Below are positions 1-64,000 of a stretch of DNA of 64,000 bases, one piece after another; position 1 is the first letter of the stretch; each line of letters begins with the position of its first letter. Source of the stretch: Collimonas sp. OK607 (GTDB lineage: Bacteria > Pseudomonadota > Gammaproteobacteria > Burkholderiales > Burkholderiaceae_D). The notes under the pieces are model-generated. The model was given only the letters and a program-made list of their open reading frames with translations, was not told where the DNA came from and made no database searches. Both the position numbers and the translations under genes were made by a program. The stretch covers positions 186,001-250,000 of the forward strand of contig NZ_FOKF01000002.1 of the NCBI RefSeq assembly GCF_900111995.1. Reading direction: 5' to 3'.

Positions 1-231
1 GTCGTAATCGATACTGCAGCTGACGACGCATTGATTACCGCCAAGGTGAAAGCAGCATTATCTGTGAGTGATGATCTCAAAAGTCTTGATTTGCAAGTGC
101 AGGCGCAGAATCACGAGGTTACATTGAGTGGTTTTGCCAATAATCGGGATCAGGTTGATAACAGTATCGCTGTCACCAAGGCCGTGGACAGGGTAACCAA
201 CGTAGTCAACCATATCACCATCAAAAAATAA
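1..231 (+). CDS. BON-domain protein, C-terminal part (5' end outside window)
   Basis: The reading frame is open from base 1 and stops at 229-231, so the start lies upstream of the window. The visible 76 residues form one BON domain: an initial helix (DDALITAKVKAAL), a strand with the pattern LQVQAQNHEVTLSGFANN, and a terminal VTNVVNHITIKK. BON domains occur in OsmY-like periplasmic stress proteins, where they are thought to bind membrane lipid. Whether a signal peptide and a second BON domain precede this part cannot be seen. Its 3' end overlaps the tail of the converging S41 remnant by 11 bases, which is unusual for two intact genes and fits the other gene being broken. Confidence 0.75.
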   Translation, partial: VVIDTAADDALITAKVKAALSVSDDLKSLDLQVQAQNHEVTLSGFANNRDQVDNSIAVTKAVDRVTNVVNHITIKK

Positions 232-925
232 GAAACAAGAAATCCGGCAGGATGTAGTCCGGCCAGTTGGTGGTAAAGCGCTGCTGTATTTTGTCGCCGC
301 GTTGCAGAGTTACCATCGCAGTCTTGTTGCGGCCGGTGAAAAGCGCCGTAATGCCGATTGCTGCGTTGAGCGCGCCGCCGCCGTTGATGCGTAAATCGAG
401 AATCATCCCTTTGACTGCAGGATTTTTTTTGCGCTCAGCCTGTACCACGTCGATATAGTCGCCGATGGCTGGCTCGGGAAAACTGGCAAGCCGGGTGTAC
501 AGCACGTTGCCGTCGAGTAGTTTGGCGGTCACGGGGCGGGGTTTGATGAGCGCGCGTACCAGGGTGAATTCGAGTCGTTGTTGTGAAGCACCGCGCAGCA
601 ACGTGACCTTGAGCGGCGCGCCGGTTTCGCCGTTGCGCGTGCGCTGCTCTCTTTTAGTCTGTTCCTGCAACTCGGAGGCACTGCGGAATTGTGCGTAAGG
701 CAGGGTTTTGACGCCAAGGCGAATGGTTTCGTCGAGAAAGGCGGGTATGTCGATTTCTGTCAGGTGCTCTTTCTTGAGCACCTCCACCACCGATTTGAGT
801 TCACAAATTTGCGCTTCCCAATCCGGCGGGCAGGGCGAGACCTCGGCGGCGCGGGCTGTCGCATGAAAACCGGAAGCGACGAGCAGCAGCGGTGCGAGTA
901 GCGAGGCAGGGCTTGGGGTGTGCAT
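221..925 (-). pseudogene. Truncated S41-family (C-terminal processing) peptidase
   Basis: The frame encodes about 234 residues from a plausible start at 925, with a signal peptide ending near ATARAAE. The region LKVTLLRG..LEFTLVRA..VTAKLLDGNVLYTRLASF and the block VKGMILDLRINGGG are typical of S41 tail-specific proteases (end of the PDZ domain and start of the protease core). Two things are missing: most of the PDZ domain, which should precede LKVTLLRG, and everything after ALFTGRNKTAMVTLQ, including the catalytic Ser and Lys. An intact family member has about 450-500 residues. The product should therefore be inactive as a protease. An upstream in-frame start at 1003 exists but would bury the signal peptide. 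I read it as a decayed gene. Confidence 0.7.
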
Positions 926-1062
926 TTTTTCGCCGTCCGATCTGCAAGAAGCGCCGAGATTAAAGTCTATCAGCCGGCAGTCCAATCGTGGTGGTTTGTT
1001 CACCTGGCTTTAGTTATTGTGCGAGCAGGTCGCAATGAGATTTCGCACCTACAGAAAAGTAG

Positions 1063-1230
1063 CAAAAAAACTTGCGTCGACGCAGACAGTCCGGCATACT
1101 CGGTTTCGATGTAGACGTCATCGCACGCATCAAAAAATTATTTGATGGCAGATACCTGAGTAGATTCATTCGCGGCGCAATCACTTTGCAGATAGCATTG
1201 GATGGCGCGAATCTCCTCAAGTATCGGTAA
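1063..1230 (+). pseudogene. Possible 3' remnant of an unidentified gene
   Basis: A short frame without any ATG, opening after a TAG at 1060 and ending in TAA at 1228-1230, reads like protein in its second half (FDVDVIARIKKLFDGRYLSR, then IRGAITLQIALDGANLLKYR). It stops five bases before a strong rho-independent terminator on the same strand, which is what the end of a real gene looks like. The family is not recognised. Together with the neighbouring broken S41 gene this suggests a decayed locus. A chance frame cannot be excluded. Confidence 0.25.
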
Positions 1231-1235
1231 CTATC

Positions 1236-1261
1236 AAAGCCCGCTTCGGCGGGCTTTTTTT
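1236..1261 (+). terminator. Rho-independent terminator
   Basis: A GC-rich stem (AAAGCCCGC/GCGGGC) with a TTCG tetraloop is followed by seven T residues on the plus strand. No intact plus-strand gene lies directly upstream, only the remnant ending at 1230. Confidence 0.85.
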
Positions 1262-1306
1262 ATGTGCGCCCCGCATGGCGCACCATACAAGACGCAACCT
1301 ATAGAT

Positions 1307-1933
1307 TCAGTCCCGCACGCGTGAGTGACGCGCGATCCAGTTAGTCTCCCACGTCTTGCCGCCATCAGTCGACAGCGCTTGCTCCCACGTTGCGTTATCG
1401 GCTGCGAGTACCGACCATGTGTAACGGACCCGGACTGGCTTGTTGTCCCATATGTCGTCGCCTTCGAAAATTCCTACGCCGTTGGTGAATTTTCCGACCA
1501 CCGGCGCTAACAGTGAACCTGTTTTATCCATCCCTCCAGTCTTGTTGTCGAGCCAGTAGATGCTCCAGAGCTTGGTTTCGGGGTTGAAGATGCGCAGCGA
1601 CATGGCGACAAAACCGGGCCGCCAGCTGATTGGATGAAAGTCATCGTAATTGCCGATGCCGGCCGGCAGCTGGCGCGCCTCTTCGGTGGATTCAAAGGTT
1701 TCCCATTCGTCCTTGCCTTGCAAGCTTGTCAGCCGCCGCTGGTTAACTGTGTGCCAGCGCCCTATGACGAAATCGAAATCGCGCGCGCCGTCCGATAGCT
1801 GTTCGACTTCTTTCATGGATGCCTCTCCTTTTTGCGTGGTAGCACAGCCGCTTATATAGGATGTTGATAAAAGTATCGCCAACACAAACGACAGGCGACG
1901 AAGATGCAATGCCGTTACCGAGAGTGCTGCCAT
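1307..1933 (-). CDS. Putative lipoprotein, DUF1579-like
   Basis: A 208-residue protein. The start at 1933 (MAALSVTALH) is chosen because it has a GGAAAG ribosome binding site and gives a normal lipoprotein signal: a positive segment, a hydrophobic stretch (LSFVLAILLSTSYIS) and a lipobox ending in GC. After the lipidated Cys the protein has a motif run FDFVIGRWHTVNQRRL, then NPETKLWSIYWLDNKTGGMD and FEGDDIWDNKPVRVRYTW, the layout of DUF1579-type proteins (a lipocalin-like beta barrel fold is likely). Function unknown. It diverges from the ECF sigma factor gene, so the two may share a control region (1934-2245). The longer frame from 2017 has a poor signal peptide and was not used. Confidence 0.6.
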   Translation of the reverse strand: MAALSVTALHLRRLSFVLAILLSTSYISGCATTQKGEASMKEVEQLSDGARDFDFVIGRWHTVNQRRLTSLQGKDEWETFESTEEARQLPAGIGNYDDFHPISWRPGFVAMSLRIFNPETKLWSIYWLDNKTGGMDKTGSLLAPVVGKFTNGVGIFEGDDIWDNKPVRVRYTWSVLAADNATWEQALSTDGGKTWETNWIARHSRVRD

Positions 1934-2163
1934 TTTCTTTCCTTTCGTTGGAAGTGTTTTCTGTTTTGCGGAGCAGGGAATGGTTGCCGCAGACCGGTTG
2001 TTTGTCTGAAGCTGCATGCATGGTAGGAGCTAAATAGGACGTTATTCGCCCTGTTTCCGGGGGAGTTGAACAGATTATTTGATTGTTTTTCTGCGCAGGG
2101 CAGGCGCGGCGGAAGGGCAGTGATTCAATGTATTATTCTGGTGGTACAGGAACCGACAAGGCA

Positions 2164-2181
2164 AGCCTACCCAGGTAGGCT
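2164..2181. repeat. 18-bp inverted repeat upstream of the sigma factor gene
   Basis: Arms AGCCTACC and GGTAGGCT are perfect complements around a two-base centre, 64 bases before the sigma factor start. It could be an operator or simply a small hairpin; no T-run follows. Confidence 0.4.
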
Positions 2182-2245
2182 GCAATCCAGGCAGCTATCA
2201 CAAGCCGATGTGCTGCACCGCGCAAAAAACCAATCGCCCGAGACA

Positions 2246-3481
2246 ATGCCAATAAGCGACACGATTGAAGGTATTTACCGCAGCGAATCGCGACGCGTAT
2301 TCGCCACCTTGATTCGTCTGCTGGGCGACTTCGATATGGCCGAAGAGGCCTTGCAAGAGGCATTCAAAGCCGCGATCGAACAATGGCCGCGCGACGGCAT
2401 TCCCGACAAGCCGGTGCCATGGCTGGTATCGGCAGGGCGCTTCAAGGCGATTGACGGTATCCGTCGCGGGGCAAGATTCACCGCCTATGACGAAGTGGCC
2501 GAAACGATCGAAGCGATTGCCGACGACACGCCGGCTTTGGATGACCGTGAGCATGTCGAGGATGATCGCCTGCGCCTGATTTTCACCTGTTGCCACCCTT
2601 CGCTGGCGCCGGATGCGCAGATTGCGCTGACCTTGCGCGAGGTCTGCGGCCTGACAACCGAAGAGATCGCACACGCTTTCCTTGCGCCCGCCACCACGCT
2701 GGCGCAGCGGATTGTCCGTGCCAAGGCCAAGATCCGCGATGCCCGCATTCCGTACCAGATTCCCGGCCGCGACGAATTGCCTGCGCGTCTTGAGACGGTC
2801 CTGCGGGTCATCTACCTGGTTTTTAACGAAGGCTACTCCGCAACTTCGGGAGCGACGCTGACCCGCCATGATCTGTCGCAAGAAGCGATCCGGCTGGCGC
2901 GCCTCCTGCTGGAGCTGCTGCCCGAGCCCGAGGTAATGAGTCTGCTGGCTTTGATGCTGTTGCACGAATCGCGCCGCACTGCGCGCAGTTCTGCTGACGG
3001 CGACCTGATACCGCTAGACGAGCAGGACCGGACTCTGTGGAATGCCGAGCAGATAGCGGAAGGTTCAGCCCTGGTGGAGCGCGCCTTCTCAACGGGGCGT
3101 TTCGGAACCTATGCATTGCAGGCTGCCATTTCAGCCATCCATGCCGAAGCCCGCCACGCCGACGCCACCGATTGGGAACAAATCGTCGGCCTGTATGACG
3201 CTTTGCTGCGGCTGGAACCCACGCCGGTGATCGAATTGAATCGTGCGGTGGCAGTCGCCATGCATCAAGGCCCGGCGGTCGGGCTGGCCTTGGTGGATGA
3301 CTTGATTACGGGTGGCCAGTTGCAAAACTATCATCTGGCACATGCCGCCCAGGCCGATTTGCACCGGCGCCTGGGTCACGTTGCAGAAGCACGTGCGGCG
3401 TACGGTCGCGCATTGGCTTTGACCCGGCAAGAGCCGGAGCGCCGATTTCTGCATCGGCGCCTGGCGGGTTTGCCTGATTAG
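2246..3481 (+). CDS. ECF42-type RNA polymerase sigma factor (DUF6596/TPR extension)
   Basis: A 411-residue sigma-70 family protein from the ATG at 2246 (MPISDTIEGIYR); the open frame extends upstream to 2066 but those residues do not look like sigma sequence. Region 2 is visible (ESRRVFATLIRLLGDFDMAE, VPWLVSAGRFKAIDGIRR), then region 4 (LRLIFTCCHPSLAPDAQIAL, GLTTEEIAHAFL, LAQRIVRAKAKIRDARIPYQ). About 230 residues follow with helical, TPR-like repeats (YDALLRLEPTPVIELNRAVA), which is the hallmark of the ECF42 group. Family members have no anti-sigma factor; the C-terminal extension is needed for activity and the gene sits next to a DGPF/YCII protein, as here (next gene). The likely role is to transcribe that partner in response to an unknown signal. 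Confidence 0.9.
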   Translation: MPISDTIEGIYRSESRRVFATLIRLLGDFDMAEEALQEAFKAAIEQWPRDGIPDKPVPWLVSAGRFKAIDGIRRGARFTAYDEVAETIEAIADDTPALDDREHVEDDRLRLIFTCCHPSLAPDAQIALTLREVCGLTTEEIAHAFLAPATTLAQRIVRAKAKIRDARIPYQIPGRDELPARLETVLRVIYLVFNEGYSATSGATLTRHDLSQEAIRLARLLLELLPEPEVMSLLALMLLHESRRTARSSADGDLIPLDEQDRTLWNAEQIAEGSALVERAFSTGRFGTYALQAAISAIHAEARHADATDWEQIVGLYDALLRLEPTPVIELNRAVAVAMHQGPAVGLALVDDLITGGQLQNYHLAHAAQADLHRRLGHVAEARAAYGRALALTRQEPERRFLHRRLAGLPD

Positions 3482-3555
3482 CAACTCCTCGTTGCGCTTG
3501 TTCGTATCAGAGAAATAAAAATATTGAAGGTATTGTCGATTAGTTGCCAATTAGT

Positions 3556-3582
3556 TGTCGATTTTGCCGTTCCCGGTTCGAC
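3556..3582 (+). promoter_or_regulatory. Candidate ECF42 promoter of the DGPF gene
   Basis: TGTCGA at 3556-3561 and CGAC at 3579-3582, 17 bases apart, match the published ECF42 consensus (TGTCGA at -35, CGA/TC at -10) as I recall it. A further TGTCGA occurs at 3534-3539. The 5' leader to the ATG at 3675 would be about 80-90 bases. Confidence 0.55.
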
Positions 3583-3674
3583 TATCTAATGTAAATGTTT
3601 TTGAAGCGACACCGGCGGGCAATGCACCGTTGGTCGTCATCCCCCCAATATCCATCCATCTATTGGAGACCATG

Positions 3675-4037
3675 ATGAATTATTTATGCCTCGTCTATCT
3701 TGCGCAGGACAAACTCCACGCCTGTCCGGACAGCGTCTGTTTTGCGTATGGGGAGGAGCTGCGCAACAGTGGCCACTTCATCGCCGGACAAGCGCTGCAA
3801 TCGACAGACACGGCCACCACCTTGCGGGTACGTAACGGCCAGCTCTCCCTGACCGACGGCCCGTTCGCCGAAACCAAAGAACAACTGGCGGGTTTCTACA
3901 TGATCGAAGCCAAGGATCTCAACGAGGCAATCCATCTGGCCTCGAAAATCCCGCCGGCCAAGTTTGGCAGCATAGAGGTGCGCCCGGTACGGGAACTTGA
4001 CCTTACCAACATCGCGCCGGCGCCAGCGGTCGCCTGA
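3675..4037 (+). CDS. YCII-related DGPF-domain protein
   Basis: A 120-residue cytoplasmic protein starting MNYLCLVYLAQD. ATG codons occur at 3672 and 3675; the second has better spacing from the GGAG at 3665. The family signature is clear: LRVRNGQLSLTDGPFAETKE (the DGPF motif) followed by QLAGFYMIEAKDLNEAIHLA and a C-terminal IEVRPVREL. YCII-like folds are small ferredoxin-like proteins, some of which act as lyases or dehalogenase-like enzymes, but DGPF members have no proven reaction. Pairing with an ECF42 sigma factor 193 bases upstream and the matching promoter suggest it is the direct target of that factor. The much longer open frame from 3555 is not supported. Confidence 0.85.
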   Translation: MNYLCLVYLAQDKLHACPDSVCFAYGEELRNSGHFIAGQALQSTDTATTLRVRNGQLSLTDGPFAETKEQLAGFYMIEAKDLNEAIHLASKIPPAKFGSIEVRPVRELDLTNIAPAPAVA

Positions 4038-4103
4038 ACCCGGATTGCGCTAATTGAAAGCTGAATGGCCATGTGCGGGAACTGGCGTATAAGGTGTCGC
4101 TGC

Positions 4104-5018
4104 CTAGACCGAAGACATGAGGCGCACGATTTCTTTCCACAGGAAGTTAGCCGCGGGGCTGAGTTTTCGTCCCACGCGCGTTGCCACATAGCGATCGAAC
4201 GTATTGGCGATCGGATGCTGAATCGGCACAGCTACCACGAGTCCGGCGTCCACCTTTTCCCTGGCAGCCAACTTTGTCATGAATGCGATGCCCAGGCCTT
4301 CAGCCGCAAGCGATGACGCCACGGAGAAGAGATCGCAGGTGATTGTTGGCGATACACTCAGGTTGGCGTCCCAGAACATGGCGGTAACGTAACTCTGCGC
4401 CGCAAACTTTCCCGACATGAAAATGAGCGGGTCGTGTGTCAGATCTTCGATGCATATGGACGTTCTCGAAGCCAGCGGATGGCCAGCAGCGACGATCGCA
4501 CACAACGGTTCTCGCTGGAACAGGCGCGCATTCAGAAGGGGATCGCGGGAAGTGCCGACGGAGACGCAGATGTCGGCCTCATCCTCCCGGATCATGCGAA
4601 CCAGCTCCGGCAGTGGTCCCGTGCGGATATTAAGGGCGATGTCCGGGTACTTTTGATGGAAGCGCTTGAGCACCACTGAAATCAGGCTGCCAACCAGCCC
4701 CTCGCCAACCGCCAGCGTCACGTGCCCGCGCCGGAGGTCACGATACTCGGCTAGCTGCAGGCCAAAGCGCTTTGCATGACGCTCCCGCTCGTGGCCGTAC
4801 TCAACGGCGGCAAGTCCCACCTGGGTGAGCGAAATACTACGCCCCTTGCGCGACACCAGCGCCAGTCTCAGGTGGCGTTCCGTCGCTGCGATCTGACGGC
4901 TAATCGTCGACACATTCACGCCTAGAGATGCGGCGGCTTGCCGCATTCCCCCATGTTTCGCCACCGCGCCCAAATACTCGAGCGTGCGCTCGCTGATCCC
5001 TTCGCCCTCTGTCGGCAT
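4104..5018 (-). CDS. LysR-family transcriptional regulator
   Basis: A 304-residue regulator. The start at 5018 (MPTEGEGISERTLEYLGAVA) is preceded by an AGGAGAG ribosome binding site. Residues 10-65 form the winged helix-turn-helix (MRQAAASLGVNVSTISRQIA); the effector domain follows (LRRGHVTLAVGEGLVGSLIS, ADICVSVG, LAAEGLGIAFMTKLAAREKV). It diverges from the carrier and amidohydrolase genes, the usual arrangement for a LysR activator of its neighbours. A 17-bp palindrome lies 11 bases upstream of its start codon. The inducer is unknown; an N-acyl amino acid or the released amino acid is an inference from the neighbours. Confidence 0.88.
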   Translation of the reverse strand: MPTEGEGISERTLEYLGAVAKHGGMRQAAASLGVNVSTISRQIAATERHLRLALVSRKGRSISLTQVGLAAVEYGHERERHAKRFGLQLAEYRDLRRGHVTLAVGEGLVGSLISVVLKRFHQKYPDIALNIRTGPLPELVRMIREDEADICVSVGTSRDPLLNARLFQREPLCAIVAAGHPLASRTSICIEDLTHDPLIFMSGKFAAQSYVTAMFWDANLSVSPTITCDLFSVASSLAAEGLGIAFMTKLAAREKVDAGLVVAVPIQHPIANTFDRYVATRVGRKLSPAANFLWKEIVRLMSSV

Positions 5019-5029
5019 ACGTCTCTCCT

Positions 5030-5046
5030 GTTGCGTCCAACGCAAC
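5030..5046. promoter_or_regulatory. Palindrome, candidate LysR operator
   Basis: GTTGCGT and ACGCAAC are perfect inverted arms around CCA, in the intergenic region between the LysR gene and the carrier gene and next to the regulator's own ribosome binding site. The position fits autoregulation. Confidence 0.45.
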
Positions 5047-5200
5047 ATTGTCGCACATTCGGATGTCGGTTTTAGTGCTGCTTCTGGCGCATACTTCGAG
5101 CTCAAACATAGGGCCCAATCGTTATCTATGGGGCGACAAGCCAGCGCGGCTGTCGATTCCGACGGCCGGCGCCCGCCAGAAAACCATATGAGGAGACAAA

Positions 5201-6640
5201 ATGGAGGCTAACCAGATTTCGTCCGGCACGGTGGCGCCAGACACGCGCGACAACTCGCAACGCAAGCACACGGCGATCAGCCCGTATGTGTTGCTTTTCG
5301 CGGTGCTGATGATTGCGGCGATTGCCACATGGATAATTCCGGCCGGTGAATTCGACCGGGTGGTCAAGAACGGCATCAGCTTCGTGGTTCCACATAGCCT
5401 CAAGAGTGTTTCGCAGCACGGGATCGGTCTCGCGGCAGTCTTCATGGCAATTTCGAAGGGAATGATCGCTTCGGCGCCGATCATCTTCCTGATCCTGTTT
5501 ACCGGTGGCGCATTGGCTGTGCTGGAGAAAACCGGCGCGGTAAAAGCCGCGCTCGGCCACATCGGGACCGGATCAAATGCGCAGGACGTCTCGGTTATTC
5601 TCACCGTCTGCGTCATCTTTTCGTTGTTGGGGACCATCGGTGTAGTAACTAATTCGGTAGTGGCGTTCGTGCCACTGGGCCTCTTGATTGCACGCTCACT
5701 TCGCCTGCCCGCCGTCTTCGGCGTGGCCTTCATCTACCTGGGGACATATTCGGGTTTCAACAGCGGCGTTCTTAATCCGGTAACCACCGGGCTGTCGCAG
5801 CGCCTGGCGGAATTGCCCATGTTCTCCGGGATCGCGTTTCGCTCCGCAGTGTACGTCCTCTTTGTCATCGCGACGATCGGGTTTCTCATTGTCAACGTCC
5901 GGGCATATCGGCGTAATCCGCAGTCGCAGAGATTCCTGATCGCCGAACACGATCTGGTTGCGGCTGTACCAACGGAGAGCAGCGTGCGGCTGACTTGGCG
6001 GCAGATTGCCGCGATCACTTTCTCTACCGTCGCGCTCTGTGTCTTTGTTTTCGGTGCCGTGGAACTGCATTGGGGGGAGACCGAGATGATCGCGATGTTC
6101 ATGATCATCGCCATCGGCTCTGGTCTTATCTGCAGGGTGCAGCCGACCCAGATTGCGGATGAGTTCCTGGCCGGGTCGGGCAAACTGGTCCACGGGGCGC
6201 TCATAGTCGGTCTTGCGCGCGCCATTTCTACCGTGCTGAGCAACGGCAAGATTCTCGATCCCATCGTTAACCTGCTTTCCGAGCTACTGGCTCCCCTTCA
6301 CCCCATGGCTGCCGCCATCGGCATGTTCCTGAGTGCGGCGGTAATGCATATCGCGATCTCGTCAGGCTCTGGAGAGTCGGCGGCATTGATCCCCATTTTC
6401 GCGCCGCTGGGCGATGCACTCCATTTGACGCGCCAGGTCACCGTGCAAGCCGTGCTCCTGGGCGAAGGGATCATGAACTGCTTCAATCCAACGTCCGGGG
6501 TGTTGATGGCCGTGCTTGCGACCGCGCGGATTCCTTACGGACAATGGGTACGTTTCCTCATGCCGCTCATCCTGCTGTGGAGTGTCATCAGCATTGCCGC
6601 GCTGATAGTCGGTGTCCTGATTAATTGGGGACCGTTCTAA
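5201..6640 (+). CDS. YfcC/DcuC-type membrane carrier
   Basis: A 479-residue inner-membrane protein with about twelve hydrophobic segments, preceded by AGGAGACAAA and starting at 5201. Features of the YfcC family (C4-dicarboxylate anaerobic carrier-like, IT superfamily) are the N-terminal segment SPYVLLFAVLMIAAIATWII followed by PAGEFDR, the loop GAVKAALG, and the paired re-entrant-like blocks YSGFNSGVLNPVTTGLSQ and SGSGESAALIPIFAPLGDAL and EGIMNCFNPTSGVLMAVLA. Family members move dicarboxylates, basic amino acids or short peptides. It is followed after 88 bases by an M20 amidohydrolase, so the likely substrate is an acylated or peptide-like compound that the enzyme then cleaves. Confidence 0.85.
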   Translation: MEANQISSGTVAPDTRDNSQRKHTAISPYVLLFAVLMIAAIATWIIPAGEFDRVVKNGISFVVPHSLKSVSQHGIGLAAVFMAISKGMIASAPIIFLILFTGGALAVLEKTGAVKAALGHIGTGSNAQDVSVILTVCVIFSLLGTIGVVTNSVVAFVPLGLLIARSLRLPAVFGVAFIYLGTYSGFNSGVLNPVTTGLSQRLAELPMFSGIAFRSAVYVLFVIATIGFLIVNVRAYRRNPQSQRFLIAEHDLVAAVPTESSVRLTWRQIAAITFSTVALCVFVFGAVELHWGETEMIAMFMIIAIGSGLICRVQPTQIADEFLAGSGKLVHGALIVGLARAISTVLSNGKILDPIVNLLSELLAPLHPMAAAIGMFLSAAVMHIAISSGSGESAALIPIFAPLGDALHLTRQVTVQAVLLGEGIMNCFNPTSGVLMAVLATARIPYGQWVRFLMPLILLWSVISIAALIVGVLINWGPF

Positions 6641-6728
6641 ACGACGCAGCTTGCCCCGCATCGATGCAAGGGCGTCCTGTGGCACCGCCGCAACCGTCGT
6701 TTCAATCAATCATTCATGGAGGCTCTCA

Positions 6729-7931
6729 ATGCCGCTCAAGATTTTTACAACACTTACCGATATTGCGCCTCATGAGCCGGATCTGACACGCTTACGCTAT
6801 CAGTTGCATTGCAATCCGGAACTGGCCTTCTGCGAGAATGAAACTTCGGATTTGGTGGCCGATCAGCTACGAGCATACGGTTATCAGGTTCACAGGAATA
6901 TCGCGAAGACCGGACTGGTTGGAACACTCACGGCAGGCGAGGGGCGCCGTACGATAGGCATCAGGGCCGATCTCGACGCGTTGCCGATTACCGAGGCAAA
7001 CACCTTCGCACACGTGAGCCGGAATCTCGGGAAAATGCATGCTTGCGGCCACGATGGCCACACGACAATGTTACTAGGCGCGGCGAAACATCTTGCGCAG
7101 ACGCGGCGCTTTAGCGGCACAGTGAACCTGATCTTTCAACCTGCGGAAGAACGCGGGTTCGACAGCGGCGCCAAACAGATGGTTGCCGAGGGCCTGTTCG
7201 AGCGGTTTCCGTGCGACGCCGTGTTTGCCCTGCATAACCATCCCGGCAAGCCGGCAGGCACCTTCATGTTTCGCTCCGGTGCTTTCATGGCGGCAGGCGA
7301 CCGCGTATATATCAAAATCGTCGGCCAGGGCGGCCATGCGGCCAGACCGCATCTTGCCCACGATCCCATCGTCGCCGCATCGAGCATTGTGATGGGGTTG
7401 CAGACCATTATTTCGCGAAACGTCGACCCGACGAAGTCAGCCGTGATCACAGTCGGGAAATTTGCGGGGGGAGATGCCCCTAACGTTATCCCCGGCCAGG
7501 TTGAGCTGAGCTTGAGCGTACGATCGTTTGACCCGGATGTTCGAGCCATGCTGAAAAACAGGATCATCGCGCTCGTGAATTCCCAGGCGAAGAGTTTCGA
7601 GGTTGACGCGGTCATCGACTATATGGAGGGATATCCGGTTGTCAGCAATACCGACGAGGAGACGCGCTTTGCCATCGAGGTAGCCCGGGAGCTGGTAGGC
7701 AGCGACGCAGTGAACGACAACATGGAAATGCTCATGGGCAGCGAGGATTTCGCCTATATGCTGCAGGCTCGTCCTGGCTGTTTTCTGCGCATCGGGAATG
7801 GTCTTGCCGATCAAGGGCGGGGCTTGCATAGCCCGAATTACGATTTCAACGACCAGAATCTTACGGTCGGGGCGGCGTTCTGGTCGCGCCTGGTCGAGCG
7901 TTATCTCGACCCGGATCGCGTGGCGGCTTGA
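6729..7931 (+). CDS. M20-family metal amidohydrolase (hippurate hydrolase/IAA-amino-acid hydrolase type)
   Basis: A 400-residue enzyme starting at 6729 behind TGGAGG; the upstream in-frame ATG at 6651 lacks a ribosome binding site. Metal-binding and catalytic motifs are complete: MHACGHDGHTTMLLGAAKHL (Cys106, His108), IFQPAEERG (Glu140/141), FALHNHPG (His169) and GSEDFAYMLQARPG near the end. The central insertion GQGGHAARPHLAHDPIVAAS is the dimerisation/lid domain. Enzymes of this group hydrolyse the amide bond of N-acyl amino acids such as hippurate or indole-acetyl amino acids, or small peptides, in the cytoplasm. Its place after the carrier and opposite the LysR gene suggests a small uptake-and-cleavage module. 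The exact substrate cannot be read from the sequence. Confidence 0.88.
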   Translation: MPLKIFTTLTDIAPHEPDLTRLRYQLHCNPELAFCENETSDLVADQLRAYGYQVHRNIAKTGLVGTLTAGEGRRTIGIRADLDALPITEANTFAHVSRNLGKMHACGHDGHTTMLLGAAKHLAQTRRFSGTVNLIFQPAEERGFDSGAKQMVAEGLFERFPCDAVFALHNHPGKPAGTFMFRSGAFMAAGDRVYIKIVGQGGHAARPHLAHDPIVAASSIVMGLQTIISRNVDPTKSAVITVGKFAGGDAPNVIPGQVELSLSVRSFDPDVRAMLKNRIIALVNSQAKSFEVDAVIDYMEGYPVVSNTDEETRFAIEVARELVGSDAVNDNMEMLMGSEDFAYMLQARPGCFLRIGNGLADQGRGLHSPNYDFNDQNLTVGAAFWSRLVERYLDPDRVAA

Positions 7932-7978
7932 CGATAAATGTGTGTGTTCATCGTTCGCACAACGCCTGAACAAACAAA

Positions 7979-9097
7979 TCAAATTAATGCGTGCAAGCCT
8001 TGATACCCTACATAGATGCCAACCAACAAGATCAATGCCCCCGAAAAATAGGGCGCTTTCCGCGCAAATTCACCGAATCCGCTCCAACGTTTGGAAACGT
8101 GTTTGACGCTCAAGGCTGCCAGCGCACCCGACAGTACCATGGTCAGCGCCAGGCCAATGCTGAAACACAAGACCAGTGTGGCGCCGAGCGCGATTTTTTT
8201 CAGCTGCAGGCATAGCAGCAGCACCGTAATTGAAGCTGGGCAAGGAATCAGTCCGCCGGTGAGGCCAAACATGATGATTTGTCCAGTCGTCACCTCGCGA
8301 TTGGCGAAGCGGCGGCGGATGTCGTTGGCGTGGGCCAGCTCGTGCGGATCCTGATATCCCGGTGCCGCCACGTCCAATCCTTCATAGTCCTTAATCGCGT
8401 GATGATGGTGGTTGTGTTCAGCGTATTCCACATCATAATCATGGCTGTGATGCTCGTGCCCCAGGCGCAGCCGGGCGACGAATTCATGCGGCTCGGGAAT
8501 CTCTTGCTGCGACTCGACAAAACCGCTGCGCTGTACAAAGGTAAATAACTGACTGCTGCCGTCCGGTCGTTCAGTCTCGATTCGTATCTGATCGGCTGTC
8601 CAGACGTGACCATGTTTGCTGTCGTTGAACAGCTGAAAACGCGGCGGAACACCGTCTTCGAAGATATCCAGGCGCACGACGCCGTGACCTGTGTCGATGC
8701 GCCTGGTTTCGTCATGTCCGTGATCATGGTCGTGGTCATGATCGGCAAGATGTTGCTGCCGCCAGGTGCGCCACATCATCCACGCCGCGACGCCGATGAT
8801 CAAGACGGCAGAGGCCACCTGAAAATACGGTTCACTTGCCTCGGCGTTCCATTGCCTGCCGAAGTACAAACCAACCAATGCCACAGCCCACACCACGGCA
8901 GTATGAGAAAGCGTGGCCGACAAGCCGAGCAGTACAGCTTGTGTCATCGTCCCACGTATCGCGACAATGAAAGCCGCCATCATGGTCTTGGAGTGGCCGG
9001 GTTCGAGGCCATGTAAGGCGCCCAGCAAGATTGCACTGGGAATGAAAAGCCAGGCGTTGGACGCGCCTTGCTGTAGCAGGGTGGAAAATTCAGTCAT
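7979..9097 (-). CDS. rcnA: RcnA/NicO-family nickel-cobalt efflux protein
   Basis: A 372-residue inner-membrane protein. The N-terminal half has the family motif LHGLEPGHSKTMMAAF, and the C-terminal half has GLIPCPASITVLLLCLQL and GLALTMVLSGALAALSVKHV. Between the third and fourth membrane segments lies a long hydrophilic loop rich in His and Asp (HDHDHDHGHDE and later HNHHHHAIKDYE), expected to bind Ni(II)/Co(II). The gene follows rcnR on the same strand with 58 bases between them, so they are probably one transcript repressed by RcnR. In E. coli the two genes are divergent instead. Length is greater than E. coli RcnA because of the big His-rich loop, a common variation. Confidence 0.9.
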   Translation of the reverse strand: MTEFSTLLQQGASNAWLFIPSAILLGALHGLEPGHSKTMMAAFIVAIRGTMTQAVLLGLSATLSHTAVVWAVALVGLYFGRQWNAEASEPYFQVASAVLIIGVAAWMMWRTWRQQHLADHDHDHDHGHDETRRIDTGHGVVRLDIFEDGVPPRFQLFNDSKHGHVWTADQIRIETERPDGSSQLFTFVQRSGFVESQQEIPEPHEFVARLRLGHEHHSHDYDVEYAEHNHHHHAIKDYEGLDVAAPGYQDPHELAHANDIRRRFANREVTTGQIIMFGLTGGLIPCPASITVLLLCLQLKKIALGATLVLCFSIGLALTMVLSGALAALSVKHVSKRWSGFGEFARKAPYFSGALILLVGIYVGYQGLHALI

Positions 9098-9155
9098 GGG
9101 ACAAACCTAAAGAATATTGCGATTGCGGAGTATTGAAGCGAGACGCACCAGGCGC

Positions 9156-9431
9156 TTATTTGAAGTAGCTTTTGACCACATCGATCAGTTGCTCGCGAGC
9201 ATCGCCATGCCCATCATGGTCATGCTCGGCGTCAACCAGGTGAGTACGGATATGGTCTTCCAGCACCACGGCCAGCAAACCATTCATGGCGCCGCGACAG
9301 CTGGTGATTTGCTGCAGCACATCCATGCAGCCTTTTTCTTCTTCCAGTGCGCGCTCAATGGCGTCGACCTGGCCGCGAATGCGGCGCACGCGATTCAAGA
9401 GCTTTTGCTTGTCTTTGACGGTATGACCCAT
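9156..9431 (-). CDS. rcnR: RcnR-type metal-sensing repressor (CsoR/RcnR family)
   Basis: A 91-residue all-helical DNA-binding repressor of the DUF156 family. The Ni/Co sensor residues of RcnR are all at the expected positions: His3, Cys35, His60 and His64 (MGH, EEKGCMDV, EDHIRTH). The N-terminal DKQKLLNRVRRIRGQVDAIE block is the conserved DNA-contact helix. A second His/Asp patch (HDHDGHGD) near the C terminus is an addition. Upstream lies a G-tract operator. The same residue set is what separates RcnR from FrmR and CsoR, so metal efflux through the next gene, rcnA, is the likely target. Confidence 0.92.
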   Translation of the reverse strand: MGHTVKDKQKLLNRVRRIRGQVDAIERALEEEKGCMDVLQQITSCRGAMNGLLAVVLEDHIRTHLVDAEHDHDGHGDAREQLIDVVKSYFK

Positions 9432-9450
9432 GGTCGCCTCAATAAATAAT

Positions 9451-9467
9451 ATAGGGGGGTATACTAT
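9451..9467. promoter_or_regulatory. G-tract operator for RcnR
   Basis: ATAGGGGGGTATACTAT, 20 bases upstream of the rcnR start, has the six-G tract flanked by AT-rich half-sites that CsoR/RcnR-family repressors recognise. It overlaps the expected promoter of rcnR-rcnA. Confidence 0.7.
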
Positions 9468-9517
9468 ATTTGGGCGTCAGGGTTGTAAACTATATTGACC
9501 GCAGGGAAGGCGATGGG

Positions 9518-9970
9518 TTACATTTTCGGCGGCCAGTTATGTGTCTCATTTTGGCAGCGCTTGCACCATGCGTAGAACGCGTCATACATTACCATGCCAT
9601 GTTTTAGCATCTCCTGGTCATTGCTGAAGTTCTGCGACAGTCCCAGCGAAAGGGCATATAGCCCCGCCGACTGTGGGGTCAGATTCAACCTCGACGTATC
9701 GGCGCCACGCACAATAAGCGCAAGCTGGCTCAACGCAGGATCTTCAAGGTTATATTTTTTCAGGAACGCATCGAAGCTGCATAATTCGCCGTCATGGGTC
9801 AGCTCCACATCCGGTATGTCGTACGGAATCGCGCCGGTTTCACGGGCAACGCGCAACACGTCGCCAGGAGGAACATAGAGAAATTCGGCTTGCTGATCGA
9901 TAAAGCGTGCCACCAGCCACGGACAGGCGATGCGGTCGATCTTTGGACGCTCGCGGGTAATCCATTTCAT
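9518..9970 (-). CDS. Stand-alone ChrB C-terminal-domain protein
   Basis: A 150-residue protein that matches the C-terminal half of the full-length ChrB encoded upstream: compare RPKIDRIACPWLVARFID here with RPWVDRLACAWLIRRFID there. It also shares the SFDAFL / LLASFG-like segment and the NLTPQSAGLYALSLGLS helix. The domain occurs in chromate-resistance clusters and its activity is unknown. It is the last gene of the chromate block, 30 bases after the SOD gene, with a clear GGAGAAAC ribosome binding site. A duplication of the ChrB C-terminal domain followed by specialisation is the simplest explanation. Confidence 0.85.
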   Translation of the reverse strand: MKWITRERPKIDRIACPWLVARFIDQQAEFLYVPPGDVLRVARETGAIPYDIPDVELTHDGELCSFDAFLKKYNLEDPALSQLALIVRGADTSRLNLTPQSAGLYALSLGLSQNFSNDQEMLKHGMVMYDAFYAWCKRCQNETHNWPPKM

Positions 9971-10000
9971 GATGTTTCTCCTTCATTTCAAATGTCACAC

Positions 10001-10738
10001 CTATGCTTTTGACACTGCAGCAATCCGGCTCGCCACTGCATCCCACTGGATGTTCTTGAAAAAGGCGTCGATGTATTTGGCCGCCGCTGCGCCGTAGTCC
10101 ATCTGGTAAGAATGTTCGTACATGTCCATCACCAGGAGCGGCAAAGTCGCCGCCGGGCCGTGGGCATGATCGGCAAGCCAGTAATTTTCCAGCAGGCGAG
10201 TATGCGTATTGAAGCCGAGCACAACCCAGCCTGAATCGCCGCCCAGGCCAGCGCCGATACGGCGGAATTCGGTTTCCCAGGTATCGAAGCTGCCGAATGC
10301 ATCGGCAATCACCTTGCGCTCCGGCGCGCCGGCTTGGCCGCTGCCGCCCAGGTTGTCGAAGTAGTATTCGTGGAACACTACCGAGCCTGTACGTAGCAGA
10401 TGCTCGCGCTTCAGCGCATTGTAGATATAGGGCGGCGTGTCCTTGTTGGCTAATGCCTCAGTGAGATGTTTCTTGACCACACCCAATGCCTTGACCGAGC
10501 CACCGTAATTGTTTTCCCAATGAGAACGGATCAGGCGTTCCGACAGGCCGCTTAGTTTGGCAGGATCAAACGCAAGCGGTCTTAGCGTTGTCTGGCTTTC
10601 AAAGGCAGGTAGCATGGGCATGATGGCTTTCTCCACAATAGGTGAGGTGCTGGCAGCTTTTGCCGTACCCAGCGCGGCTACGGTCGCGGCGGCTGTGCAC
10701 AGCATGGATCGGCGTTGAAGATCGGGATGTTCTCTCAT
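10001..10738 (-). CDS. Fe/Mn-type superoxide dismutase with Tat-like signal (chromate operon)
   Basis: A 245-residue SOD. Metal ligands are in place by pattern: His73 (SHWENNYGG), His123 (VVFHEYYFDNL), Asp205 and His209 (MDMYEHSYQMDY). The N terminus has paired arginines (LQRRSML) before a hydrophobic segment ending in ALGTAKA, which looks like a twin-arginine signal, so the enzyme probably acts in the periplasm. SOD genes (chrC) occur in known chromate operons, where they deal with superoxide formed when Cr(VI) is reduced one electron at a time. It sits 25 bases downstream of chrA. The motif around the first ligand (HWENNYGG in place of the usual HYGKHH) marks it as a divergent, ChrC-like branch; dismutase activity is therefore probable, not certain. 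Confidence 0.85.
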   Translation of the reverse strand: MREHPDLQRRSMLCTAAATVAALGTAKAASTSPIVEKAIMPMLPAFESQTTLRPLAFDPAKLSGLSERLIRSHWENNYGGSVKALGVVKKHLTEALANKDTPPYIYNALKREHLLRTGSVVFHEYYFDNLGGSGQAGAPERKVIADAFGSFDTWETEFRRIGAGLGGDSGWVVLGFNTHTRLLENYWLADHAHGPAATLPLLVMDMYEHSYQMDYGAAAAKYIDAFFKNIQWDAVASRIAAVSKA

Positions 10739-10763
10739 TGGGATAACTCCTGGTGGTGTCAGG

Positions 10764-11927
10764 TCAGTGATGTAACAAGGGGTACCCCACGATCCCGATC
10801 AGAGCCGCGCCAATCACGATGACTGGTTCAGGCAGTTTCTTGAATTTCCATAGCAGTGCAGCAGTCGTCAGCGCCAACAGTGCGGTGGGAATATCGATGA
10901 TTGACCTCTGCGCAATCACTACCACCGACCCGGCGATGGCGCCGATGGCTGTCGCTGTAATGCCATCGACGAAGGCGATCAGCGCTGGCAGCTTGCCGTA
11001 TTTCTTGAAGTACGGCGCAGCGATGACGGTCGCCAGGTAGCAGGGAACAAAGGTTCCTACGGCGGCCACGACGGCACCTGGCAGGCCGCTAATCAAGTAG
11101 CCAATGAAGCCGGTGGTAATCACCACGGGCCCCGGCGTAATCATGGCGACGGCTACGGCATCGACAAATTGTTTTTCGGTAAGCCAGTGATGCTCGGTGA
11201 CGATGCCGCCATAGAGAAATGGCACGATGGCCAGGCCCGAGCCAAACACGAAGGCGCCGGCCTTGGTGAAAAAAAGCGCGATCTGAATCAGAGTGTTGGC
11301 ATCCGTCGCCGATGCGAGAGCGATGTTCGGTAACTGTGTCGGCAGTAGCACAGCCAGGCTCGATGTGCCGAACTTAGGCTTGCAGCGGATCACCCAAACC
11401 AGCACGCCGGCGCCGATGAACAGCAATGCAATTTCGGACTGTGTGATGATAGTCACGGCCGCCAGCAATAAGAAAATGCCCCATAGAAGCTTATCGCGGC
11501 CCAGGTTCTTGCTGGCGAGTTTGTGGGCGCTGATAGCCATGATACCGATCACGGAAGCGCCTACGCCGTAGAAAACGGACTGCATCCATGTCAGTCCGCC
11601 GAACGCCACGTAGGCCCATCCCAGGGCGACCACCATCAGGAACGATGGCAACACGAAAGCAAGTCCCGCCACGGTCGCGCCGAGCAGCCGGAAATGTACG
11701 AATCCCAGATAGATTCCCAGCTGTGCGGCCAGCGGACCGGGTGCGATCTGCGCCAGCGCCAATCCCTCTTTGTAATCCGATTCGCTGATCCAGCCGCGGC
11801 GCTCGACCAGGTCGCGATGCATATAGCCAACCAGTGCGACCGGCCCGCCAAAGCCAAACGTACCCAGGCGCAGGAAGTACAGGATCAGTTGCCACAAGGT
11901 GTAAGTCGGTTTGCTTGTTTGTTCCAT
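10764..11927 (-). CDS. chrA: Chromate transporter ChrA
   Basis: A 387-residue inner-membrane protein of the long, two-domain CHR family. The N-terminal domain has FLRLGTFGFGGPVALVGYMH and LAQIAPGPLAAQLGIYLGF; the second domain repeats the pattern with FTKAGAFVFGSGLAIVPFLY and AMITPGPVVITTGFIGYLIS. ChrA exports chromate from the cytoplasm using the membrane potential. Two bases separate its start from the stop of chrB, so translation is probably coupled, and the SOD and ChrB-C genes follow closely. Regulation by ChrB through the upstream operator is expected. Confidence 0.95.
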   Translation of the reverse strand: MEQTSKPTYTLWQLILYFLRLGTFGFGGPVALVGYMHRDLVERRGWISESDYKEGLALAQIAPGPLAAQLGIYLGFVHFRLLGATVAGLAFVLPSFLMVVALGWAYVAFGGLTWMQSVFYGVGASVIGIMAISAHKLASKNLGRDKLLWGIFLLLAAVTIITQSEIALLFIGAGVLVWVIRCKPKFGTSSLAVLLPTQLPNIALASATDANTLIQIALFFTKAGAFVFGSGLAIVPFLYGGIVTEHHWLTEKQFVDAVAVAMITPGPVVITTGFIGYLISGLPGAVVAAVGTFVPCYLATVIAAPYFKKYGKLPALIAFVDGITATAIGAIAGSVVVIAQRSIIDIPTALLALTTAALLWKFKKLPEPVIVIGAALIGIVGYPLLHH

Positions 11928-11929
11928 GA

Positions 11930-12880
11930 TTACGATTCCTGTTGCGGCGTGGCTTCTTGTTGAAAGGCGGTCAGCAGCCCGTCGAACACGTTGCTGGCTG
12001 TCGCCAGAAGTTGGTCGTCATCGGTGATAGCTTCGCGCAGGCCGGCGAGGACGCTTTCAATTCCTACCGACTCCGGCGGCTGCACACCACCAACATCAAG
12101 GTAATGCACCAGCGCGCCAAGACGCTTGAGCGCCGCTTGCTCAAAGCCAAAACTCGCCAGCAGTACCTCGAAACTGACACGGCTTCCTACATGGCTGAAG
12201 GTCGCGCCGTCGAAGTCAAAGCCCAAGGCGTCGGCGGGGCAATCACTCGGAGATGCCAGCCACAATAGCCGCGCTTGTGGATCAATAAAGCGACGGATCA
12301 GCCAGGCGCAGGCCAGCCGATCCACCCAGGGGCGCCGCCGCGTTGCCCAGGTGCGTCCCTGGTATTGCTGCAATGACAGAAGGGAGATGGTTCCATGGAC
12401 TGGATGAGGTTCATCCGGCGCCAGCACGCGGGCTGCTGTCAGCTCCAGCTCTTGGAGGGTTGCGTCGGTTTGCCGTTGGGCTTCACCGGGGAAAAAGTCG
12501 ATATCGGCAAGGCCGGCAAAGGATTTACGCAGCTTGCGAATTTGCTTTAGCGTTTCCAGCACGGTGTCGGCGGTGAGTGTTTCCCGTACCTTGGCGGTGT
12601 CCGCCAGCAATGCCGCGTAGTCCTCGCTGCGGTCGAATAGTCCAACAAAATTAGCGCCATCGGGTTCTTCAACGCGCAGGACAAAGGCGGTGCCGCCGCC
12701 AGAGAGCACATCGGCAGCGACGGCCTCAAGCGTGTTGCGGCAGGTCTCGCGCTCTGGCATCAAATAAACGCCGTCGCGCAAGACGGCCGCGCCACTAGCC
12801 TTGAGTGCGCGCCAGGCGCGCATGCGCGCCGTCGCGTTCTCTGTTGGCAGGCTGGTAATAAGTGAAAGATATGCATTCAT
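11930..12880 (-). CDS. chrB: ChrB chromate-sensing regulator
   Basis: A 316-residue protein from the start at 12880 (MNAYLSLITSLPTENATARM); an in-frame codon six residues upstream is less likely. The N-terminal part (MRAWRALKASGAAVLRDGVY) is the basic, DNA-binding-type region of ChrB; the C-terminal part (RRPWVDRLACAWLIRRFID to the end) is the ChrB_C domain repeated in the small gene at 9518. ChrB proteins repress chr operons and release them on chromate; some also have been linked to arsenate or chromate tolerance directly. It is the first gene of chrB-chrA-SOD-ChrB_C. An inverted repeat overlaps its translation start. Confidence 0.9.
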   Translation of the reverse strand: MNAYLSLITSLPTENATARMRAWRALKASGAAVLRDGVYLMPERETCRNTLEAVAADVLSGGGTAFVLRVEEPDGANFVGLFDRSEDYAALLADTAKVRETLTADTVLETLKQIRKLRKSFAGLADIDFFPGEAQRQTDATLQELELTAARVLAPDEPHPVHGTISLLSLQQYQGRTWATRRRPWVDRLACAWLIRRFIDPQARLLWLASPSDCPADALGFDFDGATFSHVGSRVSFEVLLASFGFEQAALKRLGALVHYLDVGGVQPPESVGIESVLAGLREAITDDDQLLATASNVFDGLLTAFQQEATPQQES

Positions 12881-12915
12881 GTAGATAATCCTACACAATG
12901 GTATGAATATCTACA
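12880..12915. promoter_or_regulatory. Inverted repeat, candidate ChrB operator
   Basis: TGTAGAT at 12880-12886 and ATCTACA at 12909-12915 are perfect inverted arms separated by 22 bases, covering the leader of chrB. A third related half-site (TGTGTAGGAT on the minus strand) lies between them. Position and symmetry suit an operator of the chromate operon. Confidence 0.45.
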
Positions 12916-13645
12916 AGTGTACTTTTGTGGAAAATCAAAACAGCTGACGACATTACTTCACAGCGTCGTGTTCGCTCGCGTTAAGCAAAAAATAGGCAAT
13001 TGTTTATGTCGTATATAAACAATGTGCTTATATTTTTGATAATGATGTGTGCCTTGCGGATATGAGAGAATTTGATGCAATAATTGTCGGGGCAGAGCCA
13101 ACCAGGCTTGACGCATATGAAGAGATACCGGTTCAGGTGACCCGCAACCTTGGCCTACAGTGTCGAATGAATCGAAGCTCGCCGGCCGGCTTCCGCCACA
13201 GCAAGGGCGGCATATCGTACGCTGGCAGCGCAGCCAGTCGATCCGCTTGCTGCGGTCATGCCTGCCGCGTCGGCCGGGCCGAGTTAGCTAGGCTCGTGAC
13301 TCAGCCGGCACATCGGTGCCGCGGGTTGAGTATTGGGCACGGCTATTGTTTCGCTGGCAAACGCTTAGAGGTTGATATATGCAACGCCAGCGCTTCGGAA
13401 CGACGGAAGTAACATGTTGAGCGCCCGCTTTGGCGAGACTCGACGGGCGGCTTTTATCCTTTTTAACCGAGGATGGCTAAGCGCGTTGTCACACACTTGA
13501 GCGGTGTCGCGGTCGCGTATCTCAGGGAAGACAACGTCCCGGTGCGCCAGGTACAGATCGATTTTCTGCGTCTTGACAGGGTTGTTGTTACTGCCCCGAT
13601 CGGGGCGAGGTCTGAAACAAATTGGCCGCATTATTTGTTGAAAGA
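12916..13645. other. Gene-poor, probably decayed region between chrB and katG
   Basis: No convincing gene. An AT-rich patch contains an inverted repeat (ATTGTTTA at 12999-13006, TAAACAAT at 13016-13023) and looks like a promoter. It is followed by an ATG at 13062 whose first residues, MREFDAIIVGAEPT, resemble the dinucleotide-binding start of a flavoprotein (usual pattern DxxIVGxGPxGL), but the similarity is lost after about fifteen residues, although the frame stays open to 13412. The remaining sequence to the katG hairpins has no frame with protein-like composition. A truncated oxidoreductase remnant is possible. Confidence 0.4.
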
Positions 13646-13712
13646 CCAGCGTCGCCACGCACTGGCGACGCTGGAGCAGCAGGCCCTGTCTATCCTTGAA
13701 CCAGACAAGGCC
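13646..13712 (-). terminator. Tandem hairpins downstream of katG
   Basis: Reading along the katG strand, a 10-bp stem with one G-T pair (13712-13682) is followed by a perfect 12-bp inverted repeat with a five-base loop (13674-13646, arms CCAGCGTCGCCA/TGGCGACGCTGG). No long T-run follows, so termination may rely partly on Rho or the hairpins may protect the mRNA end. Confidence 0.55.
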
Positions 13713-13726
13713 CCTGGCAGTCGGCA

Positions 13727-15904
<2,178 letters not shown>

Positions 15905-15963
15905 CTACAGCATCTCTTTAACCAAGTCGTTCGGGCCAACAGTGTGTAAACTTTGATTATCGC

Positions 15964-16101
15964 CTATTGCAGCGCCCTTATCCCGAGCGGGAGCTGCTGC
16001 AATACTTGGACCGCTGCCAAGACAATGACCGCCACCGCGATGGTCGCTGGAGATAGAGCTGGCAGCCCGATATAGCGCCCGGGAAGTGAACTATTTTTCA
16101 T
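15964..16101 (-). CDS. Possible 45-residue membrane peptide upstream of katG
   Basis: ATG at 16101, stop TAG at 15966-15964, on the katG strand and 92 bases before katG. The product starts MKNSSLPGRYIGLPALS and has one hydrophobic segment (TIAVAVIVLAAVQVLQQLP). An AGGCGA sequence sits about six bases before the ATG. The residue pattern is that of a single-pass membrane peptide, but the frame is short and I know no family. It could also be the start of a decayed gene. Confidence 0.3.
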   Translation of the reverse strand: MKNSSLPGRYIGLPALSPATIAVAVIVLAAVQVLQQLPLGIRALQ

Positions 16102-16231
16102 GAGGCATCGCCTGATTCTCAAATAGCATATTTATAGTAATTGCAATTCAGTGATATCTGAAATTAATTATTTTCATTAAATCAATAGCTATATACAATC
16201 GCTAGCTCGGCTTAGACCGAGATAGCTCAAG

Positions 16232-16354
16232 TCATTCGACCATCTGCGCCTGATCGCCTCCGGCTACAACCAGATTAAGTGTAATGCGCCCCGTCTGCTC
16301 AGGCGTAGTGACCTCATCAGCAGAAATAGATTCAAAGCGAAGTTGGGGTTCCCT
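16232..16354 (-). pseudogene. Possible C-terminal gene fragment
   Basis: On the minus strand the frame that ends with TGA at 16234-16232 reads like the end of a real protein (PQLRFESISADEVTTPEQTG, then RITLNLVVAGGDQAQMVE). It opens just after a TAG and has no start codon, so it cannot be a complete gene. The family is not recognised. It lies between the small membrane-protein gene at 16390 and the katG leader. Confidence 0.25.
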
Positions 16355-16389
16355 CTACGATCTAGTCGTCTCTGTTTGCAGCTATTCGA

Positions 16390-16614
16390 CTATGACCAGA
16401 TTTTTACGGCTAGTACCACCATACCGAATGCGGTCAGTAATCCGAGCGCGGATACAAACTCGTAATCAGCGCACTCGGCTCTTTTGGGATTGATGGTACG
16501 TGGGCAGCGGCCAAATGTCGCAATTTTGATAACCCAGTATCCGAACCAAAAGAAAATGAAACTAAAAATCAAATGCCTGAAAAGCCATGAGGCAAAGCAA
16601 ACAAATGTTTCCAT
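16390..16614 (-). CDS. Small two-helix membrane protein, unknown
   Basis: A 74-residue protein. The ATG at 16614 (METFVCFASW) has AAGGA ten bases upstream; a TTG six codons earlier is less likely. Two hydrophobic segments can be seen: LIFSFIFFWFGYWVIKIATF near residues 15-35 and VSALGLLTAFGMVVLAVKIW at the C terminus, joined by a polar loop with two Cys (GRCPRTINPKRAECADYE). I do not recognise the family. It stands alone between the katG leader and the MORN/C13 gene. Confidence 0.45.
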   Translation of the reverse strand: METFVCFASWLFRHLIFSFIFFWFGYWVIKIATFGRCPRTINPKRAECADYEFVSALGLLTAFGMVVLAVKIWS

Positions 16615-16749
16615 GCGCCAGAGTCCTTGCAATACGCGTTAATTAAAGGTCGGTTTACTACCGTCATGATCGTCCGTTAATAGACGATCAATAGATAATT
16701 ACGGGTCCATTACGGAACAATTACGCTCCGTCGGGATGGAGATTTTCCG

Positions 16750-18408
16750 CTACCTTCCATTCCCTGTCGGCGTTGTGGTTGTTACCTGCGCCCGCCATTT
16801 TTTCAAATACTGATCAATCAGGGCAGTGTGATATATCTGTGGTTCCGAATGGACCACTTCGCCGGATTTTCCGGCGGCCGTGATGTCATCGTTTTCCCAG
16901 GTCGTGACCAGAGCCTTGGCTTTGTCGAAAGCATCGCTAAAGGATGCGCTGCCAGGCAATGATTTTTGGAAAAAAGCTTTGCCGAAATAGGTAAAATCAT
17001 TGTCGTCGGAACATCCGAAGGAGGTCCTGTCCTGGCGTGCGGCGGTAATCACCATGGTGTGTTCGTCCTTTAACGGCGCAATGAAACCGCCGGCGTAGCA
17101 GGCTGAGACTACAACCACCTTCCAGCGTATGCCTGACTCGGACAGCAGTTTCCCTAGCTCCTTTGCTTCAAGATTGCGCAGCTCCATGCCATTCTGGGCC
17201 AGACTCAATTCATGATCCCGCGATCCGTGGCTGGTGAGGAACAGAAACAAGATGTCGTTTTCCTTGTCCATCCGGCTGGCGATGGCGTTCAGGCTTTCGC
17301 GGATGCTGGTCACCGTCGCCATCGGCGCCTGCGCTACCGTATTGCGGCTGTTCACCAGCACTACGGAACGTCCCCGGGTGCCAAAATCACGGTCGAATTG
17401 TTTGCGGACAAAATCTGTCTCGCGGTGAAATACTTCTTGCGAACCGTCGCCGGCGACGGCCAGCAGGTACATATTGATCTTGCCCGGTTCATGCGGCGCA
17501 ATTGCCTCCAATTCCTTGTCGAGCAGGGTGCGTTGATTGTATAAGGCGGTTTCTATATTCAGCCTGGTTTGCGCTTCGGTGTTCTTGTCGTCCAGGACGC
17601 CGTAGCTCCAGGTGCCGCGGTCCTCGGTGCGGCCATCTTTTTGTGGTGAAGCGTAAGTAAGGACGCCTTTACCCTCATACATGCCGTAGGCAAAATTTCC
17701 TGTGTACCGATCGCCTTTGGCGTTCCGGTAAATCCCTTGTCCGTGGTATTTCCAGTTTTTGAACTCGCCCACATAGCTGCTGCCGTCCTTGCCGATGTAG
17801 TGCGCTTTTCCAGCCAGCCTGCCATCGGCAAAAATGCCTTCATAAATATTGCCGTTTGCATCGGTAAGCCGGCCACCGCCTTGCGGGCGCCATTTCTTGA
17901 AAGCGCCGACATAGCGAGAACCTTTGTGAACCTGGTAGATGCCGTACCCGGTGAATTCTCCTTTGTCGAATTCACCCTCGTAGAATTCTTCATCTTTTAC
18001 TTCGAATCGCCCCTTGCCTTGATATTGCCCGTTGGCGAATTCACCGGCATATGTGCGTCCGTCCTGATACTTGATTTGACCTTTGCCAGCGTACGTTCCA
18101 AGCTTGAATTCGCCGTCATAGAGGTAGCCTGTCTCTGAACGATATTTTCCTCTTCCAGAAAACAGTCCTTTGTCAAAACCGCCTTCGTAGCTGGCGCCGC
18201 TAGCCCATTCGATTTTTCCATGGCCTTGCATCTTGCCGTCTGCGAGCTGGCCATAATATTGACCACCGTCTGGCGTAATTGTGCCCGGGGCAGGTGGCGT
18301 TGCAGCGGCGGCGATCATCAGTCCCGAGAAAAATACGCATGTAGCTATCGCGCTTGCGGCCATGAGGCTGCGGCCGCGATTGCCTTTTATAGTTTTGTTT
18401 TCATGCAT
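16750..18408 (-). CDS. Secreted MORN-repeat protein with C13 (legumain/caspase-like) peptidase domain
   Basis: A 552-residue exported protein starting at 18408 (MHENKTIKGNRGRS) with a signal peptide (hydrophobic run AASAIATCVFFSGLMIAAAA). Residues about 45-270 are nine MORN repeats of 23 residues plus part of a tenth, each with the pattern YxGxFxxGxxxGxGxxxxxxG (for example YEGGFDKGLFSGRGKYRSET and YDGEFKLGTYAGKGQIKYQD). The C-terminal domain is a C13-type cysteine peptidase: a strand ending in the catalytic His394 (LFLFLTSHGSRDHE) and one ending in Cys437 (KVVVVSACYAGGF), the clan CD dyad shared with legumain, gingipain and caspases. Clan CD enzymes cleave after Asn, Asp, Arg or Lys; the specificity here is unknown. 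MORN repeats often bind membranes. Nothing nearby names a substrate. It faces two Crp/Fnr genes. Confidence 0.82.
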   Translation of the reverse strand: MHENKTIKGNRGRSLMAASAIATCVFFSGLMIAAAATPPAPGTITPDGGQYYGQLADGKMQGHGKIEWASGASYEGGFDKGLFSGRGKYRSETGYLYDGEFKLGTYAGKGQIKYQDGRTYAGEFANGQYQGKGRFEVKDEEFYEGEFDKGEFTGYGIYQVHKGSRYVGAFKKWRPQGGGRLTDANGNIYEGIFADGRLAGKAHYIGKDGSSYVGEFKNWKYHGQGIYRNAKGDRYTGNFAYGMYEGKGVLTYASPQKDGRTEDRGTWSYGVLDDKNTEAQTRLNIETALYNQRTLLDKELEAIAPHEPGKINMYLLAVAGDGSQEVFHRETDFVRKQFDRDFGTRGRSVVLVNSRNTVAQAPMATVTSIRESLNAIASRMDKENDILFLFLTSHGSRDHELSLAQNGMELRNLEAKELGKLLSESGIRWKVVVVSACYAGGFIAPLKDEHTMVITAARQDRTSFGCSDDNDFTYFGKAFFQKSLPGSASFSDAFDKAKALVTTWENDDITAAGKSGEVVHSEPQIYHTALIDQYLKKWRAQVTTTTPTGNGR

Positions 18409-18622
18409 ATATTTTCCCGCTTCCAAGATTTTTGATTGCCGCAAGTTGTAGAGTGGCAATTTAACATGGAGTGTTGTCTTTTTGCATAAAATCTAAAGTT
18501 GGAGGGGGCTGTTGCTCTGTGCGCTATCGAACAAGCGAGCGTATTTCGGGTTTATACTCAAAACACGTTTCCAGCGTCGCCAGCGTCACTCCCAATAGCC
18601 AAACCAGCCTTGGAGTTTCATC

Positions 18623-19342
18623 ATGGATAAGCCTCCAGATCCCAGGGAAAACCATTTGCTCGCCGCGCTTCCGGACGCTGAATGGCAACGTTGGCTACCG
18701 CAGCTGGAAGCTGTCGAAATGCCGCTCGGCCAGGTACTGTACGAATCGGGTAGTACGCTGAATTATGTCTATTTCCCGACCACGTCCATCGTTTCGCTGC
18801 TGTATCTGCTGGAAGACGGAGCCTCGGCCGAGATCGCCGTAGTGGGCAACGAGGGCATCGTCGGTGTTTCCCTGTTCATGGGGGGCGAATCCACCCCCAG
18901 CCGGGCGGTGGTGCAAAGCGCCGGCCAGGGTTTTCGGCTGCGAGCACGGGTGATGAAAGAAGAGTTCAACCGCGCCGGCCCGGTGCTGCACCTGCTGTTG
19001 CGCTACACCCAGGCTTTGATCACGCAGATGTCGCAGACGGCGGTGTGCAACCGGCACCATTCGCTGGATCAGCAGCTGTGCCGTTGGCTGCTGTTAAGCC
19101 TGGATAGGTTGCAGGGCAACGATCTGGTGATGACGCAGGAATTGATCGCCAACATGCTCGATGTACGTCGCGAAGGCGTTACCGAAGCCGCGGGAAGTTT
19201 GCAGGAGGCTGGATTGATTCGCTATGTGCGCGGACACATTACGGTATTAGACAGGGCGGGGCTGGAGAAGCGTACGTGTGAATGTTATGCAGTGGTCAAG
19301 AGGGAGTGCGACCGGTTGCTTCCTGATAAATTGGCAATCTGA
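18623..19342 (+). CDS. Crp/Fnr-family transcriptional regulator, copy 1
   Basis: A 239-residue regulator with an N-terminal cyclic-nucleotide-binding-like jelly roll (ESGSTLNYVYFPTTSIVSLL, AEIAVVGNEGIVGVSLFMGG) and a C-terminal winged helix (MTQELIANMLDVRREGVTEA). There is no Fnr-type N-terminal Cys cluster, and the phosphate-binding arginine motif of cAMP binders is not visible, so it probably senses something else or acts through another input. It begins at 18623 behind a weak site and is followed 213 bases later by a clear paralogue. The MORN/C13 gene diverges upstream, so co-regulation is possible. Confidence 0.85.
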   Translation: MDKPPDPRENHLLAALPDAEWQRWLPQLEAVEMPLGQVLYESGSTLNYVYFPTTSIVSLLYLLEDGASAEIAVVGNEGIVGVSLFMGGESTPSRAVVQSAGQGFRLRARVMKEEFNRAGPVLHLLLRYTQALITQMSQTAVCNRHHSLDQQLCRWLLLSLDRLQGNDLVMTQELIANMLDVRREGVTEAAGSLQEAGLIRYVRGHITVLDRAGLEKRTCECYAVVKRECDRLLPDKLAI

Positions 19343-19364
19343 ATCGAGATCGAGATCGAGATCG
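19343..19364. repeat. Hexanucleotide tandem repeat (ATCGAG)
   Basis: Three copies of ATCGAG and a fourth partial copy begin directly after the TGA stop of the first Crp/Fnr gene. A slippage-type repeat; it could vary in copy number but would not alter any reading frame. Confidence 0.8.
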
Positions 19365-19555
19365 TCCCCTCGGCTGTTCTACGTCTGGCGCATCAATTAA
19401 ATTCCCCTATGTGTGCTAACAGACAGTCAGGCACTAATGTCTGCCGCAAACTACTATTACTACCCGACATTGTATTTGCCAATAACGCGATCTTCATCTC
19501 GCTCCGGCCCCCTGCAAATTAAGGTGGTGGGCCGGCAATATACCGGAGAACTGGT

Positions 19556-20245
19556 TTGGGCACCGTCGAGAATCATTTGATCGAACTGCTTCCGCGCAAG
19601 GAGCGGTTGCGCCTGCTTGCTGTCAGCGAGTTGATTGCGCTGGAGCCGGGTGACATATTGTGCGAACCCGGCAAGCCGATCCGCCACGTCTATTTTCCTA
19701 TTGATGCATCGATTTCATTGATGGCTTTGATCGATGGCAGCCCCGGTGTGGAGGTTGGCATGGTGGGACGGGAAGGCATGTTGGGAGGACAGGTGGTGTT
19801 GGGTGTGGCCATCGCGCCGGTGCATGCAGTGGTGCAAAATCCTGGCACTGTACAGCGCATAAGTGTCAGCGCTTTCCGCAGCGAACTGGCGTGCAGCCCG
19901 GCTTTGCTACGCGGTATGCACAATTATCTGTATGTACGCATGGCGCAAATGATCACCTCGGCGGCGTGCCTGCGTTTTCATTTGATCGGACCGCGATTGG
20001 CGCGCTGGCTCCTGATGAGCCAGGATCGTGCACATTCCGACCACTTCCGGGTTACCCATGAATTTCTGGCTACGATGCTAGGTGTACGCCGCGAGGGCAT
20101 CACTGCCGCCGCCAGCGCCTTGCAACGTGACGGGCTTATAGAGTATCGGCGCGGCAACCTCAAGGTACTTGACCGGCCGGGACTGGAGGCTGCTGCATGC
20201 GGGTGTTATGCAGTCGAGCGCGAGGCCTACGCAGCGTTGCTGTAG
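19556..20245 (+). CDS. Crp/Fnr-family transcriptional regulator, copy 2
   Basis: A 229-residue paralogue of the preceding gene, using a TTG start at 19556 with GGAGAA seven bases upstream. The same layout is visible: jelly roll (EPGKPIRHVYFPIDASISLM, VEVGMVGREGMLGGQVVLGV), dimerisation helix and winged helix (VTHEFLATMLGVRREGITAA). The two proteins share the end pattern RGxxxVLDRxGLExxxCxCYAVxRE, so they arose by duplication. No cAMP signature and no Cys cluster at the N terminus. Different linker and ligand-pocket residues suggest separate signals. The 213-base gap between them, without a visible terminator, leaves open whether they share a transcript. Confidence 0.85.
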   Translation: MGTVENHLIELLPRKERLRLLAVSELIALEPGDILCEPGKPIRHVYFPIDASISLMALIDGSPGVEVGMVGREGMLGGQVVLGVAIAPVHAVVQNPGTVQRISVSAFRSELACSPALLRGMHNYLYVRMAQMITSAACLRFHLIGPRLARWLLMSQDRAHSDHFRVTHEFLATMLGVRREGITAAASALQRDGLIEYRRGNLKVLDRPGLEAAACGCYAVEREAYAALL

Positions 20246-20350
20246 TTGGCGCGTACGGAAGCTTGTATAGAAGTGGGCCGCGGCCTGCTATTTTTATAGC
20301 AAGACGCCGACAATTTTGTCAGGAGTAAGCGCGTCGGCCCTGCCACACAA

Positions 20351-20569
20351 TCAACGTTTTCCAGCCTGGTTACCGATGACGCCGCCAACTGCTGCGCCGC
20401 CGACGGTGCCAAGGGCGCTACCGTTGGTCAATACAGCACCGCCGACGGCGCCTATGCCGGCGCCGATTGCCGTGTCTGTGCCACGTCGGGACATGCCGTC
20501 ACATGCGCTCAAGCCGAGCGCCATGATCAGAGTCATTGCGCCGACTGAAAGTTTTTGGTTCGTTTTCAT
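20351..20569 (-). CDS. OsmB-like glycine-zipper lipoprotein
   Basis: A 72-residue protein starting at 20569 behind GAGGTATTCC. It has a lipoprotein signal (LSVGAMTLIMALGLSAC) and a glycine-zipper segment (DTAIGAGIGAVGGAVLTNGS, then GTVGGAAVGGVIGNQAG). This is the make-up of OsmB-type outer-membrane lipoproteins induced by osmotic or stationary-phase stress. The longer frame from 20734 gives no signal and was not used. Monocistronic, divergent from the aldolase gene. Confidence 0.8.
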   Translation of the reverse strand: MKTNQKLSVGAMTLIMALGLSACDGMSRRGTDTAIGAGIGAVGGAVLTNGSALGTVGGAAVGGVIGNQAGKR

Positions 20570-20784
20570 GGAATACCTCTTTGTGAAATATCGAGTTATA
20601 GGGAAATGCCTACACCCTGATTCGAAAGTAATCTTAAAACTGTACCTGGTCGGTGCGGTGGCGCACTTAAGCTTGCATTCAGTTACGTGCCGGGCTTGGC
20701 AGCGGTTGCCTTCCCGGTGCATTCGTGGCAGCATGTTCTGGAGTCCTTTTCGCAGTCTGCAGTCATCACTGGGAGTAACCAGCT

Positions 20785-21813
20785 ATGAATATCGACGAGC
20801 TAAAATCGGTGGCTAGCGCCATCGTTGCGCAACAAAAGGGTATCCTGGCCGCGGACGAAAGCGGGCCGACCATCAAGAAACGGTTCGATGCAATCAAACT
20901 CGAATGCACAGAAGAGAACCGCCGTCGCTATCGCGAAATCCTGTTCACTACCGAGGGTGTGGAGCCTTATATCGGTGGCGTCATCCTGTACGATGAAACG
21001 CTGCGCCAGAGCAGTGCCGATGGAACGCCTTTTGCCGAGCTGCTGACGCGCCGCGGCATCATCCCGGGGATCAAGGTGGATGGCGGCGCCAAGCCGCTGG
21101 CACTGCATGTGGGTGAAAAAATCACGGAAGGACTGGACGGCTTGCGCGAACGCCTTCAGGAGTATCAACAGCTGGGCGCCAGGTTTGCCAAATGGCGTGG
21201 CGTGATCGAGATTTATGAAAGCGATATTCCGAGCGCGTCAGCCATCCAGGCCAATGCCCACGCGCTGGCGCGCTACGCAGCGCTGTGCCAGGAAGTCGGT
21301 ATTGTGCCTATCGTTGAACCGGAAGTGCTGATGGATGGTTCCCACAGCATCCAGCGCTGCGAGGCGGTGACCTCACAGGTGCTGGAAATGGTCTTTGCCG
21401 AGCTGGATGCGCAGCGGGTTGCGTTCGAGGGCATGCTGCTCAAGCCCAACATGGTCATCGCCGGTATGAAGTGCCCGCAGCAAGCCGATGTGCAGCAAGT
21501 TGCCGAGGCTACCATGCGTTGCCTGACACGCTATGTGCCGGCAGCCGTGCCGGGCATTGTCTTTTTGTCGGGGGGGCAAAGTGCACAAGATGCGACTGCC
21601 CATTTGAACGCAATGAACAAATTCGGCTCGCACCCGTGGCCGGTGAGTTTTTCTTACGGGCGGGCGCTGCAGGCACCGGTATTGACGGCTTGGAAAGGGT
21701 TGGAGCAGAACGTGGCGGAAGCGCAAAAAATCTTCTTCCATCGTTGCCAGTTGAACGGCCTGGCGCATCTCGGCAGGTACGAGAGCGCCATGGAGGAGAA
21801 TCTGTCCTCATAA
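20785..21813 (+). CDS. Class I fructose-bisphosphate aldolase
   Basis: A 342-residue cytoplasmic enzyme that cleaves fructose 1,6-bisphosphate to glyceraldehyde 3-phosphate and dihydroxyacetone phosphate without a metal. It has the eukaryote-like class I sequence: GILAADESGPTIKKRF at the start, Lys136 (RFAKWR), Glu178/180 (VPIVEPE) and the Schiff-base Lys220 (FEGMLLKPNMV). SGGQSAQDA near the C terminus binds phosphate. Length is close to the usual 340-360. It ends 53 bases from the converging PPi-type phosphofructokinase gene, so the two enzymes of consecutive glycolytic steps are neighbours but on opposite strands. Confidence 0.93.
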   Translation: MNIDELKSVASAIVAQQKGILAADESGPTIKKRFDAIKLECTEENRRRYREILFTTEGVEPYIGGVILYDETLRQSSADGTPFAELLTRRGIIPGIKVDGGAKPLALHVGEKITEGLDGLRERLQEYQQLGARFAKWRGVIEIYESDIPSASAIQANAHALARYAALCQEVGIVPIVEPEVLMDGSHSIQRCEAVTSQVLEMVFAELDAQRVAFEGMLLKPNMVIAGMKCPQQADVQQVAEATMRCLTRYVPAAVPGIVFLSGGQSAQDATAHLNAMNKFGSHPWPVSFSYGRALQAPVLTAWKGLEQNVAEAQKIFFHRCQLNGLAHLGRYESAMEENLSS

Positions 21814-21866
21814 GATCTGAATCGAGAGCTGAACCACGCTCAATAGCGGATAAGAGCGGATGCCGG

Positions 21867-23087
21867 TCAGCCAGAGGTATTCCGTATCTTGGCGACCGGA
21901 TGGGCGCGCAGGCGGAAGCCGTCTGGCATGCCCGACCCCAGCAAGGGTTGCAGGTAGAGCCGGAAAGCATCGGTGACGTCGGTGCCGCTGGCGGCGATCA
22001 GTTCATCTTCCATGACCCTGGTTTTACCAGCCACCACATCCAGATCCAGCAATTCGTAGTCTACCGAGTAAGCGCCGTTACGCTTGATGGCGACCGTGCC
22101 GTTGCGGCCTTTGTGCACCGCAAACTGCAGCGCCTTTTCACCGACCTCGCGCGCTTCCCGCTGGTCCACATCGGATACGCATCCCATGAACGAACGTTGC
22201 AGATAGCCGAACGTATCGCCGCGGACGCGCTTGATATTCAATTTCGATTTAATCTCTTCGCATAGCAAATCTGCCAGGGCGCCGTTGCCGGATAGCTGGA
22301 CGTTGCCGTGGGCGTCGCGCTCCACTGTTTTCGCTAGCAAGCTGGCGATAGGCGTGCCCGATGCATCGTGTATACCTTCGGAAACGGCGATCACGCAACG
22401 ACCGAAGCGTTGGTAAGCTTGTTTCACATCGGCCAGGAATTTCTCCAGTACAAAAACACGCTCCGGCAGATAAATCAGGTGCGGTCCGTCATCGGGAAAT
22501 TTTCTGCCTAGCGCTGACGCTGCCGTCAAAAAGCCGGCGTGCCGTCCCATCACCACACCGACGTAGACGCCGGGCAGCGAGGCATTATCGAGGTTGGCGC
22601 CGGCAAATGCCTGGGCTACGAAGCGTGCCGCCGATGGAAAGCCTGGCGTGTGATCGTTGCTGACCAGATCGTTGTCGATGGTTTTGGGGATATGGATACA
22701 GCGTAAGGGGAAGGCTAGTTTTTCCGCCTCCAGGCTGAGAATGCGCAAGGTGTCGGATGAATCGTTGCCGCCTATGTAGAAAAAATGATTGATCTGGTGC
22801 GCTTGCAGCACCTGGATAATTTCCTGGCAATATTTAAGGTCAGGTTTGTCGCGTGTCGATCCCAGCGCGGAAGATGGCGTGTTCGCCACCAGCATCAGGT
22901 TGCTGCTGGTTTCCTGGCCGAGGTCGAGAAAGTCTTCGTTGACTATCCCGCGCACGCCATTCCGAGCACCATACACCAGCTCGACATCGGATATGCCGCG
23001 TGCTGCCAGGACCACACCCACCAGCGACTGGTTGATTACAGCGGTAGGGCCACCGCCTTGCGCGATAAGGATTCTTCTGGATTGCAT
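21867..23087 (-). CDS. pfp: Phosphofructokinase, probably PPi-dependent
   Basis: A 406-residue enzyme converting fructose 6-phosphate and fructose 1,6-bisphosphate. The start at 23087 is chosen because AAGGAG lies seven bases upstream; the ATG two codons earlier is too close to it. Two positions that separate phosphate donors can be read: IGGNDSSD has Asp109 where ATP enzymes have Gly (GGDGS), and PKTIDND has Lys135 where ATP enzymes have Gly. Both are the PPi-type residues. The catalytic Asp138 and the downstream MGRHAGF and E-G-I motifs are intact. A PPi enzyme works in both directions, so it can serve glycolysis and gluconeogenesis. The family is longer than E. coli PfkA (320). Confidence 0.85.
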   Translation of the reverse strand: MQSRRILIAQGGGPTAVINQSLVGVVLAARGISDVELVYGARNGVRGIVNEDFLDLGQETSSNLMLVANTPSSALGSTRDKPDLKYCQEIIQVLQAHQINHFFYIGGNDSSDTLRILSLEAEKLAFPLRCIHIPKTIDNDLVSNDHTPGFPSAARFVAQAFAGANLDNASLPGVYVGVVMGRHAGFLTAASALGRKFPDDGPHLIYLPERVFVLEKFLADVKQAYQRFGRCVIAVSEGIHDASGTPIASLLAKTVERDAHGNVQLSGNGALADLLCEEIKSKLNIKRVRGDTFGYLQRSFMGCVSDVDQREAREVGEKALQFAVHKGRNGTVAIKRNGAYSVDYELLDLDVVAGKTRVMEDELIAASGTDVTDAFRLYLQPLLGSGMPDGFRLRAHPVAKIRNTSG

Positions 23088-23194
23088 TTGCATTCTCCTT
23101 GAACACTCACACTGGTTGAACGGAGCTGCCACGCTCCGATTCTACCTCCATCGCGCAGGCGCGGGCTAACCGCCTTATTTGGCCTTGTTTGGTC

Positions 23195-24301
23195 TTACTT
23201 CCCCCAGATTTTCTTATACTCCGCGCGATAGCCGTTAGTCGGTTCAAAGGTGTTTTGCTGGCCCCCGTGAAATGCGATGTTCTGCTCCGTGACCAGATAC
23301 ACAGGCGTGGTATAGGTGCTGGCTTTCTCGCCGGCAAACGAGCGGTTCAACTCATCGATGATTTGCCAGCCTTGCTGGCTGAACGGTTCCGGCACGGTGG
23401 CAACCTGCACACTCTTGCTACGGATGCGGCGATAGGCCGATTCAGAACCTTCTCCGGCAGACAGCGCCTCAATCTTGTTGCCGGCGATAATTGCCGCCGC
23501 GGCAGGCGTTGCCAGCAAGTCAAGATAGTTGTCATTGACGCCGATAATGTGCGTCCATTTTTTGCCGAAGCGCTGCGTCAGTGAAGTGAGCAAGGCCGGC
23601 ATCTTGTCGGCTGTGGTGGTGGCTGGTAATGCCTCTACGCTGAGCAAGCTGCAGGTCCGGCATTGTTTGATTGCCGCGGCTATTGCGTTCGATTTCGACT
23701 GTTCATACAGACTGTTCGGATCAGTGAGAATCACCACGCCGGCCTTGCCGTTTGAGTTGACTACCCCTAACAAGGCTGCAATCAATGCCTCTTCTTTAGG
23801 ATCGGCGGTGACGTTGGTGAACAAACCGTCGCTGGGGCCGATCCTGGTCGAAGCATGCCAGCCGATCACCGGCACTTTCTGGGCATTGGCATTATTCATT
23901 TCCTTGGGTTGTTCGTTGGCGTCGATCCCGGCGAGGACGATGCCATTCGGCTGCAAGGCCAGCGCTCTGCTGAAGGCCTCCGCGTGTTTGGTGTTGACAC
24001 CCCAGCAATCGATCACAAACACGTCCCAGCCAGCTACAGCCGCCGCTTCCTTGACGCCGTTGGCGACGCGCATGACGCTATTGTTCTTGAGGTTGGAGGC
24101 GATCAGCACAATCGATTTTTTTTGTGCCGCAATTTTCGGGCCGCTGGTGGGGCCGTCCCAGGTGGTTTTGAAGGCCATCGCCTTGGCGATTCTGGCGTTG
24201 GCGCGGTTCAGGTATAACGTTGGATCTTCCTGGGCGAATGCTGAATTAGTGAAACAAAAGACAAGTGCTACCGTTACGAAATTAAAATTGATCAATTTCA
24301 T
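23195..24301 (-). CDS. Orphan sugar-type periplasmic binding protein
   Basis: A 368-residue protein with a cleavable signal (LINFNFVTVALVFCFTNSAF, then AQE). The mature part is of the LacI/ribose-binding (Peripla_BP_4) type: KSIVLIASNLKNNSVMRVAN, GWDVFVIDCWGVNTKHAEAF, LALQPNGIVLAGIDANEQPK, HIIGVNDNYLDLLATPAAAA and TPVYLVTEQN near the end. Such proteins usually deliver a sugar to an ABC importer or a sensor kinase, but no permease, ATPase or kinase is encoded beside it. It is upstream of the phosphofructokinase gene on the same strand (107-base gap), which hints at sugar metabolism without proving an operon. GGATAAAAATA precedes the ATG. Confidence 0.8.
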   Translation of the reverse strand: MKLINFNFVTVALVFCFTNSAFAQEDPTLYLNRANARIAKAMAFKTTWDGPTSGPKIAAQKKSIVLIASNLKNNSVMRVANGVKEAAAVAGWDVFVIDCWGVNTKHAEAFSRALALQPNGIVLAGIDANEQPKEMNNANAQKVPVIGWHASTRIGPSDGLFTNVTADPKEEALIAALLGVVNSNGKAGVVILTDPNSLYEQSKSNAIAAAIKQCRTCSLLSVEALPATTTADKMPALLTSLTQRFGKKWTHIIGVNDNYLDLLATPAAAAIIAGNKIEALSAGEGSESAYRRIRSKSVQVATVPEPFSQQGWQIIDELNRSFAGEKASTYTTPVYLVTEQNIAFHGGQQNTFEPTNGYRAEYKKIWGK

Positions 24302-24427
24302 TATTTTTATCCGGATTTGACTGCGTATGGTCGGAGCGGATTTCCCGCTTGTTTTTTTTATTGCAAACTAAAAGCTCCTGGCTACTCCCTGTACTGCAAC
24401 CACCATATTTCTCCCTGAGCTAGTGCT

Positions 24428-24470
24428 GACGCCATTTTCAAGCAGATTGGCAGGCGTTGAAAACGGCGTC
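24428..24470. repeat. Long inverted repeat in the leader of the binding-protein gene
   Basis: Arms GACGCCATTTTCAA and TTGAAAACGGCGTC pair over 14 positions with one mismatch, around a 15-base loop. No T-run follows on either strand. It lies about 130 bases upstream of the binding-protein start, so it may be a leader structure or an operator. The rest of 24302-24653 holds only a short GC hairpin next to a T-run near 24337-24362. Confidence 0.4.
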
Positions 24471-24653
24471 GGCAGCAGCGTGCCTTAGCTTACGCAAAGG
24501 TTAAATGCTTGTCTATTGGAAATCTATTCTAGAGTTGCCGAAGGGAATTTATTTGTGAAAATAAAGTTATTATTTGGATAATTTTATCTGTGTTGATATC
24601 TGACACTCGGTTCTTCAAGATTGCGGACAAACAACGGTAAAATGAGAAAGAAA

Positions 24654-24775
24654 TAGGGTGGTCACGAAGTGCCCACGCGTGACCGCGATAAGCGGGGTAC
24701 AGACCCTTGGGGCACTGAAATAGGCATGTACGTGGAGTGAGTTCACGCGTGGGCACAAAGGCGTGCCCACCCTAC
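24654..24775. repeat. MITE-like dispersed repeat, copy 1
   Basis: A 122-base element closely related to the one at 49672. Its right arm (24743-24775) carries the full 33-base terminal sequence; the left arm has decayed (TAGGGTGGTCACGAAGTGCC instead of TAGGGTGGGCACGCCTTTGT). It lies directly downstream of the GspE-like gene (17 bases after its stop). The middle part (from GACCGCGATAA to the right arm) is conserved between the copies. Confidence 0.8.
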
Positions 24776-24791
24776 GGATAACGCTGGCAGA

Positions 24792-26573
24792 TCAGGTCAG
24801 GGCCGAAGTGACTTTCAAGACTTCTTCCACCGTGGTGACGCCTTCCATTACCTTCAACGCGCCAGCCAGGCGCAATGGTTTCATCCCATCGGCGATGCTT
24901 TGCTGTTTCAGCGCGTGGATGTCGGTTTCGGTCTGGATCAGTTTCGAGAACGGCTGGGTGATGGTCAGCAGTTCGTACAGGCCGGTACGGCCACGGTAGC
25001 CGGTCTGGCGGCATTCCGGGCAGCCGACCGGATGGTAGACGGTGGCAGGCTTCGGCAGGTTCCAGCTTTCAACCAGCGTGGCCCAGACTTCATCGGCGAC
25101 ATGGCCATCGGCGCTTTTGCAGTGGATGCAAAGCGTACGCACCAGGCGTTGCGCCATGATGCCGATCAATGTGGTTTCCAGCAGATAGTAAGGCACCCCC
25201 AGTTCCAGCAAGCGCATCACCGCCGACGGCGCGTCGTTGGTATGCAGGGTCGACAATACCAGATGGCCGGTAAGGGCCGCCTGGATGGCCATTTCCGCGG
25301 TTTCCAAATCGCGGATTTCGCCCACCATGATGATGTCCGGATCCTGCCGCATCAAGGCCCGCACGCCGTCGGCGAAGGTGAGGTCGATGCCATGATTGAC
25401 CTGCATCTGGTTGAACGAAGGTTCCACCATTTCAATCGGATCTTCCACCGAGCAGACGTTGACTTCGGAAGTGGCCAGCGCCTTGAGCGTGGTATACAGC
25501 GTCGTGGTTTTACCGGAGCCGGTCGGGCCGGTCACCAGGATAATGCCGTGCGGCCGCTTGGTCAGTGCATCCCAGCGCAAGGCATCGTCAGTCGGGAAGC
25601 CCAGTTCCGGCAAGGTTTTCACCACCACATCCGGATCGAAAATCCGCATCACCAGTTTCTCGCCGAAGGCAGTCGGCAGGGTAGACAGCCGCAGTTCGAT
25701 TTCCTGGCCGCCGGCGGTACGGGTCTTGATACGGCCATCCTGCGGCCGGCGCTTTTCGATAACGTCCATCCGCCCCAGTAATTTGATACGCGCGGTCATA
25801 GCGATCATGACTACCGCCGGCACCTGGTACACCTGATGCAGGACGCCGTCGATACGGAAACGGATGGCGCTGAAATCGCGCTTGGGCTCCATGTGGATGT
25901 CGGAGGCGCGTTGTTCAAACGCGTATTGCCACAGCCAGTCGACGATATTGACGATGTGCTGGTCGTTGGCGTCGACTTGCTTGTTGGATTTGCCGAGTTC
26001 AACCAGTTGCTCGAAGTTGTTCCGCAGCGCCAGATCTTGTCCGCCTGTTTTGTGGGCGCTCTTGATCGATTTAGCCAGCGTGAAAAACTGCGTGATGTAT
26101 TGCGTGATATCGAGTGGATTGGCAATCACGAGCCGGATGTTGCGGCGCGAAATCTTGGCGATTTCCGCCTGCCATTCGGTGCGGAACGGCTCGGCTGTGG
26201 CAATCACCAGATCGGTCAGGCTCAGTTCAACCGGCAGGATATTGAAGCGCGTGGCGTAACTAGCCGACATGACGTCGGCGACTTTGGCGAAATCGATCTT
26301 CAGCGGGTCGATCCGGTAGAACGGCATTTGCACCTGGCGCGCCAGCCACTCGGTGAGCCACTCGAGCGTGATGGCGCGGTGCGGCGGTAACGCCGACTGG
26401 CGTTTGCATTGGGCGACAGCATTGAGTGGATGGATCGCAATCGGAGCGTTGCGGAAAATTCCCTGCGCCTGGGTATAAAAAAGTTTGACTTCGTTTTTGT
26501 CAACGGTGCCATCGTTCAGCAACCAGGTGAAGATTTGCTGCAAGTCCAGGTTTTTTTGCGATGCAGTGTTCAT
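24792..26573 (-). CDS. GspE/PilB-type secretion ATPase
   Basis: A 593-residue hexameric ATPase of the type II secretion/type IV pilus family. An N-terminal GspE_N-like domain (residues about 70-190) is followed by the core: Walker A (GPTGSGKTTTLYTT), Asp box, Walker B (DPDIIMVGEIRD), the His box (LVLSTLHTNDAPSAVMRL) and two CxxC pairs forming a zinc site (CIHCK, GCPEC). RFRIDGVLHQVYQVP is the typical arginine-rich segment. All catalytic parts are present. No pseudopilin, secretin or inner-membrane platform gene lies nearby, so the machine it drives must be encoded elsewhere. The MITE-like repeat begins 17 bases after its stop. Confidence 0.9.
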   Translation of the reverse strand: MNTASQKNLDLQQIFTWLLNDGTVDKNEVKLFYTQAQGIFRNAPIAIHPLNAVAQCKRQSALPPHRAITLEWLTEWLARQVQMPFYRIDPLKIDFAKVADVMSASYATRFNILPVELSLTDLVIATAEPFRTEWQAEIAKISRRNIRLVIANPLDITQYITQFFTLAKSIKSAHKTGGQDLALRNNFEQLVELGKSNKQVDANDQHIVNIVDWLWQYAFEQRASDIHMEPKRDFSAIRFRIDGVLHQVYQVPAVVMIAMTARIKLLGRMDVIEKRRPQDGRIKTRTAGGQEIELRLSTLPTAFGEKLVMRIFDPDVVVKTLPELGFPTDDALRWDALTKRPHGIILVTGPTGSGKTTTLYTTLKALATSEVNVCSVEDPIEMVEPSFNQMQVNHGIDLTFADGVRALMRQDPDIIMVGEIRDLETAEMAIQAALTGHLVLSTLHTNDAPSAVMRLLELGVPYYLLETTLIGIMAQRLVRTLCIHCKSADGHVADEVWATLVESWNLPKPATVYHPVGCPECRQTGYRGRTGLYELLTITQPFSKLIQTETDIHALKQQSIADGMKPLRLAGALKVMEGVTTVEEVLKVTSALT

Positions 26574-26676
26574 TGCAATAGGGATGTCGGTTGGTTGAGC
26601 CAGGTTTATCTGATGTGCTTATCTTCAATTGAATTGAATTGAGAGGCACCACATTAATCTCTTATCTCTTTATCTC

Positions 26677-27528
26677 TTACTGCGGCGAATGCCAGGCCTT
26701 CAATCCATTGACCCACGATTTGGCCGGCAGCTTCGTGGCTGCGGTAATTTCGGCCGCGCGCTCGTACAAGGCGCTGAAATCGACTGGCGGCGCTTTCTTG
26801 AACGCGATGGCGATGACATTGCCTTCGTGGACTTCAGGCAGGCACCAGACAGCGTCGAAGGCGAATTTCATGGCTTTCAGGTTCTTGGCATAGCTGGGAT
26901 GGTCACCAAACAGGTTGACCGTCATGATGCCGCCATCTTTCAGGCAAGCTGCGCAAGCACTGTAAAACTCAGGGGTATCCAGTACCGGGCCGCGCGCGGT
27001 GGCGTCGTACAGATCGACCTGCAGCGCATCGACGGTGTCGTGGTTGTGCGGATCGAGCACATAATCCATGGCGTCCATTTCCAGCACGGACAGTCGTTCG
27101 TCATCGGCAGGCAGTTTGAACATCGATGAGCAAATCGCCAATACTGACGGGTTCAGTTCGATTGCGGTGACACGCGCATCCGGAAACTGGCGATAGCTGA
27201 ACTTGGTCAGCGCCGCGGTACCCAGGCCCAGTTGCACGATGTGTTGCGGTTCCGGATTAAACAGCATCCAGGCCATCATCTGCTGGGCGTATTCCAGTTC
27301 AGGCCAGTCAGGCTTGCGCAGCCGCATGGCACCTTGCACCCATTCGGTGCCGAAATGCAGGAAGCGCACGCCGTCTTGCTCGGATAGTGTGACCGGAGCG
27401 AATTTGGGTTTGCGGGCGGGTTTTGGCGTGTCTTTTTTTGCAACTTCGGAGCGTTTTCCGGGGCCGGGCTTACTAGGGCCGGCCATCCGGTTGGCATCGG
27501 CTTCTATGGATTTGCGTTTAATCAGCAT
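26677..27528 (-). CDS. Spermidine-synthase-like SAM-dependent transferase
   Basis: A protein of about 283 residues (start at 27528, MLIKRKSIEADAN; MAGPSK at 27486 is an alternative). After a charged, Pro/Lys-rich N-terminal stretch it has the Rossmann core of polyamine aminopropyltransferases: HIVQLGLGTAALTKFSYRQF, VTAIELNPSVLAICSSMFKL, DYVLDPHNHDTVDALQVDLY and GGIMTVNLFGDHPSYAKNLK. In true spermidine synthases an acidic GxGDG motif binds decarboxylated SAM; here it is GLGTA, so the substrate may differ. Many bacterial members of this set are annotated as spermidine synthase without proof. Neighbours give no pathway. Confidence 0.7.
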   Translation of the reverse strand: MLIKRKSIEADANRMAGPSKPGPGKRSEVAKKDTPKPARKPKFAPVTLSEQDGVRFLHFGTEWVQGAMRLRKPDWPELEYAQQMMAWMLFNPEPQHIVQLGLGTAALTKFSYRQFPDARVTAIELNPSVLAICSSMFKLPADDERLSVLEMDAMDYVLDPHNHDTVDALQVDLYDATARGPVLDTPEFYSACAACLKDGGIMTVNLFGDHPSYAKNLKAMKFAFDAVWCLPEVHEGNVIAIAFKKAPPVDFSALYERAAEITAATKLPAKSWVNGLKAWHSPQ

Positions 27529-27656
27529 GAGGCGTAATTGGTGACGTCGAATAAAAATGTAGGGCAATGATACCGTGCCGCAGCCACAATTAGCCCAAAG
27601 TTCGGCTGCTTTCTTATGTTATTGGCGCAGCGGGATTGTTATCGAAGCGTACAAGC

Positions 27657-28151
27657 TCAATCCAGGCAGTCTTGCAGCACCAGCCAGGCTTCCAGCTTTT
27701 CCGCATATGGCCGGGTATAAGCCGGACTGCTTGAGGGAAGCTGCACGATGCGATAGCGTGCAGCCTGCTGGCCCAGCGCCTTGAGCCCGAGTTTGGTTGC
27801 GGTGCCGCCGTTGAAGGCGATAGTGGTCAATTGTGGCAACGTGGCGGCCAAGGTGGGCAGATCGTTATGCACATGGTCGCGGATATTGCTGTCCAGGCTG
27901 CCATCGCGCTGCGCTTCGGCCACCACGTCCCATAAACCGATGTGTTTGGCCAGTAAAGTCTGCAGCCGGTCCGGATAGGGCAGGGCCGGCAAATCGGCGC
28001 CGGTCACTTCCGACAGCAATTTCCAAAAGCGATTTTGCGGATGGGCGTAATACTGGCTGTGCGCCAGGGACACATTGCCCGGCAAACTGCCGAGTATCAG
28101 GATACGGACCTGTTCATCTACCACCGGCGGAAAGCTGCGCTTACGGGTCAT
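27657..28151 (-). CDS. DNA-deoxyinosine glycosylase (uracil-DNA glycosylase family 6)
   Basis: A 164-residue DNA repair enzyme. Family 6 features are visible: LGSLPGNVSLAHSQYYAHPQ followed by NRFWKLL, then IGLWDVVAEAQRDGSLDSNI, IAFNGGTATKLGL, and the C-terminal LPSSSPAYTRPYAEKLEAW loop that is inserted into DNA. Members remove hypoxanthine (deaminated adenine) from DNA. The gene ends before the spermidine-synthase-like gene and lies 18 bases downstream of a Crp/Fnr gene on the same strand, so co-transcription with that regulator is possible. Confidence 0.85.
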   Translation of the reverse strand: MTRKRSFPPVVDEQVRILILGSLPGNVSLAHSQYYAHPQNRFWKLLSEVTGADLPALPYPDRLQTLLAKHIGLWDVVAEAQRDGSLDSNIRDHVHNDLPTLAATLPQLTTIAFNGGTATKLGLKALGQQAARYRIVQLPSSSPAYTRPYAEKLEAWLVLQDCLD

Positions 28152-28169
28152 TGCTGCGAGGCCGGTTTG

Positions 28170-28853
28170 TCAGGAGTGGAACTGGCGCAAGCCATCCAAG
28201 TCAAGAATGGTGATGCTGCCGTAATCCACCTTCAACAATCCCGCCTTTTCCAGTACCTGTAACGCCTGGTTGGCACGCTGGCGCGAGGCGCCGGAAAGGT
28301 TGCCGACTTCTTCCTGGGAAATTTGCAGCTCGCGGCCTATACCCGGGTTCAGATAGGGATTGAACAACGCCGCCAGGCAACGCGCAACGCGTGCGTCCGG
28401 TTCCAGCATGCGGTCGTATTCCACCAGCGAAATAAACAGCGCCAGCCGTTCATTGAGTTGCGTGACGAGGAAACGATTGAACGGGATGCTGTTATCGAGC
28501 AGCCATAGATAAGTCGCTTTCGGCATGTACAGCAGTTCGCTGTCGCGCAGCGCTACCACATCGTATTTGCGCGGTTCGCTCTTGAGCAATGAGCCTTCGC
28601 CCAGCCAGCCGCCGTTGGCCATGCCGGCAAAGGACACAGTTTTGCCCTCAGGGGAAACGCTGCTCATTTTCAGCAATCCCTCGTGCACGCCAATCCAATG
28701 GGTGACCGGATCGCCTTTGTGGCAAACAAAAGCACCGCCGGCAATCTTGCGGCTGAACATCTCCGCTTCAACGCGCGTCAGTTGTTCGCTAGTGAGCGAG
28801 CGCGCCCACATGGTCTTGGCCAGCATGTCTTTAATCGAGGTCTCTGTGATCAT
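28170..28853 (-). CDS. Crp/Fnr-family transcriptional regulator, copy 3
   Basis: A 227-residue regulator from the ATG at 28853 (MITETSIKDMLAKTMWARSL). The jelly roll (GGAFVCHKGDPVTHWIGVHE, VSFAGMANGGWLGEGSLLKS) resembles a cAMP-type pocket, including GEGSLL, more than in the two copies at 18623 and 19556. The winged helix is LQISQEEVGNLSGASRQRAN. No N-terminal Cys cluster. It diverges from the transporter/ligase operon that starts at 29065, with about 210 bases between the starts, so it is a candidate regulator of that operon. Confidence 0.88.
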   Translation of the reverse strand: MITETSIKDMLAKTMWARSLTSEQLTRVEAEMFSRKIAGGAFVCHKGDPVTHWIGVHEGLLKMSSVSPEGKTVSFAGMANGGWLGEGSLLKSEPRKYDVVALRDSELLYMPKATYLWLLDNSIPFNRFLVTQLNERLALFISLVEYDRMLEPDARVARCLAALFNPYLNPGIGRELQISQEEVGNLSGASRQRANQALQVLEKAGLLKVDYGSITILDLDGLRQFHS

Positions 28854-29064
28854 TATGATGCGTTGCAATATCGAAAATTCGGCAATTGTCTGCGAGATGA
28901 CAACCCCATCCCCCGACTCACACTACTATCATCGCATAAAGCAGCGAATAACCGGCACTATAGTAAGTGCGACGTAAGGATGCCGGCCCAGACTGACTAG
29001 ACACTGACAAGCGCGCATGGCACCGGTATCGATGCCATGGGGGCATATAAAAAAGGTGGGGGCG

Positions 29065-31032
29065 ATGGTGGAGATAACACAACGTCCAGGAGCAGAGACA
29101 TTTCCAGGTTTGCTCCTGAAGCATGCCAAGGAACGCCCGCAGCAGCCGGCGTTCCGGGAAAAAGATCTCGGCATCTGGCAAGCGACGAGCTGGGCTCAGG
29201 TTGCCGAAGAAGTCCGGGCCTTTGCCTGCGGTTTGGCGGCGCTTGGCTTCCGGCGCGGCATGAGCCTGGCGATAGTCGGCAATAACTGCCCGCGACTGTA
29301 TTGGGCGATGTCAGCTGCCCAGTGCCTGGGCGGCATGCCGGTACCGTTATATCAGGATGCGCCTGCGGCCGACATGGCTTATGTCATGGACGATGCTGAA
29401 ATCGATTTCGTGGTGGTTGAAGACCAGGAGCAGGTCGACAAGGTGTTTGAAATCAAACAGACGCTGTCGCCGCATCGGATCAGCCGCATCATCGTCGACG
29501 ACGAGCGCGGCATGCGCAATTATCATCAGCCGGAACTGACATCGTTTGCCAAGGTGACGGAGATGGGCCGGGCGTATGACCAGATGCATCCCGATTTCTT
29601 CATGAGCCAGGTCAATGCCGGGCGGGCCGATGACATCGCTATCATCCTGTATACCTCCGGCACCACCGGTAAACCGAAAGGTGTGTGCCATACGCATGCG
29701 GCGATGATCACCACGGCCCAGACCCTGGTTGAGTTCGATCAGTTGAACCAGCAAGACGATGTGCTGTGTTATCTGCCGCTAGCCTGGGTCGGCGACTTCC
29801 TGTATTCGTTTGCCCAGGCGCATGTGGCCGGCTTCTGCCTGAATTGCCCGGAATCGCCGAATACCGTGATGATGGATCTGCGTGAGATCGGGCCGACTTA
29901 TTATTTTGCACCGCCGCGTGTCTATGAAAATATCTTGACGCAAGTGATGATCAGGATCGAAGACGCCGGCTGGATAAAACGCAAGCTGTTCCATACCTTC
30001 ATGAGTATCGCGCGGCGGGTCGGGATTCGCATACTCGATAAAAAGCCTGATGTGTCGCTCACCGATCGCTTGTTGTACGGGATCGGCGATCTGCTGATCT
30101 ACGGGCCGTTGAAGAATGTACTCGGCATGTCGCGGATCCGGGTTGCCTATACCGGCGGCGAGGCTATCGGCCCCGATCTTTTCGATTTCTACCGTTCGCT
30201 GGGCATCAACCTGAAGCAGTTGTACGGCATGACCGAAACCTGCGTCACCGTCTGCATGCAGCCATCCGGCGACGTCAAGCTGGATACGGTGGGGCGGCCG
30301 ATGAAAGGGGTCGAGGTACATATCGACAGCAAGGGCGAAGTGCTCGTGCGTTCGCCGGGTTTGATGAAAGCGTACTTCAAACGGCCGGAAGCAACCGCCG
30401 AAGCGATCGACTCCGACGGTTATTTTCATACTGGCGATGCCGGATTTTTCGACGGCGACGGCCATTTGAAGATCATCGACCGCGCCAAGGATGTCGGCAA
30501 GATGGCTGGCGGCACCTTGTTTGCACCGAAGTACATCGAAAACAAATTGAAGTTCTTTCCCTTCGTTAAAGAAGCGGTGGTGTTCGGCAATCAGCGTGAG
30601 CAATGCACGGCGTTTATCAATATCGACATGGATGCAGTCGGTAACTGGGCCGAGCGCCGCAACCTGGCTTACAGCAGTTATACCGATCTTGCAGCACAGA
30701 AGGCGGTATATGGCCTGATCGCCGATTGCGTCGAGAAAGTGAATGCCGACCTGGTGCAGGATCCTTTGCTGGCGGCGTCGCAGATTCACCGCTTTTTGAT
30801 CCTGCACAAAGAGCTGGATGCCGATGACGACGAGTTGACGCGGACCCGCAAGGTGCGGCGCGATTTCATCGCCACCAAGTACGCAGTGCTGATTGACGCT
30901 CTGTATGGCGGCAGGCAATCGCAATACATAGAAACCCAGGTCAAGTTCGAAGACGGCCGGCAAGGCATGATCGCTGCCGACTTGCAGATCGTCGACGCCA
31001 AGACTTTCGCCACCATTGATAAAGCGGCCTGA
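29065..31032 (+). CDS. Long-chain-type acyl-CoA synthetase (AMP-forming)
   Basis: A 655-residue enzyme that activates a carboxylic acid to its CoA thioester via an acyl-adenylate. The start at 29065 follows GGTGGGGGCG; the upstream ATG at 29017 is less likely. Motifs: YTSGTTGKPKGVCHTHAAMI (P-loop-like ATP site), YFAPPRVYENILTQV, YGMTETCVTVCMQPSG, and the hinge region GYFHTGDAGFFDGDGHLKII followed by DRAKDVGKMAGGTLFAPKYI. Length and the long segment before the ATP site match the fatty-acid/aromatic FadD-like clade (AMP-dependent synthetase with an extended C terminus). It leads an operon with a complete ABC importer: four bases separate its stop from the first ATPase gene. The substrate is probably the transported acid. 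Confidence 0.9.
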   Translation: MVEITQRPGAETFPGLLLKHAKERPQQPAFREKDLGIWQATSWAQVAEEVRAFACGLAALGFRRGMSLAIVGNNCPRLYWAMSAAQCLGGMPVPLYQDAPAADMAYVMDDAEIDFVVVEDQEQVDKVFEIKQTLSPHRISRIIVDDERGMRNYHQPELTSFAKVTEMGRAYDQMHPDFFMSQVNAGRADDIAIILYTSGTTGKPKGVCHTHAAMITTAQTLVEFDQLNQQDDVLCYLPLAWVGDFLYSFAQAHVAGFCLNCPESPNTVMMDLREIGPTYYFAPPRVYENILTQVMIRIEDAGWIKRKLFHTFMSIARRVGIRILDKKPDVSLTDRLLYGIGDLLIYGPLKNVLGMSRIRVAYTGGEAIGPDLFDFYRSLGINLKQLYGMTETCVTVCMQPSGDVKLDTVGRPMKGVEVHIDSKGEVLVRSPGLMKAYFKRPEATAEAIDSDGYFHTGDAGFFDGDGHLKIIDRAKDVGKMAGGTLFAPKYIENKLKFFPFVKEAVVFGNQREQCTAFINIDMDAVGNWAERRNLAYSSYTDLAAQKAVYGLIADCVEKVNADLVQDPLLAASQIHRFLILHKELDADDDELTRTRKVRRDFIATKYAVLIDALYGGRQSQYIETQVKFEDGRQGMIAADLQIVDAKTFATIDKAA

Positions 31033-31036
31033 TCCT

Positions 31037-31921
31037 ATGAGTGCGATCCTGAAAAGAGATGTCACGGAAGAAGTCTTCCCGGTGGAAACGGCGCTGGCTG
31101 GTGCAACGTTGCACGATCCGGAACCGCAAGCGACAGGCAAGGGCCGCAACATCGGCGAAGTGGTGCTGGACCTGCAGAATATTTCGCTGTCGTTCGGCGG
31201 CGTCAAGGCGCTCACCGATATTTCGTTCAATGTGAAAGAACATGAGATCCGCGCCATCATCGGCCCTAACGGCGCCGGGAAAAGCTCGATGATCAACGTC
31301 ATCAACGGCGTCTACCATCCGCAAAAGGGCAGCATCGTATTTCACGGCGTGCCACGGCACAGCATGAATCCGAGCACGGTGGCGCGGCAGGGGATTGCGC
31401 GCACTTTCCAGAATATCGCCCTGTTCAAGGGGATGACGGTGCTGGATAACATCATGACCGGGCGTAATACCAAGATGCATTCCAGCTTCCTGGCCAACGC
31501 AATCTGGTGGGGGCGGGCGCGCAATGAAGAGGTCCAGCATCGGCGCAAGGTCGAGGAAGTCATCGATTTCCTGGAAATCCAGCACATCCGCAAAACACCG
31601 GTCGGACGTTTGCCCTATGGCCTGCAAAAACGGGTGGAGCTGGCGCGCGCGCTGGCGGCGGAGCCAAGCATGTTGCTGCTGGACGAGCCTATGGCCGGCA
31701 TGAATGTCGAAGAAAAGCAGGATATGTGCCGCTTCATCCTGGACGTCAACGATCAGTTCGGCACCACCATCGTCCTGATCGAACACGACATGGGTGTGGT
31801 GATGGACATCTCGGACCGTGTCGTGGTGCTCGATTACGGCAAGAAAATCGGCGACGGCACCCCTGACGAAGTCATGAACAATCCCGAAGTCATCAAAGCC
31901 TACCTCGGTAGCTCTCACTAA
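31037..31921 (+). CDS. ABC transporter ATPase, LivG type
   Basis: A 294-residue ATPase of the branched-chain/hydrophobic-amino-acid (HAAT) importer family. ATG at 31037, directly after the synthetase stop; the in-frame TTG at 31016 would overlap it. Walker A IGPNGAGKSSMINVINGVY, signature LPYGLQKRVELARALAAEPS, Walker B MLLLDEPMAGM and the His-loop IVLIEHDMGVVMDISDRVVV are intact. The signature reads LPYGLQKR instead of LSGGQ, which is normal for LivG. The first 40 residues form an extra N-terminal extension before VVLDLQNISLSFGGV. Works with the two permeases, the binding protein and the LivF-type ATPase downstream. Confidence 0.92.
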   Translation: MSAILKRDVTEEVFPVETALAGATLHDPEPQATGKGRNIGEVVLDLQNISLSFGGVKALTDISFNVKEHEIRAIIGPNGAGKSSMINVINGVYHPQKGSIVFHGVPRHSMNPSTVARQGIARTFQNIALFKGMTVLDNIMTGRNTKMHSSFLANAIWWGRARNEEVQHRRKVEEVIDFLEIQHIRKTPVGRLPYGLQKRVELARALAAEPSMLLLDEPMAGMNVEEKQDMCRFILDVNDQFGTTIVLIEHDMGVVMDISDRVVVLDYGKKIGDGTPDEVMNNPEVIKAYLGSSH

Positions 31922-31934
31922 ACGGAGGCGGTAA

Positions 31935-32849
31935 ATGCAATTTTTCTTTGAGGTGACGCTAAGCGGTTTGCTTTCGGGCCTGATGTACTCGCTGGTGGCG
32001 CTCGGTTTCGTGCTGATCTACAAGGCTTCCGGCGTATTCAATTTCGCCCAGGGCGCCATGGTTTATTTCGCCGCACTGGCGGTGGTTGGCTTGATGGACA
32101 AGGGTTTGCCAATGTGGGCGGCGATTATCGGCGCTTTTCTGGTGATGATAGTGGTGGCCGTGGCGACCGAACGGCTGGTGCTGCGCAAACTCGTCAACCA
32201 GCCGCCGATCACGCTATTCATGGCCACCATCGGGCTGGCTTTTTTTCTGGAGGGTTTGGGGCCGATGCTGTTCGGCAGCGAAGTGCGGGCGATCAACCTG
32301 GGTATCGTGGATGAGCCGATTGCTTCCATCATGGATGGTTTCGGCATCGGGATTTCCAAGTTCGACCTGTTCGCTTCCGGTATGGTGATCGGGCTGGTAC
32401 TTCTGCTGGCCTTGTTTTTCCAGAAGACGAAAGTCGGGCGGGCCTTGCGCGCCGTAGCCGACGACCATCAGGCGGCGCTCTCGCTGGGGATTCCCTTGCG
32501 CCATATCTGGGTCATCGTCTGGGGCGTAGCCGGGTTTGTGGCGCTGGTTGCAGGCTTGCTGTGGGGTTCGCGTAACGGCGTCCAGTTCGCTTTGACGATG
32601 ACCGCGTTGAAAGCCTTGCCGGTGCTGATACTCGGCGGCTTTACTTCGATTCCCGGGGCGATAGCGGGCGGCCTGATTATCGGCGTATCTGAAAAACTGG
32701 CCGAGATTTATATCCCGCCGGTCATGCAAGACATGTTTGGCGGCAATTTCGGTGGCATAGAAGGATGGTTCCCTTATGTGTTCGCTTTGCTGTTCCTGCT
32801 GGTGCGGCCGGAAGGCTTGTTCGGCGAGCGCCATATCGATCGTGTGTGA
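31935..32849 (+). CDS. ABC transporter permease, LivH type
   Basis: A 304-residue inner-membrane protein with eight or so hydrophobic segments, preceded by GGAGGCGG. It has the LivH pattern: FFEVTLSGLLSGLMYSLVAL, GFVLIYKASGVFNFAQGAMV, and the EAA-like loop GRALRAVADDHQAALSLGIP, ending with LLFLLVRPEGLFGERHIDRV. Thirteen bases follow the LivG-type gene. Pairs with the LivM-type permease to form the transport channel. Confidence 0.92.
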   Translation: MQFFFEVTLSGLLSGLMYSLVALGFVLIYKASGVFNFAQGAMVYFAALAVVGLMDKGLPMWAAIIGAFLVMIVVAVATERLVLRKLVNQPPITLFMATIGLAFFLEGLGPMLFGSEVRAINLGIVDEPIASIMDGFGIGISKFDLFASGMVIGLVLLLALFFQKTKVGRALRAVADDHQAALSLGIPLRHIWVIVWGVAGFVALVAGLLWGSRNGVQFALTMTALKALPVLILGGFTSIPGAIAGGLIIGVSEKLAEIYIPPVMQDMFGGNFGGIEGWFPYVFALLFLLVRPEGLFGERHIDRV

Positions 32850-32896
32850 TGCTTTGAACACCCACAGAACCCTGAGAATTCGAACGGAGACATGCC

Positions 32897-33973
32897 ATGC
32901 TTTATCGTGAGGCCGGACAGTTTAAAACCTCGTACATCGCGGATAGCCAGATATTTCCGATTCGGCAGGACCGCATCGGCATGTTTATCTTGCTGGCCGT
33001 TGCATTTATCGGCATTCCCATGATCGGCAGCGAATACTGGTTTTCCGCCATCCTGATCCCATTTCTGGTGTTTGCGCTGGCGGCGCTGGGCTTGAACATA
33101 TTGACCGGTTATGCTGGCCAGCTATCGCTGGGCTCTGCCGCGTTCATGGCGGTGGGCGCCTACGCTGCCTATAACTTCCAGCTACGAATCGAGGGTATTC
33201 CGATTTTGCTGTCCTTCATCCTGGCCGGATGCTGCGCGGCTGCCGTCGGTGTCTTGTTCGGCTTGCCGTCGTTGCGTATCAAGGGTTTCTACCTGGCGGT
33301 GGCGACGCTGGCCGCGCAATTTTTCGTAATCTGGGCGCTGACCAAGTTTCCTTGGTTTTCCAACGACAGCTCTTCCGGCGTGATCAGCGCGCAAAAGATC
33401 GATCTGTTCGGCATCGCCATCAACACGCCGGTCAAGAAATACCTGTTCGTACTGGCGATTGTCTGCGTGATGGCGCTGCTGGCCAAAAACCTGGTGCGTT
33501 CATCCACCGGACGGGCCTGGATGGCGGTACGCGATATGGACGTTGCCGCGGAAGTCATCGGCATTCGTCTGATGCCGACCAAGCTGCTGGCGTTTGCCGT
33601 CAGTTCCTTTTTCTGCGGTGTCGCTGGCGCTTTGTACGCCTTTTGCTACCTGGGTTCGGTGGAGCCGGATGGCTTTTCCCTGGATTTGTCGTTCCGCATC
33701 CTGTTCATGATTATCGTCGGTGGCGTCGGTAGCATCCTGGGGGCATTTCTTGGTTCTGCCTTTATTTTGCTGCTCCCGATTTTCCTGGATAACGTCTTGC
33801 CGCCGCTGGCCACCTGGCTGCACCTGCCATTCACCAACGCCACCGTGTCGCATATCCAGATGATGCTGTTTGGCGCTTTGATCATTTTTTTCCTGATAGT
33901 AGAACCGCACGGGCTGGCGCGCCTGTGGCAGATCACCAAAGAGAAACTGCGCTTGTGGCCGTTCCCGCATTGA
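32897..33973 (+). CDS. ABC transporter permease, LivM type
   Basis: A 358-residue inner-membrane protein, the second channel subunit. Conserved parts are LTGYAGQLSLGSAAFMAVGA, the loop STGRAWMAVRDMDVAAEVIG and GGVGSILGAFLGSAFILLLP, with a cytoplasmic tail VEPHGLARLWQITKEKLRLW. A longer hydrophilic N terminus of about 35 residues (YREAGQFKTSYIADSQIFPI) precedes the first membrane segment, which is typical for the members found with acyl-CoA synthetases. Spacing to the LivH-type gene is 47 bases and to the binding protein 60 bases. Confidence 0.92.
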   Translation: MLYREAGQFKTSYIADSQIFPIRQDRIGMFILLAVAFIGIPMIGSEYWFSAILIPFLVFALAALGLNILTGYAGQLSLGSAAFMAVGAYAAYNFQLRIEGIPILLSFILAGCCAAAVGVLFGLPSLRIKGFYLAVATLAAQFFVIWALTKFPWFSNDSSSGVISAQKIDLFGIAINTPVKKYLFVLAIVCVMALLAKNLVRSSTGRAWMAVRDMDVAAEVIGIRLMPTKLLAFAVSSFFCGVAGALYAFCYLGSVEPDGFSLDLSFRILFMIIVGGVGSILGAFLGSAFILLLPIFLDNVLPPLATWLHLPFTNATVSHIQMMLFGALIIFFLIVEPHGLARLWQITKEKLRLWPFPH

Positions 33974-34033
33974 TTGGTACGGAAGGTTTTAAGCAGTTCC
34001 GAGTTCAGATAACCAGTACCAGGAGACCAGATA

Positions 34034-35356
34034 ATGAAAACTATTAAACAAATCATGCTCGCTGTCGCCGCTGCAGCTTGCCTGCTGGCGCCGGCCTTGC
34101 CGGCGATGGCGCAGGCTACCGATCAATTCATTGCGATTCCAAGCTATCGGGTCGGTCCTTACGGCACCAACGGCCAATCCTATTACGGCGGCTATATCGA
34201 CTACCTGAGCTACGTTAACCTGAAAGAAGGTGGCATCAACGGCGTCAAGTTGTCGTGGGAAGAATGTGAAACTGAATATAACAACGCCAAGGGCGTGGAA
34301 TGCTACGAACGCCTGAAAGGGAAGAATCCGATTACGAAAGGTACGGCAATCAATGCCATGGCGACCGGCATCGCCTACGCCTTGATCGACAAAACGGCAG
34401 AAGACAAGGTGCCGCTGCTGATGGTGGGTTATGGCCGCACCGATGCGGTCGACGGCTCGGTGTTTCCGTACGCCTTCCCACTGGTGACTACCTACCAGAT
34501 GCAGATTTCGGCGATCGTGAAATACCTGGCAAGTAAAAACAACGGTTCGCTGGCGGGCAAGAAGATCGTGTTCTTGTACCACGACTCGGCCTACGGCAAG
34601 GAACCGATAGTAGCTTTGGAAGCCGAGGCGACGCTGGGCAAGTTCAAAGTAGTGCAGATCCCGGTTGCCCATCCCGGCAACGAGCAGGGTGCGCAATGGC
34701 TGAAAATCCGCCAGGAAAATCCGGACTACGTCATCTTCTGGGGCTGGGGCGTGATGAACCAGACTGCCTTGAAAGCTGCGCAGAAGGTTGGTTTTGCACG
34801 CGACAAGATCATCGGCTCATGGTGGGCCGGGTCTGAGGAAGACACCGTCCCGGCCGGCGATGCCGCCAAGGGTTATCTGAGCGCTACCTGGAATGTTTCC
34901 GGCAAAAACGTCCCGCTGATCGCCGATATCGAGAAAGTGGTGTATGGCGCCGGCAAGGGAAATATGCAGGACAAGGCGAAGATCGGTTCGATACTTTATA
35001 ACCGTGGCGTATCGGCGGCACTGGCTACCGTGGAAGCGATACGGACCGCCCAGACCAAGTACGGCAAAGGCAAGGTCATGAGCGGAGAAGATGTGCGCTG
35101 GGGACTGGAGAATCTGAACATCACCAACGCCCGCCTCCAGCAACTTGGCGCTACCGGCCTGCTGCCTGAAATCAAGACCTCCTGCGATAACCACGAAGGT
35201 TCGGGCAAGATCAAGGTCCAGCAATGGGATGGCAGCAAGTGGGTGCTGGTATCCGATTGGATCGAAGGCAACAAGAACCTGATCCACCCGCTGTTCAAGG
35301 CTTCCGCTGCGAAGTATGCAAAAGAAAAGGGCATCACGCCCGCCTGCCTGAAGTAA
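34034..35356 (+). CDS. ABC transporter substrate-binding protein, HAAT type
   Basis: A 440-residue periplasmic protein with a signal peptide (KQIMLAVAAAACLLAPALPA, then MAQA). The two-lobe pattern of Leu/Ile/Val-type binding proteins is visible: YRVGPYGTNGQSYYGGYIDY, KKIVFLYHDSAYGKEPIVAL, WLKIRQENPDYVIFWGWGVM, IGSWWAGSEEDTVPAGDAAK. The mature protein is larger than LivJ (about 345) and has a conserved tail with one Cys pair (LPEIKTSCDNH, ITPACLK), which can be a disulfide. The ligand-contact Ser/Thr motifs of LivJ are not obvious, so the ligand is probably not a plain amino acid. A stable hairpin follows its stop, before the LivF-type gene. Confidence 0.88.
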   Translation: MKTIKQIMLAVAAAACLLAPALPAMAQATDQFIAIPSYRVGPYGTNGQSYYGGYIDYLSYVNLKEGGINGVKLSWEECETEYNNAKGVECYERLKGKNPITKGTAINAMATGIAYALIDKTAEDKVPLLMVGYGRTDAVDGSVFPYAFPLVTTYQMQISAIVKYLASKNNGSLAGKKIVFLYHDSAYGKEPIVALEAEATLGKFKVVQIPVAHPGNEQGAQWLKIRQENPDYVIFWGWGVMNQTALKAAQKVGFARDKIIGSWWAGSEEDTVPAGDAAKGYLSATWNVSGKNVPLIADIEKVVYGAGKGNMQDKAKIGSILYNRGVSAALATVEAIRTAQTKYGKGKVMSGEDVRWGLENLNITNARLQQLGATGLLPEIKTSCDNHEGSGKIKVQQWDGSKWVLVSDWIEGNKNLIHPLFKASAAKYAKEKGITPACLK

Positions 35357-35366
35357 ATAGCGTCAG

Positions 35367-35393
35367 CGTCGGCACCCGGCCGGGTGGCCGACG
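35367..35393 (+). other. Intra-operon hairpin after the binding-protein gene
   Basis: CGTCGGCACCC and GGGTGGCCGACG pair with a single bulged base around GGCC, 11 bases after the binding-protein stop. A short TTCTTATT follows. It could act as a partial terminator or mRNA-stabilising structure that makes binding protein more abundant than the downstream ATPase. Confidence 0.5.
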
Positions 35394-35418
35394 TTCTTAT
35401 TGCATAGCTGAGGGAAGC

Positions 35419-36222
35419 ATGGGTACAGCACTCAAAATTAACAATATCGAAGTGATCTACGACCACGTCATCCTGGTGCTGAAAGGGGTATCGTTGGCTG
35501 TGCCGCAAGGGAAAATCGTCGCTTTGCTGGGCGCCAACGGCGCCGGCAAAAGCACGACATTGAAAGCGATCTCCAATCTGTTGTCGGCGGAGCGCGGAGA
35601 TGTTACCAAAGGCAGCATCGAATACAACGGCGAGCGGGTCGACCGCCTGACTCCGAACGACCTGGTAAAACGCGGTGTGATCCAGGTGATGGAAGGACGC
35701 CATTGTTTCGGCCATCTGACGGTGGAAGAAAATCTCTTGACCGGTGCTTACACCCGTAACATCAGCAATACCCAGGTCAAACAGGAGCTGGAAAAGATCT
35801 ACGACTATTTCCCGCGTTTGAAAGTGCGGCGCAAATCGCAATCCGGCTATACCTCTGGCGGCGAACAGCAGATGACGGCAATCGGGCGGGCGATGATGGC
35901 CAAGCCATCGATGATCTTGCTGGATGAACCGTCGATGGGTCTTGCTCCGCAGGTGGTCGAGGAAATCTTTGAAATCGTCAAGGATCTGAACCGCAGGGAA
36001 AACGTATCCTTCCTGCTGGCCGAACAAAACACCATGGTGGCGCTGCGTTATGCCGATTTCGGCTACATCCTGGAAAACGGCCGGGTGGTGATGGAAGGCG
36101 CCGCCAGCGAGCTGGCCAGCAACGAAGACGTGAAAGAGTTCTATCTGGGCGTATCGGCTGCAGGGCGCAAGAATTTCCGCGACATGAAATTTTATCGGCG
36201 CCGCAAACGCTGGCTGGCCTGA
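35419..36222 (+). CDS. ABC transporter ATPase, LivF type
   Basis: A 267-residue ATPase, the second nucleotide-binding subunit of the importer. The ATG at 35419 has GAGGGAAG upstream; the earlier in-frame start at 35224 overlaps the binding-protein gene and is not credible. Walker A LLGANGAGKSTTLKAISN, signature TSGGEQQMTAIGRAMMAKPS, Walker B MILLDEPSMGLAPQVVEEIF. The C-terminal RRRKRWLA extension beyond the core is longer than in E. coli LivF. Completes a five-gene transport unit together with genes 31037-35356. Confidence 0.92.
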   Translation: MGTALKINNIEVIYDHVILVLKGVSLAVPQGKIVALLGANGAGKSTTLKAISNLLSAERGDVTKGSIEYNGERVDRLTPNDLVKRGVIQVMEGRHCFGHLTVEENLLTGAYTRNISNTQVKQELEKIYDYFPRLKVRRKSQSGYTSGGEQQMTAIGRAMMAKPSMILLDEPSMGLAPQVVEEIFEIVKDLNRRENVSFLLAEQNTMVALRYADFGYILENGRVVMEGAASELASNEDVKEFYLGVSAAGRKNFRDMKFYRRRKRWLA

Positions 36223-36283
36223 CCTTCTTATTTTTTTCCGATCTTTATCTACGTCGCTTTTCGCGCACGCATACAGGCCCGCC

Positions 36284-37543
36284 ATGTCCGACATTCTCGA
36301 TCCCCTTGAACAACGCCCGCCACAACAGCGCGAGACAGACCTGATGGCGAACCTGCCGCAACTGGTTGCGCGCGCGCAGGGGGCTGCAGGCTGGGCGCGT
36401 ATTCTGCACGGCGTATCCGCCGCCGATATCCGGGATCGTGCCGCGCTGGCGCAATTGCCTGTCACGCGCAAATCGGACTTACACGATTTGCAGGCGCAAG
36501 AGCCGCCATTCGGAGGGTTGACGACAACCCCGCACCGCCAACTGCGGCGCCTGTACGTTTCGCCCGGGCCGATTTTCGATCCTGAGGGCTATAGCCAGGA
36601 CTGGTGGCGTTTTGCGCGGCCGATGCGCGCCTTGGGATTGCGCGCCGGCCACTTGATACAAAATTGTTTCGCCTATCATTTCACGCCAGCTGCCTTCATG
36701 GTTGAAGGGGCGGCTGGCAAGCTGGGTTGTGCCGTGATCCCGGCCGGCATCGGACAGACGGAACTGCAGGTGCAGGCGATGGCGGCATTGCGCCCCGACG
36801 CTTATGTCGGCACTCCGTCTTTCCTCAAGATCATTATCGAGAAGGCGCGCGAGATGGGTGCCGATATAGGCAGCCTGCAGCGCGCGCTGCTCAGCGCCGA
36901 AGCCTTGCCGCCGTCGCTGCGCCAGTGGTTCCACGATAACGGCGTACCGAACGTGCTGCAATTGTACGCCTCGGCTGACATCGGCAATATAGCTTACGAG
37001 TCGCTCAGCAACGGTCAGCTCAATCCGGGTATGATCCTGGATGAGGACCTGATCCTGGAAATCGTACGGCCAGGCACCGGTGATCCGGTTGCCGCCGGTG
37101 AGGTCGGCGAGGTGGTGCTGACTTCTTTCAATCCGGATTATCCTCTGATACGTTTCGCCACCGGTGATTTGTCGGCGGTGCTGGAAGGTGTCTCGCCATG
37201 CGGCCGCACCAATACTCGCATCAAGGGCTGGATGGGGCGCGCCGACCAGGTAACCAAGGTGCGCGGCATGTTCGTCCATCCGTCGCAACTGGCAGAAGTG
37301 CTGAAGCGTCATCCGCAGATCCTGAAGGCGCGCCTGGTAGTGAGTGGCGCGATGGCGAATGATGTGATGACGCTGCATTGCGAGTTGCCAGCTTCAGCTG
37401 CTGCTACAGCAACGCATGCAGCAGAGCAGATTGCCGACAGTCTGCGCGAATTGACTAAACTACGCGGCGAGATTCTGTTTGTCGCGCCGGGCAGCCTGCC
37501 GAATGACGGTAAGGTCATCGAGGATGCCCGCAAATACGAATGA
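36284..37543 (+). CDS. PaaK-like AMP-binding protein with altered ATP loop
   Basis: A 419-residue protein of the phenylacetate-CoA ligase family by overall pattern: HLIQNCFAYHFTPAAFMVEG, AYVGTPSFLKIIIEKAREMG, VLQLYASADIGNIAYES (in the place of the YGxTE motif), GDPVAAGEVGEVVLTSFNPD, PLIRFATGDLSAVL, the linker RTNTRIKGWMGRADQVTKVR and GMFVHPSQL. In normal PaaK the nucleotide loop is SSGTTGxP; here the same place reads LYVSPGPIFDPEGY, so ATP-dependent adenylation may be impaired or different. It lies 61 bases behind the LivF-type gene and likely belongs to the transport operon. Alternatives: a dedicated ligase for the same substrate, or a CoA-transfer partner of the first synthetase. Confidence 0.8.
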   Translation: MSDILDPLEQRPPQQRETDLMANLPQLVARAQGAAGWARILHGVSAADIRDRAALAQLPVTRKSDLHDLQAQEPPFGGLTTTPHRQLRRLYVSPGPIFDPEGYSQDWWRFARPMRALGLRAGHLIQNCFAYHFTPAAFMVEGAAGKLGCAVIPAGIGQTELQVQAMAALRPDAYVGTPSFLKIIIEKAREMGADIGSLQRALLSAEALPPSLRQWFHDNGVPNVLQLYASADIGNIAYESLSNGQLNPGMILDEDLILEIVRPGTGDPVAAGEVGEVVLTSFNPDYPLIRFATGDLSAVLEGVSPCGRTNTRIKGWMGRADQVTKVRGMFVHPSQLAEVLKRHPQILKARLVVSGAMANDVMTLHCELPASAAATATHAAEQIADSLRELTKLRGEILFVAPGSLPNDGKVIEDARKYE

Positions 37544-37555
37544 AGGAAGCAGGGC

Positions 37556-38305
37556 ATGTCAAAGCAAGTAATTGTAATTACCGGCGCCAGCCGCGGGATT
37601 GGCGCCGCCACGGCCCATTTGGCCGCAGCGCGCGGTTACGCCGTGTGCGTCAACTATGTGCATAACCGCAGCGCCGCCGAGTCGGTGGTGGCGGCGATTC
37701 GCGCGGCTGGCGGCGAAGCGTTGGCGGTAGCCGGCGATGTTGCCGTCGAGGCTGACGTGCTGAATCTGTTTCAAACGGTGGATGCAGAACTCGGCACGGT
37801 GACCGCCTTGGTCAACAACGCCGGTATCCTGGAGCGGCAGATGCGTGTCGAAGAAATGGACGTGGCCCGTTTGCAGCGCGTGTTCACCACCAATATCGTC
37901 GGCAGTTTCTTGTGCGCCCGTGAGGCGGTGCGACGCATGTCTACCCGTTTCGGCGGCCACGGCGGCGCCATCGTCAATCTGTCGTCGATGGCGGCAAAAC
38001 TCGGCGGTCCGGGAGAGTACGTCGATTACGCGGCATCCAAGGGAGCGATCGACGCCATGACGGTCGGCTTGGCGAAAGAGGTTGCCGATCAGGGTATCCG
38101 TGTCAATGCGGTCAGGCCCGGCGTCATCTATACCGATATCCATGCCAGCGGCGGCGAACCAGGCCGGGTCGATCGTGTCAAGGACTCGGTGCCGATGCAG
38201 CGCGGCGGCAGCGCCGAGGAAGTGGCGCGCGCGATCATGTGGCTGGTGTCGGACGAAGCATCCTATTGCACCGGCACATTTGTCGATGTTGCCGGCGGCC
38301 GTTAA
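37556..38305 (+). CDS. SDR-family oxidoreductase (FabG-like)
   Basis: A 249-residue short-chain dehydrogenase/reductase. Cofactor motif TGASRGIGAATAHLAAARGY, the NNAG strand (ALVNNAGILERQM), the catalytic triad Ser (LSSMAAKLG), Tyr and Lys (YVDYAASKGAIDAM), and the C-terminal FVDVAGGR are all present. YxxxK residues are complete, so it should be active, with NADP(H) preference suggested by the Arg after Ser in TGASRG. The start is 13 bases behind the PaaK-like gene with AAGGAAGCAGGG upstream, so it is probably the last gene of the operon. It may reduce or oxidise a hydroxyacyl or ketoacyl intermediate of the imported acid. Confidence 0.88.
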   Translation: MSKQVIVITGASRGIGAATAHLAAARGYAVCVNYVHNRSAAESVVAAIRAAGGEALAVAGDVAVEADVLNLFQTVDAELGTVTALVNNAGILERQMRVEEMDVARLQRVFTTNIVGSFLCAREAVRRMSTRFGGHGGAIVNLSSMAAKLGGPGEYVDYAASKGAIDAMTVGLAKEVADQGIRVNAVRPGVIYTDIHASGGEPGRVDRVKDSVPMQRGGSAEEVARAIMWLVSDEASYCTGTFVDVAGGR

Positions 38306-38524
38306 TCAAGTGTATTCGCAGGCGTTTTCGGCAAAATCCCGGTTGTTTGCAAAAATTGATAAAATGCCCAGTGTTGGCGAAAAGTCAATCCAGTGTCGCA
38401 AACTACAGCGCTGCAATATGCCAGGCTCGGCAGCCCCTCTATCGGTGCCCTTCGCGGGTGATTTACAGGTGATTTATCTGCGGCAATTTTTGTGTAAGAG
38501 AAATTTATGATGGAGCTATCAAGA

Positions 38525-38980
38525 ATGAAGAATCTGATCGTAGTCGCCGCGTTGGTGGCCTTAAGCGGTTGTGCCGTGACGCCTAATTCGGCGAGCGTCT
38601 ATAACAGCAGCCAGGCTCAAGGTGAGCAGACGGTGCGTATGGCGGTAGTTGATTCGGTGCGTCCGGTGACTATCGACAAGAGTCGTGACGGCAACGGCGC
38701 CGGCACCTTGGTCGGTGGTGCGCTCGGTGGCGTTGCCACCGGTTCGCTCATCGGTAGTGGCAACGGCTCGCTCGCCGCAGGTGTAGTGGGCGCGGTGCTC
38801 GGCGGGATTGCCGGTAACCAGGTGCAGAATAACCTGAACCAGCGCCCGGGGCTGGAAATCACCGTGCGCCTGAGTAACGGCGAATTGCGCGCCATTACCC
38901 AGGATGCCGACGAACGCTTCAATGTTGGCGACCGCGTTCGTTTATTGTCGTCGGGCGGCGTTACCCGGGTTACGCACTAA
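38525..38980 (+). CDS. Glycine-zipper outer-membrane lipoprotein (SlyB/Pcp-like)
   Basis: A 151-residue lipoprotein from the ATG at 38525 (MKNLIVVAALVALSGC); the ATG pair at 38507-38510 is also possible but adds polar residues before the signal. After the lipidated Cys the protein has a hydrophilic part, then a glycine-zipper hairpin (GAGTLVGGALGGVATGSLIG, then GVVGAVLGGIAGNQVQ) and a C-terminal beta-rich part (LEITVRLSNGELRAITQDAD). This is the layout of SlyB/PcpA-type proteins of the outer membrane, usually linked to envelope stress. It is followed by a palindrome and a rho-independent terminator, so it is probably transcribed alone. Confidence 0.85.
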   Translation: MKNLIVVAALVALSGCAVTPNSASVYNSSQAQGEQTVRMAVVDSVRPVTIDKSRDGNGAGTLVGGALGGVATGSLIGSGNGSLAAGVVGAVLGGIAGNQVQNNLNQRPGLEITVRLSNGELRAITQDADERFNVGDRVRLLSSGGVTRVTH

Positions 38981-38997
38981 TCGTCGGATTAAGCGCG

Positions 38998-39013
38998 TTT
39001 GTAAATTTACAAA
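38998..39013. repeat. 16-bp perfect palindrome before the terminator
   Basis: TTTGTAAATTTACAAA, a perfect palindrome four bases before the start of the terminator stem. No function is clear; it may be an operator remnant or part of the 3' end structure. Confidence 0.5.
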
Positions 39014-39016
39014 TGC

Positions 39017-39054
39017 AAAAGGCTGGGCGACAAGATTGTCTCCCAGCCTTTTTT
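39017..39054 (+). terminator. Rho-independent terminator of the lipoprotein gene
   Basis: The stem AAAAGGCTGGGCGACA / TGTCTCCCAGCCTTTT has one mismatch, loop AGAT, and is followed by a T-run. It serves the plus-strand lipoprotein gene; the A-run on the left arm would also allow termination of the converging XRE-cupin gene. Confidence 0.85.
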
Positions 39055-39079
39055 GTTGCCCGTACATGGCGGGCGACAC

Positions 39080-39670
39080 TTACTGTCCGTTATGAATCAC
39101 CACTAGCAACGCGGTAGCCGCATTCTTGCCGACATTCTTGATGTAATGAGGGCGATCCGCCGCATAGCGTGCGGTTTCGCCCACTTTGATCTTGGTGATG
39201 TTGCTGCCGCTCTGGACTTCCAATGTGCCGGACAAGACCGTCAGATGTTCGCGCGAAGCCGGTTCGTGCGCCTCTGAATCGAGGCAACCGCCAGGCTCCA
39301 CCGACAGTTCATACCATTCAAACTGGCCGGCCAGTTCGATCGGACCGAGGATGCGCAGCACGCAATGGCCGTCTCTTGACCGCAGCGATGGCGTCGCATG
39401 GCTGGGCAGGGTTTCTATCGATGCAGGAGCTGCCTGGTTACCGTCAACCAGCAGCGAGATAGGGACGCCCAGGGCATTGGCCAGGCGCCATACCACAGCA
39501 ACCGTGGGGTTCGCCTGGTTGCGCTCGATTTGGGATAGCATGGACTTGGAGACGCCGGCGCGTTTCGATAAGGCATCCAGCGACAACCCGTCGGCCTGGC
39601 GCAGCTTGACCAAGGTATCGCCCACCTTCGGCGGTGCATCTTCCAAATTTTTAACTGTATTGATGCTCAT
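39080..39670 (-). CDS. XRE-cupin transcriptional regulator
   Basis: A 196-residue regulator (start at 39670, MSINTVKNLEDAPP; ATG at 39697 is an alternative, neither has a strong ribosome binding site). Residues 18-75 are a helix-turn-helix of the XRE type (VKLRQADGLSLDALSKRAGV, SKSMLSQIERNQANPT); the C-terminal half is a small cupin barrel (FEWYELSVEPGGCLDSEAHE, EHLTVLSGTLEVQSG, GETARYAADRPHYIKNVG) that likely binds a small metabolite. It diverges from kbl and the threonine dehydrogenase gene, and a perfect palindrome lies between them. Control of threonine breakdown, perhaps by threonine or glycine, is a reasonable inference. Confidence 0.88.
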   Translation of the reverse strand: MSINTVKNLEDAPPKVGDTLVKLRQADGLSLDALSKRAGVSKSMLSQIERNQANPTVAVVWRLANALGVPISLLVDGNQAAPASIETLPSHATPSLRSRDGHCVLRILGPIELAGQFEWYELSVEPGGCLDSEAHEPASREHLTVLSGTLEVQSGSNITKIKVGETARYAADRPHYIKNVGKNAATALLVVIHNGQ

Positions 39671-39713
39671 CTGGTTGACAACCTCGTTTTTGTGCATTAT
39701 CGTGGAATTCACG

Positions 39714-39727
39714 TTCGATATATCGAA
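39714..39727. promoter_or_regulatory. Palindrome TTCGATATATCGAA, candidate XRE-cupin operator
   Basis: A perfect 14-bp palindrome in the 92-base gap between the XRE-cupin gene and kbl. Its centre is 43 bases before the kbl start, placing it near the expected promoter of both genes. Confidence 0.5.
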
Positions 39728-39762
39728 TTAGGGCAATATATTATATAAGATTGAGGCTGAAA

Positions 39763-40998
39763 ATGACACTAACTACAGGCACAGAAGTAAGCGCGAGCGC
39801 TGGCTCTCCCGGGTTTTACACGCATCTGCAGGATGAATTGGCTGGAATCAAGGCCGCCGGGCTGTTGAAGTCCGAGCGCCTTATCCTTGGCCCGCAGGGC
39901 GGCAAGATCAATACCGCAAGTGGTGAGTTGATCAACTTGTGCGCCAACAACTACCTGGGATTGTCTTCTCATCCAGCCTTGATCAAAGCCGCGCACGCCG
40001 CCCTGGACAGCCATGGTTTCGGCATGAGTTCAGTGCGTTTCATTTGCGGCACGCAAGACATCCATCGCGAACTGGAACAGCGCTTGTCGGCGTTCCTGGG
40101 GACCGAGGACTGCATTCTGTATGCGGCGGCGTTCGATGCCAACGGCGGCTTGTTTGAACCGTTGCTGGGAGAACAGGACGCCATCATCAGCGATTCGCTC
40201 AACCATGCATCGATTATCGACGGCGTCCGCCTGTGCAAGGCCAAGCGCTACCGTTATGCCCACAACGACATGGAAGACCTGGAGCGCTGTCTGAAGCAGG
40301 CTAAAGCTGACAACGCCCGCTTTGCCATGGTGTTTACCGATGGCGTGTTTTCGATGGACGGCACGGTGGCGCAGCTCGACGTCATCCGCCAGCTGTGCGA
40401 CAAGTACGATGCTCTGCTTGGCGTCGATGACTGCCACGCCACCGGTTTCATGGGCGCCCGCGGACGAGGCACACATGAAGCGCGCGGCATCTTCGGCAAA
40501 GTCGATGTGATTACCGGCACCTTGGGCAAAGCCCTGGGCGGCGCCAGCGGCGGCTTCACTGCGGGCCGGCGCGAGGTGATCGAATTGCTGCGGCAGCGGT
40601 CGCGGCCTTACCTGTTTTCAAATACCTTGATGCCGGCGATCGTCGGCGCTTCGATCGAGGCGCTTAATCTGCTGGAAGCGTCGACTGAGTTGCGCGACCA
40701 CCTTGAGCGCAACACCGTTTACTTCCGCAAGGCCATCACTGAAGCCGGTTTCGAGATCAAGCCGGGTACCCATCCGATCGTGCCGTTGATGGTGTATGAC
40801 GCCGTGGTGGCGCAAAACCTTTCGCGTCGCCTGTATGAACTCGGTGTCTACGCCGTTGGTTTTTTCTATCCGGTTGTACCGCAAGGGCAGGCGCGGATTC
40901 GTGTGCAGATGTCGGCGGTCCACGATGAGGCGACATTGCAGCGCGCGGTGGGTATCTTCCGGCAAGCCGGTGAAGAGCTTGGCCTGCTGAAGAACTGA
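39763..40998 (+). CDS. kbl: Glycine C-acetyltransferase (2-amino-3-ketobutyrate CoA ligase)
   Basis: A 411-residue PLP enzyme of the alpha-oxoamine synthase family. It cleaves 2-amino-3-oxobutyrate with CoA to glycine and acetyl-CoA, the second step of threonine breakdown. Motifs: [78 protein letters not shown] and the PLP lysine in [20 protein letters not shown]. The start at 39763 follows GAGGCTG. The N terminus is a little longer than E. coli Kbl (398). The dehydrogenase that makes its substrate is encoded 36 bases downstream. Confidence 0.95.
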
Positions 40999-41034
40999 AG
41001 AGAAGAATTGAAGAGAGGAATTGAAGATAAAACC

Positions 41035-41997
41035 ATGAAAAAAATATTGGTAATCGGCGCCAACGGCCAGATCGGCACCGAACTGACGACCGCACTGGTC
41101 AAACTGCACGGCGCAAAGCAAGTTGTTGCGAGCGACATACAAGCCCTGGGCCGGCACCAGGAACTGGCATACGAAAAACTGGATGTGACAGACGCCAGGC
41201 GCCTGGCCGAGGTCGTGCAGCAACACGATATCGGTGAAATCTATCACCTGGCTGCGGCATTGTCGGCCAAAGGCGAAGAACATCCGGAATGGGCCTGGAA
41301 CCTGAACATGACCGGTCTCTTGAACGTGCTGGAAGTAGCGCGCCAGGCCAAGCTGTCAAAAGTGTTCTGGCCTAGTTCGATTGCAGCGTTCGGTCCCTCG
41401 ACGCCGCGCGACAACGCACCGCAGGTCGGCGCCATGGATCCGAAGACCGTCTACGGCATCTCCAAACTGGCGGGTGAGCATTGGTGTAGCTGGTATGCGG
41501 AGAAATACGGCATGGATATCCGCAGTTTGCGCTATCCGGGGTTGATCAGCTACTCGGCCGAACCGGGAGGCGGCACCACCGATTACGCCATTCAGGCCCT
41601 GTTTGCCGCCGCTGACGGTCATGACTACACCAGCTTCCTGGATGTGGATAGCACGCTGCCGATGATGTACATGCCGGATGCCGTGCGCGCCACCATCGAA
41701 CTGATGAGTGCACCGAAAGAACAGTTGAAAGTTACCGGTTCATACAATCTCGCGGCATGGAGTTTTTCTCCGCGCGAGCTGGTCGATATCATCCAGCAGC
41801 GTTACCCATCGTTCAAGGTTGCGTACAAGCCGGATTTCCGCCAGGCGATTGCGGATGCATGGCCGCGCTCGATTGATGATTCGCAGGCTCGGCAGGATTG
41901 GCAGTGGTTGCCGGCATACAGCTTGACCGATATGGTTGACGACATGCTGGCGCATCTGGCCGCACGTAAGCAGGTAACCCAGGAACAAGCGGCTTGA
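41035..41997 (+). CDS. SDR-type L-threonine 3-dehydrogenase
   Basis: A 320-residue NAD-dependent enzyme of the extended short-chain dehydrogenase type, unrelated to the zinc-dependent E. coli Tdh. It oxidises threonine to 2-amino-3-oxobutyrate, the substrate of Kbl. Dinucleotide motif VIGANGQIGTELTTALV, DVTDARRLAEVV, catalytic Tyr/Lys in YGISKLAGEHWC, and the Ser site VFWPSSIAAFG fit the NAD-epimerase-like threonine dehydrogenases. The start at 41035 is used as it gives the expected N terminus. A general nucleotide-sugar epimerase is the alternative, but the position after kbl settles it. Confidence 0.88.
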   Translation: MKKILVIGANGQIGTELTTALVKLHGAKQVVASDIQALGRHQELAYEKLDVTDARRLAEVVQQHDIGEIYHLAAALSAKGEEHPEWAWNLNMTGLLNVLEVARQAKLSKVFWPSSIAAFGPSTPRDNAPQVGAMDPKTVYGISKLAGEHWCSWYAEKYGMDIRSLRYPGLISYSAEPGGGTTDYAIQALFAAADGHDYTSFLDVDSTLPMMYMPDAVRATIELMSAPKEQLKVTGSYNLAAWSFSPRELVDIIQQRYPSFKVAYKPDFRQAIADAWPRSIDDSQARQDWQWLPAYSLTDMVDDMLAHLAARKQVTQEQAA

Positions 41998-42006
41998 TAC
42001 GTCCGC

Positions 42007-42034
42007 GTAGGGTGGGCATACATGCCCACCCTAC
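42007..42034. repeat. Short palindrome related to the MITE-like ends
   Basis: GTAGGGTGGGCAT and ATGCCCACCCTAC are 13-base perfect arms around two bases, nine bases after the threonine dehydrogenase stop. The first 12 bases are identical to the terminal sequence of the elements at 24654 and 49672, so this looks like two element ends joined after loss of the middle. Confidence 0.7.
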
Positions 42035-42050
42035 GAGACTGTCATAAAGC

Positions 42051-42089
42051 AAAAGGGCTGGAGGACAATATTGTCCTCCAGCCCTTTTT
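42051..42089. terminator. Bidirectional rho-independent terminator
   Basis: A perfect palindrome (AAAAGGGCTGGAGGACAAT with its exact complement) ending in a T-run on both strands. It lies between the converging threonine dehydrogenase and htpG genes and serves both. Confidence 0.9.
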
Positions 42090-42127
42090 ATTACCCGCGA
42101 ACGGGCGATAAGGGAATTCCCCCTGGC

Positions 42128-44041
42128 TTATTTACCAGCCATACCCAGCAACATTTCATTCAAACGCTTGACGAACCCAGCCGGGTCAGCCAACGCACCA
42201 CCTTCAGCCAACAAGGCCTGATCGAACAAGATGTGCGACCAGTCGCCGAACTTGGCATCTTCATACTTCAGGCGTTGCACCAGCGGGTGATCCGGGTTGA
42301 TTTCCAGGATCGGCTTGGAATCCGGAGCGTCCTGGCCGGCGGCCTTCAGCATGCGCAGCAGGTTGCCCGACAATTCATTTTCATCGGCCACCAGGCAGGC
42401 TGGCGAATCGGTCAGGCGGAAGGTGACGCGCACTTCCTTGGCCTTGTCGGCCAGCGCGGTCTTCATCTTTTCAACCAGGTCCTTGAACTGGGTTTCGGTT
42501 TCTTCGTGCTGCTTCTTCTCGGCTTCATCTTCCAATGTGCCGAGATCGAGGCCGCCCTTGGCTACCGATGCCAGTTCCTTGCCTTCGAAATCCTGCAGAA
42601 ACGACAGCATCCACTCATCGACGCGATCGGTCAGCAGCAAGACTTCAACGCCTTTCTTGCGGAAAATTTCCAGGTGCGGGCTGTTCTTGGCCGCAGCATA
42701 GGTTTCACCGGTTGCGTAGTAAATCTTGTCCTGGCCTTCTTTCATGCGGCCGATATAGTCGGCGAAGGATACAGTCTGGGCATCGCTGTCGTTGGTGGTC
42801 GAGGCAAAGCGCAGCAGCTTGGCGATTCTTTCTTTGTTGCCGGCGTCTTCGCCAATACCTTCTTTCAAGACCTGGCCGAATTCTTTCCAGAATGTGGCGT
42901 ACTTGTCTTTTTGCGCCTGGTCGTCGCTGTTCGCCAGTTCTTCCAGCAAGCTCAACACACGCTTGGTGGAGCCTTCGCGGATCACGCGTACATCACGCGA
43001 TTCTTGCAGGATTTCACGCGATACATTCAACGGCAGGTCGCTGGAGTCGATCACGCCTTTGACGAAGCGCAGATAGACCGGCATCAGCTGCTCGGCATCG
43101 TCCATGATGAAGACGCGCTTGATGTACAGCTTGATACCGCCGCGCTTGTTGCGATCCCACAGATCGAATGGTGCGCGGCTTGGAACGTACAGCAGTTGCG
43201 TGTATTCGCTGCGGCCTTCAACCCGGTTATGGGTGTAGGTCAGCGGCGCTTCGAAATCGTGCGAGACATGCTTGTAGAACTCTACATATTGCTCTTCGGT
43301 GATGTCGGATTTGTTACGGGCCCACAGCGCGCTGGCCTGGTTGACGGTTTCGTATTCGTCCTTGACGACGGTTTCTTTCTTTTCTTCGTCCCATTCTTCT
43401 TTCTGCATCACGATCGGCAGCGAGATATGGTCGGAATATTTGCGGATGATGGATTTCAGTTTCCAGGCCGACAGGTATTCGTCTTCGCCTTCGCGCAGAT
43501 GCAAGGTAATGTCGGTGCCGCGTGACGGCTTGTCGATCGCTTCGATGCTGAAATCGCCGGCGCCTTCGGATTCCCAGCGCACGCCTTCGGTGGCGTTGGC
43601 GCCAGCGCGGCGGGTATCAACCGTGATCTTGTCGGCGATGATGAAAGCGGAGTAGAAGCCGACGCCGAACTGGCCGATCAGGGCTGCATCTTTTTGCTGG
43701 TCGCCAGACAGTTTCGAGAAAAATTCCTTGGTGCCGGATTTGGCGATGGTGCCCAGGTGCGAGATGGCTTCATCGCGGCTCATGCCGATGCCGTTATCCG
43801 AAATCGTGATGGTGCGCGCGGCCTTGTCGAAAGTGACCTTGATTTTCAGTTCCGGATCGTTCTCGAACAGGGCGCCGTTGTTGATGGCTTCAAAGCGCAG
43901 CTTGTCGGCGGCATCGGATGCATTGGACACCAGCTCGCGCAGGAAAATTTCCTTGTTGGAGTACAGCGAGTGGATCATCAATTGCAGCAGCTGCTTTACT
44001 TCTGCCTGAAAACCAAGGGTTTGTTTTTCGGATACGGCCAT
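42128..44041 (-). CDS. htpG: Chaperone HtpG (Hsp90)
   Basis: A 637-residue cytoplasmic chaperone starting at 44041 ([20 protein letters not shown]) with AGAGGAAAC upstream. The N-terminal GHKL ATP site has [30 protein letters not shown] and [19 protein letters not shown]; the middle domain has [20 protein letters not shown] and [18 protein letters not shown]; the C-terminal dimerisation domain ends [11 protein letters not shown]. Length matches the family. It is probably transcribed alone, ending in the bidirectional terminator. No sigma-32 promoter could be assigned with confidence. Confidence 0.96.
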
Positions 44042-44230
44042 TGTTTCCTCTGTATAAACGTAAAAAAATAATGTCAAAAAAATAAAATCGATGGGAAATC
44101 GGTAATGCGGTCTGCCTTACCAGGCACCGCGCTCATCGCGTAAATCAGTATATTGCCCAGAAATGGGGAGTAATCGGGATTTTACAAGAGTGGACCAAGA
44201 GCGGATTGCGTGAAGGTTGCCTGTATTGCC

Positions 44231-45733
44231 TTACTTGCCACACTCTTGTTCCAGGAATCGCCAGATCGCCGGATCCGACATCGCCGCCACATTAATCCGC
44301 ATTCTCGAAGAAGGCAGCTGGCTGGGCGAGAACAGGGCGCCGGGCGCCAGCAGGAAGCCTTCAGCCAAGGCTTTTTCTGCCATCACATTGGTGTCGTGCC
44401 CGGTGTCGGCCCACACGAAGATGCCGGCCGGAGTACTGATGTCGACCGTCATGCCGATCCTTTCCATTTGCCGGATGGTGCGGTCGCGTACGCTGTCGAG
44501 CTTGTTGCGCAAGCGGTCGAGATGCTTGCGATAGTGCCCTTCGGAGAGGATTTTATAAACTACCCGTTCGCCGACTTCGGCACTGGTCAGGTTGGTCAGC
44601 ATCTTGCGGTCGGCAAAATGCTGCGCCAGTTCGAGGGAGGTGGCGATAAAGCCGGAGCGCAGGTTAGGCGAGAGCGTCTTCGAGAAGCCGCCCATGTAGA
44701 TCACGCGGTTGAGCTGGTCCAGCGATGCAATGCGGGTGGCGGGCTGGATTGCCGAGCCGGGATGCATGTCGCAATAGATGTCGTCCTCGACGATCATGAA
44801 ATCATGCTCTTCAGCCAGCTTGAGGATCTGGAACGCCTTGGCCGCCGATAGCGAGGTCGAAGTCGGATTGTGCAGCACCGACACCAGCACATACAACTTG
44901 GGTTTGTGCAGCGCCGCCAGTTCTGCCAGCTTGACCATATCCGGGCCGTCGGCCAGGCGCGGCACGCCGACCACTTTGGCGCCCAGCGCCGCAAACGAGG
45001 CGAACATCAGGAACCACGATGGATCGTCGACGAAAATCACGTCGCCAGGCTGGGTAAAGTGGCGCGCCACCAGATCCAACGCCTGCGTGACGCCGGTGGT
45101 CGTGACGAATTGTTCCGGCGTCGCAGCGATTTCCAGCTCGGCCATTTTCAGCTGCAGTTGCTGGCGCAGCGGCAGGAAGCCTTGTGGAATCCCGTATGAC
45201 AGCAACTGTGCCGGATTTTGCCGGCTGATGCTGCGCAAGGCGTTGGCGATCAGATCGGCATCCAGCCATTCGCTGGGAAACATGCCCGAGCCGGGCATTT
45301 TTTTGTTCGGCGCCTGCTGGTGCATATTGCGCACCAGCCAGACTACATCGATCAGCTGCGGCTGCTTGTCGCTGGCAGAATTGCTGCCGCGCTCAGCCAG
45401 TAGCGGCGAGCGTTCACGCACATAGAAACCTGACCCGCGCCGCGATTCCAGGCAACCCTTGGCAACCAGGCGGTCATAGGCTTCGACTACCGTGAAACGC
45501 GAGACGCTGTGGCTATCGGCAAACTGGCGGATCGACGGCATGCGGGCGCCGGTACGCAACAGGCGGTCGCTGATGCGGGTTTCGATGGAGCGCACGATTT
45601 GCTCGACCAGAGAGGTGTCGCTATCGCGCGACAGCAGTTGCTGGGCGGCCGGAACCGTAGCGGGAGCCGTAGCCGTAGCGGGAATCGGCAACTGGCTGCT
45701 GTTCAGCTTGCGTGGTGGGGTCGTGTTGGTCAC
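44231..45733 (-). CDS. MocR-family regulator (GntR helix-turn-helix with aminotransferase domain)
   Basis: A 500-residue regulator with an N-terminal winged helix (LVEQIVRSIETRISDRLLRT, RQFADSHSVSRFTVVEAYDR) and a C-terminal type I aminotransferase fold. The domain has the PLP lysine in YMGGFSKTLSPNLRSGFIAT and the Asp/Tyr pair (VDDPSWFLMF, KLYVLVSVLHNPTSTSLSAA). MocR proteins use the PLP domain as a sensor of PLP or of an amino acid. The first in-frame start is GTG at 45733; the next Met is too far inside. It diverges from the DUF2917-LysE-EamA genes, and three direct repeats lie in the control region, which is how MocR operators look. Confidence 0.9.
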   Translation of the reverse strand: MTNTTPPRKLNSSQLPIPATATAPATVPAAQQLLSRDSDTSLVEQIVRSIETRISDRLLRTGARMPSIRQFADSHSVSRFTVVEAYDRLVAKGCLESRRGSGFYVRERSPLLAERGSNSASDKQPQLIDVVWLVRNMHQQAPNKKMPGSGMFPSEWLDADLIANALRSISRQNPAQLLSYGIPQGFLPLRQQLQLKMAELEIAATPEQFVTTTGVTQALDLVARHFTQPGDVIFVDDPSWFLMFASFAALGAKVVGVPRLADGPDMVKLAELAALHKPKLYVLVSVLHNPTSTSLSAAKAFQILKLAEEHDFMIVEDDIYCDMHPGSAIQPATRIASLDQLNRVIYMGGFSKTLSPNLRSGFIATSLELAQHFADRKMLTNLTSAEVGERVVYKILSEGHYRKHLDRLRNKLDSVRDRTIRQMERIGMTVDISTPAGIFVWADTGHDTNVMAEKALAEGFLLAPGALFSPSQLPSSRMRINVAAMSDPAIWRFLEQECGK

Positions 45734-45800
45734 TGTATTGGTGGTTTTGCCGGGACAATGTCAGGAATTACTTGCTTAACTGTATTGGTACTGTATTGGT
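45732..45800. promoter_or_regulatory. Three 11-bp direct repeats, candidate MocR operator
   Basis: ACTGTATTGGT occurs three times in the same orientation: 45732-45742, 45779-45789 and 45790-45800. The last two abut (11-base period) and the first is 47 bases from the second. The first copy covers the GTG start of the MocR gene. MocR regulators are known to bind direct repeats. Confidence 0.65.
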
Positions 45801-45870
45801 TTTGTGGCTTAGCATAGACCTAAATCCTGAATCCAGCAACTCCCCCCAAGCCTTCGAAAGCGACTTAGCC

Positions 45871-46191
45871 ATGCAAACACTATTCGAAAAACAGTCTCAT
45901 AACTTGTCGGGCGGCAGTGCGCTGTCCGGCGTCACTGACGACGAAATGATCTTGCGGGTAGTGAGCGGCCGCGTCTGGGTAACATTTGAAGGACAGCCGG
46001 AAGATCATTGGCTGCACGCCGGCCGCTCGCTGACTTTACTGCCTGGCCGGATGGTAGTGGTGGAGTCCGATCCGGGAAACAGCCGCATCACCTTGAGCGG
46101 TCAGTCCCAACGCGGCACGACCAGCTTGTTGCGTGCTTTGCTAACGCGCCTGCGCGGCCCCGACTTCCATCCTGCGACGAGTGTTTCGTGA
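45871..46191 (+). CDS. DUF2917 family protein
   Basis: A 106-residue protein starting at 45871 (MQTLFEKQSHNLSGGS). It has the DUF2917 pattern: LRVVSGRVWVTFEGQPEDHW, LHAGRSLTLLPGRMVVVESD, a small cupin-like or beta-sandwich fold. The function is not known; such genes occur next to LysE-type exporters in betaproteobacteria. Its stop codon TGA (46189-46191) overlaps the ATG of the exporter gene by one base, so the two are translationally coupled. No ribosome binding site of note was seen before the start. The upstream open frame from 45712 is not protein-like. Confidence 0.7.
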   Translation: MQTLFEKQSHNLSGGSALSGVTDDEMILRVVSGRVWVTFEGQPEDHWLHAGRSLTLLPGRMVVVESDPGNSRITLSGQSQRGTTSLLRALLTRLRGPDFHPATSVS

Positions 46192-46784
46192 TGCTTGAAA
46201 CCTTGCTGCCGCTGGCCGTATTCGCCTTTGTGTCGTCGATCACGCCGGGGCCGAACAACATCATGCTGACCTCATCCGGCATCATGTTCGGCTTCAACCG
46301 GACCATCCCGCACATACTCGGCGTGACCTTCGGTTTCGGCCTGTTGCTGGTGCTGTGCGCTGCCGGCATCGGTAGCCTGGTGCTGGCGTTGCCATCAATT
46401 CACGTCATCCTGAAAACGCTGGGCTCGGCCTATTTGCTGTACCTGGCGTGGAAGCTGCGCAACATGTCGTTCAAGTCGGAGGTCGGCGCCAACCATAAGC
46501 CGATGACGTTCTTCGGAGCGGCGGCATTCCAGGCCGCCAATCCTAAAGCCTGGATCATGGGCATCACCAGCGCTTCGGCATTTTTGCCGCCGCTACAGCC
46601 GATCTGGTTGTCGATCACCATCTATTGCCTGGTGTTCTGCGTCATCAACCTGCCGTGCGTGGGCGTCTGGGCCGGCGCCGGCTCGGTATTGCGGCGCTAT
46701 CTGGCGCAACCTTTGTGGCAACGCGTGTTTTGTACCGTAATGGTGGTGCTGACGATTTATTCCGCAGTATCGATCTGGCTCTGA
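46191..46784 (+). CDS. LysE/RhtB-type amino acid exporter
   Basis: A 197-residue inner-membrane protein with six hydrophobic segments. The signature SSITPGPNNIMLTSSGIMFG at residues 15-35, the segment GVTFGFGLLLVLCAAGIGSL, and LGSAYLLYLAWKLRNMS and FQAANPKAWIMGITSASAFL mark the LysE/RhtB superfamily. It exports an amino acid or a related small metabolite by proton exchange. It starts inside the stop codon of the DUF2917 gene and is followed after 34 bases by an EamA transporter gene. Confidence 0.9.
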   Translation: MLETLLPLAVFAFVSSITPGPNNIMLTSSGIMFGFNRTIPHILGVTFGFGLLLVLCAAGIGSLVLALPSIHVILKTLGSAYLLYLAWKLRNMSFKSEVGANHKPMTFFGAAAFQAANPKAWIMGITSASAFLPPLQPIWLSITIYCLVFCVINLPCVGVWAGAGSVLRRYLAQPLWQRVFCTVMVVLTIYSAVSIWL

Positions 46785-46818
46785 CAACAATTCAAAAGCA
46801 ACGCGAAAGACAAGCAAC

Positions 46819-47697
46819 ATGACGGACGAAACGAAGGGTATGTGGCTGGGGCTGGTCGGGGTGGCGGTGTTCAGCCTGACCTTGCCGTTTACCCGGATGG
46901 CGGTGGCGGAGCTGAATCCGGTGTTTGTCGCATTCGGCCGGGCGGTGGTGGCTGCGCTGTGTTCGATCATATTGTTGTGGAAACTGAAGGCGCCGTTGCC
47001 GACCGCCGCCCAGTGGAAAGCCCTGGCGCTGACTGCGTTGGGCGTGGTGGTCGGCTTTCCCTTGTTTTCATCGGTGGCGATGCGTTATGTGCCGGCGGCA
47101 CACGGCGCCATCGTGCTCGGCATCCTGCCGCTGGCGACGGCCATGTTCGGCGCCTTGCGATTTGGCGAACGGCCCTCTGCTGGATTCTGGATTGCTGCCG
47201 TGATCGGCAGCATTATTGTCATTGTTTTCGCCCTAAGCCAGGGGGGCGGCGGTTTGCAACCTGCAGATCTGGCATTGCTGGCGGCAGTGGTGGCCGCTGC
47301 CATGGGCTACGCGGAAGGTGGTCGTTTATCGCAAACCATGGGTGGGCAGCAGGTGATCTGTTGGGCGCTGGTGCTGGCATTGCCTATTTTGCTGCCGATA
47401 ACTATCTTGCTGGGCTGGCAATATGGCGTCAGCGCTTCGCCCAAGGCTTGGCTGGGTTTTGCCTATGTGTCGCTGTTTTCGATGTTTATCGGCTTTTTCT
47501 TTTGGTACAAGGGCCTGGCGCTGGGCGGCATTGCGCGGGTTGGCCAAGTGCAACTATTGCAACCGTTCCTGACGTTGCTGGGAGCCGCATTGATACTGGG
47601 CGAGACATTGGATAGCAGCAACATGCTGTTTGCGCTGGCAGTGCTGGTGGTAGTGGCGCTTGGCCGCAAGATGGCGGTGCGGCGGCAAACGGCATAG
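46819..47697 (+). CDS. EamA/DMT-family transporter
   Basis: A 292-residue inner-membrane protein with ten hydrophobic segments arranged as two EamA repeats (first ending near AKPALI-like ADLALLAAVVAAAMGYAEGG, second from VICWALVLALPILLPITILL). The start at 46819 has GAAAGACAAG upstream, 34 bases behind the LysE-type gene. DMT proteins export metabolites such as threonine, cysteine or purines. Two exporters in one unit under a MocR regulator suggests disposal of an excess or toxic amino acid. Confidence 0.88.
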   Translation: MTDETKGMWLGLVGVAVFSLTLPFTRMAVAELNPVFVAFGRAVVAALCSIILLWKLKAPLPTAAQWKALALTALGVVVGFPLFSSVAMRYVPAAHGAIVLGILPLATAMFGALRFGERPSAGFWIAAVIGSIIVIVFALSQGGGGLQPADLALLAAVVAAAMGYAEGGRLSQTMGGQQVICWALVLALPILLPITILLGWQYGVSASPKAWLGFAYVSLFSMFIGFFFWYKGLALGGIARVGQVQLLQPFLTLLGAALILGETLDSSNMLFALAVLVVVALGRKMAVRRQTA

Positions 47698-47753
47698 CAA
47701 AATACAAAGTCAGGCATTCGCAAAGTTGGCGGTAGGTGAGATAATCATATATT

Positions 47754-47772
47754 GGCCGGGATCGAACCGGCC
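47754..47772. repeat. T-arm-like hairpin
   Basis: On the minus strand GGCCGG-TTCGATC-CCGGCC forms a perfect 6-bp stem with a seven-base loop of the tRNA T-loop type. No other tRNA parts are nearby. It may be a chance hairpin or part of a terminator for the EamA gene. Confidence 0.3.
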
Positions 47773-47846
47773 GTATCCCATTTATCCCGTCATTGCTGCT
47801 AGCGCCAAAAGCGTCGGCAAATGATCCCCCTTTTTCGGAGTGTCAG

Positions 47847-48305
47847 ATGTCTGTATATGAAAAGTTGCAAGCCCTGAATATCACATTGCCAGCTGTAGTT
47901 ACACCTGCGGCCGCTTATGTGATGTACGCCCAAAGCGGCAACACGGTTTACCTGTCAGGTCATTTACCTAAGAAAGACGGCAAGATCTGGGTCGGCCAAC
48001 TGGGCAAAGACACGACTACCGAAGAAGCCAAATTGGCGGCACGCAGCATTGCGATTGATCTGATCGCTACCTTGCAAGCAGCTTGCGGCGGCGATCTGAA
48101 ACGCGTCAAACGCATCGTCAAGCTGATGAGCCTGGTCAATTCAACGCCTGATTTCACGGAACAGCACCTGGTTACCAACGGTGCCTCCGAATTGATCGGC
48201 GAAGTATTTGGCGAACAGGGCAAGCATGCCCGTTCCGCATTTGGTGTGGCACAGCTGCCGTTGGGCGCTTGCGTGGAAATTGAAATGATTGCTGAACTGG
48301 AGTAG
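47847..48305 (+). CDS. RidA-family protein (YjgF/YER057c/UK114)
   Basis: A 152-residue protein starting at 47847 (MSVYEKLQALNITLPAVVTP) with GGAG upstream. The family ends with ARSAFGVAQLPLGACVEIEM, the motif RxxxGVxxLPxGxxVE with the ligand-binding Arg and Glu. It belongs to the longer subgroup (about 150 residues). RidA proteins hydrolyse reactive enamine/imine intermediates formed by PLP enzymes. An aminotransferase gene follows, so protection against its by-products is a plausible role. Confidence 0.9.
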   Translation: MSVYEKLQALNITLPAVVTPAAAYVMYAQSGNTVYLSGHLPKKDGKIWVGQLGKDTTTEEAKLAARSIAIDLIATLQAACGGDLKRVKRIVKLMSLVNSTPDFTEQHLVTNGASELIGEVFGEQGKHARSAFGVAQLPLGACVEIEMIAELE

Positions 48306-48473
48306 TCCTCAAAACGCAGTTGCGTAACACTGGTAGCGCTATCCGCTGCCAGCCCAGGAGACGGCAGATCATAAAAATCCACGGGCTGTTGCAATCCGGT
48401 TTGAGTGTTAATTTCAGCTCGGCCGGGTAATTGACAACAGTCACTCAGAATAAGATCACTTGAAGAGAATCGT

Positions 48474-49667
48474 ATGAAAATCGAAAACCCAACACCGCTG
48501 CAATGGCATTTTTCGCAGCGTGCGCAAAAATTGCAAAGCTCGGCGATCCGTGAAATCCTCAAGATCACCATGCGCCCGGAAATCATTTCCTTCGCCGGCG
48601 GCCTGCCGTCGCCGGCCACTTTCCCGGTCGAGCAATTGAAGGTGGCGTTTGACAAAGTGCTGTCGGAACAAGGCAAGGTCGCTTTGCAATACGGCCCTAC
48701 CGATGGTTACGGTCCGCTGCGCGAATGGGTCGCCAATTCCTTGTCGACCAACGGCGCCAAGATCATGGCGGATCAAGTCATGATGACTTCCGGTTCGCAG
48801 CAGGGCCTGGATTTGCTGGGTAAGGTATTGATCGACGAAGGCAGCAAGGTGCTGGTGGAAACGCCTAGTTACCTGGGCGCTCTGCAAGCCTTTTCCCTAT
48901 ACGGCCCTGAGTTCGTCTCGGTGCCTGCCGATGAAGGCGGCCTGATTCCGGAAACAGTGGCGACTCTGGGACAGGGCGCACGCATGTTGTATGCCTTGCC
49001 GAATTTCCAGAATCCTACCGGCCGCACCTTGTCGGTAGAACGTCGTCACGCCTTGGTAGATATCTGCGCGCGACTCGGCTTGCCGCTGATCGAAGATGAT
49101 CCTTACGGCGCACTCAGCTATCGCACCGAACCGTTGCCGAAGATGCTGAGCATGAATCCGGGCGGGGTGATTTACATGGGTTCCTTCTCCAAGATCCTGA
49201 CACCGGGAATACGCCTGGGTTACGTGGTAGCGCCGCGGCCGCTGATCGAGAAGCTTGAGCAAGCCAAGCAAGCCACCGACCTGCATACCGCGCAACTGAC
49301 GCAAATGGTGGTGTACCAGACCATCAAGGACGGCTTCCTCGACCAGCATATCCCGACTATCCGCAAGTTGTACTCGGATCAGTGCGACGCCATGCTGGAT
49401 GCGCTGAAGACCTATTTCCCGGCCGGCACCAGCTGGACCAAGCCGGAAGGCGGCATGTTTATCTGGGTCACCTTGCCGAAGCATATCGACAGCATGAAAT
49501 TGCTGGACGAGGCAGTGGCGCAGCACGTAGCGTTTGTGCCAGGCGCGCCGTTCTATGGCAATACGCCGGAACAGCATACCTTGCGCCTGAGTTTCGTTAC
49601 TGTGCCACCGGCCAAGATACGCGAAGGGATCGAGCGGCTGGGTAAGCTGATCGCTTCTAAAATCTGA
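48474..49667 (+). CDS. PLP-dependent aminotransferase (2-aminoadipate/LysN-like class I/II)
   Basis: A 397-residue fold-type I aminotransferase starting at 48474 behind GAAGAGA. Conserved parts: FAGGLPSPATFPVEQL, YGPTDGYGPLREWVAN, SGSQQGLDLLGKVLIDEG, ALPNFQNPTGRTLSVERRHA, DDPYGALSYRT and the PLP lysine in YMGSFSKILTPGIRLGYVVA, ending with GGMFIWVTLPKH. The pattern is that of the 2-aminoadipate/aromatic aminotransferase set (LysN, AroT-like). The neighbours (RidA, LysE, EamA, MocR) suggest amino-acid turnover. The substrate cannot be read from the sequence. A MITE-like element starts four bases after its stop. Confidence 0.9.
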   Translation: MKIENPTPLQWHFSQRAQKLQSSAIREILKITMRPEIISFAGGLPSPATFPVEQLKVAFDKVLSEQGKVALQYGPTDGYGPLREWVANSLSTNGAKIMADQVMMTSGSQQGLDLLGKVLIDEGSKVLVETPSYLGALQAFSLYGPEFVSVPADEGGLIPETVATLGQGARMLYALPNFQNPTGRTLSVERRHALVDICARLGLPLIEDDPYGALSYRTEPLPKMLSMNPGGVIYMGSFSKILTPGIRLGYVVAPRPLIEKLEQAKQATDLHTAQLTQMVVYQTIKDGFLDQHIPTIRKLYSDQCDAMLDALKTYFPAGTSWTKPEGGMFIWVTLPKHIDSMKLLDEAVAQHVAFVPGAPFYGNTPEQHTLRLSFVTVPPAKIREGIERLGKLIASKI

Positions 49668-49671
49668 TTCC

Positions 49672-49797
49672 GTAGGGTGGGCACGCCTTTGTGCCCACGC
49701 GTGACCGCGATAACCGGAGTACACACCTGTGCGGCACGGAAATAAGCATGTGCGTGTTGTGAGTTCACGCGTGGGCACAAAGGCGTGCCCACCCTAC
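49672..49797. repeat. MITE-like dispersed repeat, copy 2
   Basis: A 126-base element with perfect 33-base terminal inverted repeats: 49672-49704 (GTAGGGTGGGCACGCCTTTG and so on) and 49765-49797. Each arm is itself partly palindromic (GTGGGCAC/GTGCCCAC). The centre is conserved with copy 1 at 24654. It encodes no transposase. A small open frame on the minus strand (MPTRELTTRTCLFPCR) occurs in both copies but is not a real gene. Confidence 0.85.
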
Positions 49798-49846
49798 TTC
49801 TTTCTTATTTCAACGCGGTTATTCGTGAGCTCAGTTATAGCAATAT

Positions 49847-49876
49847 GAAAAAGCCGACTTCAAAGTCGGCTTTTTC
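49847..49876. terminator. Bidirectional rho-independent terminator
   Basis: GAAAAAGCCGACTT and AAGTCGGCTTTTTC are perfect 14-base arms around two bases, with T-runs on both strands. It lies between the aminotransferase gene and parC, which converge, and serves both. Confidence 0.9.
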
Positions 49877-49880
49877 ATTT

Positions 49881-52199
49881 TCAGGTCTGCGCAGTCAGCG
49901 TCGCCGGTTTCAGTTTCGATTCCAGCATTTTCCCTTTACGCGCCCGCTTGCCGATATGCGGCGCCAGTCCCGACGCCGACAGAGCAACCTGTTGCGCCTT
50001 GCCGCCACGGCCGATGCCGGTCACCAGCACGCCGCGCTGGCTGATCGGTTGTGCCGCCAGCAGTTTCTCGTTGCTCTCCAGTTCCATCAGGATCACACCG
50101 CGGCCGCCATTGCTGAGCGTTTTGCATTCATCCAGGCCGAACACCAGCAAGCGGCCCTTTTCCGACAGGCAGGCGATGGCGCTGGCGCCGCTAGTCAAAG
50201 CTTGTGGTGGCAAAGGCAGATCGCCTTCATCCAGCGTGACATACGATTTGCCAGCTTTCACCCGGCTCAGCATATCGCCGATCTTGGCGGTGAAGCCATA
50301 GCCGCCCGAGCTAGCCAGCAGCAACATCAAATCGGACGGGCCGGCAAAATAGTGCAGTATGCTGCTGCCGTTAGCCAGGTCGATCAGGGTAGTGATAGGC
50401 ACGCCGTCGCCGCGTGCGTTAGGCAAGCTAGCCACCGACACGGAGTAGATGCGGCCGTTGGAGCCGAAGGTCAGCAGGTTGTCGACGGTACGGCATTCGA
50501 ACGCACCGTACAACGCATCACCGGCTTTGAAGCCGAACTGGCTGGCATCATGGCCGTGGCCGGTACGTGCGCGTACCCAGCCCTTTTGAGAAATGATGAC
50601 AGTCACCGCTTCATCGACGATCCGGGTTTCCACTACGGCTTTTTCTGCTGCTTCGATCAGTGTGCGGCGGGCATCGCCGAACTGTTTCTGGTCGGCTTCG
50701 ATTTCCTTGATGACCAGGCGTTTCATCGATGCCGGATTGTCGAGTAGATCGACCAGAGTTGCTTTTTCATTGCGCAGTTCAGCCAGTTCCTGCTGGATCT
50801 TGATCGATTCCAGGCGCGCCAGCTGGCGCAAGCGGATTTCAAGAATATCTTCGGCCTGGCGGTCGGACAGGTTGAACGCTGTAATCAACGCCGGTTTCGG
50901 TTCGTCCGATTCGCGGATGATCTTGATGACCTTGTCGATATTCAGCAAGATCGCTTCGCGGCCTTCCAGGATATGGATACGGTCTTCGATCTTTTGCAGC
51001 TTGAATTTGGAGCGGCGGGTAATAGTGGTGAAACGGAAATCGATCCACTCGCGCAAGATCATGCCCAGACCCTTCTGGCGCGGACGGCCATCGCCGCCGA
51101 TCATCACCAGATTGATCGAGGCGCTGCTTTCCAGCGAGGTATGGGCCAACAGCATGTTGGTGAATTCGGTCTGGTCCAGGTTCTTCGATTTCGGCTCGAA
51201 CACCAGCCGCACCGGCGCATCGCGCCCCGATTCGTCGCGCACGGTATCGAGTACCGACAAGATGGACGTCTTGAGCGCGAGTTGTTCCGGCGTCAGGGTT
51301 TTCTTGCCAAGCTTGATTTTCGGATTGGTCAGCTCTTCGATTTCTTCCAGGATCTTTTGCGAGGAAGCACCAGGCGGCAATTCCGTGACTACGGCCTGCC
51401 ATTGGCCGCGCGCCAAGTCTTCGATTTTCCAGGTGGCGCGGACCTTGAGGCTGCCGCGTCCGCTTTCGTACATTTCCGAAATTGCGGTGGCAGAAGTAAT
51501 GATCTGGCCGCCGCCGGGGAAGTCCGGGCCGGGAATGATTTGCATCAATTCGGCATGGCTTAAACCCGGGTTGCGGATCAGGGCAACCGCCGCCTTGGCG
51601 ACTTCCTGCAAATTGTGCGATGGGATTTCGGTAGCGAGACCAACCGCAATACCGGAAGCGCCGTTCAGCAATACAAAGGGCAGACGCGCCGGCAGCAGCT
51701 TCGGTTCTTCGGTGGATCCATCGTAGTTGGGCTGGAAGTCGACTGTGCCCATGTCGATTTCTTCCAGCAGCAATCTGGCGATGGGCGTCAGGCGTGCCTC
51801 GGTGTAACGCATCGCCGCTGCTCCGTCGCCGTCGCGCGAACCGAAGTTACCCTGGCCGTCGACCAACGGATAACGCAGCGAGAAATCCTGGGTCATGCGC
51901 ACCAGGGCGTCATATACCGATTGATCCCCGTGCGGATGCAGCTTACCCAGTACATCGCCGACCACCAGCGCCGATTTGCGCGGCTTGGCGGCGGCGTTCA
52001 GGCCGAGTTCGCTCATCGCATACAGGATGCGGCGCTGTACCGGCTTCTGGCCGTCGGAAACGTCGGGCAGGGCGCGTCCCTTGACTACCGAAATGGCGTA
52101 GTCAAGGTAGGCGCGTTCAGCGAAGGTGGCAAGGGTTAAGGATTCAGCATCCGGGGTTGGTGCATCTGGTGTAGCAAACAGATCGTTTTGGTCGGTCAT
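49881..52199 (-). CDS. parC: DNA topoisomerase IV subunit A (ParC)
   Basis: A 772-residue subunit that cuts and rejoins DNA during decatenation of sister chromosomes. The catalytic Tyr132 is in [12 protein letters not shown], and the winged-helix region has [20 protein letters not shown] and [20 protein letters not shown]. At the quinolone-determining region the sequence is [12 protein letters not shown]: Gln93 stands where E. coli has Ser80, and Asp97 where E. coli has Glu84. The C-terminal beta-pinwheel follows ([11 protein letters not shown] is at the start of the core). It is the third gene in the order parE, lytic transglycosylase, parC, and ends next to a bidirectional terminator. Confidence 0.95.
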
Positions 52200-52224
52200 G
52201 TAGAGTCGGTGCTTATTTTGATAT

Positions 52225-53094
52225 TTATTCGATAAAAGGCGTTGCTGCTGCGGGTATTGCCGCAGCTGGCGAAATTGGCGTTGCGGCTACCGGCGGCATG
52301 TCTGCCGGCATGTTGCTGCGACCGGGAATTACCAGGCGGATGCGCTTCAGTCCGGCATTACTGCCGTCAACCTTGCTTTCGGCGGGCTGGTCAAATCCTG
52401 GTTTGTACAATTGATAAAATTGCCGCACCAGTTGTACATACATGCGTGTTTCAGGATACGGCGGCACCTTGTTATTGTACTTTTGTACGGCGCCTTCGCC
52501 GGCGTTGTAAGAGGCAATCACCAGCTCTTGCTGGGCCGGGTAGAGCTTCAGCAGATCGCGCAAGTAGCGGGCGCCCAGGCGGATATTGGTGCGTGGGTCG
52601 GTGAGCTTTTTCTCAACCGGTTTTTTGCTGTCGCCGGTCAAGCCATAGCGCTCGGCTGTGGCCGGCATGATTTGCATCAGGCCGATCGCGCCTTTCGGCG
52701 ACACGGCGGCGGGATTGAAGCCGGATTCAGCGGCCATCACAGCCTTTAGCAACGCTGGCTCCAGCGCAAATTCTTGCGCTGCCTGGTCCACCAGCGCTTC
52801 GTATTTTTTAAGATTCGGATGTTGCGACAGGTAGCGGAACAACGGACTGTTACGCACCTTCGGATCAAGTGGCTTGACACTGCCGGCAGCTAGCTGGGAT
52901 GAGTCGAAAAAGCCATCGCCGCGCATGAATAATTGATAACGGTTATCCAGTTTTTCGATCGAGAAATGTCCCATCCCATCCGCATCGATATAGCCGAAGA
53001 TATCCGCGCGCGCGCTGCCGACCGTGGTCAGTAGTGCGAACGTCAGGAGAGTACCTGTGAAAAGTCGGCTCAAATGATGGCGGAGTTGCTTCAT
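52225..53094 (-). CDS. Lytic transglycosylase with DUF4124-like N terminus
   Basis: A 289-residue exported enzyme starting at 53094 ([20 protein letters not shown], signal ending SARA). A short DUF4124-like region ([20 protein letters not shown]) precedes the lysozyme-like SLT domain. Catalytic Glu is in [20 protein letters not shown], followed by [31 protein letters not shown] and [12 protein letters not shown]. It cleaves peptidoglycan glycan strands with 1,6-anhydro formation. The proline/alanine-rich tail ends the protein. It is encoded between parE and parC, 25 bases before parC and 175 bases after parE. It could be exported for local wall opening, e.g. with envelope machines, but no partner is visible here. 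Confidence 0.9.
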
Positions 53095-53269
53095 TGTTAC
53101 TTTAAAGGATCGGAGCTGCGGGTAACCGGCAAGCTGAGTTGAGCTATAGAAGCGGTGATGCGTACAACTGCGCAGTATAGCCGCGTAAAACTCCGACCAT
53201 GATAATACGTTTTGCAGATCCTGATGGCTGGCGCCGGTAAAGGCGCCATAGTTGCCAAAGGAGAATTTT

Positions 53270-55261
53270 TTAAATATCCGCCTCGGCCTCATTGCCATGC
53301 TCTTCGATCCAGGCCCGGCGTGCCGCAGCTTCACCCTTGCCCATCAGCATATTGAAGCGGTTTTCCGACGCTTCCAGGTCGAAATTGCCGAGCAAGACCG
53401 GCAGTAACCTGCGGGTATCCGGATTCATCGTGGTTTCCCACAGTTGTTCGGCATTCATTTCGCCCAGGCCTTTGAAGCGGGAGATAGACCAGGCACTATC
53501 CTTGACGCCGTCCTTGCGCAATTTATCTTCGATGGCTTCCAGTTCGCCATCGTCCAGGGCGTAAATTTTCTGTGCCGGCTTCTTGCCGCGCGCCGGAGCG
53601 TCAACCCGGTATAGCGGCGGCCGGGCGATGCAGATATTGCCGCGGTCGATCAACTGCGGGAAGTGGCGGAAGAACAAGGTCAGCAGCAATACCTGGATGT
53701 GTGAGCCGTCGACGTCCGCATCGGACAGGATGCAGATCTTGCCGTAACGCAGGCCGCTGAAATCGATGGTGTCGGTTTTACTGTGAGGATCGACGCCGAT
53801 GGCAACTGCGATATCGTGGATTTCATTGTTGGCGAACAGTCGGTCGCGCTCGGTTTCCCAGGAGTTCAGCACCTTGCCGCGCAATGGCAGGATCGCCTGG
53901 AATTCCTTGTCGCGGCCCATTTTTGCGGAGCCGCCGGCGGAATCGCCCTCGACCAGGAACAGTTCATTGCGGGTGATGTCGCTGGATTCGCAATCAGTCA
54001 GTTTGCCAGGCAAGACGGCAACCCCGGAGGATTTCTTCTTTTCGACTTTTTGCGCCGAGCGCAGACGATTCTGGGCCTGCTTGATCACCAGGTCGGCCAG
54101 TTTCTTGCCGTATTCAACGTGCTGGTTCAGCCAAAGTTCCAGCGCCGGACGGGTATAGGTGGAGACCAGCCGCACCGCGTCGCGTGAATTCAAGCGTTCC
54201 TTGATCTGGCCCTGGAACTGCGGGTCCAGCACCTTGGCGGACAAGACGAAGGAGACGCGTGCAAACACGTCTTCCGGCAATAGCTTGACACCTTTGGGTA
54301 GCAGCGAGTGCATTTCAACAAAGCTTTTGACCGCGCCGAACAAGCCTTCGCGCAAGCCGGATTCATGGGTGCCGCCGGCTGAAGTCGGAATCAGGTTCAC
54401 GTAGGATTCGCGCACAATGGCGCCGTCCTCGGTCCAGGCGACGACCCAGGCCGCACCTTCGCCTTCGGCAAATCCTTCGGCGTCGGCATTGGCGTATTGC
54501 TCGCCTTCGAACAGAGGAATCAGCGGATCGGCATTGGAGGATTGCGCCAGCGACTCCATCAGATAGCCGCGCAAGCCTTGGTCGTATTGCCAGGTCTGGC
54601 TATCGCCGCTCTTGGCGTTCAACAGGGTGACTTTGACGCCAGGCAGCAGCACCGCCTTGGAGCGCAGCAAACGCTGCAATTCCGGCTGCGAGATGGCTGG
54701 CGAGTCGAAGTATTTGGGATTCGGCCAGGCGGTAACGCGGGTACCTGATTTCTTGCTGTCTTCGCGGCTGAGCGGTTGAGATTTCAGCTTTTCAATTACA
54801 TCGCCGTCGGCAAACACCATGTGATGCATGCCGCCTTCGCGCCAGACCGTGATTTCCAGCCGCGAGGAAAGGGCGTTGGTGACCGAGACGCCGACTCCGT
54901 GCAAGCCGCCGGAAAACGAGTAGGCGCCGCCGCTGCCTTTGTCGAACTTGCCGCCGGCATGCAGACGGGTGAATACGATTTCTACCGTCGGTACTTTTTC
55001 TTCCGGATGCATGCCGACTGGAATGCCGCGGCCATCATCCTCGACACTGACGCTGCCGTCGGTATTCAGGGTGACCAGGATATTCTTGCAAAATCCGCCG
55101 AGAGCTTCGTCCGAGGCGTTGTCAATCACTTCCTGAATGATATGCAGCGGATTTTCGGTGCGGGTGTACATGCCCGGGCGTTGCTTGACCGGCTCCAGGC
55201 CCTTCAGTACACGGATCGATGATTCGCTATAGTCAGATTGCGGTGATTTTTTGGTTGCCAT
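53270..55261 (-). CDS. parE: DNA topoisomerase IV subunit B (ParE)
   Basis: A 663-residue ATPase subunit. GHKL site: EVIDNASDEALGGFCKNILV, DDGRGIPVGMHPEEKVPTVE and LHAGGKFDKGSGGAYSFSGG followed by LHGVGVSVTNALS; TOPRIM domain: LVEGDSAGGSAKMGRDKEFQ, LPLRGKVLNSWE and SDADVDGSHIQVLLLTLFFR. The end RFNMLMGKGEAAARRAWIEE is typical of ParE and separates it from GyrB. The start at 55261 is preceded by a weak site. Pairs with ParC, encoded two genes downstream. Confidence 0.95.
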   Translation of the reverse strand: MATKKSPQSDYSESSIRVLKGLEPVKQRPGMYTRTENPLHIIQEVIDNASDEALGGFCKNILVTLNTDGSVSVEDDGRGIPVGMHPEEKVPTVEIVFTRLHAGGKFDKGSGGAYSFSGGLHGVGVSVTNALSSRLEITVWREGGMHHMVFADGDVIEKLKSQPLSREDSKKSGTRVTAWPNPKYFDSPAISQPELQRLLRSKAVLLPGVKVTLLNAKSGDSQTWQYDQGLRGYLMESLAQSSNADPLIPLFEGEQYANADAEGFAEGEGAAWVVAWTEDGAIVRESYVNLIPTSAGGTHESGLREGLFGAVKSFVEMHSLLPKGVKLLPEDVFARVSFVLSAKVLDPQFQGQIKERLNSRDAVRLVSTYTRPALELWLNQHVEYGKKLADLVIKQAQNRLRSAQKVEKKKSSGVAVLPGKLTDCESSDITRNELFLVEGDSAGGSAKMGRDKEFQAILPLRGKVLNSWETERDRLFANNEIHDIAVAIGVDPHSKTDTIDFSGLRYGKICILSDADVDGSHIQVLLLTLFFRHFPQLIDRGNICIARPPLYRVDAPARGKKPAQKIYALDDGELEAIEDKLRKDGVKDSAWSISRFKGLGEMNAEQLWETTMNPDTRRLLPVLLGNFDLEASENRFNMLMGKGEAAARRAWIEEHGNEAEADI

Positions 55262-55615
55262 TCAGTTGTGATGAGTTAAATGTGAATTGTTGTTGGTTTT
55301 TAAACTAATTTGCGACGCTTTTGCAACGCATTGTCAATTGAGGAAGAGATTACTCGTTATTATCCTTGCGCATTCTAATGAAAAAGCGCTTCGCTTGCGC
55401 AGGCAAGATGCGGTAAAAGAAATATCAGCCACAGGCGTTCAGGATGAATTTCTTATTTAATCGTGTATTAAGCGTCCATTAAGCGCCTATTTAATTGATG
55501 CACAGCAACAAAATGTTGTTGTTTTGCACAGTATATTGATAAAAACAAAAGTTAAATAAAGACACTGTTATCATATTTTCGCTCGCGTTCGAATAGCAGG
55601 GGAGGGCATAAAAAA
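55262..55615. other. AT-rich intergenic region between parE and the receiver-like gene
   Basis: 354 bases without a gene, more AT-rich than its surroundings. It should hold the parE promoter (minus strand) and the promoter of the receiver-like gene. A 12-base imperfect direct repeat is present (TATTAAGCGTCC near 55466 and CATTAAGCGCCT right after it). No hairpin terminator and no further coding frame were seen. Confidence 0.6.
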
Positions 55616-56455
55616 ATGAAAAATCATAACGCACCATTCGCCATCAGATTCATCGGGTTTTCCGCGCGTGAAATCAATATTTTCGACGCCACTTTTTCGG
55701 TCGAGCAAAACCGCGAGAAACAGTATTACCGCTTGTCCGAAGATAGCCTGCAGGAGCCGGACCTGTATCTGGTGAACGCCGACGACCTGAAAGCCCTGGC
55801 GATCCTGGCTGACATGGAACCCAATAATCTGCGGCCAGCGTTGCTGGTCGGCGCACCCCATGTGGAATTGCCGTTTGCCACTGTCGAGCGGCCGATACGC
55901 TGGTTGAAACTGTTCAGCGCGCTGGATACCTTGATTGAGCGGCGTTTGATCATGCTGGCAAAGCAAGATTCCGCTGACGGCGCATTGCACAACAGCGTGC
56001 CGGAACGTCGGCGGCGCGAGCGTCTGGATCTGGATTTGACCGATCCGCTTGAATATGAGCGCATGCGCAGCAGAGCGCCGCAGAGCGATCGTATCCTGGT
56101 GATCGATGAACAATCGACGTTTCGCGATGATTTGTCAGTCGCCATGGCGCACTATGTGGTGCCGGTCGAGTGGGTCGGCACTGCCGAGGCGGCGGCGGAG
56201 GTTTACACCCAGCTAAGTATCTCGGTGGTGCTGATCAATCCACAGCTGGAGCAGTTTGATCCCTATGATTTGTGCAGCACTATCAAACAACAGCACGACA
56301 ACACCAGAGTTGCGGTTATTTTCCTGATCGATAAAGACTTCTCCTACGATCACGTGCGGGCACGGCAGGTTGAATGCGACGGTTTCCTGAGTCGGCATCT
56401 GGAGCAGCCGCAGATATTGCTGGCGCTCGGGAAATTCTTGTCGTTGCGTCGTTGA
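55616..56455 (+). CDS. Double pseudo-receiver-domain protein
   Basis: A 279-residue protein. The second half (residues 155-279) has a receiver-like fold: an acidic start (DRILVIDEQSTFRDDL, with Asp164/Glu165), a strand ISVVLINPQLEQFDPYDL in which Asn208 stands at the phosphoacceptor site, VAVIFLIDKDFSYDHVRARQ, and GFLSRHLEQP with Arg-His in place of the usual Lys-Pro. The first half (residues 8-110) has the same alternation (PDLYLVNADDLKALAILADM, PALLVGA, RPIRWLKLFSALDTL) and looks like a second, more degenerate receiver. No output domain and no kinase nearby. It probably acts as a non-phosphorylated partner protein. The two halves are joined by a basic linker (PERRRRERL). Confidence 0.6.
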   Translation: MKNHNAPFAIRFIGFSAREINIFDATFSVEQNREKQYYRLSEDSLQEPDLYLVNADDLKALAILADMEPNNLRPALLVGAPHVELPFATVERPIRWLKLFSALDTLIERRLIMLAKQDSADGALHNSVPERRRRERLDLDLTDPLEYERMRSRAPQSDRILVIDEQSTFRDDLSVAMAHYVVPVEWVGTAEAAAEVYTQLSISVVLINPQLEQFDPYDLCSTIKQQHDNTRVAVIFLIDKDFSYDHVRARQVECDGFLSRHLEQPQILLALGKFLSLRR

Positions 56456-56549
56456 AGCGACGCAACAGCAGCCCTCTAGCAGTAAAACGAACGCAAACAA
56501 CAACGTCTGCCGCCATCCCGCACCGGCTTCATTCGCCGGTAGTTGCCGC

Positions 56550-57719
56550 TTATTTACTTAACAGCCGCATGCCGCGTTCCAAGCCATCCATGGTCACCGG
56601 AAACATGCGGTTGCTCATCAACTGGCGGATCACTTCTACCGATTGGCGATATTGCCACAATCCTTCCGGTTCGGGATTGAGCCAGATGAACTTGGGGAAA
56701 GCCTTGGTGAATCGCTGCAGCCATTCGGCGCCGGCTTCTTCGTTTTTGTACTCGACGGAGCCGCCAGGCTGCAGGATTTCATAAGGGCTCATGGTGGCGT
56801 CGCCGACGAAGATCAGTTTGGTGTCCGGCGTGTACTTGCGCAAGATATCCCAGGTCGGGAAGCGCTCGGCATGGCGCCGCTGATTATTTTTCCAGACGTA
56901 ATCGTAGACGCAATTGTGAAAATAAAAGAACTCCATGTTCTTGAATTCGGTCTTGGCGGCAGAAAACAATTCTTCGGTGCGGGCAATATGGTCGTCCATG
57001 GTGCCGCCGACATCCAGCAGCATCAACACCTTGATATTGTTCTTGCGCTCGGGCCGCATCTTGATGTCGAGGTAGCCGGCATTGTTGGCGGTAGCGCGTA
57101 TGGTGTCGTCCAGCGCCAGCTCTTCCGCCAGGCCTTCACGCGCGAACTTGCGTAATCGCCGAAGGGCAATCTTGATGTTGCGTGTGCCCAGTTCAAGGTC
57201 GTCATCGTAATCGCGGTAAGCGCGCGCATCCCAGACTTTGACGGCGGTGCGATTGCCGCCGCTACCGCCAATGCGGATGCCTTCCGGATTGGTGCCGCCA
57301 TGGCCGAACGGCGAAGTGCCGCCGGTGCCGATCCATTTGCTGCCGCCTTCGTGCCGCTCTTTCTGTTCTTTAAGCAGCTCTTGCAGCCGGTCCATCAGTT
57401 TGTCGTAGCCGAATTTCTCCAGCTGGGCCTGTTGTTCCGGCGTCAATTCGCGCTTGATACGCTGCATCAGCCATTCCAGCGGGATCTCGGCGTTTTTCTC
57501 GAACACCGTCTGGATGCCCTTGAAGTAACGCCCGAAAGCCTGGTCGAACTTGTCGAAATGGGCCTCGTCCTTGACCAGCGTGGTGCGCGCCAGATAATAA
57601 AAATTATCGAGCGTAGGCGTAATGACGTTGCGCTGCAAGGCCTCCAGCAAAATCAGGAATTCCTTAATCGACACCGGGATCTTGGCGTCTTTCAAGGTGA
57701 AGAAGAAATCAATCAGCAT
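56550..57719 (-). CDS. VWA-domain (CoxE-like) protein, MoxR partner
   Basis: A 389-residue protein of the CoxE-like VWA set. Residues 1-115 form a helical N-terminal region (IPVSIKEFLILLEALQRNVI), followed by a Gly-rich segment (GGSKWIGTGGTSPFGHGGTN) and the VWA fold. The metal-binding motif reads LLDVGGTMDDHIART: the canonical DxSxS is D-V-G-G-T, with a Gly at the first Ser position. This variant is found in this subset. Later segments DATMSPYEILQPGG and RFTKAFPKFIWLNPEPEGLW match the family. It follows the MoxR ATPase gene by 34 bases and is a likely chaperone pair for metal insertion or complex assembly. The client is unknown. Confidence 0.88.
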   Translation of the reverse strand: MLIDFFFTLKDAKIPVSIKEFLILLEALQRNVITPTLDNFYYLARTTLVKDEAHFDKFDQAFGRYFKGIQTVFEKNAEIPLEWLMQRIKRELTPEQQAQLEKFGYDKLMDRLQELLKEQKERHEGGSKWIGTGGTSPFGHGGTNPEGIRIGGSGGNRTAVKVWDARAYRDYDDDLELGTRNIKIALRRLRKFAREGLAEELALDDTIRATANNAGYLDIKMRPERKNNIKVLMLLDVGGTMDDHIARTEELFSAAKTEFKNMEFFYFHNCVYDYVWKNNQRRHAERFPTWDILRKYTPDTKLIFVGDATMSPYEILQPGGSVEYKNEEAGAEWLQRFTKAFPKFIWLNPEPEGLWQYRQSVEVIRQLMSNRMFPVTMDGLERGMRLLSK

Positions 57720-57753
57720 GGCGTGCTTTGCTTATAACCGTTATCTATCGCAT

Positions 57754-58608
57754 TTATCTATTTTTCCTGGCCATGAATACCAGGCGTTCAAACAGGTGCA
57801 CATCTTGCTCGTTTTTGAGCAAGGCGCCATGCAGCGGCGGCACCACGGCCTTGGCGTCGCTGCTGTGCAGTGCTTCCGGTGGAATGTCTTCTGCCAGCAA
57901 CAGCTTGAGCCAGTCCAGCAGTTCCGACGTCGATGGTTTCTTTTTCAATCCCGCCACGTCGCGTACCTGGTAGAAGGTTTCCAGGGCCTGCGCCAGCATG
58001 TCTTTTTTCAGGTTCGGGAAATGGACGTTGACGATATCCTGCATGGTCGCCTTGTCCGGAAACTTGATGTAATGGAAGAAGCAGCGCCGCAGGAAAGCGT
58101 CCGGCAATTCTTTCTCGTTATTCGAGGTAATGATGACCAGCGGGCGGTGTCTGGCACGCACCATTTCACGTGTTTCATAAACGTAAAATTCCATGCGGTC
58201 GAGTTCGCGCAGCAAATCGTTGGGGAACTCAATGTCCGCTTTGTCGATCTCATCAATCAGCAACACCACCTGTTCGTCTGCGTTAAATGCTTGCCACAAG
58301 ACGCCTTTGACAATGTAGTTGTGAATGTCCTTGACCCTGGCGTCTCCCAGCTGCGAATCCCGCAGGCGCGATACTGCATCGTATTCGTACAAGCCTTGCT
58401 GGGCTTTTGTGGTCGATTTGATATGCCATTGCAGCAACGGCATGTTCAGAGCAGCAGCCACTTCTTCCGCCAGCATGGTCTTGCCGGTGCCCGGCTCACC
58501 CTTGATCAATAGTGGTCTTTGCAGTGTCAGTGCAGCATTGACGGCTAGTTTCAGGTCGTCGGTGGCGACGTAGCCGGGGGAACTTTCAAAACGTGTCTCT
58601 GGTCGCAT
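57754..58608 (-). CDS. MoxR-family AAA+ ATPase
   Basis: A 284-residue ATPase. The start at 58608 (MRPETRFESSPGYVATDDLK) matches the usual MoxR N terminus; there is no clear ribosome binding site and an upstream in-frame start (58683) adds a hydrophobic stretch that does not fit. Walker A (IKGEPGTGKTMLAEEVAAAL), Walker B (VVLLIDEIDKADIEFPNDLL), sensor 1 (LVIITSNNEKELPDAFLRRC) and the arginine finger are present. The gene precedes and likely shares a transcript with the VWA gene. MoxR/VWA pairs act together in protein maturation or stress handling. Confidence 0.92.
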   Translation of the reverse strand: MRPETRFESSPGYVATDDLKLAVNAALTLQRPLLIKGEPGTGKTMLAEEVAAALNMPLLQWHIKSTTKAQQGLYEYDAVSRLRDSQLGDARVKDIHNYIVKGVLWQAFNADEQVVLLIDEIDKADIEFPNDLLRELDRMEFYVYETREMVRARHRPLVIITSNNEKELPDAFLRRCFFHYIKFPDKATMQDIVNVHFPNLKKDMLAQALETFYQVRDVAGLKKKPSTSELLDWLKLLLAEDIPPEALHSSDAKAVVPPLHGALLKNEQDVHLFERLVFMARKNR

Positions 58609-58750
58609 TGTCGTTAGTGATGGGGAAGCAATTAGGAAATAAGTAAGTCTGAGTATAAACGAGATGGCCGATTGGCTGGCCAAACTCAGAATCAGAAGGG
58701 TTGTCTTGATGATCAGACGACCACATCCTCACTGTTATAAAGAATAGCCA

Positions 58751-60991
58751 ATGAAAATTCTGTTTCTCCGCTTGCGGGTAATGTGGCGCCGATTTCGACA
58801 TGGCGAACGGCACCTGCAAACCGATAGCCGGCAGTACGCTACGCAAGTCGACGCTTTGATGCGCCGCGCCAATCCTTTTTATTCCTGGCAAGAACGCGCT
58901 AACTGGATTATCGATATTGTCCAATGGCTGCGCCATGTCCCCACCGTATCTATGCTCGACGACGACGCCAGACTGCGAGTCAAGCAGCAGCGTCTGGCTT
59001 TTTTGCTGGAGTGGCTGGATACCAACCGCGACGTCCGCCGGGTAGTGCAGGCCACGTTGCAGAAAACCCTGCGCGAAGCCGCCGGACCCGAGCTTTTTTG
59101 CGCCACCGGCTTGCCGAATGAACCGGCATTTTTTAGCGAGCTGACGGAGCACGCCATCAAGCTGGTGCTGCCGAAACCGCCGTTCGAGGCGGACTTGTCA
59201 TCTTTGTTTACCGCCTTGTTTCCTACCTCGGAAGATGCCGACTGGTTGCTGGCGCTGGATACGCAAAGCGTGGCGAAGATCTGGAAGCTGATCGCCGATG
59301 ACGGTATCGCACACAGCTATCAGCAGCAGATCGACGAGGCGTTGATCTATCTTGCCGCGATGATTCTGGCGGACGGCATCAGCAAGGCTTTCCGCCAGAA
59401 ACTGGACCCCAAGATGCCGTTGCAGGCAACCCCGTTCATGGTCTTGCGGCGCGAGCTGGAAACCTATTTGTACGTCACCCCAAGGGATGAGGCCGCCTTG
59501 CGCAGCGTGCGTATGCTGATTGCCGTCTGCCAGGCGCAGACCGACAGGATTTACGCCCACCTTGACGAGCATGGCGTGTCGGTCAGCCTGGTCTACCGGG
59601 TCGAGCGCATGCGTGCGCAGCTGACGCGGATGGCGTTGCTGACCGATCTGCGCTCGGCGATTTACGGCACGGAGGGTCAGATTGCAGAGTCGAACTCGAG
59701 CGCGAGCCCAGAGCCGGGCGCCGGCCAGATCCAGGCTCTGCTCGGGGATTTAATCGCCGCGCATCATCAGCGCTCGTCGGCACGTGGGCTGATACGACGC
59801 AGCTTTTCCCTGCTGGCGCGCAAGATGGTAGAGCGCAATGCCGATCATGGCGAGCACTACATTGCACGCGATAACAAGGAATACCGGGCCATGCTCAAGG
59901 CCGCAGGTCGCGGCGGCGTCATTACGGCGTTTACCGTGCTCGGAAAATCGCTGCTCTCGTCGGTCGGTGCGGCGCGGTTTTTTGAGGGGATATTCGCTTC
60001 CCTGAATTATGCCGCCAGTTTCATGCTCATCTCGGCAGTGGGTGGCGTGCTGGCCACCAAACAGCCGGCGGTGACGGCGCCGGTGCTGGCCTCGAAGATG
60101 GGGCAACTGGATACGGTAGAAGGTTTGCGCGCGCTGCTGAATGAAATCGCCTTGCTGCTGCGCTCGCAAGCCGCTGCCGTGTTCGGTAATCTGATGGGTG
60201 TGATCCCTGTGATGTTGTTGATTTCCGGCCTCATCCTGCTGACTACCGGCGCCCCCATGATGACGGCGGAGCATGCCAGCGCCAGCTTGCACAGCCTGTC
60301 CGTCATCGGCCCGACGCCATTGTTTGCGGCTTTCACCGGCATCCTGCTATGGCTGTCGAGCCTGGTATCGGGTTTTGCCGATAACTGGTTTGCCCTGCGC
60401 CGCCTGCGTGAAGCGCTGACGCATCAGCGGCGCCTGGTATTCGTGCTGGGAGCGATGCGGGCCGAGCGCTGGGCCTCCTGTCTGGATCGTAACGTGGCAC
60501 AGATTGCCGGTAACGTCTCGCTTGGTTTATTGCTGGGCATGACGCCGGTGCTGGCGCAGTTCTTCGGTTTGCCGCTGGATGTGCGCCATGTGACGCTGGC
60601 CACGGGTACCCTGACCGCCGCCGCCAGCAGCCTGGGCTGGCAGGTGCTGGCAGCGCCGCAATTCTGGCTGGCGATAGCCGGGATTGTCAGTGTCGGCATG
60701 TTGAATGTCGGCGTGTCGTTTGCCTGCGCACTGACCTTGGCCTTGCGCGCACGTAACGTGCCGGCACGCATAAGGCGGCTGGTATTTCGGGCGGTATTGC
60801 GCCGCTTCAGCGCCTCACCGCGTTCTTTCCTGTTCCTTGAACGGGCGGTGGTGTCGGTGCCGGAATCATCCTCGCTACAGGCAGATGCTGCCGATACCGT
60901 CAGCGGCGAAGCCCCCGAACGCGCCGAGCCCGTGCTGCCGCCGGAGCCATCTCCCGCGCCGCAACGCCGGCCCGGGAGGCGCCATGGATAA
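58751..60991 (+). CDS. PF10136-type 'site-specific recombinase' membrane protein
   Basis: A 746-residue protein. The first 420 residues are soluble and helical (RVMWRRFRHGERHLQTDSRQ, LFALFPTSEDADWLLAL-like blocks). About residue 400 onward is hydrophobic: ITAFTVLGKSLLSSVGAARF, FASLNYAASFMLISAVGGVL, VFGNLMGVIPVMLLISGLIL, LFAAFTGILLWLSSLVSGFA, LGLLLGMTPVLAQFFGLPLD and others, giving seven or more membrane segments. The family is named after a Neisseria gene called a recombinase, but I see no catalytic Ser or Tyr motif of any known recombinase and no DNA-binding domain. I would call it a membrane protein of unknown role. It ends in a Pro-rich tail and stands alone. Confidence 0.75.
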   Translation: MKILFLRLRVMWRRFRHGERHLQTDSRQYATQVDALMRRANPFYSWQERANWIIDIVQWLRHVPTVSMLDDDARLRVKQQRLAFLLEWLDTNRDVRRVVQATLQKTLREAAGPELFCATGLPNEPAFFSELTEHAIKLVLPKPPFEADLSSLFTALFPTSEDADWLLALDTQSVAKIWKLIADDGIAHSYQQQIDEALIYLAAMILADGISKAFRQKLDPKMPLQATPFMVLRRELETYLYVTPRDEAALRSVRMLIAVCQAQTDRIYAHLDEHGVSVSLVYRVERMRAQLTRMALLTDLRSAIYGTEGQIAESNSSASPEPGAGQIQALLGDLIAAHHQRSSARGLIRRSFSLLARKMVERNADHGEHYIARDNKEYRAMLKAAGRGGVITAFTVLGKSLLSSVGAARFFEGIFASLNYAASFMLISAVGGVLATKQPAVTAPVLASKMGQLDTVEGLRALLNEIALLLRSQAAAVFGNLMGVIPVMLLISGLILLTTGAPMMTAEHASASLHSLSVIGPTPLFAAFTGILLWLSSLVSGFADNWFALRRLREALTHQRRLVFVLGAMRAERWASCLDRNVAQIAGNVSLGLLLGMTPVLAQFFGLPLDVRHVTLATGTLTAAASSLGWQVLAAPQFWLAIAGIVSVGMLNVGVSFACALTLALRARNVPARIRRLVFRAVLRRFSASPRSFLFLERAVVSVPESSSLQADAADTVSGEAPERAEPVLPPEPSPAPQRRPGRRHG

Positions 60992-61470
60992 GGCCGGATA
61001 GCGCCGTCAAAGCCAGTCAACCCCGCCAATCCTCGCAGCAAACGACAGTCAAACGACTGTCGTCGGATTGCCGCGGGCGGCGATTTTGCCATTGGCGGGC
61101 GTGGACTGTGCATGTTTCTTGGGGTAAAATTAACCGGTTTTGGTGTGGGGTGGCGGCGGCAGTCGGCGTCGGGCAGGGCTACCTTTTAGTAAATGCGGCA
61201 GTAATTCAGCAAAAGGCGCAGCAGTATATGCAGCAAGGTATAGAGAATATATCTGTTGCCTGAGCTGTATTTCTTGCGGTATTTAAGGCAATATTCGCGG
61301 CAAGTTCGCAGTAAAAGGGACCACGAAAAACCGTAGTGAGCGGTGCAGGGTCGGCAGGGGACGCGTAGCTGTGCAGGAGTGCAGTGAGCTTCATCGTGCC
61401 GGAAGTGCGGCCGCAGCATAGGTTTTGCGTAGTTTCTTAAACCGGTTTCGCTACAAATTACCCAGCTAAT
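60992..61470. other. Gene-poor region before the cytochrome c genes
   Basis: 480 bases without a convincing gene. Short open frames on either strand have no family pattern. The last 60 bases should hold the promoter of the cytochrome c pair. No terminator was found after the PF10136 gene. Confidence 0.5.
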
Positions 61471-61791
61471 ATGAAAAAACTAATCGCACTTCTCGCGCTC
61501 GCGAGTCTTGCCAACCTGGCCGCAGCTGCGGACGTGGTCGGCAACGCCAAGGCAGCTGAAAACAAGGTATCGATGTGTATCGGTTGCCATGGCATTCCCG
61601 GCTATAAAGCTACCTTCCCGGAAGTCTATCAAGTGCCGATGCTTGGTGGCCAGTCGGCGAAATATATTGAGAGCGCGCTAAACGCCTATAAAAAGGGTGA
61701 CCGCAAGATGCCAACCATGCGTGGTATCGCAGCCAGCCTGTCCGAACAGGACATGGCCGATATTGCAGCATATTATTCGCAGCAGAAATAA
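61471..61791 (+). CDS. Small class I cytochrome c, first of a pair
   Basis: A 106-residue exported heme protein. Signal peptide LIALLALASLANLAAAAD. Heme-binding motif CIGCH at residues 36-40 and a likely axial Met in KMPTMRGIAASL. QVPMLGGQSAKYIESALNAY is the pattern of soluble cytochrome c4/c553-type carriers. It is 13 bases before a second cytochrome gene, so the two form an operon. It probably carries electrons in the periplasm to an oxidase or reductase encoded elsewhere. Confidence 0.9.
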   Translation: MKKLIALLALASLANLAAAADVVGNAKAAENKVSMCIGCHGIPGYKATFPEVYQVPMLGGQSAKYIESALNAYKKGDRKMPTMRGIAASLSEQDMADIAAYYSQQK

Positions 61792-61803
61792 GGGATCCAC
61801 ACA

Positions 61804-62157
61804 ATGAAAAAGATTTTTGCTGGCGTGGCGTTTCTACTTTCCACTGGCGCATTTGTGAATGCGCATGCAGCCGGAAATATCGCTGCAGGCGAAGCCGCTG
61901 TGAAAAAATATTCCTGCGCATCGTGCCACGGCGCCGATTTCCACACTCCGATCGATCCCAGCTATCCGAAGCTGGCCGGCCAGCCGCAAGATTACCTGCA
62001 GCATGCCTTGATTGCCTATCAGCGCGGTAGCGACGGCCCTAACGGCCGCAGCAATGCGATCATGGGCGGCCAGGCCAAGGCCTTGTCGCACCAGGATGTA
62101 CAGGACATTGCAGCGTACCTGCACAGCCTGCCGACGACTCTGGTTTTGCGCAAGTAG
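61804..62157 (+). CDS. Small class I cytochrome c, second of a pair
   Basis: A 117-residue exported cytochrome with signal peptide IFAGVAFLLSTGAFVNAHAA and heme motif CASCH (residues 38-42). GADFHTPIDPSYPKLAGQPQ and IMGGQAKALSHQDVQDIAAY carry the axial Met. It is related to its upstream neighbour in pattern (the shared LxGQxxxYxxxALxAYxxG block) and likely arose by duplication of the same gene. A bidirectional terminator follows at 62222. Confidence 0.9.
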   Translation: MKKIFAGVAFLLSTGAFVNAHAAGNIAAGEAAVKKYSCASCHGADFHTPIDPSYPKLAGQPQDYLQHALIAYQRGSDGPNGRSNAIMGGQAKALSHQDVQDIAAYLHSLPTTLVLRK

Positions 62158-62221
62158 GAATACGCAAATAAGATTACGCAAATAAGTTTGTACAAGTAAA
62201 CTCTATCCGTCGCCGGATAAT

Positions 62222-62260
62222 GAAAAAAACCACGCAATCGTTATTGCGTGGTTTTTTTTC
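62222..62260. terminator. Bidirectional rho-independent terminator
   Basis: GAAAAAAACCACGCAAT pairs perfectly with ATTGCGTGGTTTTTTTTC around CGTT; poly-A/T tracts on both sides. It lies between the converging cytochrome and DUF1841 genes. Confidence 0.9.
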
Positions 62261-62277
62261 ATCTGCACACGGACAGG

Positions 62278-62703
62278 CTACACACGTTTCCTGACGCAAT
62301 CGATGTAGGTAGCGCCATCCGGCGGCAGGCCGCTGCGTTGCGAGTTCCAGATCATCTCGCCCAGGCATTCCATGATGTGATGGTGCGCTTCATGCTCCGA
62401 TTGCAGGCGCTGCGTCAAAGCGGTGGCCGCGGCGCGGATGCCGGGCGGCTGGTCGATCGAGATCTGCTCGGCGATCGACAGATGCATCGACAAATGCAGG
62501 AAGGGATTGGTCTGGCCGTTTTCGACCGAGTAATCGGCGCTCAGCGCGGCTTCGACATCTTTCAGGTCGTCGGCATACTCGGGATGTTGCTGCAACCAGT
62601 CGCTGGCGATGGCTTCCAGCGGCGTGAGTATTTCACCGGCCTCATGCTTGCGATAGGTCTCGCAGAAAAAACGTCGTACGTCGTCTTGGGATGGGTTGAA
62701 CAT
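62278..62703 (-). CDS. DUF1841 family protein
   Basis: A 141-residue protein starting at 62703 (MFNPSQDDVRRFFCETYRKH). It matches DUF1841: LTPLEAIASDWLQQHPEYAD, NPFLHLSMHLSIAEQISIDQ, then PPGIRAA and the His-rich EHEAHHHIMECLGEMIWNSQ. The two His clusters could bind a metal, but no function is known. It follows the VIT-type gene by five bases and so is probably in one operon with it. Confidence 0.85.
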   Translation of the reverse strand: MFNPSQDDVRRFFCETYRKHEAGEILTPLEAIASDWLQQHPEYADDLKDVEAALSADYSVENGQTNPFLHLSMHLSIAEQISIDQPPGIRAAATALTQRLQSEHEAHHHIMECLGEMIWNSQRSGLPPDGATYIDCVRKRV

Positions 62704-62708
62704 GATGA

Positions 62709-63425
62709 TTAGCTGATCAGTCTGGCGATGCCGAAAGCGGCGGCGGCGGCGAGGCCGCCGACCATCAGGGTTTGCAGCGCTGAATTGAGCGCGCCGGTGC
62801 CGGTCACGCTGCCTTTCAGATAGCCGAAGATAAACAGCGCGAGAAGCGTGACCACGGTGGACGCAGCGAGGGCTTTCGGAATCGAGGTCATCAGCATGTA
62901 CGGCGCCAGTGGAATCAGGCCGCCAACCAGGTATGAAAGCGCGATGGTCATCGCACTTTTCCTGGCTGCGGCCGGGCGTGGTTCTTCCAGGCCGAGTTCA
63001 AAGCGCATCATGAAGTCGCGCCAGGCGATAGGATTGCGTTCCAGCCCGGCCAGCATCGGTTCGCACTCCTGTTTCGTGACCCCGTATTGCGCCATGATGT
63101 CGATCACTTCCTTGCGCTCGCGATGCGGCACATTGAGGATCTCCTGCTCTTCACGCTCGCGTTCGGCGTAATAATGCTGGCGCTGGGTGCGTCCGGCCAG
63201 GTAGCCGCCCAGACCCATGGCGATCGAACCGGCGGCTATTTCCGCAACGCCGGCGGTGACCACGATGTCGATGCCGACGGCGACGCCGCTGATGCCAGCC
63301 GCCAGTGCAAACGGCACGGTCAGGCCGTCGGCCATGCCGATGACGATATCGCGCACAGTGTCGCTGGCTTCGAAATGATGCTCGGTATGCGGATGAGAAT
63401 GGGAGTGTGAGTGAGGTTGTTGCAT
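62709..63425 (-). CDS. VIT1/CCC1-family Fe(II)/Mn(II) transporter
   Basis: A 238-residue inner-membrane protein. A His-rich N terminus (HSHSHSHPHTEHH) leads into a family block DTVRDIVIGMADGLTVPFAL, AGISGVAVGIDIVVTAG and EIAAGSIAMGLGGYLAGRTQ, then a cytoplasmic Glu-rich metal-binding loop (EREREEQEILNVPHRERKEV) and three C-terminal membrane segments. VIT/CCC1 proteins move ferrous iron or manganese by proton exchange, out of the cytoplasm in bacteria. Four bases separate it from nth; a five-base gap leads to the DUF1841 gene. Confidence 0.88.
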   Translation of the reverse strand: MQQPHSHSHSHPHTEHHFEASDTVRDIVIGMADGLTVPFALAAGISGVAVGIDIVVTAGVAEIAAGSIAMGLGGYLAGRTQRQHYYAEREREEQEILNVPHRERKEVIDIMAQYGVTKQECEPMLAGLERNPIAWRDFMMRFELGLEEPRPAAARKSAMTIALSYLVGGLIPLAPYMLMTSIPKALAASTVVTLLALFIFGYLKGSVTGTGALNSALQTLMVGGLAAAAAFGIARLIS

Positions 63426-63429
63426 AGGT

Positions 63430-64000
63430 TTATATCCCTTTTTCCGGCAACGGTGTTTTCACCTTGAAGTCGCACAGGTCAGCAATGTTGCAGTTCCAGC
63501 ATAGCGGCTTGCGGGCGATGCAGGTATAGCGGCCATGCAGGATCAGCCAGTGATGGGCATCCAGCAGGAATTCGGTGGGCACCAGTTTCATCAGCTTGTG
63601 TTCAACCGCCTCGACATCCTTGCCGGGCGCGATGCCGGTACGGTTGGCAACCCGGAAGATATGGGTATCGACGGCAATCGTCGGTACCCCGAACGCAGTA
63701 TTCAACACGACATTGGCGGTTTTGCGGCCAACCCCGGGCAAGGCTTCCAGTTGTTCGCGGCTACGCGGCACCTGGCTGTCATGCAGGGCAACCAGCATGC
63801 GGCAGGTTTCGATCACGTTCTTGGCTTTGGTGCGATACAAGCCTATGGTCTGGATATACGGAATCAGTCCGTCGACGCCAAGCGCGTAGATTTGCGCCGG
63901 CGTATTCGCCGCCGGGTACAGCTTGCGGGTCGCCTTGTTGACTGAAACATCGGTGGCTTGCGCCGACAGGATCACCGAGATTAGTAGTTCAAACGGTGAG
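63430..64000 (-). CDS. nth: Endonuclease III (5' end outside window)
   Basis: The frame is open to the window edge; the last visible residues read SPFELLISVILSAQATDVSV, so the true start is beyond base 64000. It is a bifunctional DNA glycosylase/AP lyase that removes oxidised pyrimidines. The helix-hairpin-helix is LEALPGVGRKTANVVLNTAF with the catalytic Lys, followed by the Asp in IAVDTHIFRVANRTG. The four cysteines of the 4Fe-4S cluster are in CIARKPLCWNCNIADLC (spacing 6, 2, 5). The gene precedes the VIT-type transporter gene and may head a transcript with it and DUF1841. Confidence 0.95.
   Translation of the reverse strand, partial: SPFELLISVILSAQATDVSVNKATRKLYPAANTPAQIYALGVDGLIPYIQTIGLYRTKAKNVIETCRMLVALHDSQVPRSREQLEALPGVGRKTANVVLNTAFGVPTIAVDTHIFRVANRTGIAPGKDVEAVEHKLMKLVPTEFLLDAHHWLILHGRYTCIARKPLCWNCNIADLCDFKVKTPLPEKGI

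Follow-up and report, generated by a model that had tools for sequence, protein, structure and literature searches.

A conserved cassette pairs a Liv-type importer and an acyl-CoA synthetase with a PaaK-like protein that lacks the ATP loop, and may serve short branched-chain acids

Introduction

Which acid is taken up by an operon that encodes a complete Liv-type transporter beside an acyl-CoA synthetase, and what does a PaaK-like protein contribute to it? The question is posed by eight same-strand genes at positions 29065-38305 of a 64,000-nt stretch of the Collimonas sp. OK607 genome (hereafter the window). A sequence-only reading of this stretch had described an eight-gene operon that imports and activates an unknown carboxylic acid, under the likely control of a divergent Crp/Fnr gene. 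Here, we follow up this description by comparison of related loci, profile searches and structural models.

Results

The eight genes and the Crp/Fnr gene are open frames at these positions, and Pfam backs all nine assignments. On the forward strand, the operon begins with an acyl-CoA synthetase of the ANL family (ACS; 29065..31032; PF00501 AMP-binding, 238.5 bits; PF23562, 28.9 bits), whose start is preceded by a purine-rich AAGGTGGGGG stretch and lies within a longer frame from 29017. A LivG-type ATPase (31016..31921; PF00005 and PF12399, ABC_tran and BCA_ABC_TP_C) overlaps the end of ACS by 17 bases, and the remaining intergenic gaps measure 12-62 bases. There follow LivH-type (31935..32849) and LivM-type (32897..33973) permeases, both PF02653 (BPD_transp_2), a 440-aa periplasmic binding protein of the HAAT type (34034..35356; PF13458, Peripla_BP_6) and a LivF-type ATPase (35419..36222; Pfam ABC_tran and frame analysis), for which the listed frame runs from 35224 and the likely ATG is at 35419. 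Two permeases, two ABC ATPases and the binding protein make up a complete HAAT (Liv-type) importer set. The last two genes encode a PaaK-like ANL protein without a P-loop (36284..37543; Pfam AMP-binding over the C-terminal part only) and a short-chain dehydrogenase (SDR; 37556..38305; adh_short_C2; NF004777 at 449 bits against a cutoff of 383). A scan for promoters and terminators gave nothing usable above shuffles.

We sampled 80 Pseudomonadota loci (40 alpha/gamma and 40 beta); in 73 of them, the PaaK-like gene adjoins all six partners in the order ACS-LivG-H-M-SBP-LivF-PaaK-like, or in a LivG-ACS variant of it. Because this seven-gene order is kept across classes, the operon is not a chance arrangement: ACS, LivG, LivH, LivM, the binding protein, LivF and the PaaK-like gene are an old cassette, shared by numerous bacteria of soil and water. 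Both 80-locus sets used in this work were sought by the PaaK-like gene and so measure the frequency of the cassette around this gene rather than that of the gene among such transporters; the sets overlap, with two proteins identical and 158 of 160 distinct. In the reverse direction, starting from the binding protein and taking 1.5-kb flanks, a PaaK-like gene lay downstream in 17 of the best 20 loci, with L012 and L018 ending too early and L017 being a solitary binding-protein gene. The PaaK-like gene was present in 67/398 Pseudomonadota genomes and 97/300 Burkholderiales genomes sampled. The SDR gene follows it in 8/8 other Collimonas genomes examined, and outside Collimonas we saw a relative directly downstream, in the same orientation, at L129 and L188 only (35% identity each). 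The operon as first described is therefore real and on one strand, but its conserved part comprises seven genes; we rejected the SDR as a core member and regard it as a Collimonas addition.

The regulator gene (28170..28868, reverse strand) encodes cNMP-binding and Crp-type HTH domains (PF00027 and PF13545, cNMP_binding and HTH_Crp_2) and misses the cutoff of the CRP equivalog NF008732 (35 versus 266 bits). A divergent copy was found in 37 of the 80 fetched regions (31/40 beta, 6/40 alpha/gamma). Its proposed operator is the palindrome TTGTC-N8-GACAA at 28886..28903. Of 34 regulator/ACS gaps, that of the window among them, 30 hold this palindrome with at most one mismatch, against at most 2/34 in 200 shuffles that preserve base composition only. 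The 34 regions, each with both genes and a gap of <700 bases between them, served both to choose the palindrome and to count it; among their exact palindromes, this one (14 regions) and its shifts are the commonest, and any other occurs in at most 2. Because of this recurrence, the prediction that the Crp/Fnr protein regulates the operon through the palindrome is well supported, in keeping with the role first proposed for the gene. Genome-wide there are two exact sites, compared to five for a reversed control pattern. The second exact site (C55:93396) lies inside a frame reading like an MFS transporter, and we rejected a wider regulon on this ground.

We then compared the two ANL proteins of the cassette. 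ACS in the window has an intact P-loop, LYTSGTTGKPKG, and across loci the strict pattern is present in 43/51, with a variant loop in 7 and L117 the remaining one. In the PaaK-like protein, SPGPIFDPE replaces the SSGTTGKP P-loop. The canonical loop was found in 0/80 homologues of the first set (L051-L130) and 0/80 of the second (L142-L221), and SPG is present in all 160 (158 distinct). Aligned PaaK relatives keep SSGTTG and the 2-hydroxyisobutyrate (2-HIBA) ligase of Methylibium PM1 keeps TSGTTG, whereas the PaaK-like family has neither. The protein also misses the PaaK cutoff of TIGR02155 (143.9 versus 646.3 bits). Since the P-loop is missing throughout the family, the PaaK-like protein is not to be counted as a second synthetase, as it had been initially, and is probably no ordinary ligase. 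We likewise rejected a plain PaaK or a phenylacetate pathway: the P-loop is lost and the genome of the window yields no other PaaK relative at an E of 1e-3 (6 of the 13 first-look candidates scored).

It is conceivable, though rather unlikely, that the protein is a still-working CoA ligase that holds ATP via an unusual loop. Its AlphaFold model (pLDDT 91.5; alignment of 64 of the 80 homologues plus the window) retains the PaaK fold (PaaK2, Z 35.0; 2y4o, Z 35.0, 399 aligned, rmsd 11.9) and matches both PaaK and 2-hydroxyisobutyryl-CoA ligase, with which it has the two-domain ANL fold in common, at Z 34-35. The TGD motif is kept in 81/81 sequences and the C-terminal Lys in 76/81. Against this stand the SPG-type loops in every homologue checked and the change of the YGLSE-type motif to a YATAD-type one.

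To narrow down the substrate, we considered the genes that lie near the cassette, with distances taken from start to start. The denominators are all genomes that have both genes, because fragmented genomes bias same-contig distances short. The associated binomial and Fisher values carry no correction for phylogeny, and we place no reliance on them. Of 67 Burkholderiales genomes that have both the PaaK-like gene and the fused isobutyryl-CoA mutase IcmF (NF045497, 1969 versus 1500 bits), 25, representing 11 families, have the two within 30 kb of each other; where both are on one contig, they are more than 30 kb apart in 16 of 41 genomes, seven of these by more than 300 kb. IcmF is described in part of PMC10481361 as acting on isobutyryl-CoA and pivalyl-/isovaleryl-CoA. 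Among the matches listed, HMG-CoA lyase is within 30 kb of the PaaK-like gene in 17 of 88 Burkholderiales genomes with both, from 7 families (139 of 163 matching genomes used, leaving out rows with <54% identity). At one locus (L232), IcmF, IVD, MCC, HMG-CoA lyase and the regulator of the cassette fall within a single 20-kb stretch. On Azospirillum p2, a second-subtype cassette is on the same strand as a run of isovaleryl-CoA dehydrogenase, MCC-type carboxylase and HMG-CoA lyase, and on the Xanthobacter Py2 and Roseovarius THAF8 plasmids a B12 subunit, an acyl-CoA mutase and MeaB lie upstream of the cassette on its strand. In Methylibium PM1, the transporter genes and the PaaK-like gene occupy 511-517 kb, with no ACS found beside the transporter; not far away are genes that match the 2-HIBA ligase and mutase (488-493 kb) and the tert-butyl alcohol hydroxylase (501-504 kb). 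The roles of these MTBE/2-hydroxyisobutyrate genes are taken from a table in PMC4517660, the gene numbers of which we matched to the PM1 record by product and order.

We note that the majority of the 80 regions have no IcmF, isovalerate or mutase-type neighbours. IcmF had no match at E 1e-250 in the Collimonas genome of the window, whose HMG-CoA lyase lies on a different contig from the cassette. Co-occurrence by itself is weakened as evidence, because salicylyl-/2-aminobenzoyl-CoA hydroxylase, a control, also co-occurs with the PaaK-like gene, in 35 of its 41 genomes.

Taken with its neighbours, the cassette may take up a short branched-chain carboxylic acid of the isovalerate, isobutyrate, pivalate or 2-hydroxyisobutyrate type and convert it to its CoA ester, a reading that we favour while judging its chances slightly short of even. 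The "unknown acid" of the sequence-only reading is thereby narrowed through gene context, as we infer it.

That the cassette imports and activates medium- or long-chain fatty (or dicarboxylic) acids, as with the RPA3723-3725 transporter beside pimFABCDE in Rhodopseudomonas palustris, appears unlikely. The best NCBIfam matches of ACS are long-chain types, but it meets none of the curated long-chain cutoffs (FadD11, the best, 320 versus 950; PRK06187, 218 versus 476). According to sections of PMC3223731, certain COG0683 proteins have fatty or dicarboxylic acids as ligands, and 4n03, which bears the title "Fatty acid ABC transporter substrate-binding protein", ranks third among the structural matches of the binding protein by Foldseek and fourth by Z (37.6). 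However, the enzymes whose genes recur near the cassette have C4-C5 branched acyl-CoAs as substrates.

Less probable still is an ordinary Liv importer of branched-chain amino acids or 2-oxo acids, with the two ANL proteins engaged in an unrelated step. Every transporter part is Liv-like, and leucine-breakdown genes recur nearby, among which HMG-CoA lyase and MCC would equally suit leucine uptake; yet ACS is in the operon at 73/80 loci, and all four subunits miss the NCBIfam Liv cutoffs (LivG 247 versus 362, LivH 90 versus 379, LivM 116 versus 366, LivF 204 versus 441 bits). The binding protein, which has no NCBIfam match at E 1e-3, is far from LivJ/LivK, and its nearest solved relative is a clear homologue from the Pseudomonas fluorescens group (4ru0; E 9e-130, 47% identity, Z 59.1), which upholds the initial view that it does not look like a plain amino-acid binder. 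Its model (pLDDT 91.8; alignment of 59 sequences plus the window) has 3lkb, titled as valine-bound, as second structural match (Z 40.5), followed by 3eaf (Z 40.4). The residue aligned with LivJ Glu226, which we take to hold the amino group of the ligand, is Trp in a conserved WW, a weak test, as the protein shares little identity with LivJ and 3lkb apparently has no Glu there either.

An aromatic-acid importer and activator like CouPSTU/CouB is improbable. PaaK kinship, structural matches to R. palustris and Bordetella aromatic-binding proteins (Z about 31-33) and aromatic-CoA hydroxylase genes downstream in 5 loci (one annotated) and 3 further regions speak for it, and in family f26 the neighbour is a salicylyl-/2-aminobenzoyl-CoA hydroxylase. 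The control search weakens it: only Comamonadaceae-type genomes show the hydroxylase linkage, and of 35 genomes with both genes, 2 have them within 30 kb. The PaaK-like protein is also the single PaaK relative matched at E 1e-3 in its own genome.

Discussion

For the favoured short branched-chain acids, we propose that the periplasmic binding protein would capture the acid, LivHM and LivGF would together pump it inward, and ACS would make its CoA thioester, trapping it and handing it over to branched acyl-CoA breakdown. Coupling of uptake to thioester formation, part of the initial description, is the natural reading of the conserved ACS-HAAT cassette. The Crp/Fnr protein would control the operon via TTGTC-N8-GACAA. 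The PaaK-like protein, with its ANL fold and AMP-side motifs kept, probably performs no adenylation because the ATP phosphate loop is missing; its role may be to bind acyl-CoA or acyl-AMP, or else to modulate ACS or the transporter. More specifically, and quite tentatively, the family could be an ANL offshoot without ATP-dependent adenylation that became a regular partner of acid importers. One such role would be to take acyl-CoA or acyl-AMP from ACS and thereby link import with capture as a thioester, and the cassette would then be one for branched short-chain acids that supply B12-dependent acyl-CoA mutases. That the ATP loop is lost throughout the family makes for a well-defined question in enzymology.

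Among known systems, CouPSTU and CouB of Rhodopseudomonas palustris consist of a Liv-type transporter and the CoA ligase that acts on its substrate, encoded in one cluster and under common regulation, as set out in portions of PMC3610893. Transporter and ligase genes are likewise co-located here, whereas CouPSTU/CouB has a MarR-type regulator, CouR, and aromatic substrates; the same portions of PMC3610893 do not mention a P-loop-less PaaK relative. The binding proteins RPA3723-3725 adjoin PimA, an acyl-CoA ligase whose range of acids matches theirs, but that system, as far as the relevant parts of PMC3223731 describe it, handles fatty and dicarboxylic acids and has a beta-oxidation operon (pimFABCDE) attached.

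Linkage to IcmF and to isovalerate genes provides a concrete ligand list for the cassette, through which acids of the pivalate, isobutyrate or 2-hydroxyisobutyrate type, MTBE breakdown products among them, may be taken up. We found no description of the cassette in the open literature searched, among the matches listed, and the permeases in the plasmid records examined bear generic "branched-chain amino acid" names.

Operon layout and conservation of a seven-gene cassette

The sequence-only reading described an eight-gene import-and-activate operon for a carboxylic acid, with a divergent Crp/Fnr gene as its likely regulator. In the 5.37-Mb Collimonas sp. OK607 genome, open reading frames and Pfam matches place all eight genes on the plus strand at 29065-38305 and the Crp/Fnr gene on the minus strand at 28170-28868. 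The acyl-CoA synthetase (ACS) and LivG genes overlap by 17 bases, and the remaining intergenic gaps are 12-62 bases. The import-and-activate idea is a reasonable one, with CouPSTU/CouB and RPA3723-3725/PimA as precedents. To it we add the extent of conservation, a proposed operator, the placing of the SDR gene outside the core, the P-loop loss in the PaaK-like family and, as a guess from gene context, branched short-chain acids as the substrate.

A profile search with the PaaK-like alignment returned at least 590 relatives, of which we took the best 80. Where the contig suffices, most of these loci share the order ACS, LivG, LivH, LivM, binding protein, LivF, PaaK-like; L071 departs from it. 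In 80 further regions (two proteins are common to both sets), all six partners lie upstream of the PaaK-like gene on the same strand in 73; of the rest, five carry a lone PaaK-like gene, a contig end truncates one, and in one the six partners are on the opposite strand. A second subtype, with LivG-ACS order and a different binding protein, accounts for 12 of these 80. The reverse search, from the binding protein, found the PaaK-like gene downstream in 17 of the 20 best loci. The PaaK-like gene occurs in 67/398 Pseudomonadota and 97/300 Burkholderiales genomes.

Close copies of the binding protein (95-100% identity) are found in 8/14 same-genus relatives, and the cassette is therefore accessory in Collimonas. 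The SDR gene follows it in all eight of these but, among the loci examined outside the genus, only distant relatives occupy that place (L129 and L188), so the proposed unit stands as present in the window and shrinks to seven genes as a conserved core.

Several loci depart from the common pattern. In L137 (11498-20841, Xanthobacter Py2) the order is rearranged: the PaaK-like gene has a PaaD-type gene on one side and ACS on the other, and the transporter lies downstream. Two Burkholderiales loci (L085 11325-17400; L111 1-2600) carry, in tandem with the cassette, a second ABC set without its own PaaK-like gene, in L085 including an ACS gene, as if one PaaK-like protein were common to two gene sets. 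A 2.6-Mb Burkholderiales genome (G045) shows an unusual expansion: the binding-protein family has 18 matches there, several of them in tandem, and the PaaK-like gene is present twice. PaaK-like genes at 58-59% identity on contigs titled Klebsiella pneumoniae and Singulisphaera (L078, L101) probably reflect mis-binned or mislabelled MAGs.

The PaaK-like family has lost the canonical loop

The PaaK alignment spans most of the PaaK-like protein. Its model (pLDDT 91.5) matches PaaK2 with Z 35.0 over 399 residues, and the rmsd of 11.9 suggests a different domain arrangement. The SSGTTGKP loop of PaaK reads SPGPIFDPE in the window protein; S, P and G are invariant across 81 aligned sequences and recur in 80 more, the canonical loop appears in 0/160, and the most distant member seen (41% identity) has SPGNIYDPQ. 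The four PaaK relatives compared, which share 31-32% identity with the window protein, retain SSGTTG, and their YGLSE/FGLSE motif is YATAD-like in the family. The TGD motif is kept in 81/81 sequences and the C-terminal lysine in 76/81, and the adjoining ACS has a normal loop, LYTSGTTGKPKG. From these motifs, the family looks like a case of changed job, not gene decay.

A candidate operator for the divergent regulator

The gap between the regulator and ACS genes holds a palindrome, TTGTC-N8-GACAA (28886-28903), with a half-site spacing that suits a Crp-type dimer. It is exact in 14/34 loci and within one mismatch in 30/34, the window included, the motif having been chosen from the same 34 regions in which it was counted; unrelated exact palindromes recur in at most two of them, and composition shuffles of the gaps yield the motif in 2/34 at most. 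One further exact site occurs in the genome, within a frame. With 35 bits against the NCBIfam CRP cutoff of 266, the regulator is distinct from CRP. A divergent copy accompanies only 6/40 alpha/gamma regions. The simplest reading is a dedicated Crp/Fnr regulator with one predicted target. Elsewhere in the window (39080-41997), we read by eye an XRE/cupin-type regulator frame divergent from frames resembling KBL and an epimerase-type threonine dehydrogenase.

Gene neighbors and the substrate

The binding-protein model (pLDDT 91.8) best matches 4ru0 (Z 59.1, 47% identity), followed by 3lkb (Z 40.5), whose title names valine, by 3eaf, and by 4n03 (Z 37.6), titled as a fatty-acid protein. Many further structures match, aromatic binders among them; with matches spread over these types, the structure leaves the ligand unfixed. 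The LivJ glutamate that contacts the ligand's amino group aligns to a tryptophan of a conserved WW, but 3lkb seemingly also lacks this glutamate. In a published R. palustris screen, the ligands of binding proteins included other amino acids as well as aromatic, fatty and dicarboxylic acids (PMC3223731).

An aromatic-CoA hydroxylase gene, used as a control, is accompanied by the PaaK-like gene in 35 of its 41 genomes, yet lies within 30 kb of it in only 2/35, both in one family; co-occurrence is therefore unspecific and physical linkage the measure that matters. Fused isobutyryl-CoA mutase (IcmF; NF045497, 1969 versus 1500 bits, a firm identity) is found in 74 of the 300 Burkholderiales genomes, 67 of them with the PaaK-like gene, and the two lie within 30 kb in 25/67 (11 families). 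For HMG-CoA lyase the figure is 17/88 (7 families), kinship among genomes being handled by these family counts alone. On Azospirillum p2, a second-subtype cassette is flanked on one side by isobutyryl-CoA and 3-hydroxyisobutyrate dehydrogenase genes and on the other by a run of genes for isovaleryl-CoA dehydrogenase, a carboxylase and HMG-CoA lyase. In Xanthobacter Py2 and Roseovarius THAF8 the cassette is plasmid-borne, and upstream of it on the same strand are genes for a B12-binding subunit, the large subunit of an acyl-CoA mutase, and MeaB; the two mutases share 67% identity, are about 35% identical to HcmA, and differ from it at the two diagnostic positions. The Methylibium PM1 plasmid has transporter and PaaK-like genes near MTBE/tert-butyl alcohol/2-hydroxyisobutyrate genes, with no ACS found beside them and a 2-hydroxyisobutyrate ligase gene 22 kb away.

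Counter-evidence is that the window's own genome gave no IcmF match, that most of the second 80 regions are without any such branched-acid neighbors, and that the neighbor genes are often on other strands, kilobases off. Amino-acid import by the cassette would suit the leucine-breakdown neighbors equally well, but the ACS inside the operon speaks for an acid. Taken together, the IcmF, HMG-CoA lyase, Azospirillum, Py2/THAF8 and PM1 contexts point to C4-C5 branched acyl-CoAs as the candidate chemistry.
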